Under the pieces are notes generated by a model. The model made no database searches, had not been told where the DNA came from, and saw nothing but the letters and a program-made list of their open reading frames with translations. A program made the translations under genes and the position numbers. DNA of 64,000 bases from Chlorops oryzae (Eukaryota; Arthropoda; Insecta; Diptera; Chloropidae). The stretch is from assembly GCA_020466095.1 (NCBI GenBank), contig CM035808.1, positions 25,499,508 through 25,563,507 of the forward strand, in the 5' to 3' direction. Positions 1 to 64,000 of the stretch are shown here, piece after piece (position 1 is the stretch's first letter; every line of letters begins with the position of its first letter).

Positions 1-72
1 GCGCCTCATCTAAATTATGAACATAACAATAAAAAAAAAGAAGCGAATATGATCGAATAATCCTCCACTTAC

Positions 73-208
73 ACTTGATGGCATGCAGGAAATATTCAAC
101 TCCATGCTCGTACAATCGTAACGCCTCTGCGTAGTTCTTGTTCCGGTCCTCCTCAGTGGCCTTGGTCACCAAATCAATTGCCTTTTGCAAAGTTCCGCCC
201 GATGACAT
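73..208 (-). CDS. Vps4: Vps4 AAA-ATPase, first coding exon (5' end of gene)
   Basis: Read on the minus strand, the ATG at 208-206 opens 45 codons plus one base before a GTAAGT donor at 72. The peptide begins [20 protein letters not shown] and continues through [21 protein letters not shown]. This is the start of the N-terminal MIT domain of Vps4. The split codon (T at 73) fits the Tyr that follows in the family. Vps4 is the AAA-ATPase that disassembles ESCRT-III filaments on endosomes, at cytokinesis and at the nuclear envelope; the MIT domain binds ESCRT-III tails. Only about a tenth of the protein is here. The AAA core lies left of position 1, and bases 1-72 are intron. Confidence 0.92.
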
Positions 209-1729
209 TGTTATGACTTAAGCTATTGAATAAAACGAATCCTTTAACTATGACGTCATTGAGCCGAAAGGAGTAAAATCGATTCTCGACGAGTGCAATT
301 GATGGCAATTATGAAATGCACATAGTATAAAACACTTCCCTTAAATTCTATACTAAATAAACTTCTAAATTATAAATTTGGACATGAAAAAAAAAAAAAA
401 CATTGAATTCGAATGACTAATACTCTGAACGATGGAACCTATTGTGCCTTTCAATATATAAATGTTCATTTAATCATTCCACGTCTATTTACCTTTATTG
501 CCGTTTCTAGATAAAGCGATTTTCTATTCTCTAAAAATGTTTTTCTTTAGTTTGCTTCGATTTCTTGGAAAAACGCAAATTCTTACATCGATGCTCTGAA
601 ATGTATTGAACAAGAGAATGACGGAAACGAAGACTGCGTCTTGCGATTCGTCATACTTGTACACAAAATCAGCTGTTTGTATCTACGTCATAAATCCAAA
701 TTTTTCTTTCGAAACTTTTTAGTTATTTGAGAAGACGAAATGAAGGCCCTCCACGCCTATTTAGACGATTCTTTTGAAAGAAAAATTTGTGTGTGGAAAT
801 TGGCAATAAGCGAAAATTAAGTACATATTTACTTGGAAGTAATTTTCATTTTTTTTTTGTTTTTTTGCATGAGTTTCTGATGGCACTTTACTTACTGCAT
901 ATCTCAGTATAAGCTCTCAAGTACCGAAAGTAAGCTAAAGTACGTCTTCGTTATTTTACATGTGTTTGGTATTGGAAGATTTACTTGCTTCTTTAGAGCG
1001 TAGAGCCCTTTAACAGGAATTATTGAAAATTCCGTTAACTTAACTGTTTTTAACAAGCCGCAAATATTGCTACTAATCATTAAGCCAACCGGAAAAGTCA
1101 CCAATGAAGCAAAGACATAGGACACTGGCACAAAATTTTCAATATAATGAACAGCTATTGAGTTATTGCACTTTCTCAGCTCCATTTAGGATTTATCCAA
1201 GACTGGTTCAAATTGTAAATGTTTTATGACCTACTGTTCCCATATACCGAACTATTTGCAGAACAAAAAGCGTTACTGCCAGAAGTAATACTTCGATTCA
1301 CGTGAATTCTTCTGTCTTGGCGGCCATCAACAATGAATCCTTTACATCTGTGGCACTGTCAATTCAACTCTCGTTTCCAATCCCGTTAATATACTGCATG
1401 TTGTACAGCAAATCACATCTCGTTTATGCGCACGATACGTCATTTACAAAAAAAAAAAAAAAAATGTTTTTTTTCTAAAGCCTTGCGATCAACTAGTTGA
1501 GTTTAATCTTGTGACTAAAGGATTTTTCTTCAAAGTATTTCTTCCCACCTTGTTGATTTCAAAATTCAAATTATTTAAATTCATTTAAAAACATTTCAAA
1601 CGCAAACGAGGACGAATATAAAAAAAAAATTTCAAGTTGAATTTGTGTAAAATTTAATTAAATAAAAAAAAAAAATCAAATTTTTTAATTTGAACTCAAA
1701 ATCGAGCTGTATATCCAAATTTCAGCGAC
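209..1729. other. Spacer between Vps4 and the MTFP1 pair
   Basis: This is AT-rich DNA between the Vps4 start codon (minus strand) and the first MTFP1-like gene (plus strand). It should hold the 5' UTR and promoter of both genes. I see homopolymer A/T runs (386-400, 1449-1464, 1621-1630, 1665-1675). A 93-codon minus-strand frame (904-1185) has no recognisable homology or splice context. No core promoter motif was secure enough to call. Confidence 0.6.
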
Positions 1730-2439
1730 ATGGGCTGCTTCTTCTCAAGATGTGATGATTTGGAAAAAGCAAGACGTGCTAAGCCGCCAACCTGTGACAT
1801 ATATCGTGATAGTCCCTTACGAGCATTAGGTACGGATATTTACGAATGATTTCTTCTTCTTTTGATAATACGAATTGATTTTTTTTTTATTTTTTTTTCA
1901 AGGCTACGCTGGTCATTTGGGGATCTGTTCGAATATCCTTTCACCGAAAGCGGTATTAACAGGTCAAATGATTGCTACTGCCTACATACTCGGGGACGTC
2001 TTTCAAAAAGCATCGAACTCGGCAAAAAAACTTGAACCCGAAAGTACGGTTATCAAGAAATCCTTCGATGCATTTGCTTGGCAATTGCTAGCATCAGTCG
2101 TCATACCCGGATTCATACTTGGTCGGTAGGTTTTCCCAATTGTTTTTTTTTTCTTATCTTTTTTATTGTTGATTCATTCCATTTAATGGAAATATTGATT
2201 CCAGAACTCGTTCGATAACGCGGAACATTTTGCGCAAAAGCGGAGGAACTTGTGGACCAAATCCTTTACTTATGAAGTGGCTTCCATGCGCCGCTGGTTT
2301 GATGTTAGCGCCATTAATCATGAAACCGATTGACAATTGTGTCGATTACATAATCGATAATACAGCAGTGGACTGGAATTCGAAAGGAGGGGACACCGTT
2401 GGCAAAAAAGAAGTCAAGAAACTGACAGTGAAAGTCTAA
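1730..2439 (+). CDS. MTFP1-like mitochondrial fission process protein, copy A
   Basis: There are three coding exons: 1730-1829, 1903-2125 and 2205-2439 (stop TAA). The introns have GT..AG ends (GTACGG donor at 1830, GTAGGT donor at 2126) and continuous phase. The product is about 152 aa. Family signatures are an RDSPLRALGYA stretch near residue 27, AFAWQLLASVVIPGF near residue 90, and a LAPLIMKPIDNCVDYIID block near the C-terminus. MTFP1/MTP18 proteins are inner mitochondrial membrane proteins that promote Drp1-dependent fission; hydrophobic segments are visible at FAWQLLASVVIPGF and WLPCAAGLMLAPLI. The N-terminus begins MGCFFSR, a combination more typical of N-myristoylated and palmitoylated proteins than of a mitochondrial presequence. 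An AATAAA lies at 2510-2515. Copy B follows 900 bp downstream in the same orientation. Confidence 0.8.
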
Positions 2440-2515
2440 TAGAGCAAGGCGGAAGTAGGTTTTAAAGCTTCACTTTCTGTTTTCAATTTGTTCGCATAGC
2501 ATGGCATCAAATAAA

Positions 2516-3336
2516 TTTCATATTTGGCTTAAATTACGGCTTTTATTTCGTTATATTTTATATTAAGAAAGGGGGGGGGGGAATGTTCGATCTTCTAGTC
2601 AGTTTGAAGAGTTCAAAAGCCTCTCCAGAGTTGCTCAGAAGCGTGTGTCGAAAAAAGATGCACAGTATATGCCTTCGGCCTTACATTTGTACCGAAGTTT
2701 CCAAAATCGATGGTTCTAGGAAGCCAAATAAGAGTCCATTGTAATTGCCTCGAGAATTCCCCAATCATTGGTTCCTCGAAGAGATGACAATTCATCTTCA
2801 TTTCTTCGAGTTTCTTTAATTAGTTCCAAGCTCAAAAATTCAAACTTCGAATTTTGTCCACTCAGCCCCCAGAGTAGCACTCTTAAAACGATGAAAAAAA
2901 AAAATAAAAATAAAAAAAAATAGGTGACGTAACAATTAATAATCCTCGGTGACGCATAATGTGAGTCTATAGCAGTTTCACAACTTCAATGAATTAATTT
3001 TCAAAACATATATTTACAATTTTTTTTTTTTTTAATTTCAATATTTTATAATATTTTGAAGAACGAAATTCAAAACTTTCTGCTGTTTGGTCACCTTCGA
3101 AAATCCGATAGAAATGAGATGAGCCAAGCGTCAAAGTGCTCTCAAGCTCTCTCACCGCTGCCGGCAACGTCTCTCAACTCATATTCGACATTTCAGCTCA
3201 ACTTCGCTATCGCACATTCATTTTCAGTTTGGCGACCAAAACAATTCCAAACAATGCCAAGTTCAGTCTAAAGTCAAATCGATTAAGTTCAAGAGGGCCA
3301 GGAGTAGCGTTGCCGCAACGGGCCGATTGGCCCCCT
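2516..3336. other. Spacer between the two MTFP1-like genes
   Basis: It contains a G-run (2572-2581), an A-rich tract (2893-2921) and a T-rich tract (3019-3033). The last 200 bp are GC-richer and probably hold the promoter and 5' UTR of copy B. The open frames here (e.g. 3056-3271) show no homology and are not called. Confidence 0.5.
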
Positions 3337-4092
3337 ATGTTTGGGTACAATGAGCGGTGATAAGCAAACGTAAATTATATAATAAAAATTCTGCATTGAA
3401 ACTACTTGTATCTAATTGTCCTCATCGTTTTAGTGCAAGGATAGCGTTGACAACAAATCAAGAGCATGACATCTTCAGGGATAGTTGGATTCGTTACATA
3501 GGTAAATAATCTTTAAGAGGGCATTGCTCTCATGTTGACGAAGTGTTGTTTTATATGGCTTCTAAAAGGTATCAATTGAATTTTAGGATATTCAAATGAA
3601 ATTGGAGAAGCATTCCGACGTTTTATTTCAAGGAACACCTATATCGCCTCTTATGCGATAGCAACGGCATACGTTTGCGCCGATACGATACACAAGGCTC
3701 GCGTATCATTGAATCGAGGAGAGAGTAATTCGCAAGCGATGATCCGTGCTGGAGATGCTTTCGCTTGGCAAATGTTCGCCTCTATTGTCATTCCGGGCTT
3801 TGTTATCAATCGGTTTGCGCTTGTACAGTGGCTTTTTCGTAAGAATTATTTAATTTTATACTTTCCATTTTCCATTAGCATAACTCATCTGACGCGGCGG
3901 TTGGTGCGACTGAAACGAAAGAAATGCATTTGCAAATCATCGCCGGTCGTTCGATATTTGCCAGTTGCTGTCGGTTTGTTAGCGATTCCGCTCGTCATAC
4001 ATCCAATTGATAATTCAGTTACATGGGCTATGGACAGAACGTTGAGGCGTCTTTATAATAACGGCGGCAATGATCCCAAGAAGGAAAAATAG
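3337..4092 (+). CDS. MTFP1-like mitochondrial fission process protein, copy B
   Basis: Predicted exons are 3337-3356, 3434-3501 and 3587-4092 (stop TAG at 4090), about 197 aa. The ATG at 3337 starts MFGYNER; a GT donor at 3357 and a TTTTAG acceptor at 3433 keep the frame into EHDIFRDSWIRYIG. The body carries the family blocks YSNEIGEAFRR, DAFAWQMFASIVIPGFVINR and LLAIPLVIHPIDNSVTWAMD, closer to vertebrate MTFP1 than copy A is. The family role is promotion of mitochondrial fission at the inner membrane. Between FVINR and the PVVRYLPVAVGLL block there is an extra stretch (about 3840-3880) that looks like an exonised 40-nt GT..AG segment. Removing it would break the frame, so it is probably coding. 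The first exon is the least certain part. Confidence 0.8.
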
Positions 4093-4360
4093 CTGTGCTA
4101 ATTCAATATTCTGTCGAATTGTCATTGCGCAGCGCCTTCCCTGGAATATGTGCAATGCCTTGGAATGATGGCCAACTTTTGGACTTTGCTGGTTCTACTC
4201 CATTGATTTGTTAGCTTTATTGAATTAGCCAAGATTTTAGCAAAAAATTCCGTTTCTTTTTTAGAATTGGTTCCAAATCAATTTTAGGCTTTTAAGTTGA
4301 CCAAAACAATAAACTTCAAAAGACATTTAAAATGATTAAAATTTTTTTTTTATACTAAAT

Positions 4361-4640
4361 TGTCGTGGCTCTGGGATAGGCGTATGGGATGCGTGCTATG
4401 CTCTTGATCGCAGGGTCCGAGGTTCGATTCCCGGCACAGGCGAAACGGAGTGTTATGTTCCAAGCCTAGCACTGGTTTTTCAAAAATCGCATGTTAGGGG
4501 CACACTACATAATAAGACATACACTCACACAAACACAAAAAAAAAACCCCTCGTGGTATCACAATGGGCCGGTAAACGGCCTAAGTGGCATCCACTCCAA
4601 CATACATACATACATACATAAATATAAATATAATATCATA
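4361..4640 (+). mobile_element. tRNA-derived SINE
   Basis: The left end resembles a tRNA gene. A box-A-like TGGCTCTGGGATAGG lies at 4366-4380 and an exact box B, GGTTCGATTCC, at 4421-4431, the usual spacing for an internal RNA polymerase III promoter. The rest of the tRNA cloverleaf is not convincing, and a non-tRNA body of about 180 bp follows, ending in a tetranucleotide CATA run (about 4601-4622) and an AT-rich tail. This is the architecture of a tRNA-related SINE, mobilised by a LINE reverse transcriptase. No other copy was seen in the window and I could not fix the target-site duplication, so the ends are approximate. Confidence 0.75.
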
Positions 4641-6115
4641 ATTAATAAAATAAATAAATGAAAAAGTCAAAACAAAAATTAAAATTTTTCTTTTTTCTCA
4701 GTCGCTGGTGCCAGGCCATTTTCCTGCCCCTTTTCGCTAGCGAAATGACTGGTTAAAGGTGGCGCATAAAAGGACGACCCGTCCCCGTCAATGACACAAA
4801 CACAGTAAAGTCGGCAGCGTTTTGGATAGCAGAGGGACCGATCCCCGCCACCAGGGACGGGCGAAATCGCTTGTGTTGTGGTGGCTCCAATGACTGCAGG
4901 GTACATACTAAATTGTCGCACCAGGTCAAACAATAGATAGGATATGGACCAGTTTTCATTGCTTTGAATGTTTTGAACATTTTTAACTATGTACCTACAA
5001 TATGGTTCACAAATTTCTGAAAATATGGATTATTTTGTACAAAGGAATTATGTGAACTATCAGGAAACATCTGGGAATTGTTACCCTAGAAGTTTGTCCA
5101 TACGAAAATTGGAAACGTTCGAAGAAATGGACGATATTAGCTCAATTATTCTTGACATTCTTGCTCCCCTTAAACTCATTTCACCATATGCTTAGAATAG
5201 AAGGATTTTTGTTTTCAAATCCGCTGTGAAAAAATTCCCGGGCTGAACATCTGTTACCTACTTTCTCACGCTTGTTTTCAAATTGGAACACAGTCTACTT
5301 GTAACAATATTGATGGAAAAATTATCTTCAATATGACTATGAAAAAATCTAAAACAACATAGTCTTGTCAAATCTTTCGTCCAGAGAGAATCGTCTTTAA
5401 AAATTTTGACAGGATTATGCATGTTTTCCAATAGCAAACAAACAGTCAAATCGTAGTTGATTGAAATAGGTTCGAATTTTGCGCAGGAATTGCTGCGCGT
5501 GAGTTCCTGCGTTATAGGAAACCAGGCATTATTTTATGCTTAACAATATTTCTCAAACCGTTATATTAAAATTATCCGGAAGCATGATGAGTTTTTAAAT
5601 TTGATGAATCCTATGAAAAAAAAAAAAAAGAAGAAAGGAATCGTGTCGATGTATTTTATGGATCGATACGGAGTTGAACAGTGCGTAAAGAACTCGAATT
5701 TGAGTTATGTAATATCTTTAACATACTATATTCTCAAGTAGGCGCTTTTGAGATACATTTTAGCTAAATAAATGGAATCTGAAGCGACGAGGTGGGTAGT
5801 ATTTGACTATGTTAAATTTGAATCTAGTTGCCTGTTCCGATTGCTTAATTAGTTCAAAATTATAGGAACATAGTAAACAGAATTTTTTTCCAAAGAAAGT
5901 TTACCTTTAGCATAAAATATAATCTAGAAGCAAAAGACACATCCAGTTTTCAAAGTTCAAAGCATATAAAAAATATTTAGTTTCCAAATTTGATATTTAG
6001 AGGAATTTTGTATATCATTCGGAGCTCATCAAAACCAATTTTAGGGTGACTTATTTGTGTTTTTCCAAGCATAAAATAAATTCTTCTTAGGAAAAATTAT
6101 TAAAAGCCTGAAAAA
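4641..6115. other. Spacer, no gene recognised
   Basis: Between the SINE and the aminopeptidase-like gene I see only short frames without homology (e.g. 4679-4933 minus, 4989-5195 plus). The 4720-4900 stretch is GC-richer than its surroundings and may be part of an old repeat. The promoter of the next gene must lie near the right end. Confidence 0.5.
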
Positions 6116-7987
6116 ATGAATACGTTGAGCGTGTCCAGTAGGGTCTTCAAGTCCTTTTTTAAGAAATCACCGGTTATCTTGAGATGCTTTGCCAGTGACG
6201 ATTGCTTTGTTTCGGTAAGGACTTGAATTTATGTAGTTTAAGAGACGATCCTTTTTGTTTTTTTGTTTGCCAGGATCGCGGAAGGATTTAATTTTAATAA
6301 GCGTGTATTCTTCTCTTTTCCCCCCCCCATGCGATCCTGTTTTCATTTTAGAAAGGATTGGTAATTGGAGTCTACCAAAAAGAAGGCGACAAGGATCCAA
6401 AGCTAACCACCAGTGGTGAAAAGTTCGATGACCGGGTTCAGGGAAAAGTCACTGAGCTAATTAAGGAAACTAAAATCACAGGGAAATTAGGAACAGGAAA
6501 AGTCTTTAATAATATTGACCAAGAATATCGTTCCATTGCGGTCGTCGGATTGGGACGTGAAGGCATTGGATTTAATGAACTAGAAATGATTGACGAGGGA
6601 ATGGAGAATGCTCGCGTTGCTGCTGGCGTTGGCGCTCGGAGCTTACAGTATCAGGGATGCTCCGAAATATACGTTGATTCCATGGAATATCCTGAGCAGG
6701 CTGCCGAGGGCAGTTCATTGGCCATCTGGCGTTTCCAAGACAACAAACGCAAACAGGATCGTGTTCATATACCTAAACTTGAGCTCTATGATTCTCCAGA
6801 CGTTGACGCTTGGACCCGTGGTCTCTTCAAGGCGGAAGCTCAAAACCTTGCCCGACGTCTAAGCGATGCTCCAGCCAATCAAATGACACCAACCACATTT
6901 GCCCAGGCAACTGTCGATGCATTGTGCCCGTGTGGTGTGACAGTTGAAATTCGTACCCTAGAATGGATTGAACAAAATCGCCTAACTTCATTCATGATGA
7001 TCGCCAAAGGATCGTGCGAACCACCAGTACTGCTGGAAATCAGTTATTGTGGTACCGCCCCCGAAGACAAACCGATCCTGTTACTTGGCAAGGGCATGAC
7101 ATTCAATAGCGGTGGCCTTTGTTTGCGGCCATGTAAGGGCATGGACGAGTACCGTGGTGCAATGGCTGGCGCAGCTGTTGTCGTTGCCTCAATTCGCGCA
7201 GCTGCAGCTCTCTCTTTGCCCATAAATATATCAGCTGTGATTCCACTATGCGAGAACATGCCATCGGGTATGGCTTGCAAGCCTGGCGATGTAGTCACAT
7301 TGCTTAACGGAAAGACCTTGGCAGTTAGAGTGAGTTAGCAAAAAAAAAAAAAAAAAAAAAATAGCCAATTTAGGCCACCGTCTAATCCTAATCCTAACGC
7401 TACATGCTTCATTTTCTTCTTCTTCTTCTTTAGGATACTGACAAGGCCGGTGTCGTAGTGATGGCCGATCCCATGCTTTATGCTCAAACAACATACAAGC
7501 CTCGATTGGTTGTCGATGTGGCTACGCTCGGAATGGGAGTCGTCAAGGCTTTCGGTGGTGGCGCAACTGGTATCTTCTCCAATTCTCATTATATCTGGAA
7601 GCAATTTCAAAAGGCCGGTTCCCTCACTGGAGATCGTGTTTGGCGTTTGCCGCTCTGGCACTACTACAAACGCCTGGTTACCGACAATATAAGCTTTGAC
7701 ATTAGCAATAATGGATATGGACCTGCTTCCTCGTGCCTAGCAGCGGCCGTTCTTCATGTAAATACTACCTACAGCTATCGCTATATTGCATTGATGGAAT
7801 TGCATTTGAATAATTTCAGGAATTCGTGCCGTGTGTTGATTGGGCACACTTGGATATAAGAGGAGTTGGAATGCTCTCCAAATATGGCACGGTGCCGTAC
7901 TTACTCAGGGACCGCATGACTGGGCGCCCAACGAGAACAGTCATTCAATTTCTATACCAAATGGCTTGTCCAGATCAAAATAAGTAA
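6116..7987 (+). CDS. M17 leucyl-aminopeptidase-like pseudoenzyme (S-Lap type)
   Basis: The four exons are 6116-6214, 6352-7329, 7434-7757 and 7820-7987 (stop TAA at 7985), all phase 0, giving 522 aa, a normal M17 length. The first 27 or so residues (MNTLSVSSRVFKSFFKKSPV..) are rich in Arg, Lys and Ser without acids, like a mitochondrial presequence. The M17 catalytic domain is clear: LLGKGMTFNSGGLCLRP at 277-293, MDEYRGAMAGAA at 297-308, and DTDKAGVVVMADP at 360-372. Against bovine lens aminopeptidase numbering, Lys250 and Asp332 are kept (K280, D362), but Asp255 is N285, Lys262 is R292, Asp273 is A303, Glu334 is A364 and Arg336 is V366. Metal binding and catalysis are therefore very unlikely. 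The Drosophila sperm leucyl-aminopeptidases are known to include such inactive members, which are abundant in sperm mitochondrial derivatives. A structural sperm role is my inference. Confidence 0.88.
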
Positions 7988-8789
7988 AGTAAAAAAACAT
8001 TCTCGTTCACCCTCTGCGTCGATTCAAACTGGTTGTAGCCGAGCTATGTTATCGGAGAGATACCCAATCGTCCAGGATGTATTGAGACACGCAACCACAC
8101 GCTTGTGTGCGGTTGATCGCAGGGAATTGTAATCTCAAAATTTTAGTAGTGTTGCTTGTTTTTTTAACATAAGAAATTTTTGTTTTATCTGGTTTGTGAA
8201 AACAAATGCAATCTACCCTTTGTTCCAAACCATAAAACATAAAAGGTGTATACGGATATACGTACTTTAATATATTTTTATTGACTTACACGAACATGTT
8301 GCGTTTTTAGTAAGTACCTAGGTCGGTTCGTCTGCGTGCGTGTTACACCCGAGTGGGTTGGCAGAGACTGACGTGTCGAAGGTTTCGTCGGTATCTAATT
8401 CCATGTTGGCTTCCATACCCTTGTAATCGGGGCTGTTATGGAAACCGACACAGAATAGAATCAGAATCAATCGGGCCTATTACAGTAGTCGCCGTCGACG
8501 CAATATTGTCGTCGTCGTCGCTAAATACCTATTATCGTAGTCGCCGCGAGAGTCGCTTGTCGTTTTCTGTCGCTATTTTTTTAGGTGACGACTAGCAGGC
8601 GAGCAGTGCGATAAAAGTAATAAAATTAATTTCGCTCAATAGTGAGCCAGCTTGAAAAGAACCCAAGTATGGCAAGAAGTTAGCGAAAAGGAACTATTCC
8701 TAGCAATTTTAAGGTAGAATGGCAAGAATTTAAGGAAGAATGGTCAAAAATGAATTCACCTTGTCCTCCCATGCAAACTTAAAATATCC
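7988..8789. other. 3' flank of the aminopeptidase-like gene, no further gene
   Basis: It should include the 3' UTR; ATAAAA-type signals lie near 8231-8243. From 8310 to 8600 the composition is GC-richer, with GTCGTCG-type runs around 8500-8550. That stretch is unlike the surrounding spacer and may be a fragment of an old transposon. No coding similarity was found. Confidence 0.4.
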
Positions 8790-9110
8790 AATTAAAGCTT
8801 AGTTCTTCCCCTTTAAATTGATGCATAAATCAGAATGGGCGGACCATGACTAGTGCTCCAAATACACCTTTGAAGATGCTTACCTAGCATATTTCCCTGA
8901 ATAACCACTGAGCGAGCGAACAATGCCTATACTCGTATGTGCACATATCAAAACACCACGTAACGATTGCGCTTGACAATGCGCTCGCTGAGTGGATATT
9001 GAGGGAAATATGCTAGGTAAGCATCTTCAAAGGTGTATTTGGAGCACTAATCATGGTCCGCCCACTCCGATTAATGCATCATTTTAAAGGGGAAGAACTA
9101 AGCTTTAATT
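8790..9110. repeat. Long foldback (hairpin) repeat
   Basis: The sequence 8790-8920 reappears as its near-perfect reverse complement at 8981-9110, around a 60-bp loop. Examples are GGTAAGCATCTTCAAAGG on the right arm and its complement on the left arm. It begins with AATTAAAGCTTAG and ends with the complement. It contains no ORF. It looks like a foldback MITE, but no target-site duplication is obvious, so the superfamily is open. Confidence 0.8.
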
Positions 9111-9493
9111 CAAAATTAAAAAATAAAAATAAAAAAATACGTCTCTCCTAGAAAATCAAGAAATAAAACTAAAATGACAAATTTTCCTCATTTACCGTTA
9201 TCGAAAAATTTTTTAAGTATTGTTTTCGAAAAGTTTAGAAAATTTTTTTAAAGAAACATTCGAAAAATTTTTGAAGCGAGGCGATTTTAGCCCCATTGTA
9301 ATTCAATGAAATATGTTCTTCGAAGCAAAAATCTAAACTTTGACACCCTGTATCTCGGCAACCTGTGATTAAAATTTACTTTTTTTTTTTGCACATTTAA
9401 CGTACTCTTACATCTTAACAACTGTACCAAGTTTCATCCAAATCGGGGAGAAAAAATTTTGCCGGTGGTACACTTGACGTGTTTTGCCCCTTA

Positions 9494-10216
9494 TACAGGG
9501 TGTTCCGTACTAACGTGCTTTTCTTTATAGGCCGTATCATGGAAGCTTTCAATATTGTAAGAGAAGAATTACCAAATACAAATCTATGTCATGAAATTCT
9601 AAAAAGAGCGAACTGTTGCGTACATAGGTCCGGCCACCAATTTGAAAACGTCCTGTAAGAATAAAACAAATTTTGTTTTAAATTTATGCGAACGTTAACA
9701 GTTTACAAATAAAATTAAATTGAATAAAAAAAGTTCAAGTTTGTTTTTGTTTTTGAAACCTATTTTTCCTGAGGTTAAACCGCTAACAAGGTATGACAAA
9801 TGTAGCAACGTTTTAAAGGAAATTTAACGTAGATTTGGAAAAAAATTAGAAAAGTATGTGTTAATACGACCTTTTTCATACCAAAATGGCTCTCAAAGTC
9901 GAAAAAATGAAAATTTTTTCAGAATTTTTGACTTTGACCGTTTATTTTTCCCTCAATGGCTCAAATTTTGACCAGCAACTTAATTTTTCTTAAAAGCCCA
10001 TACAATTAGCTTTCAAACTGCATTTCAGTTTTTTCCCTACGATAAACCATTATCGTGGGAGAATTATTTTTCTCGACTCACTGCCTAAAAATTTTAAGGC
10101 CCTATAACTCCTCAGGGTTACATTTTAGACCCCCCCCTCTCATACGATTTTTTGTTCACAATGACCCCCTCTACCAACCCTATAAAGAAAAGCACGTTAG
10201 TACGGAACACCCTGTA
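9494..10216. mobile_element. TA-flanked MITE with 36-bp terminal inverted repeats
   Basis: The termini 9496-9531 and 10179-10214 are perfect 36-bp inverted repeats beginning CAGGGTGTTCCGTACTAACG. A TA dinucleotide sits on each side (9494-9495, 10215-10216), as expected for Tc1/mariner-type insertion. The 0.65-kb interior is AT-rich with no transposase frame, so the element is non-autonomous. A single related end is present at 38751. Confidence 0.85.
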
Positions 10217-10849
10217 TAGCACCTAAAAACAATGCAAACCTGATATCGAAAATGAAAACAAGGGGGTCACTCTGTACCGCGTTTCGAAAAGCAATGCGAT
10301 TCGAAAGTCAAATGCGATTCGAAGGCAAATCGGCACTCGGTTGCGCTTTCGTAAAACTTCACGAAAAGAAGCAACACTCGTCTTGAAATTTCAAAACTAT
10401 GCAAACTGCTGTCAAAAAATTTCAAGTGAGTGAATGAAACTTAGACTTGGATTTGTTTTTATCGTTTTGAAAGTTTGTATGGGAGTATCTGAAAGGTTTG
10501 GAATTGCAGTTCCGACATTCCATTGAAAAAGGAAAAACAGCCGTGCCAATTGAGACTTGAAATAAGCTATCGCATCGAATTGCCTATCGCATCGCAAAAC
10601 AGAGTTAGGCCCCTAGAGTCGAAAAGAATACAACGGTCGGCGTTTTTTTTTTTTTGTTTTTTGGAATCGATGGTCCCCGTAACACGAATTTTGAAACAAT
10701 GGTAGTTAGGTTCCGGAGTTTTTATTTGAACAGTGCACAATAATGGAATTCGTATAAAAATACTGCAAATTTTCTGCTTAAAATATGGAGACGTAAAATG
10801 CACACTGGGTTAAGGCTTTTGGCATGTAGCTCTTTTTTGGACGAAGCTT
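10217..10849. other. Spacer 3' of Gss
   Basis: This stretch lies between the MITE and the Gss stop codon and should contain the Gss 3' UTR (minus strand). The 10290-10345 part has repeated GCGATTCGAAAG-like motifs. Short frames at 10412-10803 have no homology. Confidence 0.4.
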
Positions 10850-13800
10850 TCAATTATCCACCAAATAGGGACTGTCGAGCGCACCTAAACCAGCCGCAAC
10901 GCCGCCTTCATTGGCTGTCGACAATTTTGTGCGTAGCATATGACCAGCTTGGTAATTACAAACAACGTTATCGACATCTCCAATGATAACACCGAAAATG
11001 CCCAGCTCTGAGACAAGATCAACAACTGGCGGTGGCATTTCGCCGCCTGGTCGTATTATATACCCATGTGAAATTGGTGGATGTATAAGATCCATGAGAA
11101 TCCACGCTGAACGTTCAACGCGGCTCATTTTCTGTAATGAAACGAAGCGATAATTCCAAAATATATATACATATATATATATAAGAAAATGAAGGTTTTA
11201 CACACACACACCCGCAACACATCCGGAATATCGGCTCCATAGACATTGTTACCACCACCTTCTCGTTGTGGTTTAAGAACATAGCGTTCGGGCTCTTTCA
11301 GTGCCATATTGTAGGTAGCATTGCCAGCATCATTATCATCCAGCGAATAAAGTCCGGTAAAGATTTTCCCAACGGCTTTTATCTAACGGAAATTCGGACA
11401 TTTTATTAAAAGCGTACATGAAATTCGATTGATTAGTCACCTCCTCGGGATCGTTGATAAATCGTTCAAGCATTCCAGGCTGTGCAAGTGCTTGTTGCAC
11501 CTTTTTAGTGCCAGCCAAGTGATAATGTATGGATGGGCATTTAATTGCACGTGAACATTCCATTAGGTAACGTGCGTCCCATTCGTTTTGTGTCGGATAG
11601 TGACCGGGTTCGTAACCAGCACGAAAATATATGACGGCCACCTCGTTGTCGCCACTGTTAAACGATATCGAAACGTTTTATTTTCTATTATATATTGCCT
11701 TTTCACAACGACTCACATGTACAGCTCCTTGGTGAGACCCAATCGGCCTTCCTTATTCACTTGGGTTAGTGTGCGGCGTAGGACCCTGATGTGCGGATAA
11801 TTTTCACGAATAAAGAACTCGTGAAAACGCTTCAATGAAATCGGATCGTTTGTTTTTATCGATAGACAATAGCCAATTCAGTTTACCTGATCGCAAATGT
11901 TATAGGAAACTTCCTCAATGATGAACATTATCACAGCATTTTGTTTTCCATACAATTCCCAGGCTTTAACCATACCACCACAAAGTCCAGGAAGTGCCTG
12001 ATTATCGGGCATCTGAAATTTTCAACACCTTCAGATGGACATATGCCGAAAATATGAATTAAGCTTTTGGATACTTACATTTTTGATTTTATCATATTGG
12101 TTAAGCTCGCCAAGTACAAAGCTATATGCAAAAACAATTGACATGAATAAAATGTAAAAACATTTGAATTGATAAGATTTTCGAACACTTTTCACAATGA
12201 CATGCACACATTCTTACAGAACTTCAAGGAAGACGAAAAATTATAGTCGAGAAAAAGAAAAACATATGCAACAGAATTTCGAAGTAAGTACGAGAGAATT
12301 TACATCAATAATGCGTATCAATAAAGAATTGAAGATTCCGGTGAAACTTTAAGTACATCCAATTTATCGCCTTACAATTTGTTGCAGCAAAAGGTTTAAT
12401 TTGTCAATTAACACATATCGATTCAAGGCTTGAGAAAGAATCTCTCCTTTATGTTGTGTGAGGATCGAAAAACCTCAAAGTGAAATGATGCGAGGGATTT
12501 AATTCTTCCATTTGACACAATTACTTATACATATATAGTGAGATTCATTGATATGATGAAAATTTATTCCTGTTTGATAACTCGAACTTTTAGTCGATAT
12601 GAGTCCAAGGCTCTCGATGGTTAGGAAAAAATTCAAAGACAGAAATGCAATTATTTCTATAAATTATATTAGGATAATAGAATTCGTTGAACCTATTTCG
12701 TGCTGGCTTAGATTAAGAAACAAATTTTTCTATATCATTGGTATGAAATCGTGCCTTTACATGGGAAAGAGATATTTGAGTAACGTAACGTTTTTGTTCG
12801 CATGCGCCTCCCGAACATTTTTTCTGGATCTAAATGCCTTTATCAAGGGCGTAGCCAGAGAAAGAGTGCTTTGGTAGCGCTTATATTTGCCACAGTGGTA
12901 TATTGAGCAATTATAAGACATTAACTGAAAAAAAATTTGGGGGGGCAAGAAGAAGTTTAGAGAGTTTTGGACCAAAAACCCAAAAAAGCCGAAAAATTCA
13001 TAAGGTCCGATTTCGATGAAAATTTATATATAGAATAAATGAAAAATTCTAAGAATTTTGACGCTAACATTTTCAAAAAATACTGATTACAACTAGTCTA
13101 GTTTGGGTCTAGTTCCAAACTGGTCCAAAAAGGACTAGTTTTAATAAGTTTTTTGAAAAACTTTTAGTACCAAAATTTTTAGAATTTTTCACTTACTCTA
13201 TATATAAATTTTCATCATAATCGGACGTCATGAATTTTTCGGCTTTTTTGGGTTTTTGGTCCAAAACTCTCTAAACTTCTTCTTGCCCCCCCAAATTTTT
13301 TTTCAGTTAATGTCTTATAATTGCTCAATATACCACTGTGGCAAATATAAGCGCTACCAAAGCACTCTTTCTCTGGCTACGCCCTTGGCCTTTATATGTG
13401 ACAAAAATTTTGTTTGGCATATTCATTAATTGGATGGCCTGGATTAATTAAATTTTGGGCAATAATTTCCTTTTGCTGGCAACAAGTGTAAGGCTGACTT
13501 ACAGGCATCTTACGGAAATCAATATCGTCAAAAACTGACGATTTCCGAAAATTTATATGCCCTCTAATTCGTTACCACAACATTTTTATTTCATTATTAC
13601 AGATGAAAGGCACACATACAACATATCGCACACCCTCTTCTAAGGTGACACAACTCAAAATTTCTCATTTTTCAGAAAACGCAAAAAACAAAATGCGTTT
13701 CAGTGTCAATCAAAGCAAGAAGCAAGGCATTGACGGGGTATTTCAGGTTTTTATAATAACATAAGCGGAATAGAATTTTTTGTGGAGGTAGGGAGGTGAA

Positions 13801-16800
13801 TTATGCTCATTTTCCATATGTTAACTCAAAATTGAGGATTTTTGAGTTGTGTCACTTTAGAAGAGGGAGTGCGATATATTCAGTCCCTTCGAATTGGAAG
13901 TCGAAAATCAGATCAAAATATATTCGGAATGATTTTAGGAGCATTTAAAGTTTTTGACGATTGTAATTATGATTTCCGTAGGATGCCCGTTGATATTGAT
14001 ATGGCACGATTTGTCCTTTGACTGGTTAACACATAATTAAAATCATTACATTTGTGCTCTATACAATTAGGTGAAAATGGTTAACAAAAGTAGAAGTACA
14101 AAAAGATAACTATTTGGAAAAAAAAAAAAATTATAAAAATAATATGTAACTATAAATCTATTTAAGCATGGCACTGCGACAATTGAAAGCGACAAGCTTG
14201 AGGAAATGTGGAGATCATTTACAATAATGAAAACTAAATATTTAGTTCACATTCTCAATTACGTGCTAATTAATTAATAGTCAACTATTTTATAACTAAA
14301 TATCTAAATATCAATATTTGAGTAAACTTTTAGCATTTCATTAGGGACATGCTGCTAAGTGTTCCAATTTTCGCTCTCGAAATTCCGCAATGCAACCCTC
14401 ATTCGAATCACAAAGAAGATTTTCTGTTGCATTTGTTTTGGTATTTTTAGTTTGTTGTTGTTTTTTGTTTTAAATAGACAAAAGAATTCAAAGTGTGCTC
14501 TAAATATGCTCTTAGACGATTATATATAGTTGATGTGCATTTAGATTCTAGTGCATTCCACGTGCATGCTTATGATGATCTTAAAAGTACCTCTGCAGTG
14601 GTGACATATTCGTGGATATGCCGCCGAAACTAGAGGCAATCGTATTGATTTCAACTTGTTTAATTGTATTGTCGTCATTTATGGCGTTAACCAAATAGTC
14701 GGAACGTAAGAGACCAAGAGTATAAGCCTGCAAATGCAAAGTATATAAAAAGGAAATTCTTATTGTTTTGGCATCAAATCAATTAAAGTTAATTTTTAAT
14801 TTATTTTTTGATGGATTTTTTTTTGTTTTTTTTTTGTTTAAAAAAAAATCCTTTTTGAGCCAATTATGCTGAAATGGTTAATTGAATAATCGAACTTGTT
14901 TGTTTGATGAATTTGATTGGGCGATTTTTGAGCAACGATTATCGAAAATGGACGCATTAATGACCATCGTACATTTGCTAAATTTCTTATTGTCATGCCG
15001 AGGCCTATAAAAACCAAGGTGAAATGGGATGCTAGAAACAAAAGTGTCTGTCTGAACATTCGTGTTTATTTTCCAAATGATTATCTTTCCTTCTAACTTT
15101 ATATTATGTATACATATAAGGTACAAAGGAATTTCAAGTTAAATTCACTTTGGTCTTTATGGGCTCTCCAACTTCTGAGGTGACGATGAAAACAAACAAA
15201 AAAGAAATAAGGCATTTTCCATTTATGTTGGGGTTGAAAAAACATTCTTCAAAATCACTTCCCAAGCCAAGCATTTAACCTTTAAAATCCGGACGAATGT
15301 TAAAACAATAAAAAGAAAATTCAAATTATAATTTTGACAATATGAACTAAACAAGTTGATTGCGTGAATGGAATATGGGTGATGTCCTCCTCTAATTGCT
15401 TGTTGAAACTATGAACATGCAATAAATAATTAAGCCCAGCATGCGTGTAAGTCATCTCTTGCCTCATTGCATCCGAGACCTTAAGACGTTTCTTAAAATA
15501 AGGCGATAGGAAACAAGCGAAAGGTTTATCGAACATTTTCTAGACAGGGCTTATGGAACCATGAAGAGGGTAAATGAAATTTGATATGGCAGCAAGAAAG
15601 AACATTTAACGTCAGTCTTTACGACTTATTTCAATCATTTCCAGCGCTCGAGACCATAGTTAGAAATTTCCCTTTGGGAAGTTTAAAAAAAAAGAAAAAA
15701 AAAAATTGTCCATATCAATTTCCATTGCACACTCTAAATGCATCGCCACAATGAATTGGGTCTATGATAACTCAATGACATTAACACTAAAAGCAATTCA
15801 AAACAAAAACAAATAAAGCCAAAAACAATAATATATAATTTTTTTTCTTCTAAAATGCCAAATGAGTGAATGCGTTCAATAAGCACCTTTGTATGGCTCT
15901 GCTGGCCGGTCCTAAGTGTCCGAAACCGGCAGCAATTGTATTTACTTCAACTTGTTTCCAGCAACAGTAGGCACAGGGTCTTTTATCGTCGTAGCCACCA
16001 TTTTCAGCGATTAATTCTTTGCATTTTGATTCCAACATCAAATCACTGCGCAAAAGACCCAAGGAGATTGGCTTTTGGGTTCAATTTTGGTTTTTCAATT
16101 TCAATTTGTGCATTTTTTGTTTTGTTTTTTTCAAATCCAATTTCATTTTGAGTGAGTGATTTTTTTTTTTTTTTTTCAAATGAACGAAGGTTGGTTAATT
16201 GTAATTGATGTGAAAATAAATAAAAAATATATAAAAAATAATTTTTAAATATTTTTAAATGAGTAATGGAACAAAGAAACGTTAAAATGCTGATAACGTG
16301 TAAGCGTATAATGCTCAAAGCACACATTCAGAGAACAAGCATAACCCACGCAATTGTGTAAAATAAAAATTTACTACTTAGCATCCTAACCGGAAATGTC
16401 ATCATGTACGATGGGCGAAGAGCGTATCGAATTAATGAATTGAACTGCCAATGCTATCGAGAGACATCGTGTGATTGTATTCTTGATTTGGTGTATTTAA
16501 TACGGGCACATTTTGTTTAATATGTGCATGCATGCTTTCTGTGTCTAATCTTGAAAATAAAATTTGTTTGCCAAGGTCACATCGGCCTCTATTATATTTT
16601 AAGAATATTTCACACATTTTAAACTTGATGTGCTGCTGTAACTGTTTTGTTGGTATAATCGAAAGGTAAATTTTCGTCATATTCAATCTACTGCTCAAAG
16701 TCTTTTATTGAAAAAATGCAATTAAAATCCTGTTTGAACAGCTTCTTTCTGACTAAATTAAATTCAAGTCTAATTAGAGCAGGGCAATTGCTTTGACCAG

Positions 16801-19492
16801 TACTTTAGTCTATTTGTACGCTTTAAGCTTGTATTACACTGTTTGGCATTTGGCCAAATATTTGGAATAAATTTTTTTACAAATATTTGATAAAATATTG
16901 TGTTTGATCGGCATATAAAAATAGGGTATTACACTGTTTGGCATATAAATAAAATATTTGGATCTTTTTTGTTTGGCTTGATTCAGACAAATACATGTTT
17001 GGAGCAAGCGAGTCAAAGTTATTTGGATAGGTATTAGACTGTTTGTCATCAAATTATTTGACAAGAATAAAGTATTTTGAAAAAATTCTTTATTATTTCA
17101 TAATAATTTTCTTGTTCTTTGGAGAAATTAAAAAGATAACAAGTAAAGAAGTTTACATTCCTGCCCTTTTCGTTGTTCTAGCTACACATTATCTGTGCTT
17201 CGATTTAGCTTCACAAACTCGAAATTGTATTTAATTACAAATTTTTTGCGAATGGTGGGCATGGTCAAATTTTAACCGTTAGAGGACATTTTGTCTAGCA
17301 GCGAAATCCTCAATTCAAAATAGTGAAAATCAAATTTTCGCGAATTTCGCGGATGGTGGTCATGGTCAAATTTTAACCGTTAGAGGACATTATATCAAGC
17401 TGCGAAATCCTCAATTCAAAATAGTGAAAATCAAATTTTTGCGAATTTCGCGAATGGTGGTCATGGTCAAATTTTAACCTTAAGTGACGACTTTATTTGG
17501 CGGCAAAATACACAATCGGAAGAAGCAAAAAAAAATCATTTTTGTATACAGATATGAGAATAAGAGAAAGAGTGTTTTTTTCTAATGTGTAGGATGATGA
17601 CCATAGTTATAGCGATGTCGCAATATTTTTTCAGCGAAAGCTTAAGTCTACATGGTAGCTATACACACACCAAATTTCTTTGTCCAAACTCAAGCCCCAC
17701 CTCTTTCCAAGCATTATCTCTGATTATTTTATTTTTATAATCATTTAACTGGGCGTTCCAGAGACATTCGCGCATTTCCACATTGCTTATCAATTTCATT
17801 ATTTCGGTGTCACTCCACTGTATGGAAACCTATTTGACTCTCTTTTTTCCTTCAGACATTTTTTTAATTTCAATTTTAGGTTGAAATAAAAATAATTTTG
17901 TCTTTATTTGGCTGTATTTGTTTCTGCAGTTGACAAGGAATATCCAAACAAAAATAATATTCCAAATACGTGCAAACAGTTTGCTTTGTTTAAAGCGAAC
18001 CCAATTACACAGAAAAAAAAGTGTCAAATATTTGGCTTTTTGACGATATGCCAAACATAACCCAAATACGATCAAATAATATGTTAAGTCAAATATATTT
18101 GCCTATTACACTGTTTGAACCTGTGTTTGGCACCGAAATTCCAAATATTTGGCCAAATGCCAAACAGTGTAATACTACCTTTATTATTCATCGCTCAAAC
18201 CTGTTGAAAATCTGAACAATTTTTGCATAACAACGATGAACTTTAAAGTCTTAATAGACCAGATAACCTTTTAGATAAAGCCACTGACGTGTAGATAAAG
18301 GGAAATTAGGAGACTATCTCATCTAATGAATAGTGTTTGCTTTGAAAAATTGATTTAAAAATTGACTTAAAATTTGGGCAACCGTTTCACTTTCCATTCA
18401 ATATGAGTTGTCATTACGCATTGCAAAAAAAAAAAAAAAAAAAAGCCAATCTAACTTTGTTGAATAGAGCAGCAATAAGCTTTACATTTTGAATGTCACT
18501 TAGGCATAAAACGTGTCAAAGCTGAAAGTGGTAATACTTATTAATATTAATCAATTAATCGTCGCATTCGAATTAAATTTTTAGATTTATATTAAACCTG
18601 AGATGTGATATTTGCATCGAGAATTCGTTGCAAATGTTATGAATTAGTTGTTGATTCAATGAATGATTTGTATATTAGAATAGTTTTGTCTTCTTTTAGT
18701 TCCTCTAAATTAAACCAATAAAAAAAACAAAAAAAAAAAACATATGAGCGAATTTTTTAATTTGTTAAGAGTCTTTCGAAAATCGATCAAATTGATTTAC
18801 AGCCGTTACACATCACTCAGATAAGTATGTATATAGATATCTGTGAAGCCTCTAGCGATTTACAATCAGTTCTCTAGAAACGAATGTACTACTTAAATTT
18901 TGTAATCCCCGCAAAAAGAAAAAAAAAAATATATGTAAATATGTTTGGATGAGCGTTTGTTTGTTTATTTGTCTGTGTAAAGTCAAGAAATGTTACTTTG
19001 TCATGATAAAGCTATGATACGATAACAAATTATAATAGAAATTTCCCTAACAATAAAAAGCTTTAACATACCTGTCCGAAACCATTGGCAAGCACCTTCT
19101 TATAAACATTAAATAGATTCGCTGTGAATTCGTCAACTTTGATCGTTTCCGCCAACGTCATGGTTAGAAATTCCTCGTCGTGCGCCACATTATGCATTAA
19201 ACGATTGATAATTGTTTGAAGTTTAACAGCTTTTTCGAATTCCTTGCGGGGAAATGATGATGGTGTTAGGACAAAAGGTGCAAACTGCGAAGGAGAAAAA
19301 TGAAAATCACTTGAGAAATTAACTATTTAAACGGATTGAACTTACATTCAAGGAATCCGGACTGAAATTCGTCTTGGAACGCATTGCTGCGCCATGCATT
19401 ATTGCCCAATCCTTGGCCTTATCCGTGACTTCGAGCAGCGCACTTTCCGATATCGGAATTGGAACGCATTTCTCCAGCTCTGGCCGTTGCAT
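10850..19492 (-). CDS. Gss: Glutathione synthetase
   Basis: Minus-strand exons in order are 19346-19492 (ATG at 19492), 19072-19284, one of two third exons (14591-14727 or 15887-16071), 12079-12121, 11887-12012, 11717-11829, 11441-11654, 11212-11382 and 10850-11131. Phases are continuous, giving 481 or 497 aa against 474 for human GSS. Glutathione synthetase joins gamma-glutamylcysteine and glycine with ATP in the cytosol. Diagnostic blocks are [14 protein letters not shown] (substrate and Mg binding), [61 protein letters not shown] (ATP-grasp glycine-rich loop), [16 protein letters not shown] and [14 protein letters not shown]. The chain appears functional. Introns 2 and 3 are large and full of transposons. 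The start at MQRPELEKC is preferred over an in-frame ATG at 19567 because the homologous core begins there. It is divergent with the PSMG1-like gene. Confidence 0.93.
12836..13395. mobile_element. hAT-type foldback MITE with 8-bp TSD
   Basis: The element 12844-13387 is almost entirely palindromic, with arms of about 250 bp. Its termini read CAAGGGCGTAGCCAGAG inward. It is flanked by the perfect 8-bp direct repeat GCCTTTAT (12836-12843 and 13388-13395), the hAT-superfamily duplication length. There is no transposase. It lies in Gss intron 3. Confidence 0.88.
13504..13987. repeat. Nested inverted-repeat element
   Basis: There are two concentric inverted repeats. The outer pair (13504-13536 and 13950-13987) starts GGCATCTTACGGAAATC and its complement, with a few mismatches. 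The inner pair (13623-13660 and 13840-13877) starts ATATCGCACACCCTCTTCT, with two mismatches. It is either one MITE with interrupted arms or one inserted in another. No TSD was resolved and no ORF is present. Confidence 0.7.
14591..14727 (-). CDS. Gss: Gss alternative exon 3B
   Basis: It has a strong TTTGCAG acceptor at 14728 and a GTACTT donor at 14590. It encodes [35 protein letters not shown] and ISTNMSPLQ, ending in phase 2 so that AG plus C from 12121 makes Ser. This is the better match to the vertebrate SDYMFQ...KQIEINTISASFGG segment. It probably supplies the canonical active-site piece. Confidence 0.88.
15887..16071 (-). CDS. Gss: Gss alternative exon 3A (mutually exclusive candidate)
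   Basis: It encodes a second version of the same segment: [15 protein letters not shown], then a Cys-rich insertion ([20 protein letters not shown]), then [18 protein letters not shown] and PASRAIQ. It starts in phase 0 and ends in phase 2 exactly like exon 3B, so the two can substitute for each other but cannot both be read in frame. The GTGCTT donor (15886) is usable. The AG acceptor before 16071 has almost no polypyrimidine tract on the minus strand, so inclusion is probably regulated, rare or decayed. Confidence 0.65.
17247..17480 (+). repeat. 101-bp tandem repeat, about 2.3 copies
   Basis: Units start at 17247, 17348 and 17449 with variants of CGAATGGTGGTCATGGTCAA. The first two units are nearly identical through AAATCCTCAATTCAAAATAG. 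It is internal to the 16831-18175 transposon. Confidence 0.85.
17659..17859 (-). pseudogene. Broken MADF/Myb-SANT-like DNA-binding domain
   Basis: Read on the minus strand from the ATG at 17859, the frame gives MSEGKKRVK, a TAG, then a continuous stretch with [20 protein letters not shown] followed by [20 protein letters not shown], and a final stop at 17659. The pattern W..(x)E..LI..V..R..LWN....DYKNK..R..AW..VG is that of a MADF/Myb-like domain. The in-frame stop and early end make it a relic of the surrounding transposon. Confidence 0.65.
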
Positions 19493-20658
19493 TTTAATCG
19501 AATAGAATAGTTCACTAGCTATTAGCTTCCTAACACACCAGCGGCAAGCGACGTTCTGGCAAGTCAAGTTTCCGATAATGACCGTAGCGATCGTATATCT
19601 CGAACTGTCTCTTATAATTACAGTTTATACGATCATATGGTATCGGGTTTAGCTGGCTCTTTGTTCAGCAGCTGCACGACACTTGAACTTTTGCATTACT
19701 TACAGCGAAGAAGAAGATGCCGGGGAATTTGTTTTGCTAAAAATTTGGAAAAATTTCAGAAATTCCGGCATTTACTAGACGAAAGCATTTCAAACTAAAC
19801 TAAACCAAATCACATGACAGCGGTTGTCAAAAAGTGTAGAGCTGTCATCTTATAGAAGAAAACAAGATAGCGATACTTCGTGCTCTCCATTGCTATGACG
19901 TAGTAACAGATAGGGAGGGGTCCCAGTCGGAAAATGTAAGGTTTAACGATTAACTTTTCCACAATAGCTTCTACGGACTATTGTCAAAGAGCTTCGATAT
20001 ATATATATATCGATATATATATATCGAAGGTCTTTGCTATTGCGGAATTCGTTCCTGAAAATTAACAAAGCAATGTCATAGGAAATGTAAGGTATTATTT
20101 CCATTTAGTTTTCGGTCCGCTATCGCTGAAATCTTCATATAAAAATGTTCGAAATAGTGAGCGAGTAAATTGAAACAAGGAAGGAATTCCTGGTAATGCT
20201 TTCCAGTTGTCGGTCGTCCATCGGTTCGCTATCACTGAATTTTTTCTTAATTATTCATGCTTTTTTTCGGACTTACGGGCTCTATCTCTCTCGCTTTTTA
20301 TAGCAGAACTGTCTGCGCAAGGACTTAAGGCGCGAACGTGAAAACACGTTCGCGTCTTAAGTCTTTGCTCTATCTCTCTCGCTTTTTATAGCAGAATAGT
20401 CTGCGCAAAGACTTAAGACGCGAACGTGAAAATAACATATTCATGCAAGAACGAATTATCGACTGGGGAGTATTGCGGAAAACAACAATACTCCGCCGTC
20501 TATCCGTTACTACGTCACAGGAAATGAGGGAGCTCTTAGTGGCGCAATGTCGTTTTATTCTTTCGTGCTATCAGCTGGCTGCAGTTCCTGAATTTCGAAT
20601 CGTTGTTTATTTCTAATAATATTGAATAATCGACCCTGTTTAAAAGGGAGATACCAAG
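19493..20658. promoter_or_regulatory. Divergent promoter interval of Gss and the PSMG1-like gene
   Basis: This interval separates the Gss start codon (minus strand) and the PSMG1-like start codon (plus strand), so it must contain both promoters. It holds a long hairpin at about 19978-20042, whose centre is alternating ATAT/CGATATAT. It also holds a duplicated module (20280-20345 and 20369-20432) containing TAGCAGAA, TCTGCGCAA and ACTTAAG..GCGAACGTGAAAA. The copies are separated by an inverted copy of the CGAACGTG..CTTAAG part. I could not assign a TATA box or initiator. Confidence 0.45.
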
Positions 20659-21427
20659 ATGATGTGCCAATTAAGTTGCAATTGGCAAACGGCCTTTGAT
20701 GATTTGATGGATTGGTTGGATCTAGACTTGGACGCCGAAACAGACGAAGATAGGTAAGCACTTAGCAATGACACATCAAAAAACGGTTAATTTCAATGCT
20801 TTCAGACTGAAATTGGTGTTCGAGCCTAATGAAAGCGAACAGCCGTTTGCAAGTGATCTCTTCGTACTAGTGGAGGGCGGAGAACATGTTGTTGAGCTGT
20901 TAAAGTTGGTCACTAACAACGAAGACTTCAAGAAATTAGCCACCATTCCCAATACTGAACGTGGACTGGTTGGATGTCCTTGTATATTATTCAAAAATAA
21001 GAAAAGCTTGCTGGCACTTTTGAATACGGACTCAAACTCAAGCGGGGAGGTCAATGAACTTCTGCGTCCTTATGCGGAACTTGCAAAAAATGTTGCAGTG
21101 GTGCATATTAAACCGTTGTTAAGTTACAAGGGTGTGCTACCTTCGAGGACAGTAGCTAATGATGCGACTTTCATAAGAGGCATTAATTCAAAACTGAACT
21201 ATGTTGAAGGATTGCTCCCACCGAATATGATTTCTGGAGCTGGGGCTGGTATTGCATCTTGGAGGACTTACAAGGAACAGCCAGTTTCTAGTTATGTCGT
21301 ATTCACTCATAAGTTTCGTACAATAGAATTAATGAAATTATTGACTGATATTGGTTTGGATGGCTTGAAAAAACCTCTTCAGCCAAAAGATGAAGAATCC
21401 TATATCGAGAAGAGACCTTACATTTAA
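20659..21427 (+). CDS. Proteasome assembly chaperone 1-like protein
   Basis: Two exons, 20659-20753 and 20806-21427, are joined across a 52-bp intron (GTAAGC..TTTCAG), giving 238 aa. The N-terminus is acidic (MMCQLSCNWQTAFDDLMDWL, then LDLDAETDED). The order of features matches PSMG1 (PAC1). A strand segment SDLFVLVEGGEHVVELLKLV corresponds to the FIIAIGNNAVAFL region. KNVAVVHIKPLLSYKG and VLPS come before LLPPNMISGAGAGIASW, and SSYVVFTHKFRTIELMKLL corresponds to the C-terminal LYLCYT..LITVEAF region. PSMG1 pairs with PSMG2 to nucleate the alpha ring of the 20S proteasome. The assignment rests on pattern memory, not a search, so homology is probable rather than certain. An AATAAA lies at 21603-21608. 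Confidence 0.6.
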
Positions 21428-22064
21428 AATTAATTAAGAGATTTGTAAAGGAAACAAGCACTATTGATCTATTATAGGTATTCTTGTTTAGCTTTAGAGG
21501 GGTTTAAGTTGTGTATAAACGCATACCCCTCTATCAATATATTGACTTGTAACTATTTACTGCGTGGTGATTTGATTGGAATTTTTTAAAACATTTTTTT
21601 AAAATAAAGGTGATTAGAACAAGATTTTAATTGAACGCTCATGATTTTTTCCATGGTTTGCATATTGATGTGAATTTACGAATTCGCTTCTTGAGACAAA
21701 TACTACTAAGGTGGAAAATGCCAGGAATTTGGAAATCAATTTTTTACCGATTATTGAAATTATCAATTATTTAAAGTATCGATTATTTAAACGATAGATT
21801 ATTTAAACGATAGATTATAAAACTATCGATATATGTCAATATTTAACAAGATAAAGCCAGAAAATAACACAAACCAACAAATACTGCCACTTCACGTCGT
21901 GAAAAATTCACGGAAATTCTGCGAGTCTTATGAGTCTCATTTTTCAAACCAAATGAGAATTATAGGCTTCATACTAAACTGCGTATGCTATGGTTCAAAA
22001 GTATGGATATATCCTTGAAAACGAAGTAAGAAAGGTTTTAAAATCCACCTCCTTGGAATTATCG
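21428..22064. other. Spacer left of the LTR element
   Basis: It contains the 3' UTR of the PSMG1-like gene, then ATCGATTATTTAAACGATAG-type repeats (about 21745-21832) resembling those on the far side of the retrotransposon. A 61-codon frame at 21833-22018 is not supported as a gene. Confidence 0.5.
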
Positions 22065-22068
22065 ACCA

Positions 22069-22816
22069 TGTTGTGAGTCTCTCCCAAACTCACATGTGGT
22101 CACCTTAAACCGAAAGCAAAAGGCAGTGACCTGCATTTATGAATTTCACTTCAAGGTGATTCCAAGCTACTCAAAAACACTGTCCAGCGTAAAATTGCTG
22201 ACAAATTCAAACATGCAGTTCGGCCGCTGGTAACAACAACAACACTGGCACAGTATATGCCCGATTGACAAACATCAGCGCTGGCGCAGCGAATGCACAA
22301 TAGCAATCCGATCGCTGGCAATAACAACAACAACACACGTCAAGAGTTTTTACGTAAAAGCAACAACAACTACAAAAGAAGAACTAAGAACATCGGAATA
22401 GCTGTATGTAGTAACAACAACAATATGGCATGTTGGTACAATTGCGGGTGAAGGTCGCGGTTAAGCTTATGCAATATGTTCGGGAAGAATCGACGACGAT
22501 CGCGGACCATGGGAATATTCGATATTGCAAGATCAGCAATATTGATCTATATAAACGGAGCTTCGATGACTGGAACGGGACTTCTGCGAGCGTACTCACC
22601 AAAGGGCCACGACGGAGAAGTTAATAGAGTAGTCTTTTAAATAATAACAGAAAACTTGTATTTAATTTGAATTAAATAAAAGGATAATTAATTGAAATCC
22701 TTTGTGTTCCTTTTTATTTGTGTAAAGGACCCCATTATATCCTACGGTGTACTTGCCTGACGTGCGTACCTACCCAAGTGCCACGGCGTTAGGTAATTGC
22801 ACCGTAGGATACAACA
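22069..22816 (+). repeat. 5' LTR
   Basis: 748 bp, TG...CA termini. The centre is rich in CAACAACAA and CAATAACAA runs. AATAAA at 22675-22680 is a plausible polyadenylation signal. Near its end a 12-bp inverted repeat, TATCCTACGGTG (22738-22749) and its complement (22800-22811), frames a 50-nt loop. Confidence 0.95.
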
Positions 22817-22820
22817 TTTA

Positions 22821-22838
22821 TGGCGCAGCCGGTATTCG
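22821..22838 (+). other. Primer binding site (tRNA-Ser type)
   Basis: TGGCGCAGCCGGTATTCG begins four bases after the 5' LTR. TGG followed by CGCAG and CGG is the complement expected for the CCA-tailed 3' end of insect tRNA-Ser, with a mismatch. Confidence 0.7.
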
Positions 22839-22929
22839 ACTGACTTTCAGTTGGATCGAAATCAGTTCTCTAAAAGTTTTTTTAAATTATTGATCGTTGT
22901 GCGGTTTAATTTTTGACGCTATTCAGCTA

Positions 22930-23186
22930 AATTGGGGCTGTGACAGTCTTAAACAGTAATTAGTTATTACCAAACTTGCAGAAAAGCTCGTCAAATTGAA
23001 CTGCATTAGCGACTATAATTTTTAAGCAAAGTTTATATCGACAAGGTTTGCTTGCCAATATAACTGAGCAAAAAGCTTGAAAGAATATTAAAATTTTATA
23101 CCAAAAGTGTACATACATGATCGGCTACGAAATATCGCCTTGAATTGGGGCTGTGACAGTCTTAAACAGTAATTAGTTATTACCAA
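22930..23186 (+). repeat. 44-bp direct repeat in the retrotransposon leader
   Basis: The sequence starting AATTGGGGCTGTGACAGTCT occurs at 22930-22973 and identically at 23143-23186, 213 bp apart, between the primer site and the ORF. It may be part of the RNA packaging leader or the trace of an internal duplication. Confidence 0.85.
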
Positions 23187-23860
23187 GACAAGCCGAATAA
23201 AAATTCGTAAGCAAGATTGTATGGTAAAACGCTTGTAGAATATTTTTATTTTTGAAGAATACCAATGCTTTCAAAATAAATATCCTTATAAAAAGTAAAA
23301 ATAAGTTTTTTGTTAATAAAAAGCTGGAATAATTGGCCGAAACGGAACTGTTTCCAGTTTTAAAAAGTGGCGAAGTCACATACCGAAGAAGCTAAATATT
23401 CTATTGCTATTATTTTTTTTGTAAATTTAAACCATAACGGATTGAATAAGTAATTTCAAATTTTATTTTAATACAAGTTTAAAGTTTAAAATTTGAAAAA
23501 GTTTTTAAGTTTAAAAAGAAAAAGTGAAAACAAGCTTTTTTTAAATAATTGTCAACGGTAGCTGTCCAACGCAGAATAAATAAAACGAAAATGGTAAGTA
23601 CAAAAAACCTTAAATAAAAAATTTTTTTCGCCCAGAGTCCTTTTTGTTACCGATGAATTGCAATATTTTTGTGATATAATATCAAAATAAGAATTGCTCG
23701 GTTATTTGCATATTTTCAGGAAAATGAGTCATTTAGAGAAAAAACGGCATAATAAATTGAGTAAACGGTTTTGTAATCATAGTCAAAATGTAGCCACTTA
23801 GATATCAATTATCTACGCAAATTTATATAGTAGAATTAGTATTGATGGATCAGAAATAAA

Positions 23861-25402
23861 ATGCCATTTTTCAAAAAATCAGAAGGACATAAGACCTTCA
23901 TTGAAGATTTAGATAGGTCCCGAATATATAATAGAATAAAAAATGTAGAAAGTAAAAAGGAAAATTTGTTGAAAATTAAGAAAGATTTTCGGAATTTTGG
24001 AGTCGAAGATGAAATTAATCTAGAGTTTGTAAAAAAAGTAAAGAATATAGAAAGTAAAAAGGAAAATCTGTTGAAACTTATTAAGAAAGATTTTCGGAAT
24101 TTGGGAGTCGAAGATGAAATTAACATAGAGTTTGTAAATAAGGTAAAAAATATTGAGAGTAAAAAAGAAAAGTTATTGAAGTATAAGCCTCCATATAAAA
24201 CAGATGAAAAAGGTTATCTAGTAACTTATTTTCATTCTCACAATATGTTATTATTTAATGAGAAAAATGAAGAAAAGGGGCAAGACAGAGAAAGCATCAT
24301 ATCTCTTTGCCAGGTAGATAATAAAAAAGAACCAGCTAAAGAAGGCAAAAGGATTGAAACTTTGATGAATAAAAACGAAGATATACTAAAATTTTTATTT
24401 TTATCGATATCTTTTGTGTTATTCATTTTAACTTTTTTAATCGAAAAAGTCATAGTAAGCTGTGTTTGGGCTTATATAATCTGGGATGAACATAAAAAAC
24501 AAATTAATAGAAAAAAAGTCAGTAACTATAATGAATCTGCACTTAAAATTGAAGGTTCACAATCAGTGTCCGACGACATATTTGTAGTATTTTCTCGTGG
24601 ACAAGCTATAAATGATAGGGTTGCCTTGTTAGTGGACACTGGGCCGGATAAAAGTTTGATGAAGTCAGATGTATTGAAAATAGGAACTGATTCAGGAAAA
24701 AGCAGATTTGGAGAAAATATAGACATTCAGAAAAACGTAGAGCTTGTGCATTCAGAGCTAAGTCAATCAGAGTCACTTCAACTCGTCGTTCCCAACATCG
24801 ATAAGATTTGTATTGCAGAGGCAGTTACGATAAAAGCGAGGGAAGCGAAAGTGGCACCGATTTTCGAGAAAATAGTGTTGGACGATAAGGAAATTGAGAA
24901 AAAAGAAATTAATGATAAAAAGGGACTATCTAGCGGTGGGGATGCTGTGATTAAAATGTCGAATGTATTGGAGTACGAGTTCGACGAGGAGTTCGAGGAT
25001 AATTTTTGTGGTAAAAATAGTAATGAAGAAATTGAATTCGGCAAGGAGGTCGAGAATAATTCTTGTGGTACTAGAAGAGATGGTACTAATGGTAATAAAG
25101 AAGTAATTGAAGATATTTTGAAAGAAAATCCACCAGATAGAGATAGAAATCCCCATGAGAAGGTATCAGTTAAAAATGTAAACCTAAATGAAGAGTCAGA
25201 GGTTAGAGAGCTGACGCTGTACGAGTATTTCAAAAGTCCGAATGTAATGCAAATATCAATTCAAAAGTTTTTCTCCATTGTAAAAGAATCTGTTCTCATA
25301 CAAAGCAAATCTAAATTAAAATTCTTTCAAATTCAGATAAAACATAGAAGAGAATCAAAAGATCTAGACAAATTTTTCGCCCATAACTATAATGTGCCGT
25401 AG
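23861..25402 (+). CDS. 513-aa retrotransposon protein: repeats, membrane segment, DTG motif
   Basis: This is the only long frame of the LTR element. Residues 27-106 hold two full copies and one partial copy of a charged repeat of about 34 aa built on ESKKENLLK..KKDFRN.GVEDEIN. Residues 177-207 (FLFLSISFVLFILTFLIEKV, then IVSCVWAYII) form one or two hydrophobic membrane-like segments. RVALLVDTGPDKSLMKSDVL at 253-272 has the hydrophobic-hydrophobic-Asp-Thr-Gly pattern of a retropepsin active site. The rest (275-513) is acidic and Ser/Glu/Lys-rich without a zinc knuckle or recognisable capsid. I do not recognise the protein as a whole. It could be a decayed, fused Gag-protease or a novel accessory protein. 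The open frame in such a young element suggests selection or very recent origin. Confidence 0.7.
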   Translation: MPFFKKSEGHKTFIEDLDRSRIYNRIKNVESKKENLLKIKKDFRNFGVEDEINLEFVKKVKNIESKKENLLKLIKKDFRNLGVEDEINIEFVNKVKNIESKKEKLLKYKPPYKTDEKGYLVTYFHSHNMLLFNEKNEEKGQDRESIISLCQVDNKKEPAKEGKRIETLMNKNEDILKFLFLSISFVLFILTFLIEKVIVSCVWAYIIWDEHKKQINRKKVSNYNESALKIEGSQSVSDDIFVVFSRGQAINDRVALLVDTGPDKSLMKSDVLKIGTDSGKSRFGENIDIQKNVELVHSELSQSESLQLVVPNIDKICIAEAVTIKAREAKVAPIFEKIVLDDKEIEKKEINDKKGLSSGGDAVIKMSNVLEYEFDEEFEDNFCGKNSNEEIEFGKEVENNSCGTRRDGTNGNKEVIEDILKENPPDRDRNPHEKVSVKNVNLNEESEVRELTLYEYFKSPNVMQISIQKFFSIVKESVLIQSKSKLKFFQIQIKHRRESKDLDKFFAHNYNVP

Positions 25403-26198
25403 CTTTATTAAAAATTCAAAATACTGTCCCAAAACATAGGTTCATCTCGACTAAAACGAGAGCTGACTGTTTTTATATCTAATCATTACTGTCACAAAAA
25501 ATTTCTTTTTAATATCGCTTGCTGCGATGTCTAAATAAGGAATGACAACGAAAAATAAAAATATAATTCAAATAAATTCCGTTACAAATAGAAAAAAAAA
25601 AAAAAAAACATTTTTTTTGAAACATTGCGGTTATACGAATTTTCAAGTTTTGTAACATCTATTTTGTCTCATATTGTAAATGCAGACGTTTCACCTCTCC
25701 GAGTGAAGAATTTCACGACGTTGAAATAAGCAGGAGGGACTCAGGGCAAATAATGTCTACTTTTATTATCTTTCAAGGTAAACCAACGAGAAGGACCGGA
25801 AGAATTTAAGAGAGAAAAAAGGAGATATAATAAGTTGGTAAATATAAAAAAAACACATTTATACAAATATTTGCAAAATATTGGTATATATGTATGTACA
25901 TATATCAAGAGACATCTAATTCAAAATAATACCTTGAAAGCATAGGTATTTTTGCGCTTATAACTAAGTTTGAATGAAAGAAAAATGTATATATATATAT
26001 ATAATATATATTCAAATACAAATTATATATATATATATTGAAATAAAAAAAAAAAAGAGTAAATAGAAAGAATATGGTAGAATAGAAGTATTTTAAAACC
26101 ATTCACCGAATAAAAGAGAATGTTAAAACACAAAATTATTAAGAAAAAGAAAATCAAATTATATATGTAAAATGGAAAACAAAATAAGATAAAGAACA

Positions 26199-26232
<34 letters not shown>

Positions 26233-27233
26233 TATAAAATAAATAAATAAAAATTTCGAGAAAAGGTAAATTACAAATTTTTATCAATTTTTAATTACGG
26301 TGACGGGTACATCATAAGAAAACAATATATGTATTGTTAATTGTGAAATCAAACGGTAGAAAAAAAAATTATATTCACAGACAAAAACCTCAAAGTATAG
26401 GTACCTTACAAAACTTTTGTTTTTGAAACTCTTATAAACAAAGTACAATTTTAGAAAAATAATGAAAAAAAAAAGGAATTATAAAAGAAAATATGAATTT
26501 GCAAACGATAAAACATAAGTGGTAAAATAAAAAAAAAAATAAACAATAAATAAATTATACATGATTGTTAAACAAGCTGCAAGAAAATCAATTCAAAACA
26601 TTATATAGATAATAAGAAAATATACTACGAAATAAATTTTATATTAGATTTAAGCCCAACGAATGGTCTGGATACGCACTATCGAAACAGCGGGAGTATC
26701 GTTTAAACAACAGAAGTAGTATACATCGAACACGCATCAACATAAATCTCACGATTCATCATTTGCCTCTAAACAACGTCTTCGCCAGCATTAGGCAAAC
26801 ATCTACATTTCTTATCAACCATCACCGTAAACGTAAACGTTTCAACATTGTCACCTTAAAATCATGAAGCAACCCAGCAACAGTAACGATGCATACTGTA
26901 TACATCATATGTTAACATTTTCGTTCATCTAAATCATCAGCAACTAATACGCGACTTCTTTAAGAAGGGGAGGGAGTGAGTCAAGGTTGTCCCTAAATTA
27001 AAACCTCTGAACAACCTGCCAGCATTATTTTTCTTTAAACAACGTCTATGTGGTCACAACATCAGCAGCTCGTTTCAGCACAAGAAAGTTAGAGTAAACA
27101 TCGCAGCAAACACTCTCATCTTCCAAGTACGGGATACGTCAACTGAATGTTAATTTAAAACCGCAGCAGCCGCAATGTCAAAAGCGCATCCAATTCTGGG
27201 GTTTTCGATCATCGCTATGGAGCGATTTTCTTC
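25403..27233 (+). other. Non-coding 3' interior of the LTR element
   Basis: About 1.8 kb, very AT-rich from 25560 to 26640 with A and TA runs (26199-26238). From 26650 to 27233 it has more balanced base composition but no ORF. A second purine run, AAGAAGGGGAGGGAGTGAG (26960-26978), resembles the true polypurine tract. Polymerase genes would be expected here in an autonomous relative; none is present. Confidence 0.7.
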
Positions 27234-27246
27234 AAAGGGGGAGGGA
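27234..27246 (+). other. Polypurine tract
   Basis: AAAGGGGGAGGGA lies directly before the 3' LTR; it is the expected plus-strand primer. Confidence 0.88.
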
Positions 27247-27994
27247 TGTTGTGAGTCTCTCCCAAACTCACATGTGGTCACCTTAAACCGAAAGCAAAAG
27301 GCAGTGACCTGCATTTATGAATTTCACTTCAAGGTGATTCCAAGCTACTCAAAAACACTGTCCAGCGTAAAATTGCTGACAAATTCAAACATGCAGTTCG
27401 GCCGCTGGTAACAACAACAACACTGGCACAGTATATGCCCGATTGACAAACATCAGCGCTGGCGCAGCGAATGCACAATAGCAATCCGATCGCTGGCAAT
27501 AACAACAACAACACACGTCAAGAGTTTTTACGTAAAAGCAACAACAACTACAAAAGAAGAACTAAGAACATCGGAATAGCTGTATGTAGTAACAACAACA
27601 ATATGGCATGTTGGTACAATTGCGGGTGAAGGTCGCGGTTAAGCTTATGCAATATGTTCGGGAAGAATCGACGACGATCGCGGACCATGGGAATATTCGA
27701 TATTGCAAGATCAGCAATATTGATCTATATAAACGGAGCTTCGATGACTGGAACGGGACTTCTGCGAGCGTACTCACCAAAGGGCCACGACGGAGAAGTT
27801 AATAGAGTAGTCTTTTAAATAATAACAGAAAACTTGTATTTAATTTGAATTAAATAAAAGGATAATTAATTGAAATCCTTTGTGTTCCTTTTTATTTGTG
27901 TAAAGGACCCCATTATATCCTACGGTGTACTTGCCTGACGTGCGTACCTACCCAAGTGCCACGGCGTTAGGTAATTGCACCGTAGGATACAACA
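27247..27994 (+). repeat. 3' LTR
   Basis: 748 bp, indistinguishable from the 5' LTR in every part compared, including the three small frames and the end hairpin. It is followed by the ACCA target duplication. Confidence 0.95.
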
Positions 27995-28018
27995 ACCATT
28001 GGAGTTATCGATGGTTCT

Positions 28019-28256
28019 ATGTATCGATTGTTGGATTAATCGATTAGTCGAATAATCGATTATTCCAATAATAATAAATAAAATTAAAATAAAATTATTG
28101 GAATAATCGATTAGTCAAATAATCGATTATTGGAATAATCGATTAGTCAAATAATCGATTATTGGAATAATGGATTATTTGAATTATTGATTATTGAAGT
28201 TATCTTTCATTAGAATTCTCGATTATTAAAATTATCGATTATTAAAATAATCGATC
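28019..28256. repeat. ATCGATTATT-type palindromic tandem repeat
   Basis: Irregular repeats of AATAATCGATTAGTCAAAT and AATCGATTATTGG make a local satellite. Similar but fewer motifs lie left of the LTR element (21745-21832), so the retrotransposon may have landed in a pre-existing array. Confidence 0.75.
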
Positions 28257-29834
28257 TTATATGGGTTTTTCCAAACGGACGTGACAGTTGCTTTAGCAAT
28301 TTTAAGTCCCGAATTGAAGAATGTGGAAAATGGTAATTTTGTTTCTATTATGGCGCAGTTCTTCCGGACTTTGATACTTATCAAAATTTTATGCAGATCA
28401 GAAAGGCAATTAGATATGCTCGGACGTGACAAAAAGTTTACTTTTTTCTGGAAATACCCATATGCAGATTCAAAGAAATACTCAGAAATTTAGCATCTTT
28501 TTGGAGGAGAAATTTTTATGTTATTTGCATTTATAGAATAAATTTGAAAAGTTTTTTTTTTATATTTTTCAGTTAATTGGTTTTAAGCAATGCTTGCGTG
28601 TAAAATACTTTTTAATGAACGCGCACACAAAATATCAACGCTGTTTTGAATGGAGTAGTATTAAAAACGAAATGCAATTCCGAGAGTGGCTTCAGTCATC
28701 CAAAAACTCTTGAGCGGTTCGTTTTGAGCGGCAAAACTAATGCGGGATTATCTGTTTGCATGTTTTTTTTTTTGTGCGTAAAATTATTTAAAATAAAAAG
28801 AAACTTTTTATTTCTAAAAGTTTTTCTTAGCCATGACTTATAATTGTGCAAGCAATTGATAGTGCCAGTTTTGCAAGAAGACAAAAAGTTAATAACACAA
28901 CATTAAGTCGAACTGAGCAAAAAATAAAAACAAATAAAAGTTAAATAAATAAAAACTTCAAAAAAACTTTCACGTTCACTGAGCAGGTGAGGCAAACTTT
29001 TGCGTATATACACATACATTTATTTATGAAAAATAAAGTTGACGAAAAATCGAAAAAAATTATATCAATTGAAAAATCGCGAATAAGATTCACGTGAGCA
29101 AAGCGTTGAAAATTGGTAGCAAAATTGGAATGCCACAGAAGTTTTTTTATATGTCAACTTAAGTTATTTCAATTCAATATTTTGGCCCTTAAACTTATTT
29201 GAAAGCTCTTTCCGTTACCTTGTGACAAGCATGGAAAGCCCAAAGACAAGTGATTGCGAAATACCAATGGACAAAATAATAAAAATAAGAAATAATTGTT
29301 GAAATTTCGCAAAAAGGAGAATAACAATTGAAATTATTATTTCACTTTGTTTTTGTTTTTTTTTTTTTTCAACATCTATTCATTTTTATCCGTTAAGCAC
29401 TTAAGTTATTGAAAATTTGACAGCAAGTGACCCTTCACAAGATCAACAAATTTCTTCTCTTGGCAAAAGTCTATTAGCCTTCGCACGTCCTTATGAAAAA
29501 AATACACTAAAAACTCCTTGGGTAAAAAGAAGATTTCATCATTAAACAAATACCATTAAATTTTATTGACTTTGCAAAAAGATGCCAAAGCATATGCAAA
29601 ATATGCTGCGGTACAAAAAAGCCTTGAACAAATATTGCTTTATTGGTCTTGCAATTTAATTTGAAGCGGTGAGACGATGCGGTAATAGTCGGACATAAGT
29701 AGACGCGCCTCTCATGTGCAGACAGAGTCATTTAATCGTAACCGACCGACTGACTCCGACCAATGTATGCATGTTCAAACTTTTACCGGATATGCAACGA
29801 GTAACCTCATCACTTATCAAAACAATAGACACAC
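28257..29834. other. Spacer, nothing recognised
   Basis: AT-rich sequence with homopolymer T runs (28550-28565, 29348-29370). Short frames lack homology. Confidence 0.5.
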
Positions 29835-30081
29835 TTAACCGTTTCGCGCCTACTGGGACAATACGTCCCACTCAGTTAAAGATTGATTTTTTCTATTGGG
29901 ACATATGTGTCCCATCTAAAACTGGTATTGGAATTATACATATATCCCAGGATGACCGAAGGACATTCGAAATTTTTGAGCATGCAGAACTTGTTTTTTT
30001 TGCTCCTTTATACATTTCTGCAATCAGTTAAAAAAAAAAATTCCTGTCTTTTGAGAAAAAACTCCGGCGCGAAAGGGTTAA
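29835..30081. mobile_element. piggyBac-like MITE (TTAA target sites)
   Basis: The termini read TTAACCGTTTCGCGCC on the left and, as complement, TTAACCCTTTCGCGCC on the right, 15 of 16 bases matching. They begin with the TTAA target sequence and the CC start of piggyBac-family ends. The interior of about 240 bp is non-coding. Two internal GGGACA..GTCCCA palindromes lie at 29858-29916. Confidence 0.8.
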
Positions 30082-30454
30082 GACATGAAAGTCCACATTG
30101 AAATAAAAAATTAAAAAATTTAACTGAGTTACGCTATTGAAAATAGGAAAAGACAATGTTACGTGTTTTTTGTTGGTGAAAAGTAATTATTTTGTGGGAT
30201 GGTTTAAGGGGCATGGTGTTATACATAAATTGACCCATACTTATTAAGCCACATTGTTGCAATGCAATCGTGTGCCTTGGCAATTATTTTTTATTCTTAT
30301 ATTTAAAGTCGACTTTGAGGCATACTTTTGAAATGGCGGTGATAACTAATGCGATTTATTGCTTATCCTGCGTGTGTTGATTATGGGGCCATCATTATTA
30401 AGGGCTCAATAATCGTAGGGAATCAACGCTGAGTGTATTTTACTTTTTCCATTG

Positions 30455-30614
30455 TACAGTCGAAACTCTCTATAACGAAGTTCTCTCTATAGTGATTTTA
30501 TCTGAAGGCTTTTAGGCTACAGTTTTAGTGCATTTTTGCTCCTAATAACGAATTGTCTCTATAACCAATATATAAAAGGTCCCTTGAAATTCGTTATGGA
30601 GAGTTTCGACTGTA
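30455..30614. mobile_element. Tc1/mariner-pogo-type MITE
   Basis: TA plus CAGTCGAAACTCTCTATAACGAA on the left is mirrored at 30590-30614, with TA dinucleotides outside (30455-30456, 30613-30614). The terminal repeats are about 23 bp with one mismatch, and the whole is 160 bp. A degenerate relative lies at 39260-39403. Confidence 0.82.
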
Positions 30615-30647
30615 CCATAAATATTAAAATTTATGTTTTCTTATATA

Positions 30648-30777
30648 GGTCCGGTTTATACTAGTCAATTACGATTGAAGAGTTTCTAACACTTGTAATC
30701 GATTCCACTCCCCGTCGCCTTCGTGTCGACATATGTTGGCAACTCTTCAATCAGAATTTCTTGCTCTAAACCGGACC
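30648..30777. repeat. Short foldback MITE, GGTCCGGTTTA ends
   Basis: The 130-bp unit has inverted ends GGTCCGGTTTA and inner arms GATTGAAGAGTT, so about 38 bp of each arm can pair. It lies 34 bp from the previous MITE. No TSD is evident. Confidence 0.65.
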
Positions 30778-33700
30778 AAAGAGTGCACATACTGTCTAAG
30801 AACGATTCCCATCGAATATTGCTTAGAAGGAAGCTAACCCCGGAACCACATGAATACAGAGACACGTCCATTTTTATAAAATTCACTTCCCTCTCACTCT
30901 GAAGACTCGCACACTAACCCCTTGGTACTCAGAAGATCCCCAATTATCATGATAAATTCGGGTGTTCCACATATTACCAATAATTCATTTATGGATCATA
31001 ATGTTTTATGGTCCATGAATCCTCTCAAATCTCTTGATATCAATAGAATTCTTCTCAAACTAATCTCATAATCATTTCATAAAGATCAGAGCAAATGAAT
31101 TTTATTTTTTCGAAAGGCTGACGCGTCAGAATATTTCATTTTTTTCCAACTGCAATACCTTTCGAAACTGACCCAAATCGGGTGCATTCACTTAAGTTTT
31201 ACATACCCGTTTTTGCATTTACTGCCATGCAGTCCTTTGGTGCTCTGTAACGACAGATTATTTTTTCTCAATATTCTGAATAATTTATTGCTTACAGGCG
31301 CTTAAAAAAAAAGAAAAAGTAGCTCACGTTTTCGAATGGCTCAAGAAAAAGTTAATGACTACTGATTTTTATTTATTTTATTTTTTTTTTTTTGCACATA
31401 GAAACTTCTCAATTTTCCCCCTTGCTGCTTTCGGCAATTATCACTCGACCAGCACACTTGACCATGGCATGCTCAATTGCGGCTTAAATACGAGTACTCG
31501 ATTTCGATTTTATTTTTAATTCATTTTCATTTTCTCTTTTTTTCCATTTCATTTCGAGACATGTCGGGCCAGTTTCTAAGAATCTTACATGCAACATATT
31601 TACGCTTCTAAATAGTGGACTGGCACTAAGCATTGGGAAAATCGGAGCTGAAAACGCCACCAAAACAAGCTTTAAGTCAAGTTCCAAATTTTTAAATTAA
31701 ATACGAATTTTCTCAAGTTTCGTCAACTTTAAGATCAACAACAAGATCTTGGCATTTTTGCAGCTTTCAGTTTATTGAAAAAAAAAAAACAAAAAAAAAA
31801 ACCTTGAGGCACTTAGCATTTATCTTGAAGGTTTCTTCAATGACTGGATTTTGTGCTTAATCGACGCAAGTGACTATCGTTTTTATTGAATGTTATTACC
31901 TACAAAAGTATGCTTATTAGTATGAATGAATGTTTACTTGTTTTGAAAGCAAGCATTACTTAAAGTACCTAATCAATTGGGGCCTTTCGCATATTCTGTT
32001 CATATTTCCAGAAATCTTTAAGAATTCCCCTGTTAACCCACTTTCAACGTTCCTCATCAAATGTAATTTCCTATGATTTAATATTCCGAGCACATGCTCT
32101 TGCAACGGTATTCTCTCTTTTTTTGCCGCAGCGACACTTCTGTGTCAAGCATATGCATTTAGGAAGCCAATTTGCGTGTTTGGCGTAAAGAAAAAGGTCT
32201 TTGCCTTTCAGGTGTGTTACAATTTGTAGGCTTGAAGACAATGTAGTGTTTATTTCCAGCAAGTATCTGATGCCCTAGTATGTGAACAAAAAAAGCTAAC
32301 AATAAATGGAATATTACATTCCAAGTAAGCTGGCTTTTCGAGTGCAGCGTATCGCGTTCGAGTGCCTCTTTGATTGTTGTAGCTTCATGCAAGACTGCAT
32401 TTTGATGCCGATTTGTTTCGTCGTCGTTCGCAATGAAGGAAATAACTCCGGAAACGAGTACTAATCTTTGCCGATGGCCAAACACTTTGAATGGATTTTC
32501 GATGGCGCGAAACAAGGAAGGCGGTCTAAACTGGAAAGTGAAAATAAAAAGGCGAAAATTTTCAATCGAATCGATCGTCAGCGGGGGAGGATCATCGAAG
32601 ATCAGACATATTGAAACTTATATCCACATATTATCCACTTCTATTGGATAATAAATCATCATTGAAATAACTCATTTCCCTAATAGTTTCCAAATCTTTA
32701 TCGTTCAAATTGAAAATCATTTTCAAAGTAATTTTCCATCGGCCTCTTCGTTTTTGAGCCATAAAGCTTTATTTGGCAATCAAAGAGAAAAATCTCAAGC
32801 CCTATTGCTTAAAGGCTTTGTGGTCCATTTCAAAACATTTATAAGCCTATTAATATTAAACCTTAGACTCTTTATTGATTCAATAAATTTTTTCTTATTA
32901 AAAAAGGCTTTGGAAATGCATAAATATCTCAATAATTCCATAAATAAATTATTTAAAGCATAAACAAACATAAACAAATTTTGGAAAGTTGTCACCATAA
33001 AAATATTAAAAAGAAGCCTTTTTTGTTTTTGTATCAATTCATTTCGAATGTTGTTCACCATTTATAAAAAAAAGAAAAACAAAAAAAAAAACAAAAAAAA
33101 AAACACAAAAGTTAGACTTATCATAATCAACGTGCAAAGTAAGCAAGGTCATGCAGCAGTCAAATGTGCACCTCATTATGATAATCGCTTGTTAAACTTT
33201 ATATCAAAGGTTGATTATCTCCAGCGATAGCTCTAGATGGTGTAACTTTATGGCTTCTTGAAAATAGCTTGATCATCGTGCGTAAGAAAATCTACAAAAA
33301 GCAGCACTTTTAAGCCGCATAGATTTTACAATTTCAAAATTATTTAAATATTGTCTTTAGTAACGTAAGAATTGAGTAAAACTTCGCATTAAATCCAACT
33401 TCCTCGATCAAAAAAAAAAAAAAACTTCTTAGGAAATCGAAGAGCTCGAGTGAAGCAACCGAGGAAATAGGCATGAGTATCTAAATTTATTGGCATGACA
33501 GCCGGTGAACTCGTGTGTAACGGTTTTTAATTGTGCAGCAATAAGAAATAAGGAGAAAAGGAAATGAAATAGTAAAATTGGATAAAGAAGAGTAACATTC
33601 GATGGGATTTCCTATATGTAGACACCGAAATGGCTCAGTGATTTATATTGTTGGGGTTTTTTGCTTAAAGATTTGGGTCAAAGTGCTTACCTATGTAGCT

Positions 33701-34805
33701 TTGATGAGTTTTTTTTGACATATTTAGCTTTATTCTAAATTCTTTATTCATTGGAAAATTGAATTTAGCAAATAAAAGGACAATTTTTTGCAGAAAATCT
33801 TGCCTTTGTGTGGAAGGAGCAGAAAATATAAGCTGAAGAGGTAGAAAATCAAATTGGAATTCCCTCAAGAGAGGTACAAGATATTTTCGAACTGATATTC
33901 TTAGATATGAATGAAGACTCCATAGATTTCCCGCATTGATGCAATGCTAGACTCAGCGAATGGGGGCCTATTTTAAATGACTGAGCATGAATGAGTGAAT
34001 AGGTTAAAGAGGACGCTGAGAGGACGCTGTTTAAAGTGTTTAATATACGCCAATATGTATTTTAAAATAAATACAAAAATACTAATTTAAACAGGTTTAA
34101 AAAGTAAAATGGTCACTAGGATAGGACATTGATTTTCCATTGAGTTCCATTTAAGTATTTTGTTGATGCAGCCAGTCTGGTTCTGAATCAATCGAGAGAG
34201 ACAACGAACGAAATAAGCCCTTCTAATCAAATAATTAAATCGTTTATGGACAATAATCTATAATATAATAGACTTAAAAAATATATATATGTATATAATA
34301 GCAACAAAAAAATTCATATCTCAATGAGGTTTTTTAGCAAGGAGGCATTCACGTTGTCTACGTGCACACAGCCGCACGTGAAACATTTTTTAATCTAAAT
34401 GCAAATCACGCTTAATTATAAAATATATATGTATATATATATTTTTATTTATTTTTTTTTTAATAAATAGACAAACTAGTATTCCAAATATGAAGTAATA
34501 AAAACGTGTCGCCCATTTATTAAAAACAAACAAAATCTCAAATTCAATTGCAAAAGCAAAGTAGCGAGTTCGTTGCCTAAGTCTTTTGTTTGACTCACTC
34601 CAATCGATTTTGGTGCAATTTTCGTGCTGCGTTGCCACAGACGATTTCATTGCAAATCGAAATTAGAGCAATTGCGCTGCGCAACCGAACGAGCTATGCT
34701 CAAAATATTTCGCAAAACATTTAAGAATCTAGGAAAATGCGCGTCATTAGAGCAAATGATCAGTCGGGCTCCCACAGTTCGGCTTGAAAGAAAGCAAAAA
34801 ATGAA

Positions 34806-34828
34806 AGAGAGAGAGAGAGAGAGAGAGA
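34806..34828 (+). repeat. (GA)n microsatellite
   Basis: Perfect GA dinucleotide run of about 11 units. Confidence 0.9.
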
Positions 34829-35520
34829 AAAAAAAAATGAGGTCAACTGTTTAATCATGCTGAGAAAAATCTACAAACTTTAAAGAAAGAATTGAAAGAA
34901 AAAGCTCTCGCCATATGAACAGAAATTGCTAAAATAGAAGAGGAGAAGTCATTACCGCCCGAAGCACTTTCTTTGACTTTAATTTTGTAGGTAGTTTTTC
35001 TTTTGGGCTGTTTTTCGCGCTTGATTCTTTCCAAACAATTTTTAAGAATAATTGCAGCTCTTTCGACTACAGCTTTCATGGTTCATCGTTGGGATCGTGA
35101 GCTGTCTTTTCACTTTTTCGGCTTGTATGGAAATAGTAACTGAAAGGTTGCTAAGCACGGCTTGTTGTCGTGGAAAAGTTGTTCAAATGTAAAAGTGAAA
35201 ATTTTTCAAAATTAATGAGCATTTGAAAAGGTTTTTTTTCTTCTTTTTTTTTTTTGCCAAAAGCCAAATTATGGCATGACTATGGGAGAAAAACGGTGGG
35301 GAATGTAAAATGCGGAGGATATCAAACCTAAGTCTAAGTCATATAGACATCAGGCAGCATACAGAGATTCTTTATAAGAACGGAAGACTAATTTAGGGCT
35401 GCAGCTCTCTTAAAGAGTCTTGAAGGAGGAAAAAGGACCCAATGCTACCGTGGTCTACTTCGGCTAATCCTTCAATTCGGTGGGGCCACTTGATGAGAGC
35501 TGAGGCTCACCAGCGTTCCA

Positions 35521-35551
<31 letters not shown>

Positions 35552-35577
35552 GTTATTATTATTATTATTATTATTAC
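35521..35577 (+). repeat. (ATT)n microsatellite
   Basis: About 19 trinucleotide units with one G interruption (TTG). Confidence 0.95.
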
Positions 35578-38500
35578 ATTATTGGACAATTTTTCCTGCC
35601 TACGGCCCACTTTTCTTTATACACCATTGATTCTATGCAACTTATAGACACGATCAATGCCAACTTTATTAACCCTGTTTCGATTCTCCTCGATCGCTAT
35701 TAATTTTCTCTATCATCCAAATTAATCGGTCATAACCAATCAAACAATCAAATTCGCTTCTTGGTGTACCTTTATCCCCGACTACCTTCGTTACTGTATG
35801 ACTTAACAGAAAAAAGAAGCGATATTTCAGTCGTTCTCCAAACCAGCCGTTTGACCTACTTCAATTTCCTTCCAAAGGGGAAAAACGAAATACGTCGACT
35901 CATTCCGTTTGGCGACAGTCAATTACCGCTTTTCGTTCGAAGATCTTCATTTCGTGATTTCGTTTAATTTTTCCCTCAAGTATTTCAGTTAAGCATGCTA
36001 TTTTTATGGCATATTGAGACAAGTAAGCATTTATTACAGTAGCCAGTTTAAGTGCTAAACGACCTCAATGCTAAGTTTTATTAAGCGTCTTTGCACATTT
36101 TGAATGCCATTCAATTTAAAATTTTGGCAGACAAATTTTGAAGCTGCTTCATTATTGGACTTGCTTGCTTTTTTTTTTGTTCGCATGAAGCTTTAGAGCT
36201 CAACGCACTTTTTTTTTTTTTTTAATATTTAATACATAGTGCTTGCTCTTTTCCTTTTATTTATTCGCTTTTGTTTATTTTTATATTAATTCATCTTTTC
36301 AAGGCTCTGTAATTTCGCCTGAAAAATAAGCAGTTCAAAAAAATAATTTTGGCATTTTATTGGTTTTTTTTTGAGCGTTGATCTTCCTTAAATTCCCCGT
36401 TCCAATTGAACGACTTTCAAGTTAAATGCCGCACGAATATACTGAGTCATCCGCCTTTGTAGATGACCTTTGGGATATAAGTTCTGAGAGTCACGGTGCA
36501 GAAGGTCTTTCAAGCGTCAGCCCAAGGGGTTTTCCTACTGCCTTTAGTAAAGCATTGGACTCTATTTCCAAAAATGTATTCCGCTCAGCCAACATGTTGC
36601 AAGAGCTCAGTTAGTAGCCGATTTTTATTATAATAATTTTATTGCACCCATCGTTTCACTTCTTATGAGTCAAACATTGCAACAGCCCATATTATGTCCA
36701 GCACAATGTTCAAAAGAAAAACCGAGCGCTCCGAAAAAAAAAAACATTACTATGAGTTCCGAGTCTATATGACTTTCATTAACATTCAAAGAATATAAAT
36801 TCTTGGGGCTGTTTCTCAAATCCTTACAGTTTTCAACTCAAAAATTACTCTAAAGCACATTAAAAAATTAAAATTATTTAAAATTATATATAACTTCTGA
36901 GATATGCATAAAATCTCAATCTTAAGTCCATTAAGTCATCACATAAAAAAACCTCATCTGACTGAAAAACGTAAGCGCTTCCTCAACGCTGCGAATGTAG
37001 TCACTTTATTTAATTACACTCACTTGGAAAGACACATTGATTGTGCGTTAAATTTGCTTGCCTCTTTCGACCTCTTGGGCAGTTAAAGTTCATAATGAAA
37101 AGTTTCCGGCAACGAGACGCAATCGACCGAAAGCTTGTGCACTCGACGCGACGCGATACGACACGAGAGTCTTTGGCCTTCAGTGAATGAACTTGAACGT
37201 AGATGCTCGCTAGACAAGCCTCTTGCTGTTGTGTACCTAATTGTATGTCATATGAGTTCAAATAAATATGGAGAGAAACCTTAATTAAATTCATCATAGA
37301 ATATTCTTCAATGGAGAGGGTCTGGAAGTAATGTCACTAGCCCATCGCTTTCCGACAAAATTCCATATGTTTAAATATCAGTTTTGCAAAAGTTTCTTTT
37401 TGTTTTGCTCTTGATTTCTTCAAGCTTCTTGCAATATGAACCAGTTTATCATCTTCGTTGTTTTTATATATTTTTTTTCTTTCTTTCTTTCATTTCAGTA
37501 TTCATAAATCGGGCGAAAATTTGTGGAAGTTGCGGCATTGAATGCTCACTGGACCAGCCATTATCAGTACCGCTTCGCAATCGCGATCGTGCATTACGAA
37601 TTTCTGGCCGCGTTTTAGTTTTTTTCTTCGGAGTAAGCCAGTCTTGAAAAGCGCCAACGAAGACGGGAAAAACAAAAGGCTGTAACATATAAACAGTTTG
37701 GATTGTTCCAGCTCCACATAAATAATTGCACTAAATTCATGAATGAATTGCTGGAAGTGCTTTTCTTGCCGCTACTGAAATGGCCGCGATTGTTTGTTGC
37801 CGGCAAAGTGAAAGCAATAACGAATAACAAAAGCAAAAAATGGAGAATGTGAAAGAAACGAGCAGAGTTGACCAATAAAATTTGTAAATAAAGTGGATGT
37901 CAAGCTGAAAGCAAGCAGACACACGCCGACGCAAACAGTGTCTACGGTATGAGCTCACACGAAAAGGCGCATGCGCAAACGGGCTTAAAACTTATTACAG
38001 TCATATTCGGTGGCCTGGTCTCAGGTGGCATAGCGTGAAAGTGCGTCTCGAGTGTCGTGCATATGATAAGCAAGCTCACTCACTCACTCGCTCACTCATT
38101 TGCTCAGTGGCTCAGTCATTCTCTGACATTCGCAGCGGCAGTTTGCAATAACCGAACGCGGTTAATTCCGAGCGCATAAATTCGGGAAATTCGTTACCCA
38201 TAGCAAGTGGAAAATAGGTTCAGTGTTCAAACGACCTCTTCACGTCTCCAAAATAAGCATAAAATAAAGATAGAAAATTTTACGCTATTTAGAAAAAAAA
38301 AAAAAAAAAACGCCCGAGCAAAACTTTTATTTGCACCCTTGATCAAGTGAAAGTGTAATTTGATCGGCTCGTGTGTTTGTGCCTGTGTGCGCGATTCGTT
38401 GAGGCTGATTTTCCTCATCATCTGAAGAGAAAGAAAGACGATTTGTTGAAGAAGAAAATGTTGCACACTAACGCGTTCGCGGTGCCGTGTCATTTACCGT

Positions 38501-38599
38501 GAACGCGCTCTAAGCGAATTTATGTTAATTCAGTGGAAACGTTTTGGACTGCCTCGTCTTTTGCATATTATTTTTGATTAATTTTCGTTGTCATTTATA

Positions 38600-41500
38600 A
38601 TGATATCCGAAACAAAAGCAGCGACTGTGAGCGCATTTTTGAAGCTTTCAACTGTGCTCACAATATGCTTTCTCATTCCGATCGGTGAGTTGATTTTTAA
38701 GCTCAGATAAATATTCCTCATAATCGTAATAGTAATATTAACAATATTTATACAGGGTGTTCCGCATTCAAGTGCGTTTCTGTGTTTATAAGACCTTTTC
38801 AATAGGTACTTAAATGGCATCTTAATTCAAAAAATGTAAAGAAAATTTCGACATATCTTTTTGGAAAATTTGCCAAGTAAAACTTATTTTTTGGCTAGCC
38901 AGATTTTACACAAAAAAGAAAATCAGTGCAACACTGATTAGAAATTATTTTAACGGTTCTGAACCATATGCGCCGGATCAAAAACTCCGAGTATATTCAA
39001 AGGATAATTTTGAGTTTTTTTGCTTGATTTTTGGTAAAAATTATTCAGCTTTAAAGTGGCCAAACGGTACTGAGAAGCGCTTAGATGCAATTTGTAACTT
39101 GAAGAAGTTGTTAAGCAATAATTTCTCCATATTTATATCAAAACATTTTGAAAATATTGTTATTGGTTAGGGATCTATGGGCCTTAAAAGTTAAGTAGAG
39201 ATGAAGAAATCGTAAAATTTTGCAGCTATTAAATGAATTTTTTGCGGATCAATTAGTACTACATTCGAACTTCCCTATAATGAATTCGCACGGGACCAGA
39301 AAATCACTTTATTACATAGAAATTTCATTTTACAGAAATTATAAACACGTACACTGAACAACTTCATTGTATAGACGTTCATTATACAGAAGTTTGACTG
39401 TAAAACTGTTTTGTTTTAGTCCAGGGCTAAAACTTTGTCATTGATAGGAAAGAGAAATATTGAACGCATTATGAGATAGAGCCATAAATAAGTGCGCTAC
39501 TTAATTTTCGGCCACACTTTTTTAAATCGATTTAAAAACGAAATTTCGAGGATCTGACTAAACCAAATATATGGATTTGCTGTATTCACCGAGTACTTTC
39601 AGAAACTGCACTCAATTTTTTGTTTACATTCGATGACCTCAAAATTGTATCAAAGTGTAATTCTACCCATACAAACAATAGCAGTAATATTAATAATTAT
39701 GCGTATTAATAATAATAACAATAAAAAAGCACTATAGTTAGAATTATATTTATAATAATAAAATGCATTTAATCGAAAGTTTCTGTTTTCTGTTATAGTC
39801 TATGTATGTATATATATATTTTTAAACGCATGCATTACACGAGCTTACCGATTTTTCTCCCGGATACTTAAATATTGGTACTTTACTTATAGGCTTTGGC
39901 CTTCTAAGCACGAAAATCATATTAAATTTTTTTTTTATAAAACTATATAGCTTTGCCATTTATGGTATGCATGTGTCTTGAGGAATAACATCCCATTTTG
40001 TTGGATTAATAATCAACTTAAAGAAATGAAAAAATCATTATTTCGATTGCGATGGTTATTTTAGATGCCGATAAATGAAAAATTTGATAATTTTATTTTT
40101 AAGTTTAAAGGTCTACAGAATCTTATTTTATTAGATGATCTTAAAACTGTGTAAAAAAAAGTTTTAGTCGGGTTAATTTTCTTTAATTTGAGGGATAATT
40201 TGTTCCAATCAGATCATGTTTTATTGAGTTCTGCTCAAAAAAGCTACAATACCCCTTTAAAAACAATTTATTTTCTTCAATTTTTTTTAAAAACAATTTT
40301 ATTTTCCAAAAATTCATGTCAAATAAACCCTTCAAAAAAGAATTTTCAGAATATGATTTTCGTATTTAGAAGCTCAAAGTCCATAAGAAAAATGCATTTA
40401 AATGTTCAGGGAAAATAAAAACTTTTTTTTTTGTAAGCTAGTGTTACTGAAGTGAGCCAATTTTTTGAATGGCTTAATTTAAATAAACAAAATCATTCAA
40501 AACCAAATTTATTTGTTCATCAAAGGCCGAAAGTGTCAAAATGTCCACAATGGAGCATTATAATCCAAAAAGTTTTGAAGTCCACATCCAAAGCTTAAAC
40601 CAAAAACGATTTAGTTTTGAACTTGATTTTATAGATGTCACTATTGTGACCCCTCAACATTTGTGAGAAGTCGTTAAAGTGATAGAAAAAGTTTCATGTC
40701 AGCCTCTTTTTTGTTTACAAGAGTTAGGTACCTACCTACCAATGTTTTTTATGAGAATATCAAAGAATAACTATTGCCCTTACATGCCTTCTTCGTTCGT
40801 CGGTGTCGAACACGTTTAGAAATAGCACTACTTGACTGTGTTAAAGGCCACTTTCAATTGAAACACCATATAAGCTGTAGATACTATCCTATGCTTGCAA
40901 AGTCTTCATATCCAAATGTGACTAAGTACCTTCTTCTTATAAATCAACAAAAATACGTATATAAATAAATGATTAATACAAATGCTCGTTAAGCAAAATT
41001 GAGGAGTAATCAAAACCGACGTTATATAATAGACAATTTATTGAACTATGCGATTTGCAGTTTGAAGAGGTAGAAATTTCGATAATTAAGTTATGGCACG
41101 CATTTCTTCGTTGACAGTTTACTATCTTAATATAAATAAAAAATTCCTGGCCCGAAAACGTGAACAAACATTTACGCTAGCGAAACGAAAAGTTACGCCG
41201 CATTGCAGTCGCCGTCAAGAGTATTTGCTTGTGTTAATTAAAGAAAGCATTGACTGTGAAAGAAAAATAAAATTGCGTCACCACACACACACACACAACA
41301 CACACTGAGCATCAAGTGCCACTTTTCCCTTTCCTACTCGATTTGTTTATCTTAAAATTTCAAATGCGGAAAGCAGCACAAAATCGCATAAGAGAAAGAG
41401 CATTACAGCATCTTAGATTGCCGAAGAATGTAGGCGCTAATTATTACTGCAGGACAATAAAACATCCAACCTCTGGTTCAACAATTTGCAAACCGGAAGG

Positions 41501-44500
41501 CGGAAGGTAAACGACGAAAGAAACCTGCAGATTATGGGCAAATGGCTTGAAAAGAAACTGTGCAAGCAAAGGTGCTAACCAGAAAAGAAAGACTATTTGA
41601 TTATCGAATTCGTTAAAGTAGAAAAAAAGAAAATGTCCAATGAGAGAATTATTTAATTGCTATGATAATGTTCAATAATAGCAAAGACTCTCGATGGATT
41701 TTTAAATGAATAACAATTTAGAAAAATATAATCAATTCTTGATGAGTTGAAAGTCATTGGAAAGTCATACAAAGTAATAATTGACTTAAATGGTTTTTTC
41801 TTAACCACACATAAATAAAAAGTGATCTAAAGCTTTGTAATTAAAGTGATGATTGACGCGGCTTAATGACAGATGTAATTAAGCGTTGTGACGTAAATTA
41901 GTGGGCTGTCATTTTGTTAACAGTTTTTCAGCAATGAAGTAATCGAGCAGGAAATATAAGGCTTTATAGAGAGGGGAAAGGGATTGGAACAATTACCAAA
42001 ATTACCAAAAACTAATTGAGCTCCATTTTGTTTTTTTTTTATAATTATCTCAATTGTTATCGTTTTTGCTCAATAAATCCTAATTTTTAATTTTTTGTTT
42101 TTAAAGTTTAGATTATTATAAGTAATCGAAATATAATCGGGACAATTTTTTGAATTATTGTTTTTCATCAATTAGATTAGTTTATTAATGTGAAAAAGTT
42201 CCGATTATTAACCTATCACTTGACCAATTTTAATAATTAATTTTGAGGCACATATGTACTTATATGAAATCTTTATTCATAAATAATTTTTGATCCTGAA
42301 AGAAACAAGTCACTTGATTTATTAATTACTAGAAATATATATAAATGCAGAAAAATATATATAAATATTTGAAGAGCACGAATGGTAGATTTTTCCTGGT
42401 TCTGGTACATTTTTTGATGCAAGAAAATTAAGTCACCTTATCTTTCCTTTTCTATCTTTGCCTTTCTTTGCCTGTCTTTCCCATTATTTCCTTCTCTTTC
42501 CTTCTCTTTCCTTCTCTTTCCTTCTCTTTCCTTCTCTTTCCTTCTCTTTTTCCTTCTCTTTCCTTCTCTTTCCTTCTCTTTCCTTCTCTTTCCTTCTCTT
42601 TCCTTCTCTTTTTCCTTCTCTTTCCTTCTCTTTCCTTCTCTTTCCTTCTCTTTCCTTCTCTTTTTTTCCTTCTCTTTCCTTCTCTTTCCTTCTCTTTCCT
42701 TCTCTTTCCTTCTCTTTCCTTCTCTTTCCTTCTCTTTCCTTCTCTTTCCTTCTCTTTCCTTCTCTTTCCTTCTCTTTCCTTCTCTTTCCTTCTCTTTCCT
42801 TCTCTTTCCTTCTCTTTCCTTCTCTTTCCTTCTCTTTCCTTCTCTTTCCTTCTCTTTCCTTCTCTTTCCTTCTCTTTCCTTCTTTCCTTCTCTTCCTTCC
42901 TCTTTCCTTCTCTTTCCTTCTCTTTCCTTCTCTTTTCCTTCTCTTTCCTTCTCTTTCCTTCTCTTTCCTTCTCTTTCCTTCTCTTTCCTTCTCTTTCGTT
43001 CTCTTTCCTTCTTTTCGTTCTCTTTCCTTCTCTTTCCTTCTCTTTCTTTCTCTTTCCCTCTCTTTCGTTCATCTTCCCTCTCTTAACGTTTGCAATGTAA
43101 TCCCAAAAAATTTGTTTTTCTTCGACTATCTCTCACTAAAAAAAACTCCATGAAAATCCCTTGCATAGTTCTAAAGATCGCAGCATACAGACAAACAGAC
43201 ACAGCGGGACGACTTTGTCTTAAACTATGTAATGATAATGATTTATTAAATAGTGATAAATAAATAAAAAAATGCTTCGTAGAATTAATAGACTTGAGAA
43301 TTTGAAAAGCAATACTCACGAGCAAAATTTCTTGCCTTTCAGCTGCCCCTAAAACGACTGATCAATCCCTGCCTCAAAACTACTACAACAGTTTTGTCAA
43401 TGGTACCGACTTGTTGCGCGCTATAAGGCTATCTATAGATGAACACGAGCTCCGGCGCCAGCGGCACAAGCAACCAAGGTTCGTATAAGAAAATTTCTCC
43501 AAGCAGAATGTAATTGAAAATCCTCTTTTCAGATCTAAACGAGCAGTCAAACGCGTCTGTTATGGCGAACTGGGCTGCTTCGAGGACTCAGGTCCTTTTG
43601 CGTACTTGGAAATGCTGCCGTCAGCTCCCGAAGAGATCAATACGAAATTTTATTTCTATTCAACGCGAAATAGATCAGATCGTCCACTCATGGAATTGCC
43701 CTTCATGAATATGACTTCGGAGTTTGAGAAGTTCGTATCTTCTCGCACAAGAAAGCGCAGCGCTGGAGGCGATATCTCAACGACCAGCTCATCCGAGACC
43801 ACAATGCCAACATCGAGCACAAGAGGACGCAGTTTCAGACGGTCTGTAGTTACACTCGAAAACTTAGAAGGCTTCAATGAGCTTTCTGTTCGGGTGATTG
43901 TTCACGGCTTCGGTTCCGCTTGCCCGCACGTATGGATCTATGAAATGAAGACTGCACTGATGGCTGTGGTGAGTTTGCCGAGTGGCCTCAATGCTCTGGG
44001 AGATTGATTTGAATATTTGTTATGTCGATTTACAGGAAGACTGCATTGTCATCTGCGTGGACTGGGAGAACGGAGCGACTTTTCCGAATTATGTTCGTGC
44101 AGCAGCGAACACGCGACTTGTCGGAAAACAGTTGGCAATGTTGCTGAATAATCTTCAGGAGCATAAAGGCCTCAATTTAACGCGCACCCATTTGATTGGC
44201 TTTAGTCTTGGGGCACATGTTTCTGGCTTCGCGGGAGCCGAGCTGCCCGGCTTGTCGCGCATAACCGGACTTGATCCGGCAGGGCCACTGTTCGAGGCAC
44301 AGCATCCAAAAGTTCGTCTTGATAGTACCGATGCTGAGTTTGTTGACGTCATACATTCGAATGGTGAGAATCTGATACTGGGCGGTCTGGGCTCATGGCA
44401 GCCCATGGGTGATGTGGACTTCTATCCGAATGGTGGACGTGTACAGACCGGTTGTTCGAACTTGTTTGTTGGTGCCGTTACCGATTTCATTTGGTGTAAG

Positions 44501-46268
44501 GGCTTTGTTTCTTTGGAGCATTATTCAAGTATTAATATAATTCCTTTCTAATAGCTGGACAGGCTGCTGAGGACGAGGAGGGTCGCTCTTTGTGTAATCA
44601 CCGTCGTGCATATAAATTTTTCATAGACTCAGTTGCACCTCGTTGCATGTTCCCGGCATTTCCGTGCGCTAATTATGATGACTTTCTGAAAGGGCATTGC
44701 TTTCCTTGCGCGGAAGACGATGAGGATTTGTCTGACGGTGTGGCACGGTGCGGCAATATGGGCTACTATGCTGACCGGTCCACTGGCCGCGGTCAATTGT
44801 ATTTGGTTACACGTGACGAGGAACCGTTTTGTGCCCATCAGTTTAAGCTTCAGATTTTCAACTCGTTCAATGATCTGCCGCTTCGTACTATTGGACGATT
44901 GGAGGCTACTTTAGAAGGTGAAGGTGGACTTAATGAGACATTCCAGATATCCGAGTAGGTATTTCTCATTGGTAATTATGGATATTCTTAATAACATTGC
45001 TTTACTTCTTTAGAAAAGACGACTCGGAGTTCTTTGCCGGCGATATTGTATCGAAAATTATTGTACCTCATCCTGCTTTGGGGTATCCAACAACCCTTAG
45101 TCTCAATTACAAATCCTACAGTGGCTGGCTGTCGAAAGGTCTACCACATTGGGATATTGATAAGGTTGTGCTGACCGATAGCTTTGGCCGGAGTCATTCG
45201 CTTTGTAAGCCGTCGACAAAACTTTCATCGGCAAGTCCCGTTCGTATCAAGCTTCTATCAGGAGATTGTGAACTTGACAACCAAGAGGAATACGGTGTAT
45301 ATACGACAGCAGCACCAACGAATGTACCGGATTCAAGCGGACAGGAGAGCTCAGACGATGGTGTCGAGACCGTAAAGCATCGCAAGGACATTTTTAATTT
45401 AGGCACTAGCTTCAAACTTAAACAAAATGAGACATTGCCGCTGACGGCGACAGAGGATCTACCCTGGCAGCCTATACTTGAGGGAAATTCACTCGACCGG
45501 GAAGCTAGTGAATCGAGTCGTAGCCTTTCCGCGCAGCCAGCCGAAATTTTCGAGCCAGTTCTCAAAGACCGACATGCAGGGACTGCACGAAAACTGCAGG
45601 ATGATGATCGACCAGTGGAAATCGTGGAGCCCATATTGAAAGCAACAACACCGCGTTTTAAAAAGGCCAAAGAGATGGTGCTGACGGAGGCAACAACTGA
45701 GGCCATTACGAGGAAAACTGACGTTATTAAATTAACACCACTTACAGCAGTGGAGAAGCCAAAGGCAGCATCACAAGAGGATGCTTTGACCGTTCAGCTT
45801 TTCCCCTTTCGACTCGGTGATCTGCTCCAACGTGCTGAGAGATATGCTCGCGAGACACTCTTGCCATTAATTTCCGTACAAGCTCCAAAGTTTTTTGGCT
45901 TCAACATCGGTGGAGGAAATGCCGCGAGTGAGGAACTCAAGGAGGAACCACGCAAGCCACGCTATATTCCTCGCTTTGAAGCGGCTGCATTTCTAAAGCA
46001 GTCACAGACAACTAGGGGCGTCAAAAAAGGACGAGATCTTGAATCGTCTGACAAACAACTAAAACCGAATATATTCGAGCTCGTACGAACCGAGTCGAAG
46101 CCGAATGAGCCACAGGCCGAACGTCGTTCCATCAACGATGTCACCTACTATACGAATGTGCTTTTGAATGAAGAAGGACGTGCAATGCGTCCCGAGGATC
46201 CAGGATATGAACCCGTCTTTATCGATTTACCAACATTCAAGCCGCCTGCGGGCAAAAGACTTGCCTGA
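38600..46268 (+). CDS. Secreted pancreatic-type triacylglycerol lipase with long C-terminal tail
   Basis: Six exons, 38600-38684, 43343-43478, 43533-43968, 44036-44495, 44555-44954 and 45014-46268, have continuous phases and give 923 aa. Residues 1-28 form a signal peptide (hydrophobic LSTVLTICFLIPI). A propeptide ends in RSKR (74-77), a furin-type site, just before VCYGELGCF, the conserved start of the lipase domain. Catalytic residues are Ser276 in GFSLG, Asp299 in GLDPAG and His388 in CNHRRAYKFF, so the enzyme should be active on lipid esters outside the cell. A Ser/Thr-rich insertion with basic RTRKRS and RSFRRS sites interrupts the N-terminal strands. A PLAT-like domain follows (about 454-591). 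The last 330 residues are an acidic, low-complexity tail. Usual family length is about 340-500 aa, so the tail is unusual. AATAAA lies at 46440-46445. Confidence 0.9.
38751..38800 (+). repeat. Solitary transposon end related to the 9494 MITE
   Basis: TACAGGGTGTTCCGCATTCA followed by GTGCGTTTCTGTGTTTATA resembles the left end at 9494-9531. No partner end was found downstream, so this is a truncated copy inside lipase intron 1. Confidence 0.6.
39260..39403. repeat. Degenerate MITE of the 30455 family
   Basis: The left end TACATTCGAACTTCCCTATA and the right end (complement TACAGTCAAACTTCTGTATA) match each other and the 30455-30614 element imperfectly. The size is similar (144 against 160 bp). 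It lies in lipase intron 1. Confidence 0.6.
41282..41306 (+). repeat. (CA)n microsatellite
   Basis: Short CACACA run with one AACA interruption, within lipase intron 1. Confidence 0.85.
42443..43080 (+). repeat. Pyrimidine-strand minisatellite, TTTCCTTCTC repeat
   Basis: About 60 copies of the 10-bp unit TTTCCTTCTC run from about 42488 to 43080, with a few length variants (inserted TT, lost CT) that shift the register. Nearly every base on the plus strand is C or T for 600 bp. The array is in lipase intron 1, 260 bp before exon 2. Long frames on both strands (Ser-Phe-Leu-Pro or Lys-Arg-Glu repeats) are products of the repeat, not genes. Confidence 0.97.
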
Positions 46269-46873
46269 ATACCACAGGAAAAGAGTAAATTAAATACACA
46301 TGAAAAAAGCATTGAGAGGCTTTTTTGAAAGACTAAAAACCATAAAAAGCGAGAGGAATTTTTTCAAAAAATTCCTCGGAAAAATATACAGAAAAAGCGT
46401 TTTAAAGATTTTGTGATCTAGTCTGGTGGCATTGAACCGAATAAAAAGCCAGAAAAATCGTAAATTTCATTATAACAGAGTATGTTATGAGTCCTTGAAA
46501 CCATATAATTGTATGTACATATATATAAAAACATATATATATTTTTAATTTAATTATATTTGTACATTTAAGTAAATGGAAAATGTTGTATGTTTTTTTC
46601 AAATATTTTAATGAGTGAAATTTTCTTATGAGACACAAATATTTATTCAATCAAATTGTTTTGAATTTCGCTTTAATTTTGTAAATAGTAAATACCTAAA
46701 CTTTTCTAGATTTTAGTGAAGACTGAAATTTCTCTAAAGGTCTTGTAAATAAAATAATTAATGGCGGTTATCATGTAACATGTTCTAAAATGATCTTCAA
46801 TGTTGCCTGAACACACTTATTCATAAAAATTCAAATTGGAAAACGTTTTTTATTTTTGTCCATAATTTTCTTC

Positions 46874-47942
46874 AAGGGTGTTGTCTCATTAGACAAAAAG
46901 GTTTTTTTTTAGATTTTTTTTGTTAAATTTTTTTATAGCTCGGATATTTGAGAATATCGTGCTAAAAGGATTTTTTGAAATTCGAAATGATTTAGAGGAT
47001 ATAGCCTTCTTTGTCAAGGAAGGTATGCGCTATTTTTTGTGTTGCTTCAAACTTTAAACGCACTTATCTCGAAACCACTTTTTTTTTGAGCTCGCGGCCA
47101 TGATTTCTCCTGTTCAACTGGACCGATTTTAATGAAACAAACTGGATTCGATGCAGAATTGTCACCATTCTCGGATGATCCTCAATCATAATTTTGACAA
47201 TTTTTTTTTCATTTTTTTTTTACACTGAACTACAAAAAATATATCCAAAACCGATGTGTCATTTTTCTATGGCCACCATTTTGTCAAAAAAAAATTTCAA
47301 TTTTTTTTTCGAGCTTCTCCCGAAAATGAAATTTATACTGATTATACAGTGTTGCCAGTTTAGGGGTTTTCCCCTAGATTTAGGGTTTTTCCTACTTTTA
47401 GGGGGCCGTTTAGAGGGAACAGATTTTTAGGGGCATGTTTAGGGGAACAAATTTTCCTAGGAGAATTTTAGGGGTTTATGATATGTAAATATACGTATGT
47501 ATAAACAAATGATGTGCGAAGTTTATAGTGTTTGATATAGAAAATCTGTCAAATTTGTTGTTGTTATTTCCAAATTACTTTTTTTCATTTCGAATATTGT
47601 ACTTTTTAGGGGGCACATTTCGAATCTGGGGGGAGTTAAGGAGTAATTTTAGGGGGAGCTACCTGGCAACACTGTGATTATAAACTCCGTATTTCTTTTT
47701 CATTTCGAAAAATTTGGAGCCGGGAAATCGTGGCCGCCAGCACGACAACTTTTATTGGAGTCTCCACTTTGACGGCCGAGAACCTTCCGAGTCGCCCTCT
47801 ACATAAAAAAAGGTTTTTTTTCACTGATTTTCGTTAATTGTGAACACAAAATTTTTTTTTTAAAAAGCTCTTTTCGTTTTCTGTCAGGAATTTTTTAAAA
47901 AATGGTCCAAAAACTGCATCGCGAAGGAGACGACCCCCTTAA
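46874..47942. mobile_element. Possible DNA element with AAGGG..GTCTC ends
   Basis: The left end AAGGGTGTTGTCTC (46874) and the right end (complement AAGGGGGTCGTCTC, ending 47941) are similar inverted termini about 1.07 kb apart. The interior has no ORF and contains the hAT MITE at 47347-47674. Only the termini support it. Confidence 0.4.
47339..47682. mobile_element. hAT-type MITE, CAGTGTTGCCAG ends, 8-bp TSD
   Basis: The element 47347-47674 has perfect 12-bp terminal inverted repeats CAGTGTTGCCAG. It is flanked by the perfect 8-bp duplication TGATTATA (47339-47346, 47675-47682). The interior is rich in TTTAGGGG and CCCCTA motifs and has no ORF. Confidence 0.92.
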
Positions 47943-48541
47943 TGGGATTATATCCAAATTATTGGACTTGTAAGTCCAACCATCACTGTATTATGGATAT
48001 TTATTGTGGAGACCGTCTGTAAATATCATTGACTCTGGAGAGTTTTTGAAGCGAGACTGTAGTCCGTTGGTTGCTGATAAGACCATCAATGAAGATAAAA
48101 TTGATATTTAGGGGAAACTCCTTTCGGCTCCTTTACTGCTCAAATTGAACGATTCCTTTTTCCTTTTCCTTTTCCTCTTAAAAAAAAAGAAACACCTTTA
48201 AACAACTACGAGTGTCATGATTTTTTCATTTCATACTTTTATTTAGATAATTTTTATTTGCACAATTCTAATTTTTGGTATACTTAGAAGTTATTCATTT
48301 CTCTTTTTTTCTTTGAATTACTTTTACCATTTGAAATATTATTATTTTTTTTTTCAATATTTTGTCACAAATTACTTTCACGCCTAGCTTAAAATTCTTT
48401 GATGCACGTATGATTCTAAATTTCTAAAAAACAAAATCGAGTTTAAATTTTGTAACGCCAGCGTCACTACGTACACATACTTATAAATTGATATTGGATG
48501 AAAAGTTTTCATTTGCTTGTATTTTACAATTTTTAAATATA

Positions 48542-48585
<44 letters not shown>

Positions 48586-50230
48586 TTAATAAGCGATTTT
48601 CTTTTAAGAGTTTTTTATTTGCATGTTTCAAGAAAATAATCAATCATTTGATTTTGAATACTCAAAGTTTTTGAAGGAAGCTCTAAGTCGTAAGGATAAC
48701 CCCTAGAAGCAATATATAAAGTTTCAAAATGAAGCAATATAGCCATCGAAGATGTTCGAGGAGAAATATTTTCTTTTCGAATTTCATAATTGTCATCCAG
48801 TTTGATATGGTGGCATTATTTGTGGTACACCTTTGAGGTCAACTCATTGCAAAGTGTTCTTCAATAAACACGGTGAATGAAAGGAAACGTTGGTTTCAAT
48901 TTATGCTCTAGCATAGACCGTACTATACTTTAGGGAAAGGGGTTGCAGTCCTCTCATTATTCAATCAGCCCAAAGTTAGCACGAGCAAGCTTTCCAAGTA
49001 TTTCACATTCGCATCGAGCGGATACACCAATCGTGTACGGAACAGAAGGAGAAAGCTATTGAATTTTTGAATTCTGGCAACGACAGTTGTGCACTCGAAA
49101 CCAAAGAGCCTTCAACTTTCCGGAGACAAATCTCGAAGGAGAAGATGTGAAAAAACTAACAAGTTTTAAAGAAAAGATTTGAGTATGTGTTTTTTTTTTT
49201 GTTTTAAAATTATTTTCTTGAAAATGTTCAACATTTTTTATTCTTCTTTATTTATATTATAAAGAAAATTCTCTACTGTCTGGTGTCTTGGGCTATTTTC
49301 TTTGGTAGTTCTTATTGAGATGAATTTTTGTTTTTTTGTGTGGATCATTTTTTTTTCAGGAAAGGATTTCACAATGAGATTTATTTGGTTTTTATATGAA
49401 AATTCTATTTCCCTTTTATTTGTTTGTTTTTAATGTTTTTGATGCTTTTGTTGTGTGTTTTCGTGTTTTTTTTTATACACTTAAAATTGTTTTTCATGTT
49501 TTCTTGTTATTTTTTTTTTACTTATTCAAGTTCACTAGTCTTACTTAGGACTACGTTTGATATTTTAGACCATCAAGGTTCATCATTATGTATGTATATA
49601 TGTATATATATATATATTTGCTTTTAATAATTTATAGTTAAATTTAAATTTGCATTTTGCAAATTAAGAGCGGGATCCTGCCCTAACAAATTTAGTGATG
49701 TATGCTTGAATTTTTCACAAGTGGGTACTTAAGATAAAAGGGTATCCACAATTCGCTCGATAGATGGGTACTTTTCGGCTTAACAAAATTTTATTCAGAG
49801 CTTAGGTTTCGAAAAATATAGGTATCGAAAACAAAAAGAAAGAATTTTCGAAGAAAATTTTAATGAATTCAAATCTAATGAGAAAGCGAGGCCAGTGTGT
49901 GAATACCCCGAATAAAGAAAAGTAGAAAATGTAATAAGAAAATTATCTTTGTTTAATGTGGATATGCCTTTCATTAATTTTTTAAGTTAGAAAAGCATAT
50001 GAAAGTTTGGCCATAAGTTCTATTCTCATAGATCGATATAAAGAAAAAGTCGTTAGGATTTCATTCAAGAGAAAAATTTTAAATAAATAAAATTCTTAAT
50101 GCATCAATTCAAAAAAATCTTCTGCCCATTTTCTTCACAATCGAGTTTCATAAACGATTTAACAATTTTTGCGCTGCAAATTTACATTTCTAATTTCAAA
50201 ATTCTATTAAAAATACATTTAACGTACACA

Positions 50231-50264
<34 letters not shown>

Positions 50265-52883
50265 GTATATATATATATATTTATATACATATAAATATAA
50301 GTAAATAAACAATTTTTTCTATCAATGTTTTTGTTTTTTTTTGCTCAAAAGCATTCTACTCGTATGCGAAGACTTTTTACTTCATGTTCTTTTTTTCATT
50401 TTGTTTTTCTTTCGAGTAGGAAAATTAAGAATGGAAGAGATGACTTTGAATATTCACTTGCGCTATAGGACTAGGTCTTTGTGCTTAGCCTTATCTTAAA
50501 CACAAAAAAAAAAAAAAAATTTTAACAAAAAAATAAAAACAAAAAAAGGTGTCCCTTGAGACTGAGAAACTTTGGGACAAAAAATATTTTGTGAGTAACG
50601 TTTTTTTCACTGTGTATTTCCATTTTTGGCGTTTTATTTTTTCAGATTAATTTCTGTTTTGTTTTTGTTTCTTTTTTTTTTTTTGAGATGAATGAAAGTT
50701 AATGCACAGAAATATCTTTAAGTGTATATTTTCAAAAAATCTAGCATAAAACTAAACATTCTTCTTTGTTGCTACTATATGTAATATTTAAATGTGTTAT
50801 TTGAAATTCTTTTTACAATTCTGTTCCATAGCTTAGTTTTAACACTTTAGGGTTTGTTTTTTTTACACAGCTTATGCGCTTATTTTTTTAAAAATTTATT
50901 TCAATATTTTAGAGTTAAAAATTAGCTAATTAATATATAGATTAGTACAGTAAATAGTTAATTTAAACTTTCATAATTATTTTGCTTATTAAATTCGAGT
51001 TTCAACATTTAAATATATATATATTTTTTTTGGTATAATTTATTGATTTTTTTTTTTTAAATTTAATAAATGAAGTTTCATAGCTTCTGTGTTTTACCAT
51101 TGTGATGTTCATTTTTCATTCTTGTGTAAAAATAGTATTTTTTTTGGGAAGATAGTAAGGGAGAAAAATTGAAAGATGTTAAATTTAAGATTCATTTCAA
51201 ATCAAACTTTTAGGAAATCGTCACTCTGATTGCAGAATTCATTGGACATAACAGTTTCGAATGTTCAATTGTCCAAAATATTTGAAATTATTATTCAAAA
51301 CAGAATTTATAACGAGAATTTCAGTAAGGCTGTTTCTTCAGTTTAAAAGCGGACCAATTGAGGCATCAAGACAGGTAGTTGTATTACTTGAAACACAGCT
51401 TTACGGATGATGAATCCCGCAATAGCGATCATCTTTATTGCTATAGTAGAATTTAGTTGCTATTATTGCTCCGGACACTTGGAAGATTCTTATTGACTAG
51501 CAAGACAAATGCTATGCATTAAAGGACCCACAACGAGTAATGGGCACCTTCAAGTCTCCTTATGAGCGCATGCAAGGACTACGAATCGCTTTGAAATAGA
51601 AGGCACCCATCAATAAAAAGTATAGAAAAAAATCATAAACTTTTTTTTTTTTAGTGCTTAAATGTCTTAAATACTTTTAAATAGGAAACTTTTCTCGTTA
51701 TCGTTTTTTAGAACAGAGTTCAGGTTAACAAAAAAAAATCAAAAAAAAAACAAAAAAAAAAATTGGCGAATGTGAAAGGATTGCAAAGAAATTATGCACG
51801 ATTTCGAAAGCTCCATGTGATATAAACTTTTTGTAACAAATGAATAATGACAATGCGAACAAAAATTAAAGGAACTTAAATAAGTTTCACGATCGCGGGG
51901 TCTCATGCATATTAATAACCTTTCAAATATATTTATATAAACTATATAAAATCCTTTTTGAAGATTTAAGTGAATTTTTTCTGGTTTCAAATGGTCCAGA
52001 AGTCGCCATTGAAGCTGCACATAATTTCGATACAACCGTTTGTCTTATATCGATAGTTAATCCATAATTTAATACTTGAATTCAAAGTAAAAACTTAAAG
52101 CTTAATAACTAAAAACTAAAAACTAAAAATAAATCATTAAACCATCAATGTGAACTCATGCCAATCGTGTCGGTCGATTCGAACATTTTTGAAATGAAAC
52201 AACTTTCGTTAAAAAATATTTTTATAAAAACAAATTCCGCTTATGTTTTTTGCATTCGTCGAGTGAATAAGATCCAGTTGTGTCAATTTGTTAAAAGAAA
52301 ATTATTTTTTAAAAAATATTAAAAAATATATTAAAATCTTTAAAAGGTCTTAAGTAAAATATTATTTATAAAAATAAAAAATAAAAAAATTCATTCACAA
52401 TTAAAAGATCTAAGACGACAATAAAAAAAAAAATTTAAAAAAAAGACCGGCTAAGTGTGTCTTTGCTTGTCTGTTTGTAAAAGGGTCATGCAAAGTGTTT
52501 ACGGCAAAGATTCCCGTTGATGCTGCGTGTCTGTGTCCAATTTCAAGATCCTTCATTGGGTCCTCATCTTTTTGTGCTGTGGGTCCAAAGATAGGTTTTT
52601 TTGGTTTGATATCCATTCTGTACTCATTTTTGGGGTTTTTTATTTTTTTGTCGTTTGTATTTTTATATTTGCCATGAAAATTCAAAATTTTTTTTATTTT
52701 TGTTTTTATGGGTTTTTTCCTTTTTTTTTTACTATTTTTTATGGTTATTTTTTTTTCTTTTTTTCTTCTTTGAATATTTATTGCAATTGTTTTCTTTTTT
52801 TTTATCTCCTTTTGTCTTTAACGAATAAGCAAAAAGTTTTGCGCTTTTTCAGTTATTTTGCGACACATTCCTGCGACTCTCCG
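47943..52883. other. AT-rich non-coding stretch, probable dunce 3' UTR and spacer
   Basis: Almost 5 kb without a gene between the lipase gene (plus) and the dunce stop codon (minus). It is extremely AT-rich with many A or T homopolymers. Microsatellites: (ATT)n at 48545-48585 and (TA)n at 50237-50280. A less AT-rich block at 48650-49160 has no recognisable coding potential. The part next to 52883 must be dunce 3' UTR on the minus strand, but I cannot place the cleavage site. Confidence 0.5.
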
Positions 52884-55800
52884 TCACATTCCGATGTGAT
52901 GACTATGTGGTTGGCTCCCAGACGGCTTATTATCTGCCGTCGTTGCCGTAGGTGTTGGTGTTGCTTCCGTCTTAGCCTCTGTTTCATCACATTCCTCCAA
53001 TTCGGCTAGATTCTCCTGATCGGATTCTTCAAGAGTTACCTGGAATTTTATGTGAGTGTGTGTGTTTTTGTTTTAGTTTTCTCGTGAAACTGAGATTCTT
53101 AAGATAATTTTGCAGCGTGGACACTTACTCACCTGAAAGCGTATCTTCTCCTCCGATGGCTGATCATCGGCCAATGATGGTGGCGGCGATGGTGGTATCA
53201 TACTCTGATAATAGTCTCTATTCTCTTCAAGCGTATCAAGTATATCTTGTGCATCGGGATGCACCAAATCGGCCCATGTCTCCCATAATGGATGTACAAT
53301 GTAATCGATAAAGCCAACTTGAGATTTCTCGATTGTTGCATTATGTCGATCACACATCGGACTGATGTCCATGCCCGATTCACGCTCTTTATCACCTTGC
53401 AAAAAGAACTCCTCCATGAGCAGTGCAACCCAGCGTTTATATAATGGCAAGGGCTTTGTAGGATTGCTCAAATCGGCGCAGTGTACCAGGTTTTCCAAAA
53501 CCTGATGAATTTCAAGATACAATTTTTCTTTCCCACTTCAATCGTATCTCACTCACCTGTATGCGATCCGTGTAGTTGTCTAAGAGTAAAACTCCCGAGC
53601 CGGCTACCTTCTTTGTCTCGACCATAGTCTTTAAATCGGCCAAAAGGCTCATGTGCTTCGACATATCGGTTGATAAAACAATATCTATGACCATTTTTCT
53701 CAAAGTTTGACGTTGTTTTCTGCAATAAAAAATATTCATCGATCATCGATCAGCGATCAACGGTCTTTAAAATCGAATTCGAAAGGACCACCTACTTTTG
53801 CATATTAGAGAATATATCACATCCTTGATTTTGCAATAATTTAAAGGCAACGGCTAAATGATGATTTTCCAAAACAGATTCGTCATTATACATTAAGGCT
53901 AATTCGGAACCTTGAACGCAAAGGAGGAAATTATTTTTATTACTCACACGTCGATCCTCTTGTCATTTGTTCACTCACTTGAATTAACTAAAAATTGATT
54001 TGTTAAGCCAGGATGATCAACATCGTGTATACAAGCGGCAAATAATGCTCCGCCCACCTCAAGCGGCGTGAAAACACCCTCCAAGGCTGGCGTATTTAGG
54101 AGCACATTCGTGCTCTGTGTCACATCGGCCGCATGTAGCGAATTGTGAAACGGATTGTCTTTAACATAATGGTCCTCCAGAGTAGTCATAAAGTTTATAA
54201 AAGTTTTCGGTGGTATCATAAGACTGGTCAGTAATTCTCTACTCTGTTAAATAAAAAAAAAAAGGGAAAAATCGCTTACAATTTAGTGAGACTCCTTAGC
54301 GGTAGAGCAGACACTAGCATGTAAATCCTTACCTGAAATATTGTGTATGCCACGCAGGTGAGCGGGCGATTGCAGCTCAGTTCGCCGATTTTGAATATCT
54401 CAATGCCCCACGTATCCAATTCGCCCAGCAGTGTGCCCAATTCATTCTCGTGCGGTGTCTCCACGCCGAACGTCGGCAGACGTTCGCCCGTGAAAGAGTT
54501 TGTGTGGGATAGCGGACGCTTAACACCCGATATCTGCGACATGGGCGGACCACCGCGCGGCGAGCGACTTCGCATATGCTGAACTGGCATATTCGTCGGC
54601 ATATTGTGTTCGACATTTTCCTCTACACGCAGCGAGGGCAAATCAAGTTCCTGCTGTTTATCTATTTCGGATAGGAAGGAATTTTTATTCTTCCTATTTT
54701 CAATTATTCAATTATTTTTATGTCATTGGGATACAATTTAAAAATGCCACTTTGATTTAATTAGCACTCAGGAGAAAATAAATAATCCTTGCTTAGGAAG
54801 GAATCATGTTCTTCATTTCGTTTAAATTTGATTTCCTTCATCCGATTTCTTGCCATTTCCTTTGGTTTTATGACTCTAGGTCTTAAACTTGAAGCTGTCT
54901 AATCGCTGGGATAAATTCCTGGACGATATGATTTTTGACAGTACATCTACCCAGGAGATTTATCAGCTTTAATTGCCCATTAAATCAGCCTGGTTGATTC
55001 CTTTTCCAATGAGAACGGAACGGAACGGACCGGAAGGGAGCCATGGGCGTATCCAGAATTTCAGTTAGGCAGGGGAAAGATACAAATGGTTTTTTCTATA
55101 ACACTTTTGCGTATGTTCATATGTGTTGTCACATGTGCACATAGGTTTCCTTTTATCTACAGAAACACGATTTTCGCGGCCTTGTCTCATTTCTTGACAC
55201 TTCTAGAAAACTCTTTTGCGGAAGAAAATATTGACAGTCACTGCCCTACTGTTAATAAGCCCATGAAAGGAGCTTAAACAAGTAAGGGTGTTATGGCCAG
55301 GCGAGCCTGACAATGGAATACCCGACACAGACACACATGTTAAAATAATGTTTGAAACGCGCCCAAAATGCAGGACCATTAAGAAAGAATATTCTTTTCC
55401 AAATTTTTTGAATTCTCATTGGAGGCTTAAATATACGCTCAAATTCTAAACTTCATTGAAATATTTCGAAAAAGTCCGAATTTGGTGAGATTTTTGGGAA
55501 TTTTGTGACAGGCCCTAGTACTGGAGGTACCCTTAAAAATGGACCGATCGAGGTCAAATTTTTAAGAAGGATGTTAAAGGCTACAAAGGAAGCACAAGTG
55601 CCAAATTTCGTTCAAGTCCCATTTGTATTTCGGGTGTAGGAGACAATTTTCGAAAATCGCCCTCCTGCCACGCCCACTTTTCTAATTTTTGCATATCACA
55701 ATACTTGCCTTTAAACATCAAATTTCATCAAAATATCTTGAAAAATTCCGGTTCTAGAGCAGTTTTTGCGATTTTCGTAACAGACCCTAGTACTGGAGGT

Positions 55801-55961
55801 ACCCCTAAAAATGGCCCGATCGGGTCCATTTTGGAACTTGTTCTTACTCATGTCCCCGTGAGCGCGTATACAACACTTTGTCGAAGTAGCTCAACTCCTT
55901 CGAAAAGAAAACTGTATACAGACAGAGAGACAGGCGGACAGAGAGACAGACGGACGGACAG

Positions 55962-55993
<32 letters not shown>

Positions 55994-56016
55994 GCAGATA
56001 GACAGACGGACGGACG

Positions 56017-56079
<63 letters not shown>

Positions 56080-56112
56080 GGAGAGACGGACAGACGGACA
56101 GACAGACGAGAC

Positions 56113-56175
<63 letters not shown>

Positions 56176-59100
56176 GGACAGACAGACGGACAGACAGACA
56201 GACGGACGGACATGTCTAAATCGAATCTCCTGGTGACGCTGATAATTTCTATATACATTTTGTATGGTCTATCTCGACTGGTTCTGGGTGTTACACACAA
56301 CCACACAAACGCAATATACCCTCGACCCAGAGTGTGTCGGGTATAAAAGCACCACAACAACTTGATATCCTAGCATAATGTTCCCTTTTGCTGACAGCCG
56401 TAGAGGAAGCAAATTTATAAAAATACCCTAGTCAATTTCTTTTCTTTTCCTTCTCTAAAACTCTATAGCTAATCTAATATCCTCATAAAAGGATTAATTT
56501 ACAAAAATTTGAGTGAATGTGGCTTTTTTACTTCAATCTATCAAAATTTTTCAATGATAGATTAGCTGGAAGCCAACCTTCCTCATCACCAGAAGACGGT
56601 CTATCGTGATTAATTACATTGTGTTTTCGGTTCTCCCACGGTTCCCATTAAAAAGCATTAATGGAGTTACGATTTTCTCAGGAAGTTCTCAATAAATTCT
56701 ACAACATTTGGTTTATTTTTGGATTTTTCCTTTTCATTTTCATTTTCATTTTCGCTTCCACTTTTCATTTTCATTTTCGCTTTCACTTTTCATTTGATGC
56801 TCAAATTGGCTTTGATGATGGCATAAAAAATTTACTGCAATACTACCTCAACGGATTTTATTTCTGGCACGCTTTTCCCTTTAATAAAATTTTACGCTTT
56901 TCCGCACAGTCAGAAAATTTACTCGCTTTCGCGGACTTAACGTAGTCAATGAGCTCACAATAAAAAGTCTTAAAATATTTAAACTTTGTTGTAAACTTTT
57001 TTTCGATTCCCTTAACGAGAGGAAACCGAAACTGGATATTGCACAGGGATCCGACGGTGACGGAGAAACAACGGCGTTGTGTGTGAGAAGAGGGAAGAAA
57101 CACGAGAGGAAGGGAGGTCTTTTCGGTTGTTATAAGCGATTTTTATTGCTTATTCTTTGTGCTTCTTTGTTTTGAAGAATCACGGTTCTCTGAGCATTTA
57201 TGGAATAAGACTTACCCGCGGGGCTGGCAAGGTCGCTCCCCCTGTTTAGAGTGAAAAGGTTTAAAAAAAAAAAAGAAACAGCACGATATTAAGAGTGTTT
57301 CGTATAAGACGAACTTCAATTCCAAATCAAGTGGTACTTGAAGCACTCTTGGCTGTGTAAGTGAAAGGAATTTTGGTGGCTTGATATTTTGTTTTTTTAG
57401 AGTGGGGGATTAACTGCGTTATGACATCCTTAAAAAAGGGATTAGAGTTAAATTGGAAAAAAAGTGGTGTGCTCAAAAAGAAAGACGCAAATGGGAGGAG
57501 TGTGGAACTTGATAATGGCAATTGTTTATTCCTTTTCAGCTGGTTCAATTCGCTAGGAAATCTGGCTTGATTTAAAATTTGTATTTATTCTAAGCTTCAA
57601 GAGTTTTTAATGGATTCCAGTTTCTCAATATAAGCTCTGATTGGGCCAACCAATCGTCTGGTTTTTTATTCTAGTGCTAACACGGACGATTCGAATTGTT
57701 CCCCAAAGGTCTCTTTGGATCATTTCTTTATAGATTTTTTATGAATATCTATGTCTGTAGCCTTTGTCCAGAGTATTAATTTTCTTTTAGAATAAGAGTG
57801 GTTCTGAATCAAGAGTCTTAAGATTATATGGTTCAGGCTAGTTTCCTTCGCATTTCTTTGTATATATTTTTATAAAAAAATAAAAATAAAAAATAAAAAT
57901 ATAAAAATCGACTCACCCAAAAATGTTGAGCAGATATACTCTGATATTTGATTTCCCGATTTGCTTGATTCACTGAAGTGCGATAGTTCCTTATTGAGCA
58001 TACGTTTGAACTGGAAGGATAGAGAATAAACGATATAGTTCAGTCAGATTCAAATTTCACCTAAATAATATTCCTTATGGAAGGACATCCCAGAATAATT
58101 AGATATTTCATGAAAGCTACTTCATTACAAAAAGATGCTCTGTTTGGGATTTAGTAACTTCGAATATTAAACATCACCTTTCAATTTAGAAAATTTTTCG
58201 AAATTTGGCCATTAAAGGTCGATGCCGCTGGAGGGGACTCGGGTTTGTTTTTTTTTTTGACAATTTGGTTGTACTTAGTTTAATAATTTGAAATTCTGTC
58301 TCACCTTTAATGACGCCATATCAGACACACTACGATGCGTCTGTATGGTCTCCAATTGATCTAAGCACCAGTCTAATTCCTCAATTGTGTCGGTGGCCAA
58401 ACGTGTATATGCTTCGTCTCCTTGTACCAAGGGTACACCGCCTATATTTCCACGTCCCGATGACGATTGCGGTGGTCGCCTGGATCTTTATGATTAATAA
58501 TTTGTTCCCGGAAGAAAAGTAAAAGGCAGAAAAGGGAAAGAAAAAAAAACACAAAACGACAATAACAACAACAACAGCAATAAGAAAAACAGCAACAACC
58601 ATGCCAGTGACAATCATAGCGCATTCATAACAATAGCAAATCACAACAATGAAAATAGGAAATGGCGGGGAAAAATGGAAAAAACACAAAAACAAATATA
58701 AGGAAAGTGACAGGAAATAAGCGAGAAAATCCGTTTAAAAGTATAATGTCAAGAAAACGGATGCGACAGCAAAGTAGATGTGTTTACATGAATTTATTAT
58801 GAGTGAAGCATTTTGGAGAATAAAAAAGTCATAGCAAAAATGTGAATGCGAATTCGGAAGGAAAGGACAAAAAAGGATTAAATATTTAAGAGGCATAAGG
58901 CAAAGCAGCGGATGCATGACAGTTTTCAATGATGAAATATTGTTGTTGTTTTTGTATTTTTTTTAATTTTGGAAAAATTTTGACGATTAAAAAAGTTTAG
59001 TGAATTCAAAAAAAAAAAGAAATCAGGACGTGGTGGAGGAGAGAGAGAAAGAGAAAAGAGAAAGAAAAAATAAAAATTATTTTTTATTAAAAAATTGAAA

Positions 59101-62100
59101 TTCGGTGTTGAAAAATTGAATAATTTTTGTGGATACTTAAGGGGGGATTATTCAAATTAACTGGTTTTTATGTTGTGTTTTTCGTTTTTATTAATAAGGA
59201 GAATAAATATTTTCTTAAATGATTTTCGACCTTTTCAGGAGTCAATTCGTCGAAATCCTTTAAGCTTATTTTATGTTTATTATTATAGGTAGGTAAATAT
59301 GAAGTTTTATATAATTTTTATACTATATATAAGTGGGGTAATACACACTTTAGGCTTACAATGACGACATCGGAATTGCAAAAAAAATTTCTGGATCATG
59401 AATTTAAGGTACCAAGTTTAAAAATGTGTTTGCTTTTAAAGTGTGTGAAAATTTTGTTTTTTTAAATTTAGAAAAATCTCATTTATTTAATTAAATTTAA
59501 TGTGGTGCAGAGCTGTAAAAAATTTAAATTAAATTTAAATTTAAATCAGTCTCACTTGTTTGATTTACATAGAGTGATTTAAATCATTTTTGAATTAAAT
59601 CAACACTGATTTAAATTTTTTTGTATTTAAATCAAATGATTGAAATCTTTCTGATTTAAATCAAATGATTTAAATCTTTTTGGATTTAAATCAAATGATT
59701 GACAATTCAAAATATAAATCAATTGATTGCAGCAAAGTGATTTATAAATCATCTTGAGGCAATCATCAAAGAATTAAATCAGATTTAAATCTTCATGATT
59801 TTCAAGTAAAATGAATTAAATCTTTTTTTTCTAATCAGGCTGTGATTGATTCTTGAATCAATCTTGAAATGATTGATTCATTTACAGCTCTGATGTGGCG
59901 GAACATCGGAATGAAATTTGATTTGTTTTACACACTTTAAAAGCATCGAAGTTCTTTGGTGAACAACAAGATTTCAAAACAAGATTGTGTTGAACTTTTT
60001 TCTTTGGTTAATATTCAAAACATTTAGTTTGCAATTTTGCGGAATAAAAATTCTTAGTGAAAGTGCAAATTTTGCTTTAATTAATATAACTTATTTTGGT
60101 TTGGTGAAAAAAAAATTGTTTGTTTGTTGCATAAACGTTAATAATTCAATGTGACTTACTTGTTTGAGGATTGAACATTTGTCAGACTTAATAGGTTATT
60201 GCGTACAGATCGCAAGCTGGCTAAAATCTGGGCGAAAGGTGTCACAATGAGGTCTTCACCATGGCTGTAATTTAAAGGAGAATTAAATTAAAATGTATTT
60301 ATAAAACAAATTCCAAGAAATTACGAAAATGTGCATAGATCATGCTACCACAAAAAAAAAAATTTTTTTTTAATTATAGAGGAGTATGAAAATACATAGG
60401 GACTTAGCTCTTGTAAACGTTTACACGACAAAAAATGGAATGGTTCGATGAAAGGGAATAGTTCTTTTTCTAAATTTCTATTACTATTTCTTTCTAAGGG
60501 ACTATCTCCAGCTTTGTCAGAAATGAAAAACTTTATAGAAAAACAAAAACGCTGCACAGATGAATCGGAAATTTTCTGAAGTGTTTTTTTTATATGAACA
60601 TTTCATATCTGTTTCATTTCTGACAGAACTGGAGCGAGCTCCAAAGTATTAAAAAAAGTCTTAAATCTAAGAAAATGAAGCTTAAAATGAAAAAAGAAAT
60701 GCTTGTCGGACACGCTGAAAGGAGCTGAACGTATACGCAACGCACAAAATTCTATACAACAACATTACGTATACGACGATCGTCCCCTTTTAAAGAATTG
60801 TATGCTTTAAATGCTGTTTTAAGCTCATTAAAGGTTTTTTTTTTCTTACAATATTTTCTTCCACTTAAGGTATTTACGATCTTAAACGATTAAGAGTCCC
60901 ACTTCCTTCGCTGTCCTATTAAATTATTTCAACTAATAAAAACAAAAAGCAAATAAAAATAAAAACAAAAGTAAAAGCAGCAAGACAAAGCAAAGCGTCG
61001 CACATTAATCCCGAAATTGATAATGGGAAATTGATAGAAAAAATTACCCACGGAATGTTGATTAATTTATTTTTGCCTATCTTCCTTAAGTAAGAAATGC
61101 TTTTGTCCTATTCGATGAAATTCATCATCCCTTGGTCTCTTATTTTTTTCAATATTTATGTTTTTTTTTTTCTTCTTTTTTCTGTGAGAATCAAGACATT
61201 TAAAAGTGCCTTATTAAACACCTACGTCGCTGATAATGCTTTAATCTTTTCGCGATTCTTTTGAGCATTCAATCAATGGATGAATGACTGTCACATTGGG
61301 TACCTATTCAAGTGACTTTGTTCGCATATTGAAAAGTTCAATACGTCGTTTTTCAAACAAATCAAAAGAATTCAATTTCATAATTTAGCGACAAAGTGTG
61401 TTTTTTTTTTGTTTGTTTTTTGGATTGAGCTTTCAACAATCGAAATTCAATTTCGTAGGCAAGATGGTGCGAAATGCGATATTTTATTCGGCTATTAGGG
61501 AAAATGGTAGTAAAGATTTGTCAAGAAATAGCTTCTGCATTGGGACTGTAATTACGCAGACCGGCTTGTAAGGTTATAAGTCTAATTTATATGAGTTATG
61601 GCAGGCTTTTCGCTTCTCATATATATATTTATATGTGTCTCTACTAATTCTTTCTTAATTCCTTTATGGTTGCTCGCCAGTGGCGGATTTAACGTAATAT
61701 AAGCAACATAGCCAGCTGCCTCGGGCGGAAAATTTTCCGGGCCGGTAATATTCTGATCGCCAATGCATCAATAACAGAAAAGACAAAAATTAAGTTGCTA
61801 CTTGAGGCGGCAATATCTCAACTGCCTCGGCATCAAATTGTCCTCATCCACCCCTGTTGCACGCATACAGTGGAAAGTTATTAAGAAAATGGAAATAATT
61901 GAATTTCTTTAAGGCTCATAGTCTTCAATATAGTTAAAACTTTTTGAATGTTTAAACTTTCAAATGATAGTCTTCCGGAGAGTTTAGGCCAGGTTTAGTG
62001 ATTTTATATAAAATTTTTTGAAAAATACAAATAAACATAGCAAAGGTGTTTGATTGAGTTAAACTGGTATGAATACTAAGGCCCGTTTTTTTTGCTACTG

Positions 62101-63530
62101 TTCCGGTTAAAGTTTATCGTCACGATATGCTCTCAAAATGTCAACATTTTCATAAAAAATTTTTTGTTTTTCGGAACGTAAACTTGAATCAGAATAGTAG
62201 CAAACGGGCCTAAGAGAATGTACTTTTTTCAAAATTTAAGCTTTCGAACTTCTTAAGCCGAGTTAAGAATTACGACCTCAAATGTTTTCATTAAATTCTC
62301 TTCTTTGAGGCACTGGAATTTCGTCCTTTTTCTTTGCCTATTCTATTTAAATGGAATGTTGATATGAGTAAGGGGAAAATGGCTTTGAGAAATTCATGTC
62401 ATGGCTTCCGTCACGTATGTATTTTCTTATATAGCCAATTATTTGTAAGAATTGCTAATAACGAACAGGTTGAGGAGGGGGCAAAACAAGAACAGAAATT
62501 TTGGCAAAACGATAAACAAATTTCAGAAAAAACAAAAAACGAGAACTCGTGTATATTGACCGTGACGGTGACGTTTGAAAAACATACAAGTAAATATTAT
62601 TTTTTATGTTTTTGCTAGAAATATTTAAAAATAAAAATTGTTTTCTTGTTGAATCACATTTAAGATTTATGACGGCGAAAAATATTTCGAACAATTATAT
62701 AAAATAAAAAAGTTCTTTTCGAGAGGATGACTTTGCCGGCCTTAAAAAAGAAATGGGAAAACCCAGAACAAAGACTTGATTGTCGCGGGTCTACAACCTA
62801 CTTATATTCAATAGCTACGATAGGAATGTATTGGAGGTCCTTTTATACTATTGCCAACGAGTGAATCAATGAAACGTGAAATGAGCCGAGACATCAAGAA
62901 TGTTGAATTCTCGGAATAATCAAAGGAATGCCCCATTTACTTATGTACATACATACATACATGATAAATAAAAATCAGTCACTTCTGTCACTTCACAGGT
63001 AGAATTTTTTCCCGTTGCCAAGAACATTAATTGTGGGCGCAAAAAACTCATTTTTGCGTTTTAAATATTCCAAAAAATATTTTTCTAATTAATAATGACT
63101 TATGTGCCTTAAGAAAGTGATCAGGCGTTTGCGAAAGTATGTTGTTTTTGATAAACGAGCAGCAGAAAAATAAACTAACAGTGGAAGATTAATGATTCAC
63201 AAGTGAGTCTAAATTAAGAAAGTCCTGAAAATCATTTTTTTTTATTTTTTATCGACTTCAAGCATTTATACGCATAAAGGTCTACTTATGAAACTGGCAA
63301 TGGGTCCTTTGATCACCTATCGCATGATGTATTTAACTATTTGAACAACTTTGAATGCAAGAAGGACTGTTTTGTTCTTATATGTACCTCCGTGACTTTA
63401 TCGAAAACATATTATTTCGATCGCTGGTTATTGCTGTGGCTAAATCATCCTGAAGTATGGCCGGTATCATATTGAAGAAGGAATGGACTCGCGGCAGCGA
63501 GTGCGACCCACTCGCATGTTTGTTAAGCAT
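52884..63530 (-). CDS. dnc: dunce: cAMP-specific phosphodiesterase 4
   Basis: Ten coding exons on the minus strand: 63388-63530 (ATG at 63530), 60160-60264, 58305-58479, 57917-58010, 54333-54661, 53979-54243, 53796-53910, 53557-53719, 53133-53501 and 52884-53039. All phases join, giving 637 aa, a short-form PDE4. The first exon ([20 protein letters not shown]) and [17 protein letters not shown] belong to regulatory region UCR1. [20 protein letters not shown] and [15 protein letters not shown] are UCR2. The catalytic domain has [32 protein letters not shown] and the downstream [20 protein letters not shown] metal-binding signatures, then [23 protein letters not shown]4 hydrolyses cAMP; dunce is required for learning and female fertility in Drosophila. 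Longer isoforms would start right of this window. Nothing suggests inactivation. Confidence 0.97.
55290..56350. mobile_element. DINE-1/mini-me type element carrying an (RGAC)n microsatellite
   Basis: It lies in a dunce intron. A GC-richer left part contains a duplicated block (CCCTAGTACTGGAGGTACCC at about 55512 and 55791, followed by AAAAATGG.CCGATCG). It is followed by a 300-bp tetranucleotide array and a conserved right flank ending GTGTCGGGTATAAAAG. Dipteran mini-me/DINE-1 (Helitron-related) elements are known to carry a GTCY proto-microsatellite, and the complement of GTCY is RGAC, exactly what is seen. Element ends are approximate. Confidence 0.65.
55918..56215 (+). repeat. (RGAC)n microsatellite: GACA with GACG variants
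   Basis: About 74 tetranucleotide units, mostly GACA with interspersed GACG and a few disruptions (e.g. ACGAGACGAC at 56105). Cys-Leu-Ser-Val frames on the minus strand are artefacts of the repeat. Confidence 0.95.
59500..59900. mobile_element. hAT-type MITE, CAGAGCTGTAAA ends
   Basis: The element 59508-59892 has perfect 12-bp terminal inverted repeats CAGAGCTGTAAA. The flanking 8-bp direct repeats are ATGTGGTG (59500-59507) and ATGTGGCG (59893-59900), one mismatch. The interior is a run of GATTTAAATCAAATGATT-like palindromic repeats. It lies in a dunce intron. Confidence 0.82.
60505..60636. repeat. Small foldback repeat
   Basis: TCTCCAGCTTTGTCAGAAAT at 60505 pairs with a downstream complement ending at 60636 (TGTCAGAAATGAAA shared exactly). 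The 132-bp unit has no ORF and no clear TSD. Confidence 0.55.
61670..61864. mobile_element. hAT-type MITE, CAG(T/G)GG(C/T)GGAT ends
   Basis: The element 61678-61856 starts CAGTGGCGGATTTA and ends in the complement of CAGGGGTGGATGAG. Flanks TTGCTCGC (61670-61677) and TTGCACGC (61857-61864) match in 7 of 8 bases, fitting an old hAT target duplication. The 179-bp body is non-coding and GC-richer than its dunce intron surroundings. Confidence 0.7.
62079..62211. repeat. Short foldback MITE, AGGCCCGTTT ends
   Basis: AGGCCCGTTT at 62079 and its complement ending at 62211 bound a 133-bp unit whose arms (TGCTACT, AAGTTTA) continue to pair for about 40 bp with mismatches. It lies in a dunce intron. 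Confidence 0.65.
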
Positions 63531-64000
63531 TTTCGCTCAACTAATTATTTATATTATTAATTAATGAATTTATTAAACTATTTCATCACAGATGGGCTCC
63601 AGTTTTTCAATATCTTCGCACTTTGCTCAATGCTTTGTTTCACATTTCAAATCAATTCGCTTTAATAGCAATTCAATTCAATCTTTTTGTTTTTATTTAT
63701 TTATTTTTCTAATAGACTTTAATGTCCCATTTGTGCGTTCTGATCTTTCGAATTTCTATTCCGTTCTATGACTTGAGCGCATAGACTCTTTAATTATGCA
63801 CTGATTCGGTTTAATTTGCATTTTCGGCATATAGAACTGAAAATTGTATTCGACGCAGGTAGATCTCTTTTCTTACACTCGCATCTTGAGTTGAGTGCGC
63901 AGTATGGTTATGTATTTATTATTTTTATTTTGCAATTTTAAGTGGCACACAATTGTGGAAAACGCTTGTGAAATCAACACGACCACACGACGACGACGAC
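63531..64000. other. 5' flank or 5' UTR of the dunce UCR1 exon
   Basis: AT-rich sequence upstream of the dunce ATG used here, ending in a GAC trinucleotide run at 63985-64000. It could be 5' UTR, promoter of a short isoform, or intron of longer isoforms. No acceptor or promoter motif was secure. Confidence 0.5.

What the first reader, a model, noticed from the sequence alone, without database searches (positions are those of the whole stretch)
22069..27994. Very young LTR retrotransposon with no polymerase genes
LTRs (748 bp each) appear identical, the ACCA duplication and polypurine tract are perfect, yet there is no reverse transcriptase, RNase H or integrase. It has therefore moved recently using proteins made elsewhere. 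It seems to be a distinct, active non-autonomous family rather than a dead fragment.
Basis: partly seen in the sequence, partly recalled or inferred. Interest (0 to 1): 0.75.

Follow-up and report, generated by a model that had tools for sequence, protein, structure and literature searches.

The report
Parasitic retrotransposon keeping a Pol-derived gene
A recently inserted jumping gene without copying machinery of its own still carries one intact gene descended from a piece of that machinery, and it probably moves with proteins from a larger relative whose own machinery is fused to a cell-signalling enzyme.

Summary
Window 22069-27994 is a 5,926-bp LTR element with identical 748-bp LTRs, an ACCA duplication, a tRNA-Ser-type primer site and a polypurine tract. 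It has no Gag, RT, RNase H or integrase. Related copies of the repeat it landed in run through the insertion point, so it is a real insertion. It belongs to a multi-copy young family: both LTRs were resolved in 12 copies (11 like the window, 1 Gag-bearing), 10 with matching 4-bp duplications.

One correction: it is not empty. It carries a 513-aa ORF ('X'), open in 14 of 16 copies, dN/dS about 0.5, with no stops where about 9.5 are expected. X descends from the start of Pol (pre-protease, a gutted protease, linker).

Candidate helper: an 11.4-kb Ty3/gypsy-type family sharing most of the LTR (93.6%), the first ~500 nt of leader (~97%), primer site and polypurine tract. Its Pol ends, in frame, in a complete protein tyrosine phosphatase. 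A Gag+X type also exists in many young copies. This suggests a three-level helper/parasite system. Mobilisation in trans and the role of X are inferred, and no fully intact helper copy was shown. The phosphatase is the most surprising part; my literature searches found no report of one.

The parts
22065..22068 (.). Target-site duplication ACCA, left copy
   Evidence: sequence
22069..22816 (+). 5' LTR, 748 bp, TGTTGTGA...TACAACA
   Evidence: identical to the 3' LTR
22821..22834 (+). Primer-binding site, first 14 nt complementary to tRNA-Ser 3' end plus CCA
   Evidence: match read by eye
22817..23320 (+). Leader stretch shared with gag-bearing relatives, including the gag-pol-type copies (94-98%)
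   Evidence: (query 1-504)
23591..23599 (+). Candidate splice donor ATG|GTAAGT; role inferred
   Evidence: present in the window and 11 of 15 other loci scanned; a similar ATG...GTGAGT in L028, L029 and L030
23861..25402 (+). ORF X, 513 aa, derived from the N-terminal part of Pol
   Evidence: open in 14 of 16 copies, dN/dS about 0.5; homology to partner Pol
23937..24180 (+). In-frame repeats of about 105 nt inside X
   Evidence: copy number differs by one unit in L016 and others
24374..24484 (+). Hydrophobic helix of X (aa 172-208)
   Evidence: hydropathy; the best-predicted part of an otherwise poor model
24635..24643 (+). Remnant protease motif Asp-Thr-Gly in X
   Evidence: aligned to the partner's DTG; DNG in L020, L021 and L022, DIG in L026
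27234..27246 (+). Polypurine tract AAAGGGGGAGGGA
   Evidence: sequence; same type in the partner
27247..27994 (+). 3' LTR, 748 bp
27995..27998 (.). Target-site duplication ACCA, right copy
   Evidence: sequence

Best explanation
A recently inserted copy of a non-autonomous LTR retrotransposon family that depends on a related gag-pol family in the same genome. Shown: a multi-copy family, young insertions with TSDs, LTR/leader/primer site/polypurine tract shared with the gag-pol family, and a conserved ORF X of Pol origin. Inferred: its RNA is packaged through the shared LTR and leader into particles of Gag from gag-bearing relatives, primed by tRNA-Ser, copied by the partner's RT/RNase H and inserted by the partner's integrase. 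X no longer has protease architecture; most likely it acts without enzyme activity, binding or competing in Gag or Gag-Pol assembly through its helical repeats and hydrophobic helix. Recombination between co-packaged RNAs probably keeps LTR and leader matched to the partner while X diverges.
For: LTR identity and TSDs at many loci. Uninterrupted related sites. Partner L030/L034 with 4-bp TSD and 99.64% identical LTRs; RT, RNase H, integrase in one open ORF; 10 of 40 scored RT rows 99-100% identical. Shared LTR 45-559 (93.6%) and leader (96.9%). A phosphatase-bearing copy on C529 whose 3' LTR matches window LTR position 45 to the end at 95.7%. X: no stops vs 9.5 expected, gaps of 9, 105 and 3 nt, dN/dS about 0.5; homology to Pol E 4e-12.
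Against: Movement in trans was not observed. No fully intact helper was shown: gag of L030 is split over two frames and Pol of L028 is broken. L030 differs from the window in the first ~44 and last ~190 nt of the LTR. Total divergence of X is not below that of the DNA just downstream (11.1 vs 9.4% for L020, 3.3 vs 1.1% for L017, 6.8 vs 9.4% for L031). The deficit of amino-acid changes under a fixed substitution spectrum is modest (p 0.0135).
Confidence: 0.8

Rival explanations
1. A simple, recent internal-deletion derivative of the gag-pol family; X is a passive remnant without function.
For: X is homologous to the partner's Pol N-terminus; ends are nearly those of the partner; divergence of X is not below that of the downstream DNA.
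Against: X is only about 40% identical to the partner's Pol over the aligned part while LTR and leader are 94-97% identical; X stays open in 14 of 16 copies and between groups 12% apart, with no stops against 9.5 expected and gaps in multiples of three.
Confidence: 0.12
2. X is kept for a cis reason (open translation protects the RNA or shapes its fate), not for the protein.
For: Low amino-acid constraint for an enzyme (dN/dS about 0.5); DTG not kept in all copies; nine upstream ATGs in the leader.
Against: Fewer amino-acid changes than expected in 2,000 spectrum-matched trials (p 0.0135).
Confidence: 0.25
3. The phosphatase in the partner is a one-off transduced host fragment with no role in the element.
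For: 13 of 40 RT rows have no phosphatase row nearby among the scored rows; 4 diverged copies compared are decayed.
Against: 27 of 40 RT rows have it downstream on the same strand; 21 full-length rows at 98% or more; same order of domains in the metagenome protein P0121; dN/dS 0.38-0.74 in the diverged copies.
Confidence: 0.2
4. Assembly artefact joining two LTRs.
For: None found.
Against: Matching TSD; uninterrupted related sites; the same layout at other loci with other TSDs.
Confidence: 0.01

Closest known systems
LARDs (large retrotransposon derivatives; definition recalled, papers seen as listing only)
   Same: Several-kb non-autonomous LTR elements with kept ends and no enzymes
   Different: LARDs are described as non-coding inside; this family keeps an open, constrained ORF
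TR-GAG elements (PMC8704663, passages)
   Same: Non-autonomous LTR elements that keep one ORF and have a related autonomous element; one was seen to transpose in Arabidopsis. The middle tier here (L029) keeps a Gag ORF
   Different: The window type keeps a Pol-derived ORF instead of Gag; L029 carries Gag plus X
rooA of Drosophila (PMC3087523, passages)
   Same: Young short fly LTR copies for which the authors invoke spreading by intact helper elements
   Different: Many rooA copies are about 25% of full length and some carry stops; no separate conserved ORF in the passages seen
Non-autonomous pararetroviruses of grasses (PMC5491270, abstract)
   Same: Defective members share regulatory sequences with partners, kept alike by recombination
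   Different: Plant pararetroviruses; here an LTR element family in an animal-type genome (host not identified)
Orchid Ty3/gypsy elements with an RNA demethylase domain (PMC9289625, abstract and passages)
   Same: LTR element family with an extra host-type enzyme domain kept over many copies, as in the partner
   Different: Demethylase in an additional ORF; here a protein tyrosine phosphatase in frame at the end of Pol

Membership tests
LTR retrotransposon | Direct LTRs with TG...CA ends, TSD, primer site, polypurine tract | tested here: met
Non-autonomous LTR retrotransposon family | No RT/integrase, yet multiple young copies with TSDs | tested here: met
Non-autonomous LTR retrotransposon family | Moved in trans by a named partner | not testable with these tools
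   shared ends only
LARD | Internal region without conserved coding sequence (recalled definition) | tested here: not met
   ORF X
TR-GAG | Single ORF coding for Gag | tested here: not met
   X has no Gag match; it is Pol-derived
TRIM | Miniature size (recalled: usually under about 1 kb) | tested here: not met
   5,926 bp
Ty3/gypsy (partner L030) | Domain order PR-RT-RNase H-IN in Pol | tested here: met
   (protease match 20.6 bits, just under Pfam's 20.7 cut-off in L030; above it in L028)
Ty3/gypsy (partner L030) | Placement in an RT tree with named gypsy clades | not tested
   no named reference set was at hand
Working retropepsin (ORF X) | Catalytic motif and complete protease domain | tested here: not met
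   DNG in three copies, DIG in one; large gap over the rest of the domain
Classical protein tyrosine phosphatase (partner) | PF00102 domain with HC(X)5R and WPD motifs (motifs recalled) | tested here: met

The most novel reading that the evidence does not exclude
A three-level parasitic system in one genome: a Ty3/gypsy-type element whose Pol ends in a functional host-type protein tyrosine phosphatase; a Gag+X element that uses the same -1 frameshift heptamer to make Gag-X in place of Gag-Pol; and X-only elements such as the window's, in which the ex-protease region has become an accessory protein that helps them compete for the helper's particles.
Probability: 0.33. Interest if true: 0.8.

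Novelty: new variant of a known kind. Interest (0 to 1): 0.56.

Why it matters
Described non-autonomous LTR elements are mostly empty or keep Gag. A young family that keeps a Pol-derived ORF under measurable constraint, next to a Gag+X type and a gag-pol type in one genome, makes it testable what a defective element gains by coding for a protein. The partner's in-frame phosphatase raises a second question: why a retrotransposon would carry a signalling enzyme into its polyprotein.

Tried and rejected
Pfam and PDB with X gave nothing significant; the best Pfam row, Otopetrin, E 0.015 and below its cut-off, is taken as chance from the hydrophobic helix. Protein search with X: 7,999 candidates scored, none at E 0.001 or better. 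AlphaFold of X alone: mean pLDDT 36, only the hydrophobic helix at 70-83; no fold search was run on it. The phosphatase tree (37 rows) does not resolve whether L030 and P0121 go back to one capture. IMG/VR scan with integrase end + phosphatase: 11 stretches matched a pattern, none a relative. Achilles of the olive fly is BEL/Pao with a tRNA-Tyr primer site (abstract and passages), so not this element. Literature for a phosphatase inside an LTR element: searches (1 paper; 9 listed; 15 of 41 listed; 0; 12 of 216 listed) showed none; of these I read only passages or abstracts of PMC5704228, PMC4580426, PMC9289625, PMC3087523 and PMC7264820. The host species was not identified.

Full report
OBSERVATION. 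The element lies at exactly 22069-27994. The LTRs are 748 bp with no difference, flanked by ACCA. Zero differences in 748 sites bound the LTR distance to about 0.4% (95%, Poisson, by hand); with recalled fly rates of 2.8-5.8e-9 per site and generation that is under roughly 0.35-0.7 million generations. 'Young' is right; 'yesterday' is not shown. The primer site starts 4 nt after the LTR, and by eye its first 14 nt complement the 3' end of tRNA-Ser(CGA): the 22-nt tail occurs at 5 places in the genome, and the three fetched are tRNA-Ser(CGA) genes. The joined flanks match other copies of a surrounding dispersed repeat; 8 of 44 rows, 77-81% identical, run through the junction without the element. 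No row is near 100%, so no empty allele was found in this assembly.

FAMILY. The LTR finds 42 rows (40 of 1,126 candidates scored). I fetched 20 stretches. Of 21 sequences scanned (window + 20), both LTRs were resolved by script in 12: window, L013-L019, L021, L023, L025 and L029; L029 is Gag-bearing. LTR mismatches: 0 (window, L013, L019), 1 (L015, L016), 2 (L018, L021), 3 (L017, plus 5 gaps), 4 (L025), 5 (L029), 6 (L023), 40 (L014, plus 7 gaps). TSDs match in 10 of 12 (not L021, L025). Nine were not resolved by the script; of these L020 shows 99.87% LTRs and AAAC on both sides. Of 33 LTR rows on C1-C3, 31 lie at C1 65-120, C2 56-66 and C3 65-94 Mb; the other two are the window's own pair at C3 25.5 Mb. 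With X as probe, 21 of 40 scored rows are 92% or more identical and 19 are 88% (770 candidates). The 88% rows I read (L020, L021, L022) have other LTRs and are nearly identical to each other in X. They are a second X-only group.

ORF X. 23861-25402 codes for 513 aa. The window and 15 fetched loci hold this region (L024 and L029, with Gag, not counted); 14 of 16 have it open to the FAHNYNVP end. L019 is shifted near its end and L023 is broken in the first part. Window against L020: 174 differences in 1,431 sites, dS 0.218, dN 0.114, ratio 0.52. Eleven pairs were compared: ten gave 0.27-0.57, and one with five changes gave 0.95. Placing the same substitutions at random gives 9.5 stops on average and never none in 2,000 trials. 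The alignment gaps are 9, 105 and 3 nt, while the ~555 nt downstream has gap runs of 1, 1, 2, 15, 4, 1, 3, 8 and 1 nt (the 56-nt gap listed there for the ORF lies at my cut within the repeats). Against this reading: total divergence of the ORF is not below that of the downstream DNA (11.1 vs 9.4% for L020, 3.3 vs 1.1% for L017, 6.8 vs 9.4% for L031), and the deficit of amino-acid changes is modest under a fixed spectrum (70.1% vs 76.7%, p 0.0135). I read X as a protein under weak to moderate constraint.

ORIGIN OF X. Profile comparison aligns X 171-353 with partner Pol 127-362 (probability 97.6, E 4e-12); BLAST gives 40% over 117 aa, E 1e-10, with low-complexity filter and composition adjustment. 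Aligned are a hydrophobic helix, the start of the protease with DTG and, after a long gap over the rest of the protease, the linker before RT. L020, L021 and L022 read DNG and L026 reads DIG. So X cannot be a working protease by this anatomy. In-frame repeats of about 35 aa vary by one unit.

PARTNER AND TIERS. L030 with L034 (C1:80001774-80013136, about 11.36 kb) has 838-bp LTRs (99.64% identical over the BLAST match), TGTT on both sides, Gag-type ORFs with a zinc knuckle, and a 1,583-aa Pol ORF with protease, RT, RNase H and integrase. In L030 gag is split over two frames, and in L028 Pol is broken, so 'autonomous' is inferred for the family and not shown for a copy. Of 40 scored RT rows (772 candidates), 10 are 99-100% identical. 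L030 matches the window in LTR 45-559 (93.6%), the first ~510 nt of leader (96.9%), the primer site and the polypurine tract. It differs in the first ~44 and last ~190 nt of the LTR; a phosphatase-bearing copy on C529 matches the window LTR from 45 to its end, plus the first 18 nt after it, at 95.7%. A middle type, L029 (TSD TTAG), has an open Gag-like ORF that lacks about the first 235 aa of the partner's Gag, and an X-like ORF without DTG in the -1 frame; a 405-bp probe from its X start finds 24 of 40 scored rows at 98% or more (530 candidates), though Gag was not checked in those rows. L030 and L029 have GGGAAAC in register with both frames at the overlap, the X XXY YYZ form of a -1 slippery site (recalled rule). 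In L024 the gag side and in L028 the pol side is out of register.

PHOSPHATASE. Pol of L030 ends in a complete PF00102 domain (aa 1339-1571, E 4.6e-71) with HCSAGVGRTG and WPD (meaning of the motifs recalled). Of 46 rows (40 of 230 candidates scored) 21 are full length at 98% or more. 27 of 40 RT rows have a phosphatase row downstream on the same strand, 25 of them 2.1-2.6 kb on; 13 have none among the scored rows, which does not prove absence. Six copies were compared with L030: L028 (178 codons) and L035 have no stops; L039-L042 have 1-6 stops and indels, dN/dS 0.38-0.74. In a search with Pol 1120-1583, 1 of the 120 listed proteins also carries RT and integrase: P0121, 1,622 aa, an unnamed metagenome protein, 43% identical over 97% of the query, with the same domain order. 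In P0121 the WPD motif reads WKD. With the phosphatase alone, the best named insect-associated match is Cotesia vestalis bracovirus PTP, 36%. The tree does not resolve where it came from.

HOW IT WORKS (inferred). Gag, RT and integrase from gag-pol (and Gag perhaps from Gag+X) relatives act on the shared ends. Recombination between packaged RNAs would explain why the ends are 94-97% identical while X is about 40% identical to Pol. A splice-donor-like ATG|GTAAGT is kept in the window and 11 of 15 loci scanned, and nine ATGs precede X, so X may be made from a spliced RNA. Role of X: best guess is assembly or competition.

CHANGES ON CHECKING. I lowered confidence in the main reading from 0.82 to 0.80, and the novel case from 0.35 to 0.33, because no intact helper copy was shown.

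Noticed in passing
L030:7500-8252 (G000:C1:80008999-80009751): Complete protein tyrosine phosphatase domain in frame at the end of the partner's Pol; 21 full-length genomic rows at 98% or more; same domain order in metagenome protein P0121.
   Followed up: partly
L029:2145-4348: Gag-like ORF plus X-like ORF with GGGAAAC in register with both frames at their overlap: a middle, Gag+X tier; a probe from it finds 24 of 40 scored rows at 98% or more.
   Followed up: partly
L020, L021, L022, L031: Second group of X-bearing copies with other LTRs; 19 scored rows at 88% to the window's X. DTG has become DNG in L020, L021 and L022 but not in L031.
   Followed up: partly
window 23591-23599: Splice-donor-like ATG|GTAAGT kept in the window and 11 of 15 loci scanned; a TTTTCAG lies about 125 nt downstream in the window.
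   Followed up: partly
window 20726-21427: 233-aa ORF without Pfam match on the same strand, ending about 640 bp upstream of the insertion; it may be part of a host gene.
   Followed up: no
window 42487-43084: (TTTCCTTCTC)n array of about 59 units that is open in several frames on both strands.
   Followed up: no
window 28023-28255: Array of 16/32-bp ATCGATTATTGGAATA-type units just right of the insertion; the site lies in a dispersed repeat with many copies in the genome.
   Followed up: partly
L028:8231-9153: Array of direct repeats of about 127 bp right after a truncated phosphatase in one gag-pol copy.
   Followed up: no
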